Shown here piece after piece: positions 1 to 64,000 of a DNA stretch of 64,000 nucleotides. The stretch comes from Paramarasmius palmivorus (taxonomy: Eukaryota > Basidiomycota > Agaricomycetes > Agaricales > Marasmiaceae): the NCBI GenBank assembly GCA_037176845.1, contig JAYKXP010000024.1, positions 1 to 64,000 on the forward strand, written 5' to 3'. Under the pieces are notes generated by a model. It saw only the letters and a list, made by a program, of their open reading frames with translations, made no database searches and was not told where the DNA came from. The translations under genes and the position numbers were made by a program. Numbering within the stretch: position 1 is the stretch's first letter; each line of letters begins with the position of its first letter.

Positions 1-1890
1 ATATTCATGATCGTAATTTAAAAGGTCCAATTTCATTTCGATGACCCTAATCTTATCTGTCGTCCGTATAAGGTGGATTGTGGGGATGTAAAAGTTCGTA
101 GGGTGGAGATTTCGAGGTGCAAAGTACAGCAAGAACGGAAGCCGAAAACAGAAGAGGACAAAGGGGGATACAAGAACAACAACCAAAAGGTAGAAATAAG
201 CATAAAACCATTTAAAACAAGCACGCAAGCAAACGACCTCAATATTCCACTATACGCCCATCTCTCCCAGCCATATCCACCCCGACGACCCATTCCCGGT
301 TGATGTTTGATGTATAGACTACTTTGCTTGCGCAAAGAAACTGAGCGAGTGCTGTTGTTGCTTGGGAAGTGATACTGCGAATTGCCTGAGACGGATGTAC
401 ATTCGATTGCTGAGGAATACCTGTCTCAGCGTCGGTTGAGGGCGGATACTGATCGCACATCGCCCGCGCCTCACTCCTCCCCCACCTCAATCCTCCCCCC
501 CCCCCACGCCCGTGACCACTCCCTGCGACTTCCACCTGCCACTTTCCTCCGAGCACCCCATCATCAACCCAGGACTCGTTATCATCCCTCTATTCGCCCC
601 AGCCCAGGACTCGTCGTCATACAGCATCTCATACGACTCCTGCGGCCTATGCACTGACGCCTGCCTCGCAAACCCTTCACTCATCGGATCCTGATACGAC
701 AACGCAGGTGTACTCAGTACCGACGGTCGACTCGTATACCCGACCGGGTTTTGACATATCCCATTCCCATTCCCATGTTCCTGTCCAGCCAATAACGATT
801 CCTGCTGCGAATCGATTCTCGAGAGCTCGTACGTCCCAGGTCCAGCAGCTAAACACCTCTCATAACCTGGTAATTCATGAGTCCAACCGCTGAACCGTCT
901 AGGGAAGAAAAACTCGAAAGGACGAGGGAGTATTCGGTTCAAGTGTTGGACACTGGAAGAACTGGGAAGTTTGTGTTCGCGGATTCCACGTATTGGAGTA
1001 GGAGAGGTGCGTTGGATTGGGAATGAATAGTTCTCTAGCCAGCCTTAATATTCACATTCTGCAGTGGACTTTGTTATTGGATCACTGGTAGGAGTTGTAG
1101 CAGTGGACTTGAGATGGATATTCGGGATGGCGATGGGTGGAGACGACTTGAAGCTTGATGGCTGCCCAGGTGCACAGGAAGTATGGTAGCCTACCAAAGT
1201 TTAGTTGTAGGCGATTGGGGAGCAGAGGAAGGGACGTACACACTGTAGATCAAGTTTCGATCATACCGAACCAAGGACGCGTTTGATACATCACGAAGGG
1301 GAGCACCGTGAAATGGCTGTGAGAGCAATATCGGTGATATTCCAGAGGCGGCGGGAATGTTGCATGAAAGGAGAGCATGAAAATCACGGGCGTCGAAGCT
1401 CTTTTCCTCTCGCATGTCACACTGATACCGACCTGAGCGGACAGCCTCTACGTGTGCTGATAGGTTCATTCGGGGTATTGCACGAAGTTACGGTGATCGT
1501 ATCATTGGTGGGAGTGTTTTACGGAGCAAAGGATGTGAGAGTTGGCGAGGGACTGATTGGTGCGTTAAAGGACGACTCGGAGGCGTGATGGAAAGGAAAA
1601 GCCAGGGAATGGATTGAAGAAGGAGAGGAAAGGACTGGAAGGAGCTATGGATGGTTTGGGCTCGAGAAAGGTGACACACGAGAAGGAGGATTGGCAGTTG
1701 CAGGAGATGTTGTGAATGCAGTGTAACAAAGGTGCCGTCGTCGTTTATTCTGTGAGATGTTGCTAACACTTCACAGGCCCTTCGAATAGCGCTTTCATTC
1801 TATCTTTCTCGGGAGAGTCGAAAGAGGTGCACTGCCAGCTGCAGTGCGACTGTTTCCTGGACAACTGTCCGTCAAACCTAGATAAAACTT
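1..1890. repeat. 5' spacer of tandem unit A, related to spacer B at 7845-9700
   Basis: This stretch has no confident functional gene. It aligns by eye almost end to end with 7845-9700: the run around 'attcatgatcgtaa' near 4 recurs near 7847, and the blocks at 640-900, 1060-1470 and 1480-1890 recur in the same order. Both end in the 5' leader of a paralogous gene. Relative to unit B, unit A lacks about 31 bases of the leader just before the ATG at 1924. Part of the minus strand holds a decayed coding remnant, listed separately. Confidence 0.75.
487..942 (-). pseudogene. Decayed minus-strand membrane-protein-like tail, unit A
   Basis: On the minus strand an open stretch of about 150 codons contains PGTYELSRIDSQQ followed by LLAGQEHGNG, then a Pro/Ser-rich tail with the segment VLSTPALSYQDPMSE. 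The same words occur in unit B at 8400-8590, there broken by frame changes. Upstream (higher coordinates) a Ser/Thr-rich segment with TATTPTSDPITKST can be read near 1065-1110, which suggests an extracellular linker followed by a cytoplasmic tail, as in single-pass membrane proteins. I see no intact start, signal peptide or membrane segment in frame. I read it as a decayed paralogue copied with the tandem unit; the family is not recognised. Confidence 0.3.
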
Positions 1891-1923
1891 GATTTGTTCT
1901 TGCCCCTTTCATTCGCCCAAAGC

Positions 1924-3832
1924 ATGAGTTTCTTCAAGAACTCGAAGCGTTTCACTATCAAGGGCAAACCCACATTCAACAATGTCGGTGGGGATCAGAT
2001 CAACAACAACACGACCTTCAATGTTGAGACCCTTCACTGCAACGGCAAAATCGCTACCAAACGTACAGAATACGACGAGGTACGTCCATTATCGCAGAGA
2101 ATGAAGTTCTGTAGGCTCACTGTCATGTCTTCAGTTTGAATACGTGAAGCGTGGCCATGTTATAACTCTCAAAGAGATCTGTTCAATGGACATCACTGAG
2201 ATGAAATGGGGAAAAGGCAATAGGTTACGCATTCGGGACAGATGTCGAAAGAGTGTATACAGTGTTGAGTTGGTTGATCGACAACCCAAGTTTACCGCAC
2301 TCGTATACGAAGGCGAAGAAGCTCAGGATGTTTGGGAAGAAGATTTCCGGCAATGTTCACGAAAAAGGTACTCTGCTCTGTGTCATATACTTGGGAAACA
2401 TATTTACCAAACATCTAACAGGAACACGAACTCTTGTCTACTTTTCGCCCTAAATCATTCCGAAGTTCCCATGTTGATCTTCCATCATGGTGAGCCTCGT
2501 TTTACGGGTACGGAGCTGAAGGTATTGACCGATAACTATTCCCAGACCTTATCCCGTTGGCTCATGTTTATACAAGGTCCTTATGGATGAATCTGTATTT
2601 CTGGTGGTTGATGGTCAGGCTGAAGTTGCTTCATGTCCAGTGCTAATACTTATACTTTTCCGAGCAGATGCAAATGGGATGTTCCGACCAGCAAATATGG
2701 ATGGATACCAGCAAAGGCGTTTTTTGTGTGGGGCTCTCAGGACCTGACTCAGGTTGTGAGATTTGGGAATCTTTACCCGACGACACCATCACTGTCCCTT
2801 CCACCAGAGACATGCTCAATGCCAACACCATCTTCAGCTTTTTTCGGCAATTCAACTCCAGAGAATTGCACCAAGCACTCATGCATGTGGCATCCCACTT
2901 CTGCAAATTCCACGATTCCTTCCTTCGCCCAACCCTCGGCCCCGAAGCATCAGTAGAGCAGTTTGCCCTACAGTCCCTCTTTCCGGATTTGCCGTATGAA
3001 CAGCTGCGCAGCTCTCTGCTTGAACTGCGTTTTGATATTGCCTATTCAGCTTCGCTGGATGCCGTTGCAAGGTGGCCGCAGGAAGCTATGGAACGGGGGT
3101 GGGGGTTAGTGTATGGGCTGGAAGACCGAACATCAGTCGATGAATTGACACGGTGAGCGTTTCGGGCAGCTTTCGATGCTCTTGGGATAGTTTTACTGAT
3201 ACATTTACCTCAGTTCTACAATGTGTGGGGATGATATTCGTATTTACGCCTACTTTGATATTATATCCCAAGCGGAGTCTTGGTTATCGGAATTTCCACG
3301 TTGTATGGAGGAAGGAAAAACTGAAGATTACTTTTGTATGCTCTTGCTTCATTATGCATTACCAAATGCTCACCACTTTTCTTCTCGATTGACAGTGATC
3401 GAACCACACGTAGTTCTAAGACGAGAACACTCAAGAGAATATGACGAGCTTGCTTGCTTTTTCAAGCTCTGTGACGGCGAAATTCCCCCACCTATCTACC
3501 TATTCCTCTATCCACCACCAATGACAATGTCCGAAGTCATCTCATGGACCGAAGGACGCACTCACTTTTGGTCGCTGGACGAGAATGGCCAATCCGAGAT
3601 GACAGAAGATGAACTTGAGCAATGGGGTGTTCCGAGACTGATTCCACGCATCTTCAATATCTACCTTGTATCCTGGGACTCCTCCATATACACCACCCTC
3701 TACGACTGGCAAGTCGCCCATGGGTTTGACCCAAACACCGCCGATTTTGCACGTCACCTAGACTTGGACTTGCCAGAACTCGAGATCCTCAGACCAAAAA
3801 GTGCGGCGTTTACATTCTCTTTTCGCTGTTAG
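1924..3832 (+). CDS. Tandem family protein, copy A (unnamed agaric family)
   Basis: A six-exon model: 1924-2079, 2135-2367, 2422-2489, 2546-2613, 2668-3152 and 3214-3832. It gives 542 residues with all phases consistent and GT-AG introns of 54-61 bases. The N-terminus MSFFKNSKRFTIKGKPTFNN is followed by a GGDQINNNTTFN stretch, a pattern I associate with the N-termini of many expanded agaric proteins. The middle has LIFHH and a hydrophobic exon with LWMNLYFWWL. The C-terminal domain has DYFCMLLLHYALPNAHH, CFFKLCDGEIPPPIYLF and WSLDENGQSEMTEDELEQWG. The start is the first ATG of the conserved exon 1 and lies at the same place in copies B and C. No P-loop, kinase or known enzymatic motif is visible. 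The function is unknown; intact paralogues downstream argue that the family is maintained. Confidence 0.8.
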
Positions 3833-5335
3833 ATGTGTTAACCACCTTGATTTTCCAGAAGAGAAATCAAGTTCATGGTGGGAAGCCGTTCCAGGGTCAG
3901 GTGTTAGTGCTTTTGGGTTTTGAAGACCCAGATGGCCAGCTTTTCGTTTTTGGGTTTTAGGCGACATCCTTGTTATTTGCGTTTCTGTATTATTGCTTGT
4001 AACTAGTCCGAGAATTCCGATATGTACTTTGCCCCATCTCTAGGTGCGTAGATGTGTTAAGAACATCGTGCAGCATTGGTCGAGGGGTTTGGAAAGCCGC
4101 GCAATATCTTGCTCAACTCAACTTGTCAGACTCGGACCTTGCGGTTCTTTACCGACCCATCTTGAAGGAAATGGTCTAGTCTGATTAGGCGTAACGGTAC
4201 TACCACAAAATACCTAAATCTAACACCTTGGGCATTCAACTTAGAACTGCCCGTCCAAAACTTTCCCCGTCGACTCTTTCCGGGCCTTCCTCTTATTCAG
4301 AGTCGTAGTCGCACCTGTGAGAGACTGGAGGTCGTGTAGACTCTAGAATTATCGCTTTCCCTACATACTCGTTCGCAGGAGTTTTGGCGTGAGTACACTG
4401 CGTAGACTAAAGTCGTTCCATGACTAGAAGTTCGAGCGTGAGTCAATCTGCATGAGTGATAGATAGATTTTTTGATGCCTTCTCGTCCCTCTTTCTTCCT
4501 CTTTCCCTTATTCTCCTTCTTCTTGTCTATCTTCACGCGCTCATCGGATTCAACAACAAATCCCGAGCGAAAAACGCGTCCATTACTCTGCGAATCACGG
4601 AACCAAACCAGGAGCATTTCCGGTGATGTGTTTGTCTTGGGCAGAAAACAGTCGGCTCTGGAACCGAAAAGACGTTGGAATGTGCGGATTGGCGTGAAGG
4701 TGGATGGATTGGTGGTGATTGTGAGAGAAGAAGGAATTGAAGCGGATGTATAAGGGCGGAATGAAGAGTTAGAAAGTAACCCGAAGCCGACTCTTGCTCA
4801 TACACCCAACATATCTGCCTAGTCCGGATGCATGCAGGTCCAGCAAGTTTCGAACAACCCCAAGCTACTCCCATCGCACCTCACATTATCGGAAACTACA
4901 TGGAATAGCCCTCCAACCTCTCTGCCTTTATCGAACCCCTTTTCAGGTCTACTCAAAATCCTTCGACTGGCTCAGGATCGCGTACAGGTAGGCTGCAAGA
5001 TATCACATAGAGGTTTCCAGAGCTCAACATAGTTTCAGCGAACCACTATCCTTCAGCTTTCAACGAAGCAATGTCGATACACAAACGTCTACTTTGCGTC
5101 TTGTCTGCTCTTAACCCCGAACTTGGACCCAATCCCAAATCAAGCATAATATGACCGTTGGCTGGACGTGTTCTACAGCATGTATTTCCTCATGCAGAGA
5201 TTCAATATTCAGTATGTACTCAGCGCATAAACTATTCATCGACGATCCTGACTCGTGTTCCAGTCTCGGTGAGACAAGCTGCCGCACCATGGTAAGCTGT
5301 CGAGCGCCGATGTCTGCCTAGGGGAGACTAGCACC
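3833..5335. repeat. Spacer after copy A; 3' flank shared with other copies
   Basis: The first ~450 bases after the stop (CCAGAAGAGAAATC, then TTTTGGGTTTTGA and AACTAGTCCGAGAAT) recur after the stops at 11647, 18270 and 25181. The piece from about 4240 has counterparts near 12,050, 18,650 and 25,560. I see no coding region that I can support between 4240 and 5335. Confidence 0.6.
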
Positions 5336-7746
5336 ATGGGCAAGGCGGCATCTCTTTTCTGTGCGCCAACCTCGCTCAGAACTCCGTCAGTTCAACAACC
5401 ACCAGCCGTGACGAAAGGGTTTCCTCAGGTGATTCTAGCACGACCCACCGCCGAGAAATCGCCTTCTCGAGAATTTTCATCTATTATCCACTCCAAGCCA
5501 CACCAACGTCATTTTGTAGCTGAACACACGTGAGTGCGAATCTTGGGCCCGTCTACTGCCTCATACTGACATATCCTCAAAGACAGATTGCGCACTCTCA
5601 GCATCTATCAGGCTCTCAAGTACCGTATGTGTACTGTTTTCACGATACTGAGCTAGTACTCACATCCATGTCATAGGCGCCAGTCCCCTTCGAAGACCAC
5701 CTACAGTCGCAAGGATTCAAGCAGATCCGAACGGAGTTAGTATGTGGTATCTAGTACGGTCTTCGATCTAATAATTTCGAAACAGTGATCTAAAATGCTC
5801 ATCAGGGTATTCCCAGCAGGGTGAAGCACCCGAGCTCGATAAAGCTGCTCGGATTCTAGCTGACCGCATTCACGCATTATATATTCTCCACTTCACGCCG
5901 ATAAATACTCCGCCGCTCCAAAAGCTACAACTCATACTTCAACAATACGTCGAAGTTGGGATCCCGATGATTGAAGTAACCGCCAAACTTGCTCCTGATC
6001 GTTCTCGACCTCATGCTTTTCTTACAGCACGCTTCGGCATTTCGAACGAAAGAGAAGCTGGAGCAAATAACTTTTCGTTTGAACACTGACAAAAAATATA
6101 CCTCGGACTGAGATTTACTTGTGGGCTGATGACCTATACTCAAAACTTTCAGCTCACCGAAACATACTGCGGCATCGTGTTTGAATCGGCGGTGGAACAC
6201 CAGCTTCGGATATGTATGGGTATGACACTGCTGCGGCCTTTGGATGATGGCGAACTTGCCATGTTGCGGAGATGGGTTTCCGGTGTCCTTGAAGTGTCCA
6301 AGCAAGCCGCGCACATTGCAGGCCAACAGGTTGATAAGATCGCGGCTAGGCTACTATGGGATTCGCTTTTGGACCTTGGTTTTGCGGATGACTGGGAGAC
6401 AATGATAAGGTGCGTCATTTCATGCCCCGTACGATATGTAGCTCAACCGCTCCTGTAGAATGGACAGGAAAGTTCATCTTTTTCGCAACCATGCCTGCGA
6501 CTGTTCACAGTCTGCTGGCTACCGCCCCTGGAGAATGTTCGACGTTTCGTCATTATTTGGGGATCCGACGTATTTTAAAGAACAAAGGTCGGAACCTTTA
6601 ACAACACCCTCGATGTCAACGTTGGTCCAGAATTAAGGCGGTGAAGCAAGACGAAAGTATAAGGTATTGATTCGAAAAGCAGTGTTCTATCGCAGCGGCA
6701 CAATTGAGAATGCTACGGACCCCTGGTTGCGGAAGGCCGCAAAGGAAGAAAGCTTGTCGAGGGTTATAGTATCGGATTTTACTTATGCAGTCTCCGATAC
6801 GCTAGTGGCCGTACGACCTGGCATGCTTATGCCATAGTTTCTTCTGTGCAGAGGATGCGACAGAGTCAACAGACTCGAGTATGGCGGCAGCCAGCACAAA
6901 ATCTCAACGTGGAAAGGAGAATGTTTTTCGCGTGCTCTGTGACGATATCAAGTCTTTGACGAAATCGATTTCGGAGGAGAATGGTAAGTGATTTCTCCCC
7001 GAGTGATTTCGCCAATCATAGACTGATGTGGCAAACTTGGCTGATAGAAACCTCAAAGACGGATTTGACGCAGCTATTTTCGCGCCTGCCAGACATTCGG
7101 ATGATGTTCAGCCTCCAAAGCCCGCTATCAGTGTGCCCTTGGACGATGGATCGGAAAATGGCTTGGCATCTTGTAAGTGTTCAACGCGTGCGCCCTATTC
7201 GTTCATAGCCAGAGACTGACCTGCTTATCCTGAAGTGCTGTTACTACTCTTTCTCTTCATGGAGTACAAGAAAGGTTCCGGTAATATCCTCGCTGGAATG
7301 AACCAAGTTCGATTCTACCTGGTCTCAGCTTGTCGGTATCTAGCTTCGCTCGGGATATACGAGTTCCCCGTGTTTGCTGTCACTACTCAAGGCTTCAAGG
7401 GCCAACTGTTATGTGCCTAGAGGGATCGCAAAACTGACGGTGGTCTATCGGTGTGTTCTGTTTTGTTTGAATCGATGACCGTCGCTGAGACCTTTGTAGG
7501 CAAAATACGACGGTTATCTACATGGCAGATACCAACTGTCCTGAATGGGATTTTACCGGATCCCAGGCAGGCGGTGAAGTTTGCGCTGTTCTTGATCTCG
7601 CTCAAGCCCGGAGCTGTTGGCAAAATTCAAGACAGTCGAAGTAGACATCAAGGCCGAGTTGGAAAAGATGCAAGGTGTAGCAGCTGGGTCCGGAGAAAGG
7701 TTCAAGTGGGCTATAACGCATCAGAGGAAGGACCAACGTCGTCCTG
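5336..7746 (+). pseudogene. PD-(D/E)XK nuclease-like agaric protein, decayed
   Basis: A multi-exon reading starts at ATG 5336 (MGKAASLFCAPTSLRTPSVQ) and runs through several phase-consistent introns, including exons with SLLDLGFADDWETMIR and LFGDPTYFKEQR. Two segments fit a nuclease-like core: VIVSDFTYAVSDTLV near 6765, and later LFLFMEYKKGSGNIL followed by MNQVRFYLVSACRYLASLG at 7230-7350. An Asp and an E-x-K in this order, followed by a helix, is how I remember a widespread basidiomycete family that resembles the PD-(D/E)XK fold. There is an in-frame TAG after GFKGQLLCA (about 7418), and the 7030-7170 exon does not join in phase with the E-x-K exon, so I call it decayed. It sits between tandem units A and B and has no copy in the other spacers. 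The family link is inference. Confidence 0.45.
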
Positions 7747-8076
7747 AGGTTTCGCCGCCATAGTCCATGGTGCCGCCTACTAGGAGCAAAAGAAGGTTTA
7801 GATGTTATATACTATATCTCTAGTCCGTTTACACCGAATAGCGTATTCATGATCGTAACAAAAGGTCCAATTTCGTTTGGATGCCCAATCTTTCCGTCGT
7901 CCATAGTAAGATGGTTGTGGGGATGTAAAATATCGTGGTGGAGATGGCGAGGAGCAATGTACAGCAAGAACGGAGCCGGAAAAAAGAAAAGAGGCAAAGG
8001 GGGATACAAGAACAACACCCAAATGGTGAAATATGCATAAAAACACATTTAAAAGCAAGCACGCAAGCAAACGACC

Positions 8077-8640
8077 TCAATATCCTCTATACGCCCCTCT
8101 CCCAGCCATATTCCCCGACGACCCATTCTCTTGCTGTGGTTGATAAAACTGCTGTTGCTGGGAGGGATACTGCGAGTGCTGTTGTTGCTGGGAAGGATAC
8201 TGCGAATACTGTCTCGTTGGTTGAGGCAGATACTGCATCGCCAGACTTCCTACTCTCGGTGACTCTCCCGGACTTCCGCCTGCACCTTCTCCATACGCCA
8301 TCATCGGCCCAGGATTACTCGTCATATCCATCATCGACCAGGCCCCGGACTCGTCTTCATACTCCTCTCCGGCGGCATCCCATACGACTCCTGCGGCCTA
8401 TGCACAGGCGCCTGCCTCTTCACTCATCGGATCCTGATACGACAACGCAGGTGTACTTAGTACCGACGTCGACTCGCATACCCAACCGGATTCTGATACA
8501 TCCCATTCCCATGTTCCTGTCCAGCCAACAACGGTTCCTGCTGCGAATCGATTCTCGAGAGCTCGTACGTCCCAGGTCCAGCAGCTAAACACCTCTCATG
8601 ACCCCGTAAATTACAAGTCCGACCGCTGAGCCGTCTAGGG
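8077..8640 (-). pseudogene. Decayed minus-strand protein with Gln-rich C-terminus, unit B
   Basis: The minus strand encodes a terminal segment of about 85 residues with MMAYGEGAGGSPGESPRVGS, then YSQYPSQQQQHSQYPSQQQQ, ending NMAGRGAYRGY and a stop. Upstream pieces GPGTYELSRIDSQQEPLLAG and STPALSYQDPMSE match the unit A remnant but need frame changes to be joined. The Gln-rich repeat is a short in-frame tandem (YPSQQQQ twice). It looks like the cytoplasmic tail of a decayed membrane protein. The best preserved copy of the tail is here, whereas the longer upstream part is in unit A. Confidence 0.35.
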
Positions 8641-8764
8641 AAGAAAGACCTGAAAGAACGAGGGTGTTTTCGGTTCGAGAGGTGTTGGACACGGGAAGAA
8701 CTGGGAAGTTTGCGTTCGCAGATTCCACGTATTGGAGTAGGATAGGTGCGCTGGATTGGGAATG

Positions 8765-9733
8765 AGCGTTCTCTAGCTCGCCTTAGTCTTCACATTCTGC
8801 GGTGGACCTTGCTATTGGATCACCGGTAGGAGTTGTAGCAATGGACTTGAGATGGATATTCGGGATGGCGATAGGTGGAGACGACTTGAAGCTTAATGGC
8901 TGCCCAGGCGCACAAGAAGTATGGTAGCCTACCAAGGTTTAGCTGTAGGCAATTAGAGAGCGGAGAAAGGGGCGTACATACTGTGGATCGAGCATCGATC
9001 ATACCGAACCAAGGACGTGTTTGATACATCACGAAGGGGAGCACTGTGAAATGGCTGTGAGAGCGAGATTATTATTATTCAAGACGCGGCATTCGACCTG
9101 GCCGTGGGTGAGGATGGGGAGCGGGGAAGTGGAGGAGAGCGTCGTGGGTGTAGAATGAAAGGAGCATGAAAATCACGGGCGTCAAAGCTCTTTCTCCCTC
9201 TCGCATGTCACACTGATACCGACCTGAGCGGACAGCCTCTGCCTGTGCTGATAGGTTCATTCGGGGTACTACACGAAGTTACGGTGATCGTACCATTGAT
9301 GTGAGTGTTTTACGGAGCGAAAGCTGTGGGAGTTGGCTTAGGGTGCGCTATAGAGTGACTCGGAGGCGTGATGGAAAGGAAAAGCCAGGCAATGGATTGA
9401 AGAAGGAGAGGAAAGGGCTGGAAGGAGGTATGGATGGTTTGGATACCAGAATTCGCGAAGGGAGAATGGCAGTTGCAGGAGATGTCGCGAATGCGTACAG
9501 TGTCACAAAGGTACTGTCGTTGTTTATTCTGCGAGAGATGCTGCTAATATTTCACAGGCCCTTCGAATAGCGCTTTCATTCTATCTTTCTCGGAAGAGTC
9601 GAAAGAGGTGCACTGCCAGCTGCAGTGCGACTGTTTCCTGGACAACTGTCCGTCAAACCTAGATAAAACTGGCTTCAATACCTCAAACGCATCTTGAACA
9701 CCTTTGTTCTTGCCCCTTTCATTTGCCCAAAGC
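8765..9733. repeat. Spacer and 5' leader of copy B; dispersed spacer repeat
   Basis: This is the unit B counterpart of 1060-1923. The block with CCTACCAA-GTTTAG, then GGAAGGG-CGTACA and ACATCACGAA followed by AATGGCTGTGAGAG, occurs here and again near 1190-1330, 15,270-15,400, 15,750-15,870, 21,450-21,560 and 26,500-26,640. It is a spacer repeat family carried with the array. The last 70 bases form the 5' leader (CTTGCCCCTTTCAT before the ATG), shared with the other copies. Confidence 0.65.
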
Positions 9734-11647
9734 ATGAGTTTCTTCAAGAACTCGAAGCGTTTCACTATCCAAGGCAAGCCCACATTCAACAATGTCGGTG
9801 GGGATCAGATCAACAACAACACGACCTTCAATGTTGAGACCCTTCACTGCAACGGCGAAATCGCTACCAAACGTACAGAATACGACGAGGTATGTCCATT
9901 ATCGCAGAGAATGAAGTTCTGTAGGCTCACTGTCATGTCTTCAGTTTGAATACGTGAAGCGTGGCCATGTTATAACTCTCAAGGAGATCTGCTCAAAGGA
10001 CATCACCGAGTATAAATGGAAAAACGGCGAATATCATTTTCACGATCGCAAAACCCGAAGAAAGATGTACAGTATCGAGGTATTTGGCCAACAATCCAGG
10101 TTCACTGCAGTTGAATACCGAGGCGAAGAAGCCGAAGAAGTCTGGGAAGAAGACTTCCAGCAATTTTCGCGCGTTAGGTGCCTCTTCTCTTTCATTCACA
10201 TGAGAATACCAACTGAGATTTGAACAGGGATCCGAATTCATGGTTATTGTATGGATTAAATCATTCAAAAGTCCCAATGCTGATCTTCCATCACGGTGAG
10301 CTTCGTTTTACGGGTACGGAGCCTAGGGTACTGACCGATAACTATTCCCAGACTTGATCCCGTTAGCTCATCTTTATACGGGGTCCTTATGGATGCATCT
10401 GTATTTCCGTTGGTTGAAGGTCAGGCTGAAGTTGTTTCATGTCCAGTGCTAATACTTATACTTTCCCGAGCAGGCGCAAATGGATTGTTCTGAAGAGCAA
10501 ATATGGATGGATACCAGCAAAGGCGTTTTTTGTGTGGGGCCCGAAGGACCTCGTACAAGTGATACGATTTGGCACTGTTCCCCTGACAACACCATCATCG
10601 TCCCTTCCAATAGAGACATGCTCAATACCGACACTATCTCCAGTTTTTTTCGGCAATTCAACTCCAAAGAGTTGCACCAAGCACTCATATATGTGGCATC
10701 ATGGCTCTACAAATCCCACCGCTGTGATTCCTTCCTTCGCCCAACCCTCAGCCCCGAAGCATCAGAAGAAGAGCAGCTCAATCTACAGTCCTTCTTGCCG
10801 GGTTTGCCGTATGAACACCTGCGCAGCTCTCTTCTTGGACTGCGTTTCGACACTGTCTATTCAACCTCGCTGGATGCCGTTGCGAGGTGGCCGCAGGAAG
10901 CTATTACGTGGTCGTGGGAGCCGTGGGATGGACTGGACGATCAAACATCAGTCGGTGAATTGACACGGTGAGCGTTTTGGGCAGTTTTCAATGCTCTTGG
11001 GATAGTTTTACTGATAAATTTACCTCAGTTTCACAATGCGTGGGGATGATATTTCTGTTTATGCCACTTATCTGCGAGCAATGTCTTGGTTACCGCAATT
11101 TCCGCGTTGTATGGAGGAAGGAAAAACTGAAGATTACTTTCGTATGCTCTTGCTTCATCATGCATTACCAAATGCTCACCACTTTTCTTCTCAATCGACA
11201 GTCATTGAACCATTGCTAGAGCTAGAATCAGCACGCGCAAGAGAATATGACGGTCTTGCTTGCTTCTTCAAGCTCTGTGACAGCGAAATCCCCCCACCTA
11301 TCAACCTATTCCTCTATCCTCCACCGATGACAATGCCCGAAGTCATCTCATGGAGCGAAGGACACACCCCCTTTCATTTTTGGTCGCTGGACGAGAATGG
11401 CCAATCCGAGATGACGGAAGATGAACTTGAGCAATGGGGTGTTCCGAGACTGATTCCCCGCATCCTCGATATCCGCCTTGCATCCTGGGACTCCTCCATA
11501 TACACCACCCTCCACGACTGGCAAGTCGCCCATGGGTTTGACCCAAACACCGCCGATTTTGCACGTCACCTAGGATACCCAGAGATAGAGGTTCTCAGAC
11601 CAAAAAGTGAGGCCTTCACATTCTCTTTTTGCTATTCGGTGTATTAA
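9734..11647 (+). CDS. Tandem family protein, copy B
   Basis: This has the same six-exon layout as copy A and all junctions are in phase. Exon 1 is MSFFKNSKRFTIQGKPTFNN. Exon 2 carries FGQQSRFTAVEYRGEEAEEV. Exon 3, after an intron ending TTTGAACAG, has DPNSWLLYGLNHSKVPM. Exon 5 begins AQMDCSEEQIWMD, and exon 6 ends FSFCYSVY. The C-terminal signature WSLDENGQSEMTEDELEQWG is identical to copy A. The exon 6 start differs most (RGDDISVYATYLRAM), which suggests divergence concentrated in particular surface segments. I saw no stop or frame break. Length is close to 540 residues and the function is unknown. The leader retains the ~31 bases missing in copy A. Confidence 0.8.
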
Positions 11648-14600
11648 CCTTCTTGATTCCCAGAAGAGAAATCGAGCTCGTGGTGGGAAGCCATTCCGGG
11701 ATCAGGGATTAGCGCTTTTGGGTTTTGAGATCCCAGATGGACAGGCTTTTATTTTCGGGTTTTAGGCGATATCCTTGTTATTTGCGTTTCTGTACTATTG
11801 CTTGCAACTAGTCCGAGAATTCCGATATGTATTTTACCCCAGCTCTAAGTGTGTAGATGAGAAGTTCGTGCGGCAATTGGTCAGGGGAAAGGCGCGCATT
11901 GAGCGCGCGATATCTGCTCGACTCGGACCTTGCGATTCCTCACCGAAGCGTCTTGGAGATACATCAGCACTAGAGGATGGACCAATCTGATTATGCGTAA
12001 CGATACCATAAAGTACCCTAAATCTATAGCTAACACCTAACTCAGAACGATAACCGCCCGTCCAAAATGTTTTTACCCGTCGTCTCTGTCTCAACTTCGA
12101 ACCAGCACCCCCTTCCACCTCCGACAACAGGTTTGTTCTTTGGTGTCCCTTTGCGTACGTATTGACTCGAGGAGTTGAGACGCTTCATTCATTTGGGCCG
12201 TGCCTAGCGCGGGGTCGTTGTCAGGTTCTTTGGTTTTGTCGTTGGTTTTGGTGATACAACTTCGAGTTCGGGATTCATGGTCGTCGATTTGGCTGCGAGA
12301 ACTGGTGCTGTCGGTATAATTTCTAACTTGAGCTTTGTATGCAGGCTCCAATTATGCCTCTACCTTCTCCAATCGCACCTCTTTCACCTCTCCGAGAACG
12401 TCGAATACAAAATCCTTTTCTGCCTTCAGAGCCCTTGCGAGTTTAGCCTCCACCGGGACTCTCATCACCGACATCGCATCTTTGGGTGTGAATCGATGTC
12501 GACAGACGAAAGCGCAGTTTGCGCGCCGTGCTGGCAGAGGTATCTCGGTATCGAGGAAGAGAATTGGGGAGTATGTGTCGTATGTTGCTATACGTTTTAG
12601 TTAGTTATTGATAGGATAACAAATGGCAGGAACGTACACCGCGTGGCTCAAGTCGTTTTATGACTAGGTCCTTCTGTTAAGAACGTGGGATTGTGGAGAT
12701 CGTCTAGACTCCAGATTCGAGCTGGGTAAACAGATGAAGGTTCGAGATATCCGGTGGTGATGGGTGAAGATGGTTCGGTGGCTGCTTGAGATCCTGCGCA
12801 AATCTTTAGATGTAGGTACCAAGAAGAAAAAGAACGGGGGCATATATTCCGTCTCAGGATTAAGCGTCAATCACAGCTTTATCCCCCAAAAAGCGAAGCA
12901 TCAATCATGGAGTAGCGATTGACAATCCTCGCCACGAAAGGCGAAGTGCAACAACGTGGGTACTGTGCAATGCAGTTCTCTAGAACTGAGCCGGCAAAGT
13001 ATGAAAGTTCCGTTTTGTTGTCTGGGAAAGGGCGTAGTGCATCGTGTATGGTGAACGTAGTTGGTGGTGATCCTTTTCCACTTTTCTACCTTTCTGCTTC
13101 ATCGACAACCAGGTTGAAAAGAGGGGACTGCATTGCGAAATTTCGTATGTGAGCATTCTATGAAGAAAGACTCCGAGTCCGGATGAGTGGGGGCTTTTGG
13201 TTCGCCGACGCGACGATGTGTTGGACACGGGAAAAGTTCATCAGAGTTCTGCGGCTTCCATGTATTCGAGTTGCGCTGGGGTTGAAAATGATAGTTCCCT
13301 GCCTTGCCTTCCTAGTCTTCTCGTTCTGTGGTGGACCTTGCTAAAGGATCGTAGCAATGAGTGATTCGGTATGGCGATGGGTAGGGACGATTCGGTTGTG
13401 GTTTTGTGGTCGAAAGAAAAATATGGAAGTCTAACGCTCGCTATTGTGGATGCATGGCGTAGACCGAGTCGTATGGAACGAGTCGGGAGTGGTCGTGGAA
13501 GTAACGCTAGTTTCGATAAGCGCTAAGTATCGTCACCTGCCAGTACCATACTAATTGATATTTTCGTAGACACAAGAGTTTCGCTAACTAAATGGCTTCC
13601 TTAAAGTCCTCGCAAACACCCGACGGAAAGGTATGTCATTGTCAACAGCTTCATGTCATCTAAGTACGTATAAATGAAACGAGCAGGACAGACTACAGTT
13701 GATGATGAGCACTAGACGGCAGTATATGGTTCAAGTTACATCCGTGACCTTGGAACCGACAGACAGCTCCTGGAGTCTGGGTGGCTATCGGATGAGCTCT
13801 GGAATATTAAAGTCCTAGGCTTGTGGTATAGACACGGCCAAGGCGTGCCTCTGTTGAACTAACGCTGTCGCGAGGCAAGCAAATTATTCGAACTGGCACG
13901 TCGTAAATGTCGTTTCAGCTAAAGGAATTCGAAGAATGAAATGACTATTCACGCACCTTGAGAATCGCGAGTGGGAGTCCCCTATTATCGTTGCCGTGTC
14001 CGGTTGAAAGACTATTCTATTAGTCCCGGTATAAGCTCCAACTCCGCCAAAAAGCCGACCAAACAGCGCGAATTTTATATAACGCGAGGAGGTGAGCCAG
14101 CGCTACAGCTTGCATTGCATAATTGGTTCGCCGTCTGGTCTGTCCGGTATCTTTCCAAAGGTTGTTAGCGCAAAAGGTCAATCTACTTCAAGTGCGAGAA
14201 CGTACTGAGTCATAATCTTTCACATCGCGGCTGAAAGAGTCGGGGATATAGATGTAATCAGATTGCGATGTTGCTGAAGTCACCACCGTAGATGCTGATA
14301 TCTGAAGAGGCCATGACAAACGGCCAATCTATGTTTGAGGAGAACAACGAATCCGGGACAGGGGCATTGGGCTAACTCGACTTGCAGCTTGTGTTACTTG
14401 AAGGCAAAACAACGAGGGACCCCACGAGGTGTTGTATTGTCTCCGAAAGGCGCAGCTTCATCGTGGTTGACAGCAACAAGCCCAATGCCGGTGATATCGG
14501 ATTCTCGTGTTCACTTCTGAAGTCGTTAGGGTGCGGTTGTGTTGAGAAGGATAGTTCTCTAGCCTTCCTCTCTAGTCTCCTCGTGCTGTGGTATAATAGG

Positions 14601-16370
14601 AGTCCGGTAGAGACGACTTGGTTCCTGCCCGGTCGTACAAAAACTGTGAGTCAACCAAAGGTTAGTTGTAGCGGAAGAAGGTACATACGTTTTTTGTGGC
14701 TCAAGCGCCGATTACAAGGAGACGGTAGGATACTGAGCCAACAGGGGCCTCGAATGCAGTTTGGTTGAGGATGGAACAGTTTCTCTCGAACCGAGACATT
14801 GAAGTATGAGAGGTCATCGAGCGCTGTTCACGACCGTGATCTCGTTGTCTGGGCAAAAGGAAGTGGGGTTCTGGGGACATGGTGCTTTGTGTATGGTGAA
14901 CGTGGTCAGCGGTGTCATCGGCTGCTGTCCCCTTTTCTACCCTTCCTCTTTTCTGCTCCTCATCGACGGCCTGCGAGAAGGTCCAAAATGCGAGATTGCA
15001 TATGCAGGCTCTGACAGCTGAGTTGTCCACATCAGCAGCAGGGAAGGAAGACGGGAGTGGAAAGGACGAGGGAGCTTTGATTTGAGGGGAGTTGGACACA
15101 GAAAGAGTTCTGCGGGATTCTACGTATGAGTTGGCGCGGGATTGGTAATGAATAGTTTTCTAGCGCGCTTTCCTTGGTAGGGACTTGAGATAGGTATTCG
15201 GGATGGCGATGGGTGGGAACGGATCCATTGTAGCCTTTGTGGTCGCGGAGAACTATGGAAATTAACTAAATATTAGTTATAGGCAATTGGATAGCGGAGG
15301 AAGGGACGTACATAGTGTGGATCAAGTGTCAATCCAAAGACGCGTTTGACACATCACGAAGAGGAGCAGTCGCGGTATTTGAGAGAATAGAAAAGCGACA
15401 TTGGTGATTTTCCAGGGGCGACGTGGGTGGGGAAGTGGTGGACGGTGGGGAGTGAGGCCTAGTGAGGGGTGCTCTGAGCGATGACAATGTCGACGCCAAC
15501 CTCTCACATGCATGTCGATTTGCGTTAAAAGCTAGAGCCGTCCTCATTGGCTATATCTGGTGGATGAGATGAGATTTTGCTCAGGGAAGGATGATTCAAA
15601 CGAGCCATCGTATGTATGGAAAGGATATAGGGAGTTTTGAGTGGGAAGGGACTGAGCGCATTCGTTTCGAGAGGTGTTGCGGCAGTAAATGAGGGCGGAT
15701 GGTGATGAGTAGAAACGACTTGGTAGCCAGCCGGTTGCACAATAGCTATAGAAGTCTACCAAAGATTAGTTATAGTTGATTGGAGGGCTGAGGAAGAGAC
15801 GAACATACCGAACCAACGACGCGTCTGACATCACGAAAGGAAGTAGCCATGGAACGGCTATGAAAGCGACATTGGTATTATTCAAGAGGCTGCCTTGGAT
15901 ATGGCTGAGGGTGGGGATGGGAAGTAGGGAAGTGGACTGTGGTGGGAGGTGAGGAGTGCGAAAGCGAGAGGAAAGTTGTCTGACCGACTTTGAGGCAGGC
16001 GCTAACACTTTCTCTCGCATGTCACACAGATACCAACAAGCGCTGAAAAGGGAACAGGTCCACCTTTGCATGTGCTGACGGGGTCCTACACGAAACTATG
16101 GCAATCGTACCATTAGGAGGAGTGCTTTATAGAGCAAAGGCTGTAGGAGCCGGTGAAGGATTGGCCGGTGCGTTAAAGGGCGACTTGGATATCGAGAAGT
16201 TGTTCTTGACTGCGTGGACTCGGCGTGGACATAGCCAACATCCTGCCTGTCGCCGGTGTTTCCTGTGCCAACGTATTCATCAAACCTAATACAACAGCTA
16301 TAAAACTGCCTTCAATACCTCCAATACATGTCAAACACCCTTCTTCTTGCCCCCTTCATTCGCCCAAAGC
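11648..16370. repeat. Long spacer between copies B and C; degenerate repeats
   Basis: The first 450 bases repeat the flank seen after the other copies. From about 12,050 to 13,400 the sequence is related to 18,650-19,700 and 25,560-26,400 (shared words such as ACAATCCTCGCCACGAA and TTAGATGTAGGTACCA-GAAG). From 14,580 to 16,300 it holds several degenerate copies of the dispersed spacer block. Apart from a doubtful short two-exon reading at 13,591, I find no gene that I can support. Confidence 0.55.
13591..13819 (+). CDS. Doubtful short two-exon ORF, 57 residues
   Basis: ATG at 13591 reads MASLKSSQTPDGK. A donor GTATGTC and an acceptor GAGCAG about 55 bases later join in phase to a second exon (RLQLMMSTRRQYMVQV... 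ending GILKS and TAG). The splice signals are good for this genome, but the protein is short, has no recognised family and lies in a repeat-derived spacer. It may be chance. Confidence 0.2.
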
Positions 16371-18270
16371 ATGAACTTCTTCAAGAACTCGAAGCGCTTC
16401 ACTATCAAGGGCAAACCCACATTCAACAATGTCCGTGGGGATCAGACCAACAACTTGAACACGACCTTCAATATCGATACTCTTCACTACAACGGCGAAA
16501 TCGCTGCCGAACGCACGGAATACGACGAGGTACGTCTATTATCGTAGAGAAAGAAGTTCTTTAGGCTCATCGTCATGCCTTCAGTTCGAATACGTGAAGC
16601 TTGGCCATGTTGTAACTCTCAAGGAGACCTGCTCGATGGATGTCTTCGAAGATGAATGGGAATACGGCTATTCTCGCGATCGCAAAACCCAAAGAAAGAT
16701 ACACAGTATCGAGATTTTTGGCCAACAATCCAAGTTTACTGCGGTCGAATACCAAGGCGAAGAAGCCAGAGAAGTTTGGGAAGAAGACTTCCAGCAATTT
16801 TCGCGTGATAGGTGCCTCTTCTCTTTCATTCACGTAAGAGCTATTCTCACTAAGATAGGGATCCGAATTCATGGTTGTTGTATGGACTAAACCGTTCCAA
16901 AGTCCCAATGCTAATCTTCCATCACGGTGAGCTTCGTTTTACGGGTACGGAGCTGAAGGTATTGACTAGTAACTATTCCCAGACTTGATCCCAATGGCTC
17001 ATCTTTATACAGAGTCCATATTCATGAATCTCTTTGTCGGACAATTGACGGTTAGGATCAACTTGCGCGTTGAAAAGCGATAGTACTTACCCTTTTGCTG
17101 AGCAGGAGCAAATGGGATGCAATATCAGTAGTATATGGATGGACACCAGCAAAGGTGTTTTTCTTGCGGGACCCTCAGGACCTCAATATACTGTATGGTA
17201 TACTGAGAACTTTGCCATCATTGTTCCCTCCACCAGAGAAATGCTCAATGCCGATACTATCTTCAGCTTTTTTCGGCAATTCAACTCCAAAGAGTTGCAC
17301 CAAGCACTCATACATGTGGCATCATCGCTCCGCAAATCCCATAGCTGTTATTCCTTCTTTTACCCAAGGACCAGCCTCGAAGCATCAGAAGAGCAGCTTG
17401 ACCTACAGTCCTTCTTTCCAGGTTTGCCGTATAAACAGCTGTGCAGCTCTCTTCTTGGACTGCGTTTTGATACTATCTATTCAACCTCACTGGATGCTGT
17501 TGCGAGGTGGCCGCAGGAGGAAGCTATTAGGTGGGGGTGGGGGTCATCAGACAATCTGGTTGATGTAACATCAGTCGGTGAATTGACACGGTGAGCGTTT
17601 CGGGCAGCTTTCAATACTCTTGGGATATGTTTACTGATACATTTACCTTAGTTTCACGATGTGTGAGGATAGAACTTTTGTTGGCACCTACTTTGGTACT
17701 TCAACCCAAAGGAAGTGTTGGTTATCGCAATTTCCGCGTTGTGTGGAGGAAGGAAGAAGTGAAGATTACTTTTGTATGCTCTTGCTTCATCATGCATTAC
17801 CAAATGCTCACCATATTTCCTTTTGGTTGACAGTCATTGAATCAGATATACAGTTCTCAAGGTCCCAAAGAGAGTATGACGGTCTTGCTTGCTTTTTCAA
17901 GCTCTGTGATGGCGAAATTCCCCCACCTATCTACCTATTTCTCCATCAAGCACCAATGGCAATGTCCGAGCTCATCCCATGGACAGAAGGACGTACTCAC
18001 TTTTGGTCGCTGGACGAGAATGGCCAATCCGAGATGACAGAAGATGAACTTGAGCAATGGGGTGTTCCGAGACTGGCTCCACACATCTCCTGTATCAGTC
18101 TTTTATCCTGGGACTCCTCCATATACACCACCCTCTACGACTGGCAAGTCACACATGGGTTTGACCCAAACACCGCCGATTTTGCGCGGCACCTAGGACA
18201 CACGGAGCTCGAGATCCTTAGGCCAAAAGGTGTGTCATTTACATTCCCTTCACGCTATTCGGTGTATTAA
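16371..18270 (+). CDS. Tandem family protein, copy C
   Basis: The six-exon layout is conserved. Exon 1 is MNFFKNSKRFTIKGKPTFNN with an altered second half (VRGDQTNNLNTTFNIDTL, that is GGDQ changed to RGDQ and two residues inserted). Exon 2 has FGQQSKFTAVEYQGEEAREV. The fourth exon reads IFMNLFVGQLT in place of the aromatic-rich segment of the other copies. Exon 5 starts EQMGCNISSIWMDTSKGVF. Exon 6 keeps WSLDENGQSEMTEDELEQWG and ends PSRYSVY. All phases hold. It is the most diverged of the four, yet still open throughout, which is consistent with selection on the protein. Function unknown. Confidence 0.78.
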
Positions 18271-21200
18271 CCACCTTGATTCCCAGAAGAGAAATCGAGT
18301 TCATGGTGGGAAGCCGCTCCAGGGATCAGCGCGTTTGGGTTTTGAAGAGCTAGATGGACAAACTTTCGTTTTTGGGTTTTAGGCGATATCCTTGTTATCT
18401 GTGTTTCTGTATCATTGCTTGTAACTAGTCCGAGAATGATATGTACTTTACCCTGTCTCTAGGTGTATAGACGAGAGATCACGCTGGCAGCATTGGTCAA
18501 GGTAAAAAGATGCGACATCCTGCTCAACTCAAGTCGGACCTCGCGATTCCTTACTGATCCGTAATGACACTAGAAGATGGACTAACTTGAGCCTACTCTG
18601 ATTAGGCATAATGGTACCACTACAAAGTACTCTACATCTAACACCAAACTGGAAACGATAACCGCTGGTCCAAAACGTTTTTACCCTTCGTCTCCGTCTC
18701 CTTTTCAATCATCTTAGCAACTCCAATCAAGCACACCCTTCCACGTTCAATGACAGGTTTGTTCATTGATGTCCCTTTGCGTACGTATTGGGTCGAGGAG
18801 CTGAGACCCTTCGTAGGACTTTGCCATTTTTTACGATACTGCTTTAGGTTCGGGTTCGGGTGCTGTCTCCACGGTTGTCGATTTGGCTGCGAGAACTGGA
18901 GTTAGTTCAGGCGTTGATTCGACTTGAGCTTGGGACGCGGAATCCGGCCTCCACCTTCTCCACTCGCGCCTCTTTCACCTCTTTGAACGCAGAATCCTTT
19001 CCTGCTTTTAGATCCTCGGGAGTTCAGCATCCAGGTTCTCATCGCCTCTGGCATCGCATCTTTGGGTATGAATTGATGTCGACAGACAAAAGCGCAGTTT
19101 GCGCGCCGTGCAGAGGTATCTCGGTATCGAGGAAGAGAATCGGGGAGTTCCGAGTATGTGTCGTATGCTACTGTATGTTTCTGATTAGTTTTTGATAGAA
19201 TAACAAATGGCTGGAACGTACACCAAGTCGTTTCATGACTAGGACCTTCTGTTGAGAATATGGGGTTGTAGCGCCGATTGTCTAGACTCCGCATTCGAGC
19301 TGGGTAAACAGACAAAGGTTCGAGATAGGGATACCCGGTATGGCGATGCGTAGAGACGATTCAATTACAGTTCGGTGAGTGCCTGAAATCCCGTGCAAGC
19401 CTTTAGATGTAGGTACCAGGAAGAAACAGAACGGGGACATACATTCCATCTCAGGGTCAAGCGCCAATCGTAGCGTTATAACCCAAAAACAGGTGCATAA
19501 ACCATGGAGTAGCGACGCGTTTGACACTCGCACGAAAGTGAGCACCCGCGAAATGAGTGTCTCGGGCTGAGAGCATGTCATTGCAGAAGGAGCATGTAAT
19601 AAGGACCGACCGCTGTGAGTTACAGAGAACGTTTGATGGACTCTGTGTCATGAAAGGAAGGTACCCGTGAAGCGAGAGCCTTGGCCTGAGAGTGCGAGAT
19701 CGGCGACATCACAAAGGCGATATTCAATATGGCTGTAGGTAGGAAATGTGTTTGGAACGGGGCGTGCCATTGTGTTGATAGAGGCTCCATAGGCACAGAA
19801 GACGTGGTGAACCGTGAAACGCGTGGTCGGTGTTGTGATCGCAAGCTTTATCTTTTCCACTTTTCTGCTTCGGCCTGCTCTATCGGAACCCAGGATGAAA
19901 TGAGGTGTAGAATATACTCGACGTGAAGCACGAACTTGCATACGTCGGCGGAAAGTCTCTCCTCTGAACCGTCGCATCAGAGAACAAGTTGCCAACCGTG
20001 TTGTCATTGTCGTTCGCCCGTTCGACGTAGAGTCCATATCTTGGCTCTTCAAGTTGGTCGGAAATGATGGTTCCCGTCTGGTCATGGCTCTGACGTTTGA
20101 ATCCCCGTAATGATTGTGTACTTGGCTGATAGGGAAACAACAACATATCAGAATGAGGCGAACATGACATGAGGGCAGAAAGCATACCTCAGCATGTTAA
20201 CCACAAGCCCAGCTCGTCGTCGATGCACCAATGACCAAGATTAGACTGAGCTACCTCGACCAGAGTGTAGATCCTTCGTTGGTAGTCGTTCCCTATCGAT
20301 AAACCAAGGAGGAGGAGGATATGTGAGGGTGTCTTGGTTCAAGTTCGAGAGGTGTCGAGAACGGAAAGAATTGGATACCACTCATCAGAGTGTTGTCCTT
20401 CGGCCACGTGTAGGAGAACTGAAGTCCAAGTCGTCGGAATGAATGGTCTTGCTTTGTCTACATCCCGACTCTCGGTTGGCAATGACGTTGGATAACCTCT
20501 GCTAGGTACAGCAGGACTAGCGGTAGGAGTTGTGGGAGTCGTGACGTTGAGGCATTGACTGGCCTTGGGATAGCGGTAACCGGAATGGTGACGCGTAAAG
20601 ACGATTCAGCGGTAGCAGTGGGATCCTGTGTAGGTTTTTAGATGTAGGAACCAAGCGGAAAAAAGATGGAGACGTACATGATATGATCCGTCTCAGGATC
20701 AAGCGTCAGAGGCCACAATAGGACCGTGAATCAGAGCGGTGACGCGTCATGTAAGTTGAAGTGTAACAACGGGGGTACTGTGGTTCTCTGGAGCTGAGGG
20801 TATCAAATTATGAATGTTTTGTTGTCTGGCAAGAGGAACTGGGGGTGCGGTGCGTTGAGTATGGCGAACGTAGTTGGTGGTGTGATCGGATGCTTTGTCC
20901 TCTTTTCTACTTTTCATCTTTTCTGCTCCTCAATACCCTCCCATCGACAACCAGGATGAAGTGAGCGAGGTCCAAAATGCGAAACCGCATCCGTGCGGCG
21001 TTCTACGAGTCCGACCACTGAGCCGTCCGCATCAGGAGTAGGGAAGAATGGCTCGAAGGAGTGGAAAGGATGAGCGAGTTTTTGCGTTTGACACGGATTC
21101 CGCTATCAATCGTGGTTTGCGTTCGCGGATTCCACGTATTGGAGGAGAATTGCGCTGGGTTGGGAGTGATAGTGCTGTAGGCTACCTGCCTTCCTAGGCT

Positions 21201-23246
21201 CCTCGTGCTCTGGCTTGGTTCGGTGGTCGGAGTTGTAGCAATGAGATAGGTATTCGAGTAGGGGAGTTTTAATCTTTGAGTTGGGAGTGAATGGCTTTCT
21301 AGTCTGCCTTCCTAGTTCACCTCATGCTATGGTAGACGCTGGTTCGCTGGTAGGAGTTGTAGCAATGGATTTGAGATAGATATTGAGGATGGTAGTGAGT
21401 AGAAGATGATTTGGTAGCTGGCCGGTCGCACAAGAACTATGTAGGCCTACCAAAGTTTAGTTGTAGGCGATCAGAGAGCGGAGGAAGGGACATACCGAGT
21501 CAAAGACGCGTTTGACGCATGACGAAAGGAAGGAGCCGTGGAATGGCTGTGAGAGCGACGCTAGTAGTAGTGACATCCCAGAGGCAGCATTCGATGTGGT
21601 TGTGGGTGCTGAAGTTGTGGGAAGCTTAAGTGGGGAGCGCGAAAGCGAGAGGAAAGTGTTCCTGAGCGACTTCAAGGCGGGCGCTAGAACACTTTCTTCT
21701 CTCGCATCCAATACAGCGCCGAAAAGGGAACAGGTGCACCTCTACCTGCGTTGACAGTCTTGTTCGGGGTACTACACGGAGTTACGGCGATCGTACCACT
21801 AATATGAATGTTCTATGGAGTTGGAAGGTGGTTTGGATGGTTTGGATGGTTTGGACACGCGAGAAGGAAGGATGGCGGTAGCAGGAGACGTAGCGAACGC
21901 AGTTGTTGCGTATGGCGTAACAAAGGTGCCGTCGTTGTTTTTATTCTGCGAGATGTTTCTAACATTCAATAGGCCCTACTACCAGCTCGAATAGAACATC
22001 ACTCTATCTCTCTCCGACTTTCTCAAGAAATATAGTAGAACAACTTGAATACCGACGAACGGTCGGTAGTACGGCCTTCTTTGTCTGAGGACACCAAGAA
22101 CTTCGACCGACTAACTGTTTACCTGAAAACACACGGCGGATATTCGGCAAATGTTGCCCATAGGGTCCCCCAAAACGCGGCTAGGAACCTTGGGACATCC
22201 TACAGGCATAGGTAACGCCACTGCAGGCGACAACGAGTGACACGGGACGATGAAACTATGTCATATACTTATTCGAAATCACGACTAGATATGTAGGAGG
22301 GAGTTGAACTTGAATTGCTAAGTGAACCATTGTTATCTATGATAACAATGATACGAGCTCAAAGCAACAATAGCGTCTACAAGTCACTGCACTTCGTGAA
22401 TATTCAAATGTTCAGCAGACAAGCGGACAATGTACTCACCTCGTGCCACCCCCAAACTCAAGGGACAGGACCTGCGTTCCTCCTTTATGAACCCTGTAAG
22501 CACAGAAACTCCCAATAACACGCGTCCCTCAGGCCTCGGAACACAATTCTATGAAGAAGCTTGAGCGCTCGAGCACCGAAACGCAAGGAGAGTATACATC
22601 CTGAGACCTGAACATTGCTCTGAATCCTTGCGGTTTCCGAACGGCCAACGAGATAATTTGACTCTTCAAGGTGCGGCTATCATGTTGAATGATGAATCTC
22701 ATTGAATCGTGGTAACATGAGCGCTGCCAAATCATAACCTATAAGTCCAAGAAAATCCTTCGAGAGACTTTTTCATATTCTATCACCGCTGAGTAGGGAT
22801 ACCTATACGCTTGGCCCAGAATGACAGGGCGACACGAACGCTTTGCTTCCTGTAGAGGATTCCTGTTTAGTGTAGAAACAGATCAGTATTTTTACAGTGA
22901 TCCGCACCTTCGAAAGTGTTTCTAGACAGTAGCGGAGCCTCGAAGCGCAGAGCGGATTACTACGAGGTTACCCTAAACAAAGGGAGGAAGTGGAAGTCGA
23001 GAAAAGTACGGGGATATTATGTAACGTCAATCTCCTCAGCTGTAAAGCACGTGCGACCGTGTTATCTCTTCTTCAACTTCATCGTCTAAATCTGTCTAAA
23101 TTCAGCGGACACGGCAAAATCAAGATCCTGTATCGCTGGTGTTTCCTATTCATCAAACCTAATACAACAGCTAGTATAAAACTGGCTTCAGTACCCCAAA
23201 TGCATCTCGAACACCTTTGTTCTTTCCCCCTTTACTCGCCCAAAGC
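18271..23246. repeat. Long spacer between copies C and D; degenerate repeats
   Basis: The common 3' flank occupies the first few hundred bases. The interval 18,650-21,250 is a set of shuffled copies of the second spacer family also seen at 12,050-13,400. The interval 21,320-21,760 contains a copy of the dispersed block, with the words GGAAGGGACATACCG and AATGGCTGTGAGAG. From 22,020 to 23,000 I see no relation to the other spacers and no gene. The last ~100 bases are the shared leader of copy D. Confidence 0.55.
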
Positions 23247-25181
23247 ATGTTCAAGAACTCGAAGCGTTTTACTATCAAGGGCTCTACAGTCAACAACGTC
23301 GGTAGGGATCAGATCAACAACAACACAACCTTCAATGTCGAGACCCTTCACTGTAACGGCGAAATCGCTACCAAACGTACAGAATACGACGAGGTACGTC
23401 TACCATCGTAGAGAATGAGGTTCTTTAGGCTCACCGTCATGTCTTCAGTTTGAATACGTGAAGCGTGGCCATGTCATAACTCTCAAGGAGACCTGCTCGA
23501 CGGATGTCTTTGAGGGTAAATGGAAAAATGGCAAATATCAATGTCGTGATCGTGACAAATGCCATTCTCGCGATCGCAAAACCCGAAGAAAGATGTACAG
23601 TATCGAGGTATTTGGCCAACAATCCAAGTTTACTGCAGTTGAATACCAAGGCGAAGAAGCCAATGAAGTTTGGGAAGAAGACTTCCAGCAATTTTCGCGC
23701 GATAGGTGCCTCTTCTCTTTCATTCCCATGAGAAACATATTAACCAAGATTCGAGCAGGGATGCGAATTCATGGTTGTTGTATGGACTAAATCACTCCAA
23801 AGTCCCAATGCTGATCTTCCATCACGGTGAGCCTTATTTTACGGGTACGGAGCTGAAGGTATTGACTGATAACTATTCCCAGACTTAATCCCATTGGCTC
23901 ATCTTTATACAGACTCTTTATGGATGAATTTTTATTTCTGGTGGTTGGTGGTCAGGCTGAGGTTATTTCATGTCTAGTGCTAATACTCATACCTTTCCAA
24001 GCAGCTGCAAATGGGATGTGACAGCGACCAAATATGGATGGATACCAGCAAAGGCATTTTTTGTGTGGGGCCCGAAGGACCTCCCTCAAGTCATACGATT
24101 TGGAGCTGTCCCCCTGACAACATCATCATCGTCCCTTCCACGAGAGACATGCTCGACACCGACACTATCTTCAGCTTTTTCCGGCAATTCAGCTCCAAAA
24201 AATTGCACCAAATACTCATATATACGGCATCATGCCTTCACAAATACCACTACTGTGATTCCTTCCTTTGCCCAACCCCCAGCCCCGAAGCATCAGAAGA
24301 AGAGGAGCTCAACCTACAGTCCTTCTTTCCGGGTTTACCGTATGAACAGCTGCGCAGCTCTCTTCCTGGACTGCGTTTTGACACTGTCTATTCAACCTCG
24401 CTGGATGCTGTTGCGAGGTGGCCGCAGGAAGCTATGGAATGGATGTGGCGGTCAGGGTCTGTGCTGGTTGATCAAACATCAGTCGGTGAATTGACACGGT
24501 GAGCGTTTCGGGCAGCTTTCAATGCTCTTGGGATAGTTTTACTGATACGTTTACCTCAGTTTCACAATGCATGGGGGTGATATTTGTGTTTACACCGAGT
24601 TTGCTACTTTATCCCGAAGGAAGTCTTGTTTATCGCAATTTCCGCGTTGTATGGAGGAAGGAAAACATGAAGATTACTTTTGTATGCTCTTGCTTCATCA
24701 TGCACTACCAAATGCTCACCATCTTTCCTTTTCATTGACAGTCATCGAACCACGGCTATATCTATTACCAGAACACTTAAGAGAATATGACGGTCTTGCT
24801 TGCTTTTTCAAGCTCTGTGACGGCGAAATTCCTCCACCTATCTACCTATTCCTCTATCCACCACCAATGACAATGTCCGAATTCATCTCATGGAAAGAAG
24901 GACGCACTCACTTTCGGTCGCTGGACGAGAATGGCCAATCCGAGATGGCAGAAGATGAACTTGACCAATGGGGTGTTCCAAGACTGGCTCCACACATCGC
25001 CTGGATTAATCTTAGATCCTGGGACTCCTCCACATACACCACCCTCTACGACTGGCAAGTCGCCCATGGGTTTGACCCAAACACCACCGATTTTGCACGT
25101 CACCTAGACTTGCCAGAACTTGAGATCCTCAGACCAAAAAGTGAGGCCTTCACATTCTCCTTTTGTTATTCTGTGTATTAA
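23247..25181 (+). CDS. Tandem family protein, copy D
   Basis: The six-exon layout is conserved with all phases in order. The start is MFKNSKRFTIKGS: two residues after Met are missing compared with copies A-C, because the leader ATG context is shifted by a small deletion, and TVNNVGRDQINNNTTFN follows. Exon 2 carries an inserted stretch rich in Arg/Asp (RDRDKCHSRDRKTRRKM) in place of the shorter form in copies B and C. Exon 5 begins LQMGCDSDQIWMDTSKGIF. Exon 6 keeps the W-SLDENGQSEM and DELDQWG signature (E to D change) and ends FSFCYSVY. It is apparently functional, with unknown role. It is the last copy before the transposon-rich block. Confidence 0.8.
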
Positions 25182-26770
25182 CCAACTTGATTCCCAGAAG
25201 AGAAATCAAGTTCATGGTGGGAAGCCGCTCCAGGGATTAGCGCTTTTGGGTTTTGAGGTCTCAGATGTGGGTTTCTTCTCCGGCGTCGTACTTCTTTGTT
25301 GTCTTGTACTTGTAGAATATACATAACATTCGCGGTTCTGTATCTCGTTCCTTGTATTTAAGCCTACACTTCTGATAGTTTGCCCATCTCCGGGTGTGTA
25401 GATGAGATAAGGAGATTGCGCAGGCGGCTAGCAGCAATGGTCAAGCGCGCTGCGCGACACGGACCTCGCGATTCCTCACCGACCCGTCTTGGAGTGAAAA
25501 TGGTCTAGTCTGATTAGAAGTAATGGTACTACCACAAAATACCTAAATCTAGTACCTTGGGCGTTCATCTTTGAACTACCACAACCTTTTTTTACCCATG
25601 CCTTCTTCCCATTCCTTTCAACAACCAGCCCAGCACCCCCTTCCTCCTCTAATGACGACCTTTCCTTCTTCTGGTTTCGATCCCTCGCTTGCTCAATGTC
25701 CCTATTTGCTCGAGGAGCCGATACACTGATTCGGGTCTCGCCCGGCGCAAGGTCGATCTCAGCGATGCGTTTGACAATCCTCGCCACGAAGGGGAGTGTC
25801 TCGAGCTGGGAGAACGGTATCCTTGCAGAAGGAGCGTGTGATACGAAGAATGCGGGTACTATGACTCGAGAAATCAAAGTACGAATGTTCTTTTGTTGAC
25901 CGTGATTTTTTTGTTGTCTGGGCAATACGCCGTCAACCCCTAGAGGCGTGGGTGCAGAGGACTCAAAGGTGTGGTCGTAGTCGTGGTCGTGATGTCGGAA
26001 TGAGGAATGTCGTCCCGATAGTCCAGTCCACATCTTGACGCTGGGTTGGGAATAGTAATATCGTCTTCCTAGCCTCTTCATTATGCGGTAGATCCTGCTA
26101 GGGCTAGTTTGGTTCGTGGACTTTGGCTATGACCTGGCGTTGAGATGGCGATAGGCATAGAGACGTTTGGTGATTGCCTGTGAATCCTGCGCGGGTATTT
26201 AGATGTCGGAACCAGGGAGAGAAAAACGGCGGTAGCGTACATGATATGTTCCGTCTCGACCGTGACTCTCATGATCAAGCGTCAATCGTAACATGACCGT
26301 CAAGCGACACGCACAACTCTCCGCATCTTGCTTGGGTGCGTTGGGCTGGGAGAACGGGACTTGTCCATTTTTCGTTGTTATTCCATCTCTTGTTTGCGTA
26401 TCAGGCGAGAGAGTCGGTATGAAGAAGGTCGATGTAGAGTCTCGGTTGGAACTTCGGGAATGATAGTTCTTTGACTTGTGGTCATACGAGGCCTACCGAA
26501 GATTAGTTTTAGGCCCTTAGAGAGCGGAGGAAGGGACTTACATACCGTGGATCGGGCATCAGTCGTACAGTACATCGAGCCAGCGACGTGTTTGATACAT
26601 CACGAAAATAGTCGTGGAATGGCTGTGAGGAAAGTGACGTTGGTGATATTGCAAAGGCTGCGTTCTATATGGCCGTGGATGGGGACGGGGAGTGGCCATG
26701 GGGAAATGTTGGAAAGAGAACGTTACCTTGCGACTCTGGAGCAAGGTATCCCTCGACAAAAAAAATAAGC
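25182..26770. repeat. 3' flank of copy D and truncated spacer unit
   Basis: The shared flank (CCAGAAGAGAAATCAAGTTC) follows the stop of copy D, then the second spacer family (25,560-26,400) and one more copy of the dispersed block (26,480-26,710, with GGAAGGGACTTACATACCG and AATGGCTGTGAGG). Similarity to the array stops at about 26,710-26,770. The next part of the unit, corresponding to 'cacgggcgtcaaagctc' in unit B near 9175, reappears only at about 63,951. Confidence 0.6.
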
Positions 26771-26899
26771 GCCGTTAATTGACGCCCATCAGTTCCGCCA
26801 GAACAGCCTTACACCGCCCCCGGTAATTGCCGTTCAATTCACAGGACTGATAGTAATGGGTTGGCCAGAAATAAGCCACCAGTGCTGGTAGACAGAACG

Positions 26900-27016
26900 A
26901 TGATCAGACCAGTGCAATGTGGCAAATGTGGCGAATCGGACCATAAGCATAGGTATTGCGCTGAAGGTACCACGATTGTACCAGGAGCAGAGAATCTCTC
27001 AAACGATAAAAGGTAA
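26900..27016 (+). other. Short ORF with a CCHC zinc knuckle, probably a gene remnant
   Basis: ATG 26900 to TAA 27014-27016 gives 38 residues with VQCGKCGESDHKHRYCAEG: Cys-x2-Cys-x4-His-x4-Cys, the exact spacing of a retroviral-type zinc knuckle. The frame is open upstream to about 26,783 with Pro-rich sequence, so this may be the last exon of a longer nucleic-acid-binding protein whose other parts are not recognisable. It lies just right of where the tandem array similarity ends. The family cannot be decided. Confidence 0.3.
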
Positions 27017-27203
27017 ACCCTAGTAAACCCTAGGAATGAAACGTATTCAATCACCACAAGCCGAACAATCAGGAGGTATTTATCAAACAGTATGGGATCC
27101 TGCCCGTTTATTTGGTAGTACAAGTGCATACAATATTCGATGTACAATAAGAGTCAATAAATAGGTCAATTTCTACATATGAGTCTGCGTCCATCGGTAA
27201 ATT

Positions 27204-28464
27204 TTACATTTTCCGCCTTTTCCATGGATTTCCCTCTCGAACCGCACGCCCCGACGTGTTTGGTTTAGCTTTAATGGGGCGAGATAGTACCCATATAGCT
27301 TCGACGTTCGCATTAAACACATATCTGCGATCGCCGCCCTTCGTAATGAGCCAGCGAGAGACTGTGAACATGACCTTGACCGTAGCCCCCTTCAGATTGC
27401 GCTCATAGTCAGGAGGTGCGATTGGTTTTCCGTCGATGTCGTAGGCAGGTAACAGATTGAGCTCGTATCTTTGTCGCATCGACGGATTCTCGACTAGTCT
27501 CCGTCTTTCCTCACTAGAGTCCTCCCCTGAGCACGGCATATTCTCCAGATTCCATTCTTCTTTCAACGATTCCCATGCTTCTGTGACAGAGTAAGACAGC
27601 TATCCATTACAGTGAATAATCAGGTATACCTTGAATTGCATCACCGTCAGACAGAGTTGAAACACTCGCAATGTCACTCTGTGATTCTAGGGCACCTGCA
27701 GCTGGATCGATTTCCTGTGATACATGTATTCAGTAACGGATACACAATGCGGTATTGGCACTTACCCTTAAGATAGGGTGTCTGATTCTCAACCGATGAC
27801 CGTTCAGAAGTGGCGTCCCAACCATCACGCCCGACTCTTTGTTGAATTGAGCAATGCGAGTGGCGCCTTGGATTCCATCGTGGAAGGTCTTTTGGAGTCG
27901 GGCGTCGGTTGGCACCCGAATGCAGGCTGTTGCCGCGTGGTTAGTGAAGGAACCTAGAATACGCCTGTTCCAGGATCCATCGGCAAACAGCCAATATTGG
28001 TTTGAGTCAATCTCCCCAATTGTCCAGAACACGGCTGGATCGTCAACGCCGGCCTGCGTCAAGACGCACTTATTACTGATCGTCTCTTGCCACACTACGT
28101 GCGACAACATTCTTGGGTGACCCAGGAAGCTTTTTTGCCTCGCTGCGTCCGAAAGTAGGTTGTCGAGGACGGTCTGGAGATCTATGCTGAGATCTTCTTC
28201 TGCATCGTCGATGATGAAAGCATCTAGGCTGGATTGATGCAGAGCCTTCCTCTTTGAAGTGTTGGTCGGCGACTCGGAGGGAGTTTTGTGCATGACTGTG
28301 TCGTCTTCGTTGTCGGCCTTGGGCTCTGCCTCCGATAAAGCTTCTGGAGGCTCCGGTGACTTTGAAGCCTCTGGCTGCGGTGGTGGTGGTGGTGCCGGAG
28401 GCAAGACAGGCGAGCTTTCACGTGTGATGATTGGACTATTGATTCGAGTGCTTCTGCGTCCCAT
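27204..28464 (-). CDS. Helitron-linked accessory protein, possibly OB-fold
   Basis: Three exons read from ATG 28464: MGRRSTRINSPIITRESSPV, then a Pro/acidic region with PPAPPPPPQP, then a domain with HVVWQETISNKCVLTQAG, VFWTIGEIDSNQYWLFADGS and GTPLLNGHRLRIRHPILR. Two introns (GTAAGTGCC...CACAG and GTATACC...CACAG) join in phase to the last exon, which has LLPAYDIDGKPIAPPDYERN, then GATVKVMFTVSRWLITKG and RYVFNANVEAIWVLSRP. The last segment is beta-rich, and I remember it as the C-terminus of a family common in agaric genomes next to transposons. An OB-fold, ssDNA-binding (RPA-like) role would suit a rolling-circle element, but that is inference. It lies 240 bases downstream of the Helitron gene on the same strand. 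Confidence 0.65.
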
Positions 28465-28703
28465 GTTCGTTGGTTGACACTAGTTCTCGAAAGTTAGTTC
28501 TTATATACTTTTCCTTTGTTTCCAATGTGGGAAAGACGTTCTCACCCTTCAAATCCATGTATAGCATATTGCACTGCTTTCGCGACACTGCCTGTGTGAA
28601 AGTTCAAACACCTCCCACAACATAGCACAAAAAAGTTCTCACCGTACAACTTTTGGGTCCGCAAAAGTGTTTGAGCAGAGCATGAAACGCGTATCAAGTT
28701 CAT

Positions 28704-31700
28704 TTATGAGAATTTTGCTTTTATTTGTGTCCATGCCTGCTCAGTTACTCGATCCAAATCGAGAAGGCGTCGCTCCTCCTGCAAGAGATACGGATCGTGA
28801 GGCCTGAGAAACGATTCATCCTCAAAATCGCGGAGGAGTCTAATGGTCTCTCTCCCTGCACTCCGGGACAATGCGACATATAGGTTGAACAGGTTCATTA
28901 CACCAGACGGTGGTCTCGCAATGTCGAGAATCACGGGAACGAGTGTTTGACCTTCTGCTCGATAATCTGTGAACGCGTATGCTGCCGTGAAGGGATATTG
29001 TCTTCGTAGGACAGTGTACTTGTCCATCCCAACATCGATTTTGACGTTTTCCTCTCGAGGTTCAAAGGGTATTTCCCTCTCTTCTAAGCCCTCCAAATGA
29101 GGCGCTCGAGTTCTCTCCAGTTTGACCACCACGCACACGGGTAGATAACGCAAAGTGACGAACGGTTGATCTGGAATTTGTGGTTCTTCGGGATGCAATA
29201 TTATTTTGGTTATTATCCCTCTTGCTCCATTAGTGATGTCCATGTCTGTACAGAGGTTGGAAGTGATTAATACTTTCATCCCTACTGCAAGATGCAACCC
29301 GTCTCTGGCTAGATTTGGTTTGATGCGTTTGTTGTTATTGATGTACGAATTATGGAGGATCTCCCTTTCTTTCAAGTTGAGTGGTCGCCCTTGAGTCGAC
29401 TCCTCTGTTCGGCAAAAGAATGATTGTACTCCTGTCGCTTGGCAGTGCTGTCTTGTTGCGGCCGCATTCCATGCTTCACGCACACTGTGTCGTGGAGTGA
29501 CTAAACTTGCGTCCTTCCAGGGAGGTGAGGTGAAATCGGTGGGTGGGCAACAGGGTGAATTGATGATTAAACTCCGCAACATGCTCAAGTCGTTCTCGTT
29601 GACTTGACCTGCTCTCAACCGTCTCAAGAACCCCAACCATATAGGGTCTTGCACTCTCTTCTGTTGCTTTAACACCACCACCGTATCGAACATCTCGTAC
29701 AGCTTTCTTCCTCTGAGGTCATCCTCATGTTCGTTGTCTTGCAAGTGGTTTGGGTAAAAAAGTGCTGCGTATTTTCGGCGTGCTACAGGAGGCATCTGAT
29801 GGAAATCTCCACATAAAATTACCCCGTTTAATCCGCCGAATGGCATTGACTCTGTATTTGATGCCTCCTTGACCAGACTTAATCGTCGTTCAATTACAGC
29901 TAGAAAGCGTTTATCGATCATTGACATTTCGTCTATGATCAAGTAACGCTTATTGCGCCAGAAATGTGTAAGAAAGCGCCGTCTGAGACTTGATAATGCC
30001 CCTCCTCGGTAGTTAACCCCCGCCAGGAAATGAGTAGTGTGCCCTTCGATCAGCGAAGCTGCCACACCGGTATACGCTCCCTTCACTAACCAGTTCCGTG
30101 TGCCATTAGCCGCGAAGGTTTGAGTTATGGTTTGTATGACTCTCGATTTACCGGTTCCTCCTTCACCATACAAAATCATAAACAGAGGGGGAGGACAATG
30201 GCCTTGGAGGACCTCATTGCAATGCATCGTCACAATCTCGTAAGCTCGCAACTGGTCTGCTTCGAGGTCTGATATGTCCAACGCTTCCAGCGGTTTTTCC
30301 ACTGTTGACTCTGCAACTGATTGCCGGACATATTCCGAAAGTGTAGGGTCATACGCCTCGACTGTAGGTTCCCCACCAGCCCTTCCTCTGGAAGGTTCTT
30401 GGGGTATTTCGTCCAGTATGTCGATGGGCTCTATCGATTGCAGGCACTGTATCCATTGCGCGATATGCGCCAAATCGTCTCCTAAGGCCTGGTAGGCCGA
30501 TGACCGGAATAGATACTGTCTTGATTGGAATATGCCCGCCTGGACGCCTACATCAACAGCTTGACGTCCATATGCAGATTCATTTGTGTTTCTCCATGCT
30601 TCGTCTGCATCTATCGCAGGACATGGCTCCAAAGGTGCTCGGTCGACGTTGTCCTCCGTTGGGGATCCAGCCGAGGATAATTCGTATTCGAATGGTGCAT
30701 TACCTGTATTGGCTAGTCAGCTGCATTCTTTCTGTCATCTTGGTAAGTGGAACTTACTTTCATCTTTGTTTGAGTCAGTATTTTCCTGTGCTTGTGTCTC
30801 AGCAGCCGAACGGCAGATGTAATAGTGTTGGGTGTTTGATATCCAGTAAAGGACATCACTATTCGCATTGGCAATGAACTCGTTGTACGCCCTTTGCCAT
30901 CCGATATCTCCATGAAGGAATTCGAGTTTTCGCCAAGGTTTGAACAGCATTAAGACACAAGCCATATAGAAGTTTTTCTTAATCGGATCGTCGGTATCGC
31001 GCCTAGGGGGATAACCCCCTACGAAATTTGGGATATAGTTATGGCCAGCTTTGCGGAGTAGGCGAATGTATTGGTTCGCATGTTTGTGAGGTTCGCGATA
31101 AGTCTTTTCAGGCATAGAGGTTGCCTGAGGTGATTTTTTATCATAAGTGTGCATCATGAATTCGAAGAGTGACATCTCTTCGAAAATTATGGGTCGGCAT
31201 GCGTAATCGGCTGCCTGGGATTTCAAAGCGAGACGCCCATCGTCCCCAAGAGTAATCGCAGCACTGCCTTCGTTGGTATGATGGTTGTCTCGATAGGTCT
31301 CGTTTGCACGTTGGTCCCGGTTGCTCGAATCCAAATCCGGGTGAACTTGTAAGAGTGATGCTACAAACGTCGGCCAATATAGGCTTGTGTATCTGTGAGA
31401 GCAGGTAGAGATACCATGGCCCATTAAGTAGGACATGATCATGGGCGCCGATATCTCCTGTTGCCCGTTCATTGCATGTAGGCATCGAAAGAGAAGGAGT
31501 TTGTTTCTCTGTTCTAAATCTCCTGAAGTGTCGTTGAGCAGATCGATGCGTTTCGAAAGCCCTGCCAGAAGGGCGCATAGGTTGAAATTGCGGTTTTGCT
31601 TTTTTGACGTATACATGGTTTCATAAAATGTAATGTTTGCTGATTCCTTCCCGTTTGTCAAGAGCTGAACGTCATGATTCGCACGCAGTGCGCAAGACAA

Positions 31701-34700
31701 GACAGGATTCCAGCTGTTGAAATAACCAAATAGTCGTCTAGGTCCCCATCGTCCAGTCGAGTCAACCCATGCTTCTTCCGACAAGGGCCAAGGTGCTCCG
31801 CGTTTGCAGAGCCATGTCCCCGGCTTGCTCTGCCGCAAACACCTGTCTTCATCGCAAGTATGTAGCTGACGCGTTCGGGCCACTACATCGTGAAACAATT
31901 GGATATCTTCCGCAAAAGTATCGGAATCAGGATGGGGTATAGGGTGGGATGCTATGTCAGGAATCGGTGGATATGCCTTCAGATCTGCTTTTGATCTTAT
32001 ATCACGAACAGACGCGAAGATGCATGTTTGGATGAATTCTTTGATGCGAATGCGGAAAGTTTCATCTTTAAGTTTCTCGAGCATTTCATCCGCCGATGGT
32101 GTGTTTTTCAACCAGATGAAAATGTGGATATGCAACGTCCCCCTTCCTTGTGCTTCAACGACACCGAAATATGCAGACACTCGACCAAAAATCCCCTTCC
32201 CACTGTAAACATTGCCTTGTCTATTGACCTTTATGCCAAACAGGTGTTCCAATACTGCTTTCACTATGAAGTGGAAGAACTCGGAAGCAGCATATGGATC
32301 CTTGGCAACTGTTTCAGCTCTCGACCTTGCCTCCCGGTCGCTTGGATTGGGAACGTGATGAATTACATCTGGCATTTGGCCCGCGATAATTTGGACTATT
32401 GGGTCATTGTCGTCATCCGGATTGAGTGTCAACCATAGGGACGGCGGACCATGTACCACGGAAGTTGACCAGATCTGACTCCGCAGAGTGAATCGACTCT
32501 GATCGGAGCCCATAACGGTACATCCTGAGGCATGGATATGTTTGCGAAGGAACGTGATTGCAGGGTTAGAAGACGGTAGTCCCGCGGCTTCTTCTTCCGC
32601 TGCTTGTTGGAGGTCTTGTGTCGTCAAAGAGGAGAGCAAAGTTTGGTGCCGGCGAAAGCGCTCTTGATTTATGTGTACCTTGGCCGCCCTCAACGATTCT
32701 CGCTTCTGTTGCAAGCCGAAGCATACAGAAGGAAAAGTCGGATGGTGTCTGAAGCGGAAATCATAGTGCTCCAATGACCATCTGACGTGTTCTTGCAAGC
32801 TCAATCGAACAGGCCGGGGTGCATCGATGCCTCCAATTCCATATGGATACAACATTGGATATGCCTTCTCAATCATGCACCCATCCACGTCATATGCTGC
32901 TTCAGATTGAGGGGGAAAGTCCCTTGCTGCGTTGCCACTGTGCCGAACCAAGTAATGTGGTTCTTCGGATACGAACAGGTGTCGCATCGCCCATTTCATT
33001 AATTCGTTGGCAGATATTCCCCGAAGCTCAGTGTCAGAGCACTCAGAAAATTCAAACGGTATCACAGTAGCAGGATCTACTTCTATTGATCAATGCTGGA
33101 ATCACTGATTGCTATTCATGGATATTCACCTGTTTGCCCTGATTCGTCGTCCTGTTCAGTATCCTCTTCATACACCGGCACATAATTTCCTGCATCCAGA
33201 TCCTTGCCGTCTACGTCTTCATCGTAATTTATGACATTCATCAGTTCATCCGGTACGTCGTTTTCAGGCAGTGTCTGGATAGTGTTCGGGTCGATGATAA
33301 TATCAGCGTAATACCGATTATTGGCCTGTAGCCACATCAACGCTTCCATGACCGCATGCCTACGGATGTGAAAGGATTCGTGGAGGTGAGTCTTCGCTAT
33401 TTTGCCTCGACCAATGAATGTGATCGAGAATAGCGAGGCTAAGATTGAAGGGCGACGAGGCATCAAACGTCCTTCGAGTGTGTCTATTATCTTGGTGCTG
33501 TTCAAGGAGAACGTGCACACATTCCCTTTAAGGCACATCTGAGGGGTGCAAAATGCTCGTCTATCTCGCCTCTTTTTTGGATAGATCTTCACCAAGAAGG
33601 CTTTGGGATACAGCAACGCTATGAGTTGTTGTTCACCCCAAGACAGTCGCTTTAGCTGATATGGGACATCGCCAATCCAAAGGTTATTTGCGAGTGCCAA
33701 TGGTGGCGGACTGGCTCTTTCAGCACGTAGGCCTCGATGACATTCACCACATATGCGTACAGTGGTAGTCACTCCTTGTGACTGCACTCCCGCCGCACAC
33801 AGCAAGAGACCGTCGCACAACTGGTGATGTCGATGAGGATGTGTGGGTATTAGCCGGTGGCGATTCGGTATATTGGCAACCGCAACGATTTCCCAGTTGC
33901 ACGATCGAGACAACATACGTCTTGCACAAACTCCGCAAATCAGATACACCATGTTATCGGTACATGTAGCCTCTATAAAGTTTCGGAGACATTCTTTTAC
34001 ATCTTCAGGTGAGGGCGGAGTAAGATATGGTTCGGTATGCATAGGCTCTATGTCTTCGTTGGGTGATTGGTGCATCCCTATCAATCAGAAGGATGTCAGA
34101 GCGAACCGGATTGTAGTAACGATTACTTACGGGTGCCAGATTGACGACTCTTTTCGCTGAGGCCAGATTGTCGACACTGTTCGTTGAGCGATTGGCGCAT
34201 TCCTACCAATTAGAAGAATGTCAGATGGAGACGGTATGTGGTAACGATTACTTACGGGTGCCAGTTTGACGATACTGTTCAATCCATTCCGGGGGAACCA
34301 ACGTCAACACTGGCGCTAAAGTCAGGTTGATTTGAGTGAGCGCGACAAGGTATAATGGAAAACTTTCATACCGTTAACGTCTATAGATGGCAATCTTCGT
34401 AAGGCGGGGCGTTCGATTACTTGGTTCGAGTGGGGAGAAGCTGGTGGGGCTAGTCGTATTTCTGTATTTGCGGGTGCTAATAAGAAAAGGTTTACAGTCG
34501 AGATGGGTTTAGTATTTACCTTGTGTGGTATTTATTCTTTGCCTTTCCTTTTCCGCTTTTCGGTCCCTCCTTCCTGCTGCTATACGTGACGCCTTCTGGC
34601 TCACATTCTGCAGAACATGTCTGAACACAATTTCGGGCATTGACGCGACCAGATCAACGAGTTTTTCTCTTGAAAATTTCTTGTGTTTGTGGTCGTATAG

Positions 34701-34928
34701 ATATCGATTAAGAGTATCTGCGATTTCGTCCATTGATAATGGTTGGAGAAAGTCATCGTTCCTGTAATTGCGAAGGGGCATTGAGTGTGAATACAAATGG
34801 CCTATGGGAACAGAATATATATGTGCGTACCGCCTTTGCCCAACTTGAAACATACTCACAGGAAGAGTATAGCCTTTGGTTCCCATGTCAACGGTTCGAG
34901 GAGGGGATCTTTCTGAAAAATAATACAC
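28704..34928 (-). mobile_element. Helitron Rep-helicase gene, apparently intact
   Basis: This is a rolling-circle transposon polyprotein. In order: an N-terminal exon set (34,928-34,090); a DUF6570-like Cys-rich domain (VYLICGVCARRMLSRSCN and RICGECHRGL); a Helitron-like Rep with the HUH motif GRGTLHIHIFIWL (about 32,130) and the paired catalytic tyrosines in FYETMYTSKKQNR (Y-x3-Y, about 31,620); and a Pif1-type helicase with Walker A YGEGGTGKS, Walker B YLIIDEMSM, GDFHQMPPV and YVALSRS. Introns near 33,070-33,114 (GTGAAT...AATAG) and 30,680-30,734 (GTAAGT...ATACAG) join the domains in phase, so Rep and helicase form one protein of roughly 1,900-2,000 residues. I saw no stop in the domains. 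The true start is uncertain: the first in-frame Met at 34,928 may lie in an internal exon. The element's TC and CTRR ends were not located. Confidence 0.9.
34061..34273 (-). repeat. Tandem exon-intron duplication inside the Helitron gene
   Basis: The blocks 34,061-34,149 and 34,182-34,273 are diverged copies of the same unit: the end of one exon (GGCACCC), a donor GTAAGTAATCGTTAC, an intron of about 53 bases, an acceptor ATAG or GTAG, and the next exon start. Both introns are phase 1, so the protein reads TGTRMRQSLNEQCRQSG... then RQSGTRMHQSPNED without frame loss. A shorter third echo (RQSG) lies between them. Confidence 0.75.
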
Positions 34929-35308
34929 TTTAGACAGAGCTGGTGAACAGGGTTAGGTACAGCACGCACCACTTCAATCACAATGCTGACGTTGAGGTTT
35001 TGTTATACGCATGGCAAGGAACTGAAAACACTCAGCTAAACTAAGCTGATAACAACACGGTTGAAACCCTACCTTTTGAGATTGTGCCACATCAGGTCAA
35101 AACGTCCACCGAGGTGGACGTTTAGCTTCTCTATGTCCTGCCGGGGCAGGAACATGGATGAAGCATGGAGGGCGGGCGCTGCTTAAGTAATCACTTCAAC
35201 AAAAGCTTCGCTTAGTCTGGCAGCGGAGCTAAACACGACTTCGGATGTGTTAAACATACAGTAGATACAAATGAATACAATATATAATACAATTGGTGTA
35301 GCGTATAC
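34929..35308. other. Intergenic region with two tight palindromes
   Basis: No gene is seen. At about 35,099-35,122 the sequence AAACGTCCACC-GA-GGTGGACGTTT is a perfect 11-bp stem with a two-base centre. About 20 bases on, CCTGCC-GG-GGCAGG (near 35,137-35,150) is a 6-bp stem. They lie between the Helitron gene and the convergent end of the MYND-family gene. They could belong to a Helitron end or to a terminator-like structure; neither is proved. Confidence 0.5.
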
Positions 35309-37293
35309 TCAATTGATCGCTGGTGGGAAGGTGTCTTCTGCACGATACCACGACCATAGCACCAAGCTCTGAGCTCCACACAATATCATGATCAGCTGTG
35401 CACCCGAGCCGTCCAACGGTTTGGAGATGAAGTGACAGAAAGCTGATTCTGGAATATCTCCGAGGTCTATCGTCAACATTTCCGCACGTTGTCCTGTGAG
35501 GTTGAGCTGTACACATTCATTCACCAGCAAGTGGTCTCGGAGAGTCTGAAGTTCTGATTGGCGCTGGTGTAGGATCTGGTGGGCCACGAATCGAATAAAA
35601 CCTCGATCGCAGTACATAACAGAGTGTTCCCCATCTAGGGATGTGAAGTTAGTCCTGGATACTGCCATCGTTGTCATAATGCGCACTTTGCCGTTGACGG
35701 GCCCATTCCTTACAAAGGAGACTATGGCCGCTTTTCCATGCAAGATATTGACATTTTTTACTGCAGTAGGTATTTTGAAAACATCCGCTGCAAACCCTTG
35801 ATGGGGCTTCATTGGCAGAGCGAGGTGCTTTTCTCGAGCACTAGTTCTGCTTGTCATTTCGTATATGTTCTGGAGCGTCAAATCACTCACCTTGGAATAG
35901 AAACAGAGCCGTCGTGCCATCGATGAATACGGAGATTGACAGTATAAGGTATACCATACAGACAATTGAACGATACTCCTTTTCCATTCGATCCAAAGTC
36001 CCTTCGCGTTCCCGCTGTAGCTGTTGGGCTTGCATCCAACATGAAGCGACTTCCGCAATACGCTGGGGGTTAATGCATGGCCCTGAAGTATATCCAGTAA
36101 CGATCTTGCTTCAACCAGAATATACTGTTGGTGTACCAGCCCCCTCCTAACGAAGCCGTATCGATTCTCGTAATCGGCGTAAGCGTCGAGCCGGGATAGG
36201 GTCGAGAGGATACCAGCATGGATTGCTTCCATCGTCTACCCCATGCTTCCCGGTATGTGTGCGATTTCGTCGAGTACGCGTAGCCCTAATAAGATCAGTT
36301 TTCCAATCACGTCGACCTTACTTCTAATCTCCCCCGCGCTTTCCACACAACCACTTGATTTCCTCAACCGATTGATACATCCCGTTACGCCCTTTGCTAC
36401 CCAATATCCTGCATGCCTGGTCACGATCTCTTCACGAATCACCGGTAACAGTTCCGCCAGTCCGAGATAAAGCGCCAGTACTTCATCAACGTGTCCAACC
36501 CAGATGCGTTTGGGAGACACCAGTTGTGAGAGACGGCTAATAATAACATTTGCCATGTTTTCTCCTTTGTACTTGGCTATGAATTCCAGGACGTGGTCGG
36601 GATATATATAATCTGCTGTCTGCAGATGATGCCAATACAGCGTGAGCAGTACCATCCCAATTCGAGGCACGTCGGAACTCCAATTTGATATACCAGCTAG
36701 CAGAAGATGGATTACGAGTCTGCCCATCTCGGTGCTGCTCTCCATTATTTTGTAGGTTTCGCAGGTGGAATGGTGTACAGCGAGCGTCGTTATAAACTTG
36801 CAGAGGACGTTGATGACAATGTTGTCCCATTCCAAGTCGTCGGGATTTTTGGGCACTCCTTGATGATGAATATGGTAACAAGGTCCCCACGAAACCAAAG
36901 CAGACAACCAACCGAAAATCAGCCTCCAATGAGCAGTCACGGATAGACCGGGAAAGACGACTTGGAAAGTGGCTCGTGGGGCTTGAGCATTGGGCGTGAG
37001 GTATGTTGTGAAGATGTCGAATGCGAGCAGGATCTGGTTGCTGATGAAACATGTGTTTTGACGTGGTGAGCTGGGGTCTGGAATGGGTATGGAAAGAGTG
37101 GACTTGAGTTGATGTAGCACCTGGGCGTCTTTTTTGTGCGCTAGTTGATGAAGCGACTCTGTCATACTAATCTACCGTGAGGGTTAGAGCACGACTGATG
37201 TTGAAAATTTACACGTACCTTCCTGACACTGTACAGGGTGTGTTGAACTCTTCGGTCATATCCTCTCTTTAAATATCGACCCAGCGCGGCCAT
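35309..37293 (-). pseudogene. MYND-family agaric protein with one in-frame stop
   Basis: A short first exon at ATG 37293 (MAALGRYLKRGYDRRVQHTL) joins in phase, through an intron ending ACGGTAG, to a long open frame with TESLHQLAHKKDAQVL, WGPCYHIHHQGVPKN and VLDEIAHIPGSMG. Then comes a TAG at 36,236-36,238, after which the same frame continues as MEAIHAGILSTLSRLDAY to 35,309. The layout (helical N-terminus, then a Cys-containing segment ending CQSPYSSMARRLC, then SVMYCDRGFIRFVAHQ and a beta-rich tail) matches the large agaric family that carries a MYND finger near the C-terminus. Here most finger Cys/His positions are missing, so the finger is degenerate. A probable 48-base intron lies near 35,840-35,890. 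The single stop suggests recent inactivation. The family assignment is from memory of its layout. Confidence 0.5.
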
Positions 37294-37652
37294 GGACCGT
37301 CCACCTGCTCTCGCGATCGTTTCCGCAATTTGCAAATCTTTCCAGTCAGATGAGGTGGCTCACTCGTTGGCGATGATTTATGGGTATTGTGTAGACTTGT
37401 GGTAATGCGACTGTTTGAGATCTAGCCAGACCCTGGCCATTGACGGCGGGAGACAGATTGACTAAATTGGGCGCTACTAGACCTGAGCGCTAAAGTATGG
37501 GGTTGGTTGATCAAGCGGTTCATTGCACCCAATAATGCTTTAGGGACTATCTCATTCCCCTCGAACGTTTTACATCACTGCGTCTTTTACTTAAGCCTTC
37601 CGCAGTCCCGACGAACAAGGTGAGTATGTTACTAAACTACTCGAAGACGTGA

Positions 37653-40066
37653 TCATAGGATACTACGAGGTAAAACGGGGGCGCGTCCAAAAGTACCAGC
37701 AAAAACCTCTATGAAATGATGCACCATACCGTACTCTATTTCCTGTAATTCGTATGGAGTTACTTCTGCTTCTCGATCCTGGAGACGTGACATTAGTCCG
37801 TTGACGGATAAATGATCAGGAAGTTTCCCTCGTCCGACCCACGTCGCCATCACTGATAGCATGCCTATGATCGCTAGTTGACGTTCGTATATGTCTGAAG
37901 ACGGGAAACATTGTTTTTGCAGGTCGGAATCCATGTCAGGGAGGAGGTGGCCACAACAATGACGGACCATCGACAAGACTTTCACCTCTCTATCCTCTCG
38001 ATCACCACGATGCCAATGATGATCGCACATGAGAACATCATAACGAAAGTTGATCTCGAAAAGCTCCCACAGAATTTCCTGAACGAGTACGAGGGGCGCA
38101 GTGGCTATATCGATTGGCTGTCCTCTCCATACGGAAGGATGTTCGTCCAGTTTGCTGACGTCAATAGAAGTCTGGTCATGTTGTAAATTACCGGACGGTA
38201 TTGATTACAAACGGGTACTCACTTTCAGATTGCCTTGACTAAGTATCTTCTCCATCATCGACTCGACGTCCTCTTTTATACTCTTCGCCTTCTTATGATG
38301 AAATCCAAGCGCGCGGATGCCAATAATAGTTCGCCACACTCCGGTCTTGAGAGGCTTGTTATCAGATGTATTGATTCGGTAGAGAAAGACAGGCCGCAAC
38401 TTCAGCCAGGTATCGAGGTAAGAGTTCCTAATTGTGAAATTCTGAGATTCAAGTCCCGCCGCTGCAATCAACGAAGGGTCGGGGAGTATGTACCCGACCG
38501 AGTCACGATGAGCATTGGGATTGAATCCTTTTCCGACATGCGAAGAGGCTTGTAGCCATGTAGGATATGCTGCGGGAACGATGTTCGTAGGTACGTCTTC
38601 AAATTTATTTCGATTGCTAGGGGGCGGAGTGCTTGTGCCTTTGGGCTTACGAGGGAAGGGGTCTGGAACCAATCAAAACAAGCTTTGTATGATCTAAAGA
38701 GAAAATCCTCACCGAAACGATTGCTGACTCCCCGCTCTGTTCTCTGAGGTCCCAACTGCGTTTGCTTTTCGCTTTCATGCATTGCCTTGGTTTGTTCCTG
38801 CAGATCGTACAGGCGAACGACTACATTTTGGCGTACGAAGGCAGACATTGCTTGATAACGAAAGAGATCTTTGTTGTTTATGATGCCAGTATAGACCGGT
38901 ACCTGAGCGGGTAAAGTGTCCTCCATGTACACGATAAATCCGTCGGTTCGATCGAGAAGGGTTTTGGTCGATGGTTGTGGTTCTTTCCAGCAGTCAACGC
39001 GCAAAAAAGGGTTGTTCTCGGATAGCGGACGAACCAGCCATAGTGGAATTCCTGTGAAATGGTCAATATCAGCGTTGGAACGGACATATCAATCACATAC
39101 GGAGCGTATAAAGATATGTCGCTGTCTCAATGTTATCCACAAGTGCGCCTATCACCGATGCCAGTTCTGTATCCTTTTCCATAGTTCTCGTCCCATCTGC
39201 GTATTTCGCAATCCAAGTAAAACGTGCCTGTAACTCGAGATACACTCGCTGGCATATCGCCCACGTTCTATAAGTCCTCTCTTGGTCCATGGGACACTTC
39301 AGCTGAACTTGCATAAACTGAATGGCGGATATGTACCCTTCAATAAAAGGGTCGTGTCGAGCAGGAGGCAGGTAGTGAATATTGTGCTCCATCAATGTAT
39401 GGAATGCTTTCGACATTTTGGACCGCAGTTTTTCGCGAAGCAAACCTAATCCTGTGCAAAGCCCTGGGGAATTGGGCTGCGATAGTGGGATGAAATCGGA
39501 ATCTTTTGGGCGGATCCAAGCAATGGTATGCGGGTGGCTATTTTGTACACTTGGAAGGGATATGACTGCGAGGTGAGGAACGTCTTTATTGAAGAGCTGT
39601 GGAAAGTACAATGGATCTTCTTCTCCGAAATGATAGTCTTTGCGCATCCTGATGGTTCGTTGTCCGAATACAGGATCAGCGACATGCGTAGAGTTCGGGG
39701 AAGTAACGAATATCCCGAGGTCATTATACAGACATCCCACTTTTCCTTCAAAGGGTTCGACGGCATAAGGATTAGAGAGGTTCATTGTAAGTACCAAGCC
39801 TAGGTATGGAAGGCTGTGTCGGAAATTAACTTTGCGAAGCTTTTACCATACATAAACAAATAAAGAAATCGCGAGCATTCCGACCCCTCCGGTTTTCTCT
39901 CTTTCCTTCCACTGTACAGTAATATCCACCTCGGTGGTATACCGTATTCAGCAGAGACCCTTACCTCGGTAATCGTCTTTTCGTCTTCGATGAAGTTGCT
40001 GCAGGTGAGTTCTACATATAATCCGGTTCCGAGCAACGAGTCATGATTGAGTTCGCAGCGGGCCAT
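37653..40066 (-). CDS. Conserved transposon-linked agaric protein (unnamed family)
   Basis: From ATG 40066 (MARCELNHDSLLGTGLYVEL) about seven exons join in phase to the stop at 37,653. Landmarks: VGCLYNDLGIFVTSPNS, LCTGLGLLREKLRSKMSKAF, RVYLELQARFTWIAKY, GIPLWLVRPLSENNPF, then a polar linker, PTWLQASSHVGKGFNP, VGYILPDPSLIAAAG, TWLKLRPVFLYRI, LWELFEINFRYDVLMCDHH and the ending HHFIEVFAGTFGRAPVLPRS. This order (glycine-poor start, PLWLVRP, GYILPDP, the WL-x3-F-YR core, and a final F-x2-FGRA-P-L-P) is that of a large family I recognise as scattered through agaric genomes near KDZ and Helitron elements. No enzymatic motif is seen and the role is unknown. It lies upstream of the MYND-family relic on the same strand. 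Confidence 0.65.
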
Positions 40067-40328
40067 GATCCACCATTCGAATGTCTATTCGCTATCACTC
40101 GACGGTAGCTCTTAGACAGTAAATATAATGGACTCCCAGAACGACATCCCTACGCTATCCCTTTTTATGACCACCTGGGCGGTTACTTGGCAATGTATCC
40201 CTGGATGAAGCTTTCTTCGGAAGCAGCAAATTAGTTCATGTAAATGATCTACTTCATCCACAAAACCTATCCTCGTTTCCTTCAGCCTAGTTCAACGCCA
40301 GAAAAAGTGTGATTGGTTCCTGAAGCGC
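40067..40328. promoter_or_regulatory. Divergent intergenic region
   Basis: About 260 bases separate two head-to-head genes (the minus-strand gene starting at 40066 and the cyclin starting at 40329). It must hold both promoters if both are expressed. No clear TATA box was noted beyond AT-rich words such as AGTAAATATAATG near 40,117. Confidence 0.4.
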
Positions 40329-41050
40329 ATGTCTCACTTCACGCGTGTGCGGTCATGCTGTCGTGACCGCGTCTCGTTTTCGGCTTCTTCCGCATCGCTT
40401 CCTCTCTTATACTTTCGCAATGAGCACGATCAAGTGCACATGCCGGGATTCACCCTTACTGGCGCTCCAGATGGACCTGGGGTTCTTGAGTACGTGACCA
40501 AGCAATCTTCAATGCCGGTGTTGACCGTTTATCTTTTAGAGTTGGTTAGGACTTCGCTTCAGAACACCGTACATGCGATGCGGTCAGACCTCAATATCTC
40601 ACTTGACCGAAATTTCTTGTCATGGATCCAGAGCATAGTTGGTGTGACTGAGATGCCGGTAGTCGAGGTCTTGATAGCATTGATATACATCAAGCGTATC
40701 CGGTATTGGGGATTTTTGTATAGGGTCAACAATCCATGCAAAGCTCTGATGTTTTGCGTGTTTATCTGTGCGCACAAGGTATTGTGTGTTTGCCTTTAAC
40801 AAAGTGCGCGGTTGGTCTGATCAATTCGGTCTAGTGGTTGGAAGATGGGGCTATCACCAATCGTCAATGGCAAGAGTATTCGCCGTTCATTACATTGAAG
40901 GAACTTAACGCGCTTGAGCAATGTATTCTGCGGTCGATGAACTGGAATCTCGTGGTTTACGAAGCAGAAGTATGGGATATGTATTGCGCACTCTTCACGA
41001 ATGTGTATGATACAAGACTACACCGCTCTCTACAATTTACTGGTTTCTAG
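40329..41050 (+). CDS. Cyclin-box protein, PHO80/Pcl-like
   Basis: Two exons (40329-40778 and 40835-41050) are joined in phase across a GTATTG...GGTCTAG intron and encode 221 residues. The cyclin box is clear: LTVYLLELVRTSLQ, FLSWIQSIVGVTEMPVVEVL with ALIYIKRI, then MFCVFICAHKWLEDGAITNR and LKELNALEQCILRSMNWNLV. This is the order seen in fungal PHO80/Pcl-type cyclins, which partner a Pho85-like kinase and regulate phosphate response, cell cycle or morphogenesis. The typical 'A-HK' helix and the NALE/W-N motif are kept. The loop between helices 2 and 3 carries an extra YWGFLYRVNNPCK. A further short 3' exon cannot be excluded. The setting amid transposon-linked genes suggests capture or a mobile copy rather than the core cell-cycle gene. 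Confidence 0.78.
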
Positions 41051-41347
41051 GCCGTCGTGACCCATCACAGAGATAAGAGCTCTAAAATTGGTGGTGATCT
41101 CGGAATGCGGATTCATTCTCGTCGTGTCTTGCTTCGAATTAATTGCAGGAATATGATATTCTGTGCGCATGCCTTTGTAATTTCAAGTGAAAGGCCTGGT
41201 GACTTTCCAGCCTTCGTCTTTTTTTTTCTACTTTTCTACTTTCATGGTTTTTTCTCCCGTTCTCCGACTGCTTTTTCCCATCCTTTCATCAGAGAGATAA
41301 AAGGCGACAATATCTGAATTTCGTCAACTCTCTTTCTTTCTTCCATC

Positions 41348-42436
41348 ATGGCGACTCGCTACGACGCCATTACCTCTTCCACTTCTATTGGGCAGGGCCC
41401 TGTTTTCCTTCATCATGTCAATTATTCTACTTCACCTTCTCCATCCCCGAGGCTGCCTTTGACTGCTCGGCTATTGCCGAACTTGTTCGAGGGCGAAAGG
41501 TCACCTCCTTCCTCATCTTCTTTCTCGGGCACGCCAGGTGTAACCTTTCCATCGGAATGGTCATTCGACTCGAACTGTAAACAATCAGCTACTCCATATT
41601 CTGGCGACATCATTGGTGGCGATATTCCGCTTCTTTCCATACAACCAGGATTGACTCCTATCGTGCCACCTAACACTCCCGTTACTGGCGAAACGGAGCT
41701 CGCGCCTACCGGGTGGTTGATGCGCGGCTATTACAGAGACTTCTTCAGCTTTATTGAAGATAAAGTGGGTCACTTATTGGCAAACGTCTCCTGATCTGAC
41801 ACTCATAACTTTCAGACTGTTACCGTGCATCCTCTAGATGCTTTCAGAGCGACAGACCGCCTCTTTGCATGCTTAGCCCACTTGATGTTCGTGGGTATCA
41901 TCCCTGTTGGGCGCGAATTGAAAAAGTGAGTTGCTTGCGGTTGGTGATTTTTATAGCGTTAATCGCCTTTGGGTCAGAGATCTCTCCATCGCTTTCAAAG
42001 GCAATCTGTCTTCGTTCCTCGACCTCCTTGAGCGAGGGTATGCGAAAGAACGTCGTCTGGAAGTGGTCCCGGTCGTCAACGGCGAGGAGCTCCGTGAACG
42101 CTTCAAGCATGCGTTCGGCGCTTGCCTTCATTGTGTATGTTCCACTCGTCCGTCAATCCCAAATTTAATGTTGACTGTACCGAACAGGGTGCTTACAGCG
42201 GTAATTACCATGAACATCGCGTTGAATTGCAGGGCGACAAAATGGTCACGAAGAAGCTCTACTCCTCCACTCCCTCTTCTCAGATGGATTCATTTGTGGA
42301 CGACAGCGCTTTCCGCTCTGCCTGGTTTGGCACAGACAATTACTTTTCCCAGGAATCAGACAGCTCCACTCTGGTAGATGACGAACAGGTAGATCTAAGC
42401 GGTTCGTTGTACGTGGACAACTTGATTCTGGACTGA
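41348..42436 (+). CDS. Unknown protein, 310 residues, four exons
   Basis: Exons 41348-41764, 41816-41925, 41978-42134 and 42188-42436 give 310 residues with consistent phases. A leader with GATAAAAGG lies about 45 bases upstream of the ATG and may be a TATA-like box. The N-terminus is Ser/Pro-rich and disordered (TSPSPSPRLPLTARLLPN). The middle has GWLMRGYYRDFFSFIEDK, then VHPLDAFRATDRLFACLAHL and IPVGRELKKDLSIAFKG, and ERGYAKERRLEVVPVVNGEE. The C-terminus is acidic, ending LYVDNLILD. No known domain is recognised. Confidence 0.6.
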
Positions 42437-42577
42437 TTCAAAAGGTATGTGATCCTTGTATGTTTACTCGATGTTCAATGAAAACTGATAGACACGTAAT
42501 ATACAACAGGGTTTTGAGCTACAAACGAAATAAATAAATACAACTTCTTTATTGTTCTCTTTGGGGTTTCGGTGTAC

Positions 42578-43377
42578 CTAGCAGTTTGGGAAGCGTATGA
42601 TATCGATTCTTTCCGCTGCCATGATCAAATCCTGTGTACAATAGTTGTTCTCTGTCTTAACAATCGTTTGTATTGGGCCGTACCTGGGTGATATCACCAT
42701 GGATCTCTCTTTGCCTACGGTACAAACGACATGTGGCGACGAGGGAATCGTTGTTTGATAGCTTCATCGCCGACAGCCTCCTTCCATCTTGCCGAACCTG
42801 GAATTCAACTGTGACTTTCGACGTTGATGTTAGAAAACGATTGCACACCTCTGTCTCGCTACTCATGTACAAAAATATCTGGCGCTGATGCCCGAAAGAA
42901 CACCATCCATCGACTAGTAATCCATCGGTAAACATAAGTAACGCTTGTGTTTGTTGTGCGACTTCTTGCTGCTGAGCGAAGAGCTCATTGCCCCGCTCTA
43001 TTAACTTGCGGGTGAAGAGGTCGAAATAGCGACTGTCCTCCCAAGCGTTCAATTCCAGCCGATATTCAAGCAGTTTGGAAGGTATCTGTTGTCATTCCTT
43101 ATAAGCTAGTTGGAAGGATAATACAAGGATAGCTCACCTTATAAGCCTCGTCATCAGAGTGTACCTCGGTGATCCTGTTCAGGCAACCGATCACGACTAC
43201 ATCTGGTCCCCGGTGTTCTGTTCCTATGATTTGATCATACCAGATGAACCGGTTTCCCTTCAGTTCCGCACTGATGAATTGGGGTTCGAAGTGGATTAAA
43301 GGTTCGATTGCAGATAGACTGCGAGAGCTAGTTAAAGCGCGATCGAGTGCGTTGCGGACTTGACGTTCGAGGGACAT
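42578..43377 (-). CDS. Unknown protein, three exons
   Basis: ATG 43377 starts MSLERQVRNALDRALTSSRS. Introns 43086-43137 and 42632-42683 (GTGAGC...AACAG, GTACGG...CACAG) keep phase, and the stop is at 42,578. Features seen: FEPQFISAELKGNRFIWYDQ, GPDVVVIGCLNRITEVHSDD, a helical segment ERGNELFAQQQEVAQQTQAL, then a mixed region with WCSFGHQRQIFLYMSSE and a short final exon ending RIDIIRFPNC. No family is recognised. It converges with the upstream + strand gene, and an AATAAATAAATA run at about 42,530 is a possible polyadenylation signal for that + strand gene. Confidence 0.55.
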
Positions 43378-43592
43378 GTTTATTTGCGCTCAATTCTCTT
43401 GTTGGCTCTGCTTTTATAGTGTGGGCGTAATTTTCTTTTCACACGGACATGAAACGCCTCTTAAATGGCGGTGTCTTCCTGTGGGAAGTGTTTGAGGAAT
43501 ACTGCGCCACACTTGTAGTTATCGTGCACTGCCTTGCACTTTCTATTTCCCGAAACTGATAAAATGTCGTCAACGTCTTATTTGCTACAACG

Positions 43593-44188
43593 ATGTCTAT
43601 CCCTCTCGACTTGACCGCAACATACAACGAGCTGGAGGATAAACAAAACAGCTTCTTACTTCCAAAAGCAGAATTATTCACGTCGTTGCATTGGAAACCA
43701 GATTCATCTCTACCCTATGTACTACCCGTAACCGGTTCTGCAGAAGAGATGCCAGCGGCGATCTCCGTGGTTGGTATGCTCTCTCTTTTCGACACAAAGA
43801 TATACCCAGTTCGTCATTACGGGAGGAGCTCTGGCTCCAACTATCCAGCTTTTGACCTCCATCTGGTAGTCGAGAATCCCTTCTTTTGCGTACCTTTTTC
43901 AAGGTTGTGGCCGTTAGCGTTGGCCAATATCAAGCAGTTGTGCAGCCAGCGAAACAGGAAGGCTAGATCGAGCATAGTCTTGAATTCTAGTACCTCACGC
44001 CATTTGGAGGACGCCCATTTGCTCCTGAAATATACTATGCTGAAGGTTAGTCGCTGACATTCTTCCTATGGAAATTGTCATCTAAAATAGGCGCTAGAGA
44101 TGTCGTTCCGGGGAAGAGCGCGGGTGTGGCATTCAAGGTAATGTTTCAATATTAGTCGACGCCTATCTCATTCATATATAGGCTGTGA
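43593..44188 (+). CDS. Unknown protein, about 170 residues
   Basis: Exon 1 is 43593-44045: MSIPLDLTATYNELEDKQNS, then LHWKPDSSLPYVLPVTGSAE, SVVGMLSLFDTKIYPVRHYG and FDLHLVVENPFFCVPFSRLW. A 45-base intron (GTTAGT...AAATAG) leads to a short exon with SFRGRARVWHS, and a third exon ends almost at once. The model is divergent from the gene at 43,377, sharing about 215 bases of upstream DNA. The 3' end is uncertain. No family is recognised. Confidence 0.45.
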
Positions 44189-44692
44189 TCAAAGCACATT
44201 GTGTGATTGGCCCACAGTGAATAAACAGACTTTGTCTTGTATCAAAGACGCTCGGAATGAGGGCTCTTATTCAGCTCATCCCTTGCCTATTCGGAATATG
44301 TCCGGGCAATCTCTCCCTTCAGCGGTACACAGGGATACACTTAGACACTCGGTGGTCCATTTCATCTTCATCATACGTTATAACTCGTGTCCATATCCTG
44401 GACAGGGGCGGTTCGAAGCTCGATTGTTGGACATGCGAATATTGTATGATGGTGAAAATTTCGATCCTATCAAGAATTCTGTAACGTGAACCTAGTATTA
44501 TATCGAGGATGTCGTTAAGACGCTACAAAATAGCAAAAATTGTTGCATGTAAATCATTAGAGTACCACAGAACAGGTATAGAACTTTGCCGCTGGGTCAA
44601 GCGCTCAACGCTCAAACTGGCCTTCAAACGCCGTGTAGAGCATGTGACCGATCATACGCCCTGCGTATCTCTTCCTTCGACCACCACCTTCA
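44189..44692. other. Intergenic, no gene supported
   Basis: Short overlapping open frames exist on the + strand, but none has a recognisable product or convincing splice chain. A tail of the preceding gene could extend into the first part. Confidence 0.4.
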
Positions 44693-45533
44693 ATGCCGTC
44701 CCTCGTTAACTCCACCACTGTCATGCAAATTATTGACCGTGGTCAATGGCTTCAAGACATTGAACCGTCTTCTCTTCGATGGTCAACTGAAAACTTCAAC
44801 TTCGATCGATTGCAGCAATCGTTGTGGGTTCAGAACGAATGCTTGTCTTGGTTGAATGAACCAATATCTTGCATTGTTGTCGGTAAAGTTGAGGACTTTT
44901 TGACCTGTGATGTTCATGAAGTGAGTCTCGTTATCCGCGGTCTCTTTCAAGGTGTTATTATTGACAGAGGTCATAACCTAGCTTCCGGGCATAGATTCTC
45001 TATATCGCCTCCAATTGCAATCGTGGACAGGTAGCACAAGATTCGAGACCGATTTGGCACACTTGCCTAGGGATCCGTATTCATTGTGGGAGGGACAATT
45101 CACTCGTGCGGCTGATATCTATCGCAAAATCCTCTTCAGGAATGTGACGGTAAGTGAATAACAGGGGTTTACTCTCGCTGATAAGTTGAGCATCCGAGTA
45201 TCTTTAGGCCCCTCGGTCATCTTGGATCAAGCCGGGGAATGATTCAGCTCTGGTGGTCACCGTGACCGAGCGAACAAAGGTGTGGACTTTGTTATTCAGG
45301 GTCAAGCTCCCCCTTTGATCATTAATGACAGACTTATCTCTGCGACCAATGCATTGATCCTCAAGAAATAGTCGCAGACGCTTTGGTCATAGCAGAATGT
45401 CGTCTTCATAGGGTGTGGCACACAGAGATCACATCATTCTCCTATGTAAGTTCTTTTCCTTTTCATTAGCTACATTACTAACTCGCTCTAGACGCTCATA
45501 ATGGAAATGGTTAAAGCTGCCTTTCGCTTCTAG
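44693..45533 (+). CDS. Unknown protein, 207 residues, five exons
   Basis: Exons 44693-44920, 44982-45149, 45208-45279, 45332-45445 and 45492-45533 all join in frame (each a whole number of codons), giving 207 residues. Readable segments: IIDRGQWLQDIEPSSLRW, WLNEPISCIVVGKVEDFL, LPGIDSLYRLQLQSW, LPRDPYSLWEGQFTRAADIY, SWIKPGNDSALVVTVTERTK and TYLCDQCIDPQEIVADALV. A lone C-x2-C in YLCDQC is the only metal-like motif. The regular phase-0 introns make the model convincing, but no function is assigned. Confidence 0.6.
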
Positions 45534-45583
45534 GATAGGATATGTGTAAGGCGTTTCCCGAATTCCTTGTCATAGCCACAACC

Positions 45584-45600
45584 ACATATATATATATATT
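45584..45600. repeat. Short AT microsatellite
   Basis: An alternating AT run (about seven units) lies in the spacer between the genes at 44,693 and 45,835. About 45 bases on, GTGAGAAA-GGCT-TTTCTCAC is a small 8-bp hairpin. Confidence 0.6.
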
Positions 45601-45834
45601 TTCCCATTGGCACATGAAGACGTACTATTTTAAGTTCCTGTGAGAAAGGCTTTTCTCACCATTTCGTCTCTCCTTCCCACAGATATCAGATCTGGATCGA
45701 CTGGGAACCGGCAATCTCCTTGAAAACACGCCCAGACCAAGACAAGGAAGATTGCAATCCCTTATATATGCCTCAACCTTGAATAATTTTCCTCAGCTAC
45801 CTCACTTTACTCTCGTCTTTGACCACTCACACAT

Positions 45835-46205
45835 ATGGCAGCCCTGGGACCAATCCAAAATGACTTGGCGGCAGAACTCTGCCGCATGAAGTGAGTGTCT
45901 GCATCTCCGCCATAGTATCTCCCTGATAACTAACTGCGATTGGCAGAATGGACGCTTGCATGGCGTTATTCGATACCGATTCTTCCGATGACCACGAGTG
46001 GCGCATTACTTTCAACACTGCAGTTCTTACTTGTGGCCATCACGATGACTATCGTCCTGCCCTAGCGAAGGTGGTAGGCGTGGTGAACCCTTACCTTTCC
46101 CACTTCGTACCTCCGGCTGCTAGCATCAACGGAGTGATCAGCCAACGGTTTTTTGATTTCCGTTTCTCCATCGGCAAGCCATCAACACAGGATGTACCCG
46201 TCTAG
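45835..46205 (+). pseudogene. Small gene truncated by the KDZ element's left end
   Basis: ATG 45835 (MAALGPIQNDLAAELCRM) joins through a GTGAGT...GGCAG intron to MDACMALFDTDSSDDHEWRI, then TCGHHDDYRPALAKVV and ASINGVISQRFFDFRFSIGK. The stop codon TAG lies at 46,203-46,205, inside the first GTCTAGCTAGAC palindrome, so the last five codons and the stop are supplied by the left terminal repeat (from 46,189). The native 3' end has therefore been replaced or lost. I could not find its continuation right of 63,439. The family is not recognised. Confidence 0.45.
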
Positions 46206-46355
46206 CTAGACTTCCCTGGTAAACAACCCCGTCGACTTGCTAGACTTGGCCGGTGGGTGTTGGCCCTGCAGTCTAGCTAGACAGGCTTTGTCGTCCCGAT
46301 TCTCGTACGGAAACAGCGTGACATCCCGCCTACGGAATATCCCCGCCTCCTTGAA
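46189..46355 (+). repeat. Left inverted terminal repeat of the KDZ element
   Basis: The 167 bases from AGGATGTACCC to GCCTCCTTGAA match the reverse complement of 63,269-63,439 with about ten differences. It contains two full GTCTAGCTAGAC palindromes (46,200 and 46,271) and a half-like CTTGCTAGACTT. Confidence 0.9.
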
Positions 46356-47310
46356 TATCAGCCCTTATCAGCCCTGAAGTCTAGCTAGACAAGATATTCG
46401 TTTGCGGCCGCATGGCTTACTATGCACAATAGCCCCATGCTATCTGGTCCGACCAGCCTTAGAGTCTAGCTAGACAGGCTATTTGTGTATTGGTGACTGC
46501 ACGGCTCACTACCGTTGCGTCCGATATTCCTGGCTCGTCTGCTTTGATCATGCATTGCCTGATTCAGCCAAGATCTGGCATCTTCGTAGCCATAGCCATT
46601 CAGTGTATGCCTGTGAAATGGTGAGATGTGGAAGAGCAAAAAGAAAAAAAAATACACTAACACGTGCACGCACAGCAGTTGTCTACCAAACAATGACGCG
46701 CCTGTGGTCTAGCTAGACGGACTCCCTTCATAAAAACATAAGTTACGTCTTACCCTTCCGAGGGATGTCTAGCTAGACACTCACCTGCCTTGTGTCTAGC
46801 CAGACACGGCACGAAAGGGTGAACGTCTTGATACCCCCCCGCATGTCTAGCTAGATGCACACCTGCGGTAGGTCTAGCTAGACCTCTTGTTGAGCAGTGT
46901 GAGTTTGACGTACTGCTGGAGATATCAGACTTCTCGACATCTTCCTGCGTACCTAGCTAGATGCTCACCTGTGTTGGGTCTAGCTAGACCTCTTGTCGAG
47001 AAACGTGAGTTTGACGGTCTATGTGAAACCATAGGAGTCACATAATCCTACGAGAAAGAGTCGGCCAGCAGTCTGGCTAGACAGGTCATGTGAAACGATA
47101 TGATCCTGCGACATCCACGTCACCTACCGGCAGTCCTGTAGGAAAGGAGTGTGCGGAGGTCTAGGTAGACCAGTCCCCGGAGAAGATCTCAATATGTCGA
47201 GTAAGTAGAGTATACCTATCCTGCAGTCTAGTTAGACTCATTCCAATACCCAGAACATTGTACCCAGGACATCTACTTGTTTTCACCATCTTGAAGTCTA
47301 GTTAGACACG
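46200..47310. repeat. Left subterminal array of GTCTAGCTAGAC palindromes
   Basis: Perfect or near-perfect copies of the 12-bp palindrome occur at about 46,200, 46,271, 46,379, 46,464, 46,707, 46,767, 46,793 (CC variant), 46,844, 46,872, 46,979, 47,071, 47,226 and 47,295, with a few more degraded ones. Spacing is irregular (about 25-240 bases) and the sequence between copies is mostly unique, so it is neither a satellite nor a CRISPR array. A segment with CTCTTGTTGAGCAG-GTGAGTTTGACG at 46,885 is partly repeated near 46,990. The layout fits clustered binding sites for an element-encoded protein. Confidence 0.85.
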
Positions 47311-47366
47311 GATAATAGCCAATAAAAAGAAAAGTTCTATTTCAACCGATTTTGAACAAATGTTGT

Positions 47367-49694
47367 TTACGTAGGCTTAGCACTTCGGCGTGCACGTTTG
47401 ACGCCATTTTCACCCTGTCCAAGAATATCTTCAGCGTACTGCATCAGAGCGTCTTCTTCGGTCTGTCGCTTCCTCTTCTTTGGAACTGTATCACCTGCAG
47501 GACGAACAAGTGGTAAGAGTTAGCTTTGCCTCGATTCTAGTAACCAGGACGCACCATGTGACGTGTTATATGATCCGCTACCTGACATCGGTGTTGTAGT
47601 ATTCACTGGTGTGTCTACAAAAGAAAGTTAGGGATGCCCACTACTTTAATAACCTCGAACTCACCATATTGCGCCAAGTTATATGATCCACTAGCTGACA
47701 TTGGTACTGGAATATGAACATTCATGTCCCAAAGAGCTGGATCGTTGAAGTTGAATGGCAACAAGTCCTGCTGCATGCCCATGCCCGAATTGTTGTAATA
47801 CCCGGCATCTCCTTGACTCATGAACCCGAATCCTGGCATCGGCTGGGGAGTAGGAAGTCGTAATGGAGCTAAGGTCATATGAGTAAAACTGCATCGTGAA
47901 TCGCCTTGGTGCAAAACTAACCTTGTTGCTGTGTGTCCACACCCAAATTTCCAGAAGAGAAGTTCCACCCATCTACATAGCCATTGTTCGTCTGCTTTTG
48001 GGGCGCTGGTGTAAAAGTTTCATTGGCGTTACTTTGGTTGAGATATGGATGCGCCGGTGACTGTATAAAGGCTGGATTGGTACTTCCACCTTGAGGCTGA
48101 GGAGTCTGGGTAGTGACAGGGCACGTTGTGGGCTGAGAGAGGGATGATGGAGTCGAGGAAGCAGTAGGCTGAGTTGGTTGGACAGGACGCGTTGCAGGCT
48201 GAGCGAGGGGTGGTGAGGGTGAACGCGTTGCAGGCTGAGCGAGGGACGGTGAGGATGAAGAAGCAGCAGGCTGAGCAGAAGCTTGAGCAGGCGCACGACC
48301 TGCAGACTCGGAAGATTCTTCCGAAGATGGAGTGAGAGCAGGAGAGAGTGCCGCGTTGCCCTGTACAGCCACGTTCTCTGTTGGGCTGTGATCCGCCGGA
48401 ATCGGACGAATCACGGGAGCTGCTGCCGGCGTGAAACCTGTGCTGTCAGAAGAGGAGAACCGTTCCCACCCAGGTTGTTGATCAACGTCAACATCAACCA
48501 CCTCATTGGAACTGCCTCCTCTCTTGAATATTCGACTCTCGCACTCCGACTTGACTATTATAAAGTGAGTATTATCTTGACTCAATGGATAAACATGATA
48601 ACTCACGGAAAACGTGCTTTGCAAATGCCGTACAGTGTTCGTGTATTTCTTGACATTTCTCTGGATTGAATGTCTGGAAAGAATCATTGGTCTGCGACGT
48701 TGGAACAATCGAGGTAATACTGTATTATTGTATTGGTGTCAGACATATATGCTGAGAATCCCAAAACGACTCACCTTTCAGTCCTAATGACTCCGTCATC
48801 TCTGGGACCAGCGGCGAGCAAGATCACTGCAACGCCAAAATGTTTCGCTATGGCATCCACTGTTGCTGCAATAACGGTTTTGGAACGCAGCCACGCACTA
48901 TTTAATGCATAAGGTAATGATTTGTGTTTGAACGGTGGTCACTTACTCAGAATAGTCCTCAGCCGACCCTGTCCAATTGCCTCGCTGCGAATATTTCATC
49001 AAGTCCTCGGCGTAGATTCGGGCATTCTCCTCTCTAAGCAACTTCATAAACTCCTCGTCCTCCATCTCCCACTTTTCCTTCGAGAACTTGTTCATCTCGC
49101 TGAGTCTATAATTACCGGAGATCAACTTATTCGCGCCGCCTTCCCAATAGTTATCAAAATCATCCTTTACACGGTCCGCATAGTGCAATTCCTGGTAGCG
49201 CTGGACGTCGGTCTTCTTACGAGGAACCTCTTCCCTGAGTTCGCGAACTGTTTCGGTTATCATCGACACGAGCTTCTGGTCGGATTTGGCAAGCTTGTGG
49301 CGGAAATGATAATTAGCCCAGTTGATGATCTTCTATTGGCGAGTGAGTAAATTATATATCTATACAGCTTGCGTTTGCTCACCTTTTTCACCTTCCTTCT
49401 GTGTGTACTACGACTTTTGACCTCTTTACCTCGTTCAGCTCCTTCAGGGAACGTGTTGATGTCGGGAGGCGTATAGTCGACATCGGGCTCCGGCGCGACT
49501 TCAGGAGGAAGTTTGTAGCCCCAGGTACGTATAAATTCGTCGGTTGCTTGGTTGTACATAGCTGATCGATTTGTGTTGAACATCTCCTCGTATTTCTCAA
49601 GCATTACCCGTTTCTTCCCTTTCGGCCACGACCTGTTGTTGTTGCCGTCCTCGTCGTTCGTGTTCGTGTTTTGTTTCTTCTTGGTTCGTCCCAT
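47367..49694 (-). CDS. Conserved KDZ-linked protein (unnamed family)
   Basis: ATG 49694 starts MGRTKKKQNTNTNDEDG followed by SWPKGKKRVMLEKYEEMFN and FIRTWGYKLPPEV. About eight exons then join in phase: KIINWANYHFRHKLAK, DVQRYQELHYADRVKDDFDN, a helical Glu/Lys-rich part, SKTVIAATVDAIAKHFGVAV with ILLAAGPRDDG, FNPEKCQEIHEHCTAFAKHV, a long Pro/Ser/Gln-rich low-complexity tail with LAQPATR repeats, and a basic end with KKRKRQTEEDAL and a nuclear-localisation-like VKRARRSAKP. I recognise this layout (basic start with KGKKRVFLEKY, 'WFRHH' exon, 'F-M-V-S-ILLCGP' exon) as the protein often found beside KDZ transposases in agarics. A nuclear auxiliary role is likely but unproved. Confidence 0.7.
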
Positions 49695-49874
49695 ATTGAT
49701 ATTCTGTATAGGCAGGAAATCAATGTTTATTCCGACGCGTTTTCGACGCGTCTTCGAACGGATCCTGCTTACCTATTGGTCGTGAGAGGTTTTGAGTTGC
49801 ACTGACACCCTAGAGATGGATAGAGGATGTTAATGTGAGTAAACGACGTTGAAAACGCGATGAGATCTTATAGC

Positions 49875-50352
49875 TCACTGAAGTTTAGAAACACTTGCAA
49901 GAGCCAGGAAATGGAGGTTGTAGAAAAGAGCAGAGACAGAGCGGATGCGTAACAGGTAGTAAGCAGAGTCACGCTCGTGACTTGGTGAGCTTATCGGGCA
50001 TAATTCTTGAGAATATCTTTTCAACTGATCTTGCGGGACGTACAATTTTTTTTGTTCTGTGCGGCGTACTGGTATTGATTTGGCACTATGACGACCAGCT
50101 GGCGTGACCGCGACTTTCGCTACTTCCGCTACTTCCGCCACTTCCGCCGCTTCGTGATTTTGTGTGCCTGCGGCTATGTCCATCAATCGTGATCTCCACT
50201 TCGGTGAGCCATTGACTGAGCCTCTACAGCCCGAACCGGATGCCACTTACACTTTGCATCCGCTCACCAGGGTTGAAGATACACAATTCCCCCTGGTCTG
50301 GAACGGCCTGGACCTGCGGGAGAACAAAGGATAACGACTCCAACTCGAGCAT
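49875..50352 (-). CDS. Doubtful small gene, Val/Ala/Glu repeat
   Basis: ATG 50352 reads MLELESLSFVLPQVQAVPDQ and IFNPGERMQ before a possible donor. A downstream open stretch has GSPKWRSRLMDIAAGTQNH, the nine-base tandem repeat giving EVAEVAEVAKVAV, then RRTEQKKLYVPQDQ. The intron joining them would be only about 37 bases, short for this genome, so the model may be wrong. It sits between two better supported cargo genes on the same strand. Confidence 0.25.
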
Positions 50353-50615
50353 TCTGGCTTGGAACTAGCGGAAGAAAAGAAGTTTTTAGCTTTGGCGATA
50401 GTGACGGAGGTTCACTAAGTCTACATGGCACCGGAAACATGAAAATGATAGTGGGACGACACCAGACGACAGGAGAATGGCTTCTTTGGTGCGTGGGTTA
50501 TGATAAGGTTCACAAATCTTGGAGTTCACATTGACAGAAACGATACAGATCAACAGGAACGATACAAATCATACGACACAAATCATGAAACATACACAAC
50601 GTTGAATATACCTAT

Positions 50616-51348
50616 CTAATCATACTTCCCAGAATCGTTTCCATGGCCACACGACATGCACTGACCCATAACACGGTCGTAATTCTTCCTATTGTCTGCT
50701 CCGCACTTCGGGCACGGCTTCTTAGCCTTCTCAGCCGCAGCCTCGTTCAGGATCCTGATCTCCGATGGAAGGAGAGTATAGGCCTCACGTTCTGCCACGA
50801 GATGCTGCTCTTGGACGACTGCATCCCATTCTGGGGACTCATGGTCACCTGTTATGTCTAGGTTGTCGGAATCGAAGACCATATACTTGAGGTATTCCAT
50901 TATGGCTAGACATCTTGTAAGTAATGATGAATATTAAGCACGGTTCGGCACATACCATAAGTGAATAATGGCCCGAGTGAGTCGTACAAAACATCACGCT
51001 GCTCGTCTGTGAATTTCTTGAAGACACGTCGGAAGTATGGTAGTTGCAACGCTGACAAGACGTTGAGTATATTGAACACTAGAATTAACGAGACTCACTA
51101 TAATCTTTCGAACATACAATAGAAGCTATGTGCTTAACCTCGACCTTTGCTTTCTCATCTTCGATAGCCATAAGTGCCCTAGCTTGTTTGTGGCCCTCAG
51201 GAAGGAGCTCAGGAAATTCCATATAGATGTCGTCTGTAAACGCGCATCTGCCGATTGGGGTCGTTCCACTGGTGAAGCCACAGGGATGGGTAACGGCGGG
51301 GGGAACGGAAGAAGTAGCAGCGTTAGCGGGATTGGTGTCGGCGCTCAT
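50616..51348 (-). CDS. Small zinc-ribbon protein of the KDZ element
   Basis: From Met at 51,348 (MSADTNPANAATSSVPPAV; an upstream in-frame Met at 51,390 is possible) three exons join in phase: FTDDIYMEFPELLPEGHKQA, then LQLPYFRRVFKKFTDEQRDV with LYDSLGPLFTY, then IMEYLKYMVFDSDNLDITGD and the C-terminus PCPKCGADNRKNYDRV-GQCMSCGHG. The last part is a C4 zinc ribbon (C-x2-C, 15 residues, C-x2-C), as in many DNA- or RNA-binding adaptors. The protein is about 205 residues. I infer a nucleic-acid-binding or transcription role in the element. Both introns have good GT-AG signals. Confidence 0.6.
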
Positions 51349-51793
51349 TCTTGCAGGTTTGAAGGGTGGGAAGAAATCCTCAGCATGCACCCAACACGCA
51401 GATATATACGGCTCTCTAGGGCTGTGTTCCCCAACTAGTTACTAGTTAACGTCAAATAGACTTCCCCTTTAAAAGTCGCTTCAAAGTCTACTTCGAGTGA
51501 CCAAGGACCATGTGCATTCTACCTCTAACGCGTTACATACAAACTCAATCATATATCGATGCATCAGTCACTAAATAGAGGTTGGAAGCGTCCATCTCTC
51601 CTGAAGCATGCCTTGACGGGAGAATCTGCTACCATCGCCGGAAAAGACAATGATGTCTCTGGCCATCTACCAACCGGAGACGAAGGTGGGGTTGCTGGGT
51701 GCCAATTGCGTTCCAATTTTCTGAGACCGATAATACCGCCCAGCTTCCAGTCGTAATATCGGATAATACGCTAGACTCAGGGGCTGATATTAG

Positions 51794-52167
51794 CTAGGGA
51801 AAACACCTATCATAACATTGAAGACGCACTTCTTGGACCTTTTTTTTCCAGTAGGCCTTGAGCCGTTTGCGCCAAAGACTCCACATGGACGGAGACCAGC
51901 GCTTGAGCCAGATAATAGATAAACAATGGATGAATCTCCAGAAACGAAGATGGGTGTGATCTACACGGCTATCGCGATACAACTTGTAGAGCTTGGCTTT
52001 GTCGTCGAGGAATCGTTTTTGTTTTGTGTTCAGGATGGTGAGCATGTCGACCATATTCTTTTCGCCGTTCGTCAGATCCTTCTCAGAACGAGACGAAGGT
52101 TGAGGAATGCTAAATAAAAGTCAGCGTTGAGTGAAAAGTGGGCTGAAGGTACCAGGACTTACTCCAT
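51794..52167 (-). CDS. Short basic protein of the KDZ element
   Basis: ATG 52167 reads MD and is spliced (GTAAGTCC...ATTTAG) to IPQPSSRSEKDLTNGEKNM, VDMLTILNTKQKRFLDDKAK and LYKLYR. The remainder is Trp/Arg/Lys-rich (WSLWRKRLKAYWKKKVQE) to a stop at 51,794. Another intron within 51,900-51,960 is possible. About 85-105 residues, no known family. It follows the promoter-proximal basic gene on the same strand. Confidence 0.35.
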
Positions 52168-52337
52168 CGTAGTCTTGTATCGATTGTTATTGGTAAGAGA
52201 GCAAGGAAGTGTGGGAATGCCATTTGCTCTTTAAGTGACACGTCGGGCTGATTAGGTGAACACCGGATATACCTCAGATGTGGCGGAGGCGTTTGCGTCT
52301 AATAATTTTTACAAAAGCGGGTGAAATATACATAAAT

Positions 52338-53456
52338 TTATCCTTTCATAAAGGGCAGACAACCGTTATTGAAGTCATTCGCGAGGTCATCCGGACTGTA
52401 CAGAATCATACTACCAAGATCTTCGCGGAGCACGGTCACGCGATCACGCAGCCTGCGCAGACTTCGTTCGGCGATTGGTAGTCGAAAATAGATTCGCTCA
52501 TGGAGGCGAATGATCCGCAGCTCTATTTCCCATATAGCCTCATGTTTATCGAAGATGAGTTCGTTATAGCCGTCGTTCTGGATGTGCCGTAGATGACACT
52601 CAACGACCTTCGGTAGGAATTCGTGGCGTTTTGAGGCTCCGACGCTTTGGTAAACTTCCGTCAAGGAGGAAAGGCAGGCCTGGGCCTCGGTCTGCCATGC
52701 TTCATCGGCGCTGAAAAGGCAAGAGCACGTAAGAAGTTGCAGGACAGAGTATCAACTCATGCACACCTAATCTTTGACAAATCTGGACTAGGCTCAATGG
52801 TCTCAGTCCGGTAAAAGTAAGACGTTGAGTTCTCTGGACCGATGGCTGCGGGGCGTCGATTTGGTCTGTGAATAACGTCCAGAGGGTCGCTAGAGCGACT
52901 GATGAGGCAAGAGTTCTCTTTTGGAGGAAACGGAACGCACGGAGAGCTGGGAGGATGGAGCGAGACGGGGTCCTGATCCCGGTGTGGAGAGTCATGGCGC
53001 TCGTATTGCTGAATGGGCGAATTCGGCGAGCAGGGTCTTTGGTAGATATTCCTAGGCTGTGACCGAGGGGTTGAAGATGAAGGTACTACTACTGTTGACC
53101 TGAAGCGGATAAGTATGAGCAAAAGGAAACACGAAGGAAAGAATGTAATAATCATGACGCACAAAACCTCCTCATTTTCCGACTCTGCGCCCTTTGTTGG
53201 TATTTCGGTAGGCTCTGAAAACTTCTTTGAGGCTGCGCTGTGCCTATTGAGATGTGAGCATGTGAAGTATTCACACAAAACAATCCTTACTTCCTCCGTT
53301 TTGCATTCAGGGTATCCTTGTTTCTGAGTGCCGATTAATTGGAAAGTCTACTTGGAGGAAGAGACCAAATTCATACCTCGCATAGTAGCGAGCCGCTTTA
53401 AGCCGTTTGGCCTCTCTTTTCTCTGCTCGTGTTTTGTATAGTCGCTTGCGTGGCAT
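52338..53456 (-). CDS. Basic KDZ-linked protein (MPRKRLYKTRAEK type)
   Basis: ATG 53456 starts MPRKRLYKTRAEKREAKRLK with AARYYAR, spliced to NKDTLNAKRRK, then HSAASKKFSEPTEIPTKG, a Ser/Pro-rich exon (TPRSQPRNIYQRPCSPNSPI) and a helical C-terminus with ADEAWQTEAQACLSSLTEVY, PKVVECHLRHIQNDGYNEL and RRLRDRVTVLREDLGSM. Four introns keep phase. The N-terminal basic block with 'YY-x-x-NKD-x-x-N-x-xRR' is a pattern I know from short proteins beside KDZ transposases in agarics; it may bind DNA. The frame can also extend upstream through an intron (GTAAGG...TTTAG) to a Met at 53,806, which would add about 100 residues. Confidence 0.55.
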
Positions 53457-54051
53457 GGTGGCAGTAGAGGACGAAGACGGATGTGAAGTATGAGGCTAAA
53501 CAAAGGCTAAATAAGCTTTGTTCAATCCCAATCTAAATGCCTTACCTCGTTAAGGTAGTCCAAATGTGATCCATGCGTTGAGTGTCGTCCGGGAAGGGTT
53601 TTGTCTGGTATGGCCTCATGAATAAGTCGATGCGGGGTTTGTAAAGTCGAGGTTGATGTCCAAGGTGTATTAATACTCGGGGTCATGCTATCACAACCTC
53701 GGTAGTCGCCAGCCATTCCAGCGCTACTTGCCCAATGAAACTCATTCCACCAGATTTGACAGTATTCCCGGGTCAAGGAAAGAAAGTCAAGGTATAACTG
53801 TAGCACAACTTTGTAAAACTAGTAAGCATCAGTAATAGATATCCTAATCTTTAGATGCTAGTACATACCGGTTACCGGGTAGTTTTAACCCCCTCTTAAC
53901 CACCCATTAACCCACTGTAACTGGTTATTGGAGGTTTAGAAGGGTTATAGAGGAAATGGATGGTTATCAAAGTTCACACTAATAATGTCAGTTTGTGCCA
54001 GTTGTATATGCATGTACGTATATTAGACCCACCAGCGCCTGAGCACCCAGA

Positions 54052-54159
54052 CTAAGCGCTTAGAGACATGTGATCAAAACCTCATGAAAAAATGTCAACT
54101 GGTCATGTGATGTTGACATTTTTTCATGAGGTTTTGATCACATGTCTCTAAGCGCTTAG
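54052..54159. repeat. Perfect 48-bp inverted repeat with 12-base loop
   Basis: The left arm 54,052-54,099 and the right arm 54,112-54,159 are exact reverse complements (48 of 48) around TGGTCATGTGAT. Each arm begins with CTAAGCGCTTAG, itself a 12-bp palindrome. It lies in the roughly 2.8-kb stretch between the two gene groups of the KDZ element. It could form a cruciform or a hairpin RNA, or be a small foldback element. Confidence 0.95.
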
Positions 54160-56589
54160 CATACAGAGTCCTCGTAACCTATTCATGCTTATAACACCCC
54201 AAAAGCAATTTTATCTGCTTCAACCACACTTCAGTTACTTTCCCTGCAGGATGACATTAAACCGTGGCATGACCTATGTATTCTACATCACTATCATCAC
54301 TGTCAACGAAACCCAATGGATAAAACCCGGTGAATATGATCTTGTTCGTAAGGTTGTCGACTCATGGACGTGGCCCATTCATATAGCGAGAGTTTGGGCC
54401 ACATCCCACTTAATTTCTGAGTTTCCTGTGGGTTGAGAGCAGTTGAAGAGACCGTATGTTCCGACATCATGATGTTATGCACAACCTTTTCCCTGCCAAG
54501 ATTCCACCGTCCTTACTGGAGGATGAATTTTTTGAGAGTTCTATAGTACTTTCACTCATTGAATATGCAATCATTAAGCACTCCGTTGAGTATATTCATC
54601 GTTATGATTTTTTCTTCCTAGTTCTGTGCACTTGGCGCTCGTTTGACGCCCAACGAGTCGCTCGAGGTTTTCGTCAAGCTCCCCTCAATTCAAGGATAAG
54701 TATCCCGTGGTAACCTGTTCTTTGCACGAATACGCTGCCATTTTATAGCTCATGGCCTATTCTGTAATATATCACGATTTGGTCAACCTCCGGTACTGCA
54801 AACTTAGTACCAGCGGGATGTTGAACCACCAGCTTGAAACTTTAGTAGTATGGGGTGTCGGCTCAAGATCAGGTATTACATGGGATGTCTAATTCAGGGT
54901 GCGTTCATCATATATCTCGTGCTGAACTGTACATAGATGCATTAATCATATACATGGTCCTTGTCGCACGCTAAAGACAACTGGAACCTCTATCGATATT
55001 GAAACTTCGCATCATGAAATTATAAGGTGTGTTCAACACAACCTTTTCCCTGGTCCTTTATACAGCTCTCCAGATATTCAATTTTTTTTGAGGGCATCTC
55101 TAAGATCTCTACATGGCGTCTGTAAAATATCTAAGCCTCCTACTCCCTACAACACTGATTATGATTTTCCTTTTATTTGTGAAGGTCCCGGCTATTGGAA
55201 TTTCCGGCTATCCGGTGACCCAGGCGCCCAACTAGCGCTGAATATTGTGCACTTATCGAACACTCTCATGTAGAATAACGCACAAAAAGACTGTCATAAA
55301 GTAGGAGACACTACATATCTGGTCTACTGGCTAGGGATAATTGCTACTTTCCTAGACCTCGGCTCCAAAGCCAGCGTAACCCTTCTCATTACCGTCCCAG
55401 TCTTCAAAATCACAAACCGGATATTTGATACCCATACGTTCACCGTGCATGAAAAAGCAGGCAATGTACTCAACTGCCAAATCTAAAATCAAGAATGAAG
55501 TCAATTTAAATCATGAGGAAATCCATCTTACTAAAATAAACTGCACTACTGAGAACCATTCGGACAACGTAGATTTGTTCAGCGGAAAAATGTTCTGCAG
55601 GTCGTAACATTTCACGAATTACACCGTTGCAGCGAACTAAACCAATGGCTTCTTGAAACCCTTTCCCGTGACGATCTACACATATCAGCCTCTTGATAAT
55701 AACATACAGTAGTGTAGATGGCTTACACATTGCGAGGGTTGCTATCTGTAAGATGTACATGGCACGGAAATCATGGCGGTCAAAATGCGCGAGTACATGA
55801 TTGAGACTATCCTGAAATGCAGGGTGTCGCCGAAGCTCCGGATAGAGATCCAAAGGGATTTCACCTGAGAAGATGATATTGGAATACAATTGGAAACGGC
55901 ACTGACTACGACCTACAAATGAAAGCGAGCGACGACCCAGGAGTTAGCTGGGGGGCAGTCTCGGTGGTGAGGGAGCTAAACAATTCCACTTCGGGCCGGC
56001 TCAGGAAACTGACGTCGATGTCGATGCATTGAAGATTGGTTTGAGTGTAATGAAGTAGGTCGTTTGGCATGCTGTATCAAGGCAATTGAAGATGAGGGTA
56101 GAGAACAGAAGAAAGACGCGAAAATTTTCACTCACAAGCGCAGTTTGATTCGGATTGTCGGTGTGGTTGCATACTCCCTTGCACTTTGAATTGGTGGCGT
56201 GAGTCTAGACAGGCCTATGTGGTCTCCACGAAGCGCCTTCCAGTCTCGGGAGAAAGTAGTTTACAGTTAAAGATTGTCAGCGTGGTTGCATACTCCCTTG
56301 CACTTTGAATTGGTGGCGTGAGTCTAGACAGGCCTATGTGGTCTCCACGAAGCGCCTTCCAGTCTCGGGAGAAAGTAGTTTACAGTTAAAGTTGCATGCG
56401 GAAGTGGCAAAGGACGCCACACTCCCCGGAAGAAGGGGATATCAATGTTTGCACGGGCCAATCACTTGGGAATTAGAACAGGTACAAATCTCCATTTTAC
56501 GCTTTCCGCAAGATTAGCTGCAAGATGATCTTTCATTGATGATCTTTCATTTGTACCAAGATAGAGTTTTACATGTGAAACGGACTACG
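54160..56589. other. Gene-poor centre of the KDZ element
   Basis: No confident gene. On the minus strand 55,889-55,506 reads SGEIPLDLYPELRRHPAFQD, then ILQIATLAMCKPS and IREMLRPAEHFSAEQIYVV, which looks coding. An upstream piece near 56,050 (MPNDLLHYTQTNLQCIDID) also looks coding but does not join in an obvious phase, so this may be a decayed gene. On the + strand, 54,260-54,430 and 54,456-54,713 hold open pieces without recognisable motifs; words such as ACAACCTTTTCCCTG recur at 54,482 and 55,036. Confidence 0.4.
56153..56390. repeat. Two-copy 119-bp tandem duplication
   Basis: 56,153-56,271 and 56,272-56,390 are almost identical (differences near GATTGTCGGTG versus GATTGTCAGCG). The near-identity points to a recent duplication. 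A smaller tandem, ATGATCTTTCATT twice, follows at about 56,524. Confidence 0.9.
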
Positions 56590-57498
56590 CTAAGCATCGC
56601 CACGGCGGGCTTTCATACGTGCGATCATACGTTGCCTACGATGATACTCGCGGAGCCGGTCCCAGCCCTGTTCGATGAGGGCATTGTTGTCAGCAGAGGC
56701 GGAGGCGTTGTCATTGGCGACACGGACGATTCCTGGATTGGCAACGGGAGCGGGGTGACTGGGCCTCCTAGGTACCTGAGAAAGGGGTCAGCATGGTAAA
56801 CAGAAGAAAAAACTTGAGGTCTTACATCCCGAGGGTTCAAGGCCAACCTTTTGCGTTCAGAGTAAGCCAAGCCAGGCATGGAAAACCTCAATTCATTGTA
56901 TCGCGGCATGGAGAGCCTCAATTCACTGTATCGCTGGACTGCTTGACCCACGACAGCCTCTGGCAACTTTGGCGATTTTTTGGCGAGACTGACCGCGGTG
57001 GACGCGGTGCTAGATGCTGGAGTGCCGCTGATGGTGCCGGAGTTGAAAACAGGGCCGTTTCTCGCGTTTCGGATGACAGCGGCAAAGGCTGGACCGTCCA
57101 AGGCGCCTTGGCGTCGAAGAGATCGAGATGGAATGTTTGGAGGAGCCTCGTCTTCATCGGTTGAGACCTCTTCGGTGGAGGTGTCTTCACCAGTCGAAGC
57201 GCCAGCGTCGGTGCGATGTCCAGTTTCCTGTTGTTCAAAAGAGTCAAGGGGTGAAATGGTAGAATAAGATGCTGGATACCTCATCAGTACGAACGTCTTC
57301 GCCACTTTCGTGGTTGTCGGTGGGTACGCTGATTTGCATTTGCTTGCGAGGTGGTCTTCCTGTAAGTGGGTTAGACTGCTGGAGAGATGTGGTGTAGGAG
57401 TGAAATTACCTCCAGTGGTACCGCATGAATATTCTCTGTGTGCTGTGATTCATTGAACATAAACGAATGGTTTGAAGGCTATAAATATGCTCACGCAT
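56590..57498 (-). CDS. AT-hook-like acidic protein of the KDZ element
   Basis: ATG 57498 with a one-base first-exon overhang is spliced to PHREYSCGTT, then GGRPPRKQMQISVPTDNHES, an acidic exon ETGHRTDAGASTGEDTSTEE with VSTDEDEAPPN, a Ser/Ala-rich part, LAYSERKRLALNPRD and the final exon VPRRPSHPAPVANPG with EQGWDRLREYHRRQRMIARM to the stop at 56,590. All five exons keep phase. GRPPRK resembles an AT-hook core (G-R-P). It is transcribed divergently from the transposase with about 230 bases between starts, so the two may share regulation. It may be a nuclear DNA-binding partner; the family is not named. Confidence 0.5.
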
Positions 57499-57727
57499 TT
57501 TTGTCGATTTTCTAAGAGGGTAGAAGAAGGAATGGGAGATAAAGATAGTGAGTGAAGCTTTTATAGAGGGATCGTGGAGTCAGATAAACTTTTGAAGGCC
57601 AGGATTCGGCCATCTCAATTTCCGATGGAATCGTCGTGGTGGTTGTAGTCGAAGGAGTCACAGTGTGACGTTGTGACGGCGTGGTAACGCTGACAACGTG
57701 GTTCTACCCCTCATTCCTCCGCGGACT
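57499..57727. promoter_or_regulatory. Divergent promoter region, AT-hook gene and transposase
   Basis: 229 bases separate the two starts. A CTTTTATAGAGGG word at about 57,557 could be a TATA-like box for the minus-strand gene. No GTCTAGCTAGAC palindrome lies here, so if that motif is a binding site it acts at the ends, not at this promoter. Confidence 0.4.
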
Positions 57728-60700
57728 ATGCCCAAAACATCGCGCAACAAGAGGGACAATAAACGCTTTTCAACCAGTGAAAGTCTACAACGGCCGGAGA
57801 AGTCTATAACATCGACTGCAAGAGGTATCATAGCTAAGAATGTGGATGTCAAGATTTCGACTCACTCAGAATCATCGACTGGTCCCGCAAACGCAGTCTC
57901 AGAACCATCTTGGGAGCCCTTTGACATGGTATCTAGCTCTGAGATGCTCAATGAAGAATATGGGGACTCTGAACCTCCATTGAATGAAGAGCCAGGTCGG
58001 GTCAAAGTGAAAAAGAGCAAAGCCAAGCGCTACGAAGACTCTGTACGTGGCCAGACACCTCTATCTGAGTCATTCTAATCGCTCTTTAGGACACACCCCT
58101 TCTCAGTTGGCTGGAGAAACACCGTGAAGAGTATCTGGCATGGTCATTTGCCTCTGAGGGCCGAGGAAGATTACACAAAGGAGGATGTGTTACTGAAGGC
58201 TGCCTCGGAGACGCTATCCATCGCTGTTTGGACTGTGTTGGGTATGGGATGTTCTGCAAGAAATGCATCCTTCGAAATCATGGTCTTTCTCCTTGTCATA
58301 GAGTTCAGGTATGGGTTAGGTTTATCTCGTGATGCCGATGCTCATTCATGACTGATAGACATGGAAAAACCACTTTTTCATCCCCACCACATTACGAGAG
58401 TTGGGGCTATGCGTTCAGTTTGGCCATTTGGGAGGCCAGGGATGTAACAAGTTCTTGTTGGTTGAAAAGTTCGTAGTACTCGATGTCAATGGCATCCACG
58501 TCATCGATGCTGCGTTTTGTGGATGCAGTGAAATCAGTACGTATGAGTTTTGCTTTGCTACGTGTCGCTCATCTGAAACGTTTCATTGCGCCAGATCCAA
58601 GAAATCAACTCCTCGAGTTCGGCTTTTGGCCGATGTCATACAAAGACCCTCAGTCGGCGGTGACATTCAACCTACTCCGCAATTTTCATCTCATGAACCT
58701 GAAAGGGCACATCCCCCCGACGGACTACTATCGTGCCCTTGAAAGGATGTCAAACGGAGATGGATTACACCCGCCTCCTGTGAGTCAATGTACATTTGAT
58801 CTTTGCATTGTGGTCGCTGAAAGTTGTACAGGATCGGCTACATCAATTTCGAACCGTTATCCGTGAATGGAGACATATAAAAATGGGAAGACGTTCAGGA
58901 AGAGGCCATGATACCACAGGTCTATCGGGGACTCCCAATGGCGGGACGATGGTACTCTGTCGCGCCTGCCCACACCCTGGAATCAATTTACCACAAGGCT
59001 GGGAAGATGCGCCAAAGGAAATGCAGTACGACAATCTTTTCTGTCCTTGCTCTTGCAGCTAAACATAGAATTAGATTCCTTTATGCTCTACTTGTGTCGA
59101 TTGACGCGAATTTCAAGCAGAAAGCTCGCTCCCGGCCCGGTGACAAGAACGATCCAGTTTTGGGTCCAGGTTTTGGTTGCTTCGTCCCGAACGAACCCTA
59201 TATGGAGGAGATCAATAGAAGTGCTGATCAAGATGAGGTCAGTCTTCAATCTTTCGTTAGACGACTTTATTAATGCGAGCTCAAGATCAGTCATTGCGTA
59301 ACCTTCTCCGCAATCTGGAACGCAAATAACAAGAAGTCCAGGGGTCTCAGAGCGACAGGCGTTGGATCTGTAGTATGTTCACGACACGGGATGTTTCGAC
59401 CCAATGGAATGGGCGACCTGCAGAAGGGTGAAAGGTGACTTACAACCTCAACATATTTGAGCTATTTTACTGAATGACCATTCCAGATATATCAATATGG
59501 ACTGTATCTTCTTAATGACGCTCATCTCGTGCGGCGTCATGGTTTTGTATGTCACTTACGACATCGCATGCCAGTGGGGAATCAAGTTCTTTGAACGTAT
59601 GTCAAAACGACCATCCCACTGGCATCTACCACAAGACATGAGCATTACCTTTAAAGTCCCTAAGTTTCACCTACCGGCTCACACCGAAAAGTGTCACGCA
59701 CCATACGCACTAGAGTATACGGAGGGCGTCGGAGACACAGACGGCGAGGCGCCGGAGAGGAACTGGGCCGAGCTGAACGTATCCGCTCGTTCACTCTCCA
59801 TGATGACGTCAGGGGCTAGGTTCGACACCACGGACGATATTTGCAATGATTGGAATCATGAAAAAACTCTCGACCTGGGTAAGTATGTCTTATTCAAATG
59901 ATACCTTTCTCACCAATATCCACTAGCAAACTCTCTGATAAAGAAGTTGGTCAAAGCAATATCAAATCTTGTAGTCTATACTCGTGCATTCACGGCATTC
60001 ACGGAAGCACTACAACACAATCACAGCATAGAGCTCCAGAAATGGGAGAAGCAGGTGGTGGAATGGGAGAATAAGCGAAGTCGCTACTGTCCGTATGAGA
60101 TTTCATCTTCATGTGAGTTGATTTTGGTTTAGGCGCAATAATCTCGGCTAATAATCATGATTTTCAGCGATTAATATGGCCCAGGTCAAGAAATCACTTG
60201 CCGACGAAGAACACAGGCGTGAGAAGTCCGGAGAGAATCCTCGTGCCGATCTTAGCAAGGATACATCAACTCTTACTGCCTTAGTGATTGAAATGCTTGA
60301 CGTAGAAGAAATTCAGTAAGGTTTTCTTTAATGTATAATATGAATCATCACTGATCCCAGTAATAGGCGAACTTTGGCCGGTATTGCATCTCAATCAAAC
60401 CTTTCATTATACCAGAGGACAGATCTTCAAAACCGCCGCACTGCCTTGTTGAAACGCATTCGCCGCATGCGGGAAAACCAGTTCACACATATGCCAGCTC
60501 TTCGGAAATTGATCCAGTCTACCGATTCCGGCTCCGAACCGGAAGCCGTACCATTGTACTTCCCAAGCTCATTCACGGTCGAGGTCCGGCAATCCGTGTT
60601 CCCCGCATATGCTATTCACTTAGAGAACCAGCTCCGGTATGCTCAAGCATTCGAAGCTCTTAGTACCTTGAGAGGTCTACTTCGAGCTCGCACCGTCACC

Positions 60701-61582
60701 TATCAGCACTCTGAGCAAGGGACGCCATCTCAGTCCATGTTCACGAAGCTCAATGCACTTCGATCGCAGGTTGAAGTCAAGATTAGGTCGATTTCCGGGA
60801 TGTATCGAACAGCAAGAGCAGGGCTGTTACAACTACGTGGTTCGGGTGACTGGGAGAAGGCCTTGAAAGAGTTGAAGGCAGAAGATGTTCGAGGAATCGG
60901 TGAGCGTGTTGCCCGAGACGAGGACTTGGAGACTTTCCGCAAAGCTCAAAAACGAGCAGGCGTAGATCCAAAGGATGTTGAAAAAATCCTTCGGGGTGAG
61001 GATGTAGAGCTTCCAATGATTTTCGTTGATCCTTCTGCCACAGTCGCCTCCGGTTCACACCGAAGTGACAACCTGTCCTGGATCTGGTATACTTACGGTA
61101 GCAACGAGAGCGTATCAACCGAAGGAGTCGACGCTAAGGAGGTTGAAGCAAGTAAGTTGAACTTGAATCTGCTTTGGTACCCACGTTGATCTAATCATCA
61201 ATTGCAAGGTCTTCGAGTTGAATGGTGTAAAGCAAGAGCTCGTGCTCGCCGTGCTCGTGAGGAGGTGCTTCTAGTGAACGAGGAGATGAGAAGATGCATT
61301 GAATTTTGCAGATGGAAGGCAGGTTGGTGGGAGCAGCAAAAAGGAAGAAGCGATCTCGAGGCTTGGATTACTGAAGGCTTAGATGCATACGCTTCCGAAC
61401 AGGCATTCTCCGAAACAAGCCGTGCCATCAACTGGAATCGACAGTCGTTCAGCATTCGAGAACGAGCTAAAGTCATTTGGAATTGGGTCGATAACCCCAC
61501 TGATGACTTAGAGGTATGTTTAAGTAGACTCACTACTCTTGAGATTGAGATGGACTTCGACGGTGATGAATGGGATGTATAA
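57728..61582 (+). mobile_element. KDZ transposase, 1,099 residues, intact
   Basis: Twelve exons (57728-58042, 58090-58308, 58359-58536, 58595-58779, 58832-59025, 59069-59237, 59286-59434, 59487-59878, 59927-60112, 60168-60315, 60361-61151, 61209-61582) join with consistent phase to 1,100 codons. N-terminal CxC2-type cysteine cluster: HRCLDCVGYGMFCKKCILRN then HGLSPCHRVQTW. KDZ core: CRACPHPGINLPQGWE, LLVSIDANFKQKARS (first Asp), GPGFGCFVPNEPY, TGVGSVVCSRHGMFRPNG, GDLQKGERYINMD, VTYDIACQWGIKF (second Asp), VPKFHLPAHTEKC, and TDGEAPERNWAELN (Glu). These are the expected DDE-type catalytic positions. The C-terminal third is helical with a coiled, basic segment CKARARARRAREEVL. The start ATG precedes a Lys/Arg-rich stretch PKTSRNKRDNKRF. 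It cuts and pastes the element; the conserved blocks and open frame suggest activity is possible. Confidence 0.92.
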
Positions 61583-61669
61583 CCTGACGTTTGTAGATTA
61601 GCTTCTTAGACTCGGACACTATAACACCTTGATTACACGTTAATTCATTCACTCGCGGCAGTACCTTTA

Positions 61670-63430
61670 AGTCTAGCTAGACGGTGAGCCTTGTATTCAC
61701 AACCGAGACGTTGGCCTGGCCCGTGTCAAGAATAAAAAGTTATGTTGTGGGCGGTACTACAAGTATTTAGTCTCATACTGATATTCCTACAGCTACATAC
61801 AACAATGTTAATCCATCACGCCAATAGAAAGGGAAACTTATTACTGATTAGCACCGAGAAATTGCAACAGCAAGAAATTTACGTACGAGCATCGATCGCG
61901 CTGACCAAGTCGTCTCCCGAGGGTACACTGATTCCCAGAAATTGGGCGAGCTGTGTTTGCATCCAGTGAAGCGCAAACCGGTTATACCTTGCAGAGAACC
62001 GATTGATTGTATGACCCTCTCCGTAACGCCTGAGGCGATCCTCAAGCATCTCGACTTCTAGTGCCCATAATTGCTCCGTAGGAATGTACGAAAGGTTGAG
62101 GCTCTCCAGGACAACGGAAGAGTCGCGAGCTTGAAGAGGGCAATCCATTGGTGAAAAAATGTCATTTTCCGTTGGTACGAGTCCTCTCATGGTATCAATG
62201 ACCAGGCGGACGTTTGCTCGAGTTTTGGGTGCGAGGACTGAAATGCGAGTGATCTCCTCCTCGAAATCTAGAGGAAAATCCTGAACGAAAAGTCAAAAGG
62301 GACCAATAAATCATTTTTAGTATAATCGTACCACAAGTTTTCGCAAAACAACCAGTTCCAGTAGGTCGGGATCCTCTTCTCCATCGCGCAGGCTTGAGAG
62401 CAAGCCATGTCGTGTTCGCGGATAGGCATCTATGATTCGATTGAACAGCTCTTGATGACAAAGGCTTTTGGCGACGATGGAAATGAAGGGGGAAGTGGAA
62501 CCAGCTGGAGGCGAGCTAATAGAGGACATTTGGGAGCAGTCGAAGGGCAGCTTTCAACCATCGGTATAAGTGTGCGGATCCCAAAGGTTATTCACGCCAC
62601 ATCATGGCCTCGGCGGAGCGTGTTGACGGCCACCGGGCTGTCATAGCCGATATCAGCCGGGCATCTATTGATTTTGGTTGATTTCCTTCTCTTCAAGCTT
62701 CTCCGACCACCTAGATCGATGAGCGCGTATGTCTAGCTAGACTTCACTGTAGGCATCAACTACTGATTACCTGGATCATTCCCTTCTAGCTTCAGGTCAG
62801 TCTAGCTAGACACTAATCCGCATATCATCTGAATTTCGGCAGGTACAGACGGAATGCTAATCGTTAGGTACGTCTAGCTAGACTTCAACCCTGCGAGGTT
62901 CTCCAACTCGGCGACCAATTGCTGATCATATCGTTAGGTACGTCTAGCTAGACTTCAAGCCTGCAAGGTTCTTCCACCCGGCGACTAATTGTCACGTTAT
63001 CCCTAAGACCCGTCTAGCTAGCCACCAGCGCCAGTCTGAGAGGCAGGTGAGATATCGCGTGTTCACTACTATACAATTAGTGAGTCTAACTAGACCTATA
63101 GGAAGAAGACTCTAGCTTGTGCGGTGCCCACTGCACCGGCACACACCAGTTGTGCATTAGCTACTGTGTATACCGCTGTGCACTCCATGAAATATGTCCG
63201 TAGGTATGCATGAACTCAATCGATTTCTCACAATGTCTCTAGGTCAGATGTAGGGAATTTGACAAAAGTTCAAGGAGGCGGGGATATTCCGTAGGCGGGA
63301 CGGGATGTCACGCTGCTTCCGTACGAGAATGGGGACAACAAAGCTGTCTAGCTAGACTGCAGGGCTAACATCCACCGGCCAAGTCTAGCAAGTCGACGGG
63401 GTTGTTTACCAGGGCAGTCTAGCTAGAGGG
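61670..63430. repeat. Right subterminal array of GTCTAGCTAGAC palindromes
   Basis: Copies or near copies occur at about 61,671, 62,731, 62,800, 62,871, 62,941, 63,011 (variant), 63,083 (variant), 63,344 and 63,417. The array is sparser than the left one, and one copy lies right behind the transposase stop, so the right array encloses the last cargo gene. A 70-bp unit with TCGTTAGGTACGTCTAGC is tandemly duplicated at 62,861-62,930 and 62,931-63,000. Confidence 0.85.
61879..62529 (-). CDS. Unknown cargo protein next to the right KDZ end
   Basis: ATG 62529 starts MSSISSPPAGSTSPFISIVA, then SLCHQELFNRIIDAYPRTRH and LLELVVLRKLV. One intron (GTACGA...GTTCAG, about 52 bases) joins in phase to FPLDFEEEITRISVLAPKTR, VRLVIDTMRGLVPTENDIFS, LNLSYIPTEQLWALEVEMLE and LAQFLGISVPSGDDLVSAID. 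The protein is about 200 residues, mostly helical, without recognised motifs. It is convergent with the transposase (stops about 300 bases apart) and lies inside the terminal repeat, so it belongs to the element. Confidence 0.5.
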
Positions 63431-63439
63431 CTACATCCT
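63269..63439 (-). repeat. Right inverted terminal repeat of the KDZ element
   Basis: 171 bases, read on the minus strand from AGGATGTAGCCC to GCCTCCTTGAA. Compared with the left repeat it has a five-base duplication in GGCGGGACGGGATG, one missing base and a handful of substitutions. Confidence 0.9.
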
Positions 63440-63454
63440 CTCCTCATACGTTCT

Positions 63455-63712
63455 TTGTCAAAACTCCGCTCTCTATGTATCGGTTTTGGTACAGTTCTAC
63501 CGTCGGCAGGAATTATGGAGTCTTACTCGAACGACACTTACGTGCTCCCTTCACTGCAATCGATTTCAACCCTACATGACGTTCATTCGGCGGATTCGAT
63601 TTTGGCATGGTTCACGGAACATATTAGGACACCTAACCTTTTGTCGTGGAATCTACAAGATTGGACATCTTCGTATGTGGGTCAACTGCTTGCTTTTAAC
63701 AGGTCTTGCTGA
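63455..63712 (+). pseudogene. Fragment resembling the LRR part of an agaric F-box protein
   Basis: Just right of the KDZ element an open frame reads LRSLCIGFGTVLPS, YVLPSLQSISTLHDVHSADS, ILAWFTEHIRTPNLLSW and VGQLLAFNRSC. The cadence (LPSLQSIS... then IRTPNLLSWNL) resembles the leucine-rich C-terminal part of the very common agaric F-box-like proteins. No F-box is present and the left side is cut by the element end, so it is a fragment. It could also be an unrelated short frame. Confidence 0.3.
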
Positions 63713-63950
63713 TCCAACCCCGTAGCTCTGGATTTGAAGATGGAGCGTGAAGCATGTCCATGTTTTGCTGTGTACAATGAGGATGCCCTGTCGGCGATCC
63801 TGTCATGTATTTATTTCTGATTGCGTAGCGATAATGAAAATGCCTACCATCACACGAGTTGTTACCTTCATTGTTTGCCATATATCGCACAAGAGTCGCA
63901 AGGTATTAGCGGGCTGCCGCCCGCGCCTTCTAGTCGTGAACGAAACAAGA
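63713..63950. other. Short region between fragment and returning array repeat
   Basis: No gene is seen. CGGGCTGCCGCCCG at about 63,909-63,922 is a small GC-rich palindrome, 30 bases before the point where the tandem-array sequence returns. Confidence 0.45.
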
Positions 63951-64000
63951 GCACGGGCGTCAAAATTTCAAAGCTCTTTTCCTCTCGCATGTCACGTCAA
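63951..64000. repeat. Return of the left-hand tandem spacer repeat
   Basis: GAGCACGGGCGTCAAAATTT followed by CAAAGCTCTTTTCCTCTCGC and ATGTCAC matches unit A near 1,380-1,430 and unit B near 9,165-9,215, apart from a small insertion. It is cut by the window end. Confidence 0.75.

Follow-up and report, generated by a model that had tools for sequence, protein, structure and literature searches.

We found that a 64,000-nucleotide stretch of the Paramarasmius palmivorus genome (the window) contains a real, multi-gene variant of the known KDZ superfamily at positions 46183 to 63445. It is very probably a large DNA transposon of the autonomous, cut-and-paste type with a CxC2-type transposase, and the originally predicted complete KDZ unit, with several genes and defined ends, was supported.

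Ends, genes and palindromes of the element

Inverted termini had been predicted at 46,189 and 63,439. Positions 46189-46359 matched 63269-63439 in inverted orientation with 92% identity over query bases 1-167, and this was the top non-self match in the genome (68 Mb, 393 contigs), which held six weaker matches to the terminal stretch 46189-46359 elsewhere. The terminal inverted repeats (TIRs) are about 171 bp long with arms 8% apart. The termini were confirmed, with the true limits 6 bp further out on each side, as alignment of the flanks of other copies revealed conservation of CAACAC before 46189 and of CTCCTC after 63439. In the aligned flanks of the end matches, the L end reads CAACAC followed by AGGATGTA and the R end reads GAGGAG followed by AGGATGTA; the element termini are CA..TC. 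The features are as follows.

46183-63445, no strand: whole element, 17,263 bp; L end CAACAC and R end GAGGAG, read inwards; borders conserved in other copies
46183-46359, forward strand: left terminal inverted repeat, L type; 92% identity to 63269-63439; end pattern at 0 mismatches
46201-47306, no strand: left subterminal array of 12 TCTANNTAGA (shuffled mean 0.05 for 46183-47330)
47367-49694, reverse strand: gene A, about 650 aa, with a conserved N-terminal part of about 320 aa, a Pro/Gln-rich middle and a KKRKR-containing C terminus
50616-51348, reverse strand: gene B, with CPKCG...CMSCG resembling a zinc ribbon at its C terminus; limits of the exons uncertain
51570-52111, reverse strand: gene C, about 170 aa, Trp/Arg-rich, conserved; relatives 57-77% identical
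52359-53495, reverse strand: gene D, with a short basic N-terminal region and a conserved C-terminal part; middle exons uncertain
55352-56070, reverse strand: gene E, about 205 aa, unknown; tblastx to relatives
56590-57498, reverse strand: gene F, about 190 aa, low complexity, with a conserved SLRRQGALDGPAF block; weakest gene model
57728-61582, forward strand: gene G, CxC2-KDZ transposase, 12 exons; 1107 aa in the present model and 1085 aa in the public one
61672-63427, no strand: right subterminal array of 8 TCTANNTAGA (shuffled mean 0.03 for 61601-63445)
61879-62529, reverse strand: gene H, about 200 aa, from a dispersed family; probably a captured gene
63269-63445, reverse strand: right terminal inverted repeat, R type; inverted partner of the left; border conserved in other copies

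The gene models were made by tblastx to relatives, using the best frame only. The window model had joined D, C and part of B, with the end of B set apart, and the limits of these three genes were separated after the models of the related copy on contig C64. All seven non-transposase genes were backed as coding by tblastx to relatives, F least (one relative, 71 codons), in agreement with the predicted number of about seven further genes. Gene A is P0001 (VNI00_007344, 652 aa), annotated without an internal stop; its predicted structure had a mean pLDDT of 38.5, and searches of public proteins gave 4 and 3 matches, only from Paramarasmius with a partial one from Moniliophthora perniciosa (one search covered the 7,989 candidates sharing most words). 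Three of the earlier protein labels stood, namely zinc ribbon (B, where every Pfam zinc-ribbon match was under the cut-off), basic (D) and Pro/Gln-rich (A). The AT-hook-like label of F did not, and a conserved canonical AT-hook was rejected there, as GGRPPRK reads GGKPPKK in C64. A TET/JBP cargo was likewise rejected: searched exon by exon, the genome had 0 matches over the PF12851 cut-off and two weak ones, both on C207, and the Pfam scan of the eight gene models contained none. Neither Rfam families (at gathering thresholds) nor tRNA were detected within the element. A 108-bp foldback and a 119-bp duplication were observed inside it.

The transposase had been predicted to be intact, and this was borne out. 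It is open across 12 exons with GT-AG introns, and matched Pfam KDZ (PF18758) with 193.5 bits over positions 1-217 of 217 and CxC2 (PF18803), located before the core, with 100.5 bits. In 44 aligned sequences chosen from 87 matches, D374 (P0005 numbering) was invariant, and D493, E555 and E558 were conserved in at least 90%; we infer that D374, D493 and E555 or E558 form the catalytic acidic triad. Transposases with 45-50% identity occur in Moniliophthora roreri and Marasmius crinis-equi. Foldseek comparison of the whole transposase with the PDB gave no match at E≤0.001, and neither did a sequence search against solved structures, where the best was a zinc-finger match at residues 119-157 (E 0.046).

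Within the 64 kb of the window there are 20 occurrences of the palindrome TCTANNTAGA, all of them subterminal, with 12 in 46183-47330, 8 in 61601-63445 and 0 elsewhere; 16 lie outside the TIRs. At the left end of the window element palindromes are found at offsets 19 and 90, with a degenerate one near 53. The C64 copy has 24 inside and 0 in the 3,988 flanking bases examined. Seven short copies (see below) were examined for the palindromes. Six of them have these at offsets 19, 53 and 90-91, counted from each end; C192 deviates at one of its ends, and in C92 one palindrome lies beyond the ends. They are natural candidate binding sites for the transposase or its partners.

Other copies in the genome and the flanks of the window copy

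A second two-ended copy (20,013 bp) was identified on C64, with both end types and all eight genes in the same order as in the window. The outcome that would have spoken against the prediction, a lack of any further copy with both ends, was thus not observed. This suggests that several of the extra genes are standing parts and not random baggage. The transposase model of C64 is in three pieces. Parts of the element are held by C139, C75 (two parts), C247 and C330, several of them stopping at contig edges. The window, C75, C247 and C330 each show the L end next to gene A or the R end next to gene H. In C64 the L and R end types are swapped relative to the gene order, as recombination between inverted ends would produce. 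In 25 of 25 gene-relative comparisons pN/pS was below 1, with values of 0.19-0.62 for the genes other than the transposase; only pairs with at least 40 alignable codons were used.

A genome-wide search with the end pattern, allowing up to 3 mismatches, gave 62 sites as compared to 31 for the reversed control pattern. Half of the sites (31/62) had 0 or 1 mismatch, the control being unsplit by mismatch. Pairs of L and R ends delimit the window element, the C64 copy and short copies on C1 (165 bp) and on C21, C40, C92, C109, C114 and C136 (664-686 bp). On C33 and C192 (660 bp) the R end is paired with an L end at 3 mismatches, and the remaining pattern ends are unpaired. The nine short copies have only the ends in common with the full element, about 100 bp of each, with palindromes. 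Direct repeats were found just outside the ends in all nine, 7 bp long in eight and 8 bp in one.

7-bp duplications: C92 GTCCAGA; C21 GACTGGG; C136 GAACATA; C109 GATCTTG; C40 TTCTCTC; C1 GCTGAAG; C192 and C33 GACATTC
8-bp duplication: C114 CTAGTAAG

The flanks of C192 and C33 are identical, which suggests one duplicated locus. A short target-site duplication was therefore present in 9/9 short copies and 0/2 full-size copies: none was seen at the window copy (AAGCCAT vs ATACGTT) or at C64 (AAACGTT vs ATTCAGA). The left flank of the window copy is a gene that has a paralogue on C261; their alignment ends at 46180-46181, 1-2 bases before the element, and the paralogue continues past the point where the flanking gene stops. 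The remainder of this gene is absent from the 8.5 kb right of the element, and genome-wide only the C261 and C90 paralogues were found. No second allele of the left flank, representing an empty site, was found in the assembly, and no match spanned the first 217 bp outside the element in the corresponding search with the right flank. The left end is thus a genuine break in host sequence. The gene is cut at the border and its remainder is not on the right, so the right flank does not represent the second half of that site. Together with the missing duplication, this indicates that the window copy was either rearranged outside its ends or abnormally integrated. The pattern could have arisen through a deletion or rearrangement on the right side, through recombination with a second copy or through abnormal integration.

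The same flanks could be taken to mean that there is no transposition unit, and that a KDZ gene together with unrelated host genes came to lie between two joined ends of different insertions. The lack of a duplication at both full-size copies, the mismatched flanks and the swapped ends of C64 point in that direction. However, such a composite is very improbable, as C64 carries the eight genes in one order between L and R ends, the ends adjoin the expected genes also in C75, C247 and C330, and pN/pS is below 1. That the element is a dead fossil, with open genes surviving by chance, is unlikely in our judgement, even if the divergence of the TIR arms, the internal foldback and duplication and the failure to find a recent full copy in the genome are in line with it. 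Against decay by chance stand the transposase that is open over 12 exons, gene A annotated without internal stop and the 16 palindromes kept outside the TIRs. We therefore prefer the reading of a KDZ transposon, of which the window copy would have had its flanks altered since insertion or would have arrived without the ordinary target duplication.

Accessory genes and passengers

To judge the extra genes we compared the positions of their homologues with those of KDZ matches, the latter taken from the best 150 of 365 candidates scored (at least 178 matches). At least 7% of the genome lies within 20 kb of a listed match; as only part of the matches are listed, the real background exceeds this, perhaps by a factor of two to three. 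Gene A gave 47 matches on 20 contigs, and with one match counted per contig its homologues were within 20 kb of a listed KDZ match on 16 of 20 contigs, or 13 of 15 without the five loci of this family. The two loci that lack a listed KDZ match may reflect KDZ matches outside those listed. One of the two, C185, carries an H homologue as well and may be a relic of the present family. Among the best 45 of 171 candidates, distant gene C homologues beyond the family were found on C131, C151 and C163, each less than 6 kb from a listed KDZ match (3/3), and matches to B, D and E were confined to the family. In the same set gene H had homologues on at least 12 further contigs, and only at C186 was a listed KDZ match within 20 kb. 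An L-type end is found within 11 kb on C26 and C54, and a gene A piece on C185, so that all three may be remnants of the family; the other eight H contigs have neither a listed KDZ match, an L-type end nor a gene A piece.

Homologues of A and C thus recur near KDZ matches and those of H mostly do not, so A and C look accessory and H captured. Gene A appears to be a gene of KDZ elements in general. The products of A and C are probably regular KDZ accessory proteins with a role in end binding, target choice or regulation, and H was probably captured. The word 'cargo' used in the original prediction seems wrong for at least A and C, whose homologues in the genome also accompany KDZ transposases that belong to other families. 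At the level of motifs, DNA binding by the partners that the element carries is suggested.

It is somewhat doubtful that the transposase alone is needed and that the seven other genes are passengers acquired by an ancestor. The dispersed family of H speaks for this, with 1 of its 12 further contigs near a listed KDZ match and 3 more that look like remnants, as do the absence of an identified function for the accessory proteins in the Pfam scan and the description of Cryptococcus KDZ1-3, in the available text, with a KDZ/CxC1 transposase at 9.2-11 kb (PMC12810828). The positions of gene A and gene C homologues beside KDZ matches at outside loci, and the low pN/pS in the non-transposase genes, argue against it. 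The set is conserved, and its genes may act as transposition partners. Tentatively, A and C may even be obligate partners of the transposase, perhaps along with B, D, E and F, and may recognise the palindrome arrays of both ends and act in target choice or silencing; agaric KDZ elements of this type would then be multi-protein machines that resemble multi-component bacterial transposons in layout, not in descent.

In the mechanism that we propose, the transposase would bind the palindromes at both ends, either by itself or together with A, B or D, and pair the ends; it would then excise the element via a DDE RNase H-type active site and insert it with a stagger of 7 bp. The machinery of the full element would also mobilise the short copies in trans.

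Relation to described KDZ elements

Iyer 2014 is reportedly the paper that named KDZ. Three KDZ elements of Cryptococcus neoformans, KDZ1, KDZ2 and KDZ3, have been described with lengths of 9.2-11 kb, TIRs of 139-241 bp, CxC1 and 4-8 bp duplications, and their insertions were observed experimentally (PMC12810828). The window element is like them a large KDZ element with long TIRs, short target duplications (here in the short copies) and a Cys cluster with a KDZ core. It differs in its length of 17,263 bp, in having CxC2 and in its eight genes, whereas an accessory gene set is not described for KDZ1-3 in the available text (PMC12810828). TET-positive Kyakuja elements of Agaricomycotina have 7-bp duplications, CA..TG termini and a TET/JBP gene and, according to the available description, no TIRs (PMC12730594). 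Shared features are the agaric KDZ lineage, the 5' CA terminus and the 7-bp duplications (here in 8/9 short copies, not in the window copy), whereas the window element has CA..TC termini and TIRs of about 171 bp in a genome without a TET/JBP match over the cut-off. By its domains the family is assigned to KDZ, and it is kept apart from Kyakuja because its termini differ from the published description, not by placement in a tree. Zisupton also belongs to the KDZ superfamily and has TIRs, with 8-bp target duplications (PMC12730594) as compared to 7 bp in 8/9 short copies here. In Marasmius oreades, of a related genus, KDZ TIR motifs have been characterised, and about half of the DNA elements are of the KDZ and Plavaka groups (PMC8290104).

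As large TIR-bearing KDZ elements (PMC12810828), agaric Kyakuja elements with 7-bp target duplications (PMC12730594) and KDZ TIR motifs of M. oreades (PMC8290104) are known, the original prediction of an undescribed system was too strong. We found no eight-gene set like the present one in the available text of the KDZ literature searched, the neighbour accounts of Iyer 2014 lying outside the search. Few KDZ elements have been delimited so far in the available text of the literature surveyed. In the present family the ends are exactly defined, target duplications are available, a candidate binding palindrome recurs at fixed spacing, short copies can serve as substrates and the set of putative partner genes is conserved. 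With it, the proteins and DNA needed for KDZ transposition become testable.

Repeats and a possibly shared non-coding stretch within the element

Two repeat structures were found inside the 17,263-bp eight-gene CxC2-KDZ transposon (46183-63445). Between genes E and F lies a head-to-tail duplication (56153-56391) with a unit of 119 bp and 98% identity; the window copy probably acquired it recently. A perfect inverted repeat of 48 bp with a loop of 12 bp was detected at 54052-54159, and two other contigs of the genome carry stretches that match it in both orientations (C137:83905 and C54:374401); it probably represents a small foldback element nested in the window copy.

Stretches on contigs C23, C243, C363 and C167 were approximately 77-78% similar to window positions 53795-53948, and three of these four had KDZ-end-like sites (2-3 mismatches) no more than a few kb away. 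This segment may be a non-coding piece common to several KDZ families.

Related copies and a second end type

In the second full-size copy (C64:23736-43748; L025-L027), the L and R end hexamers are swapped with respect to its own gene order. The short copy C92:28286-28969 (L037), which has only the ends in common with full-size members, contains TTAGGG-like runs in its interior.

The end-pattern search also returned a second end type, CAACAGTGGACGTAG...TCTGAAAAGA, at nine genome sites with 2 mismatches (e.g. C18:757099 and C45:216988). These sites are probably the putative ends of a different KDZ family.
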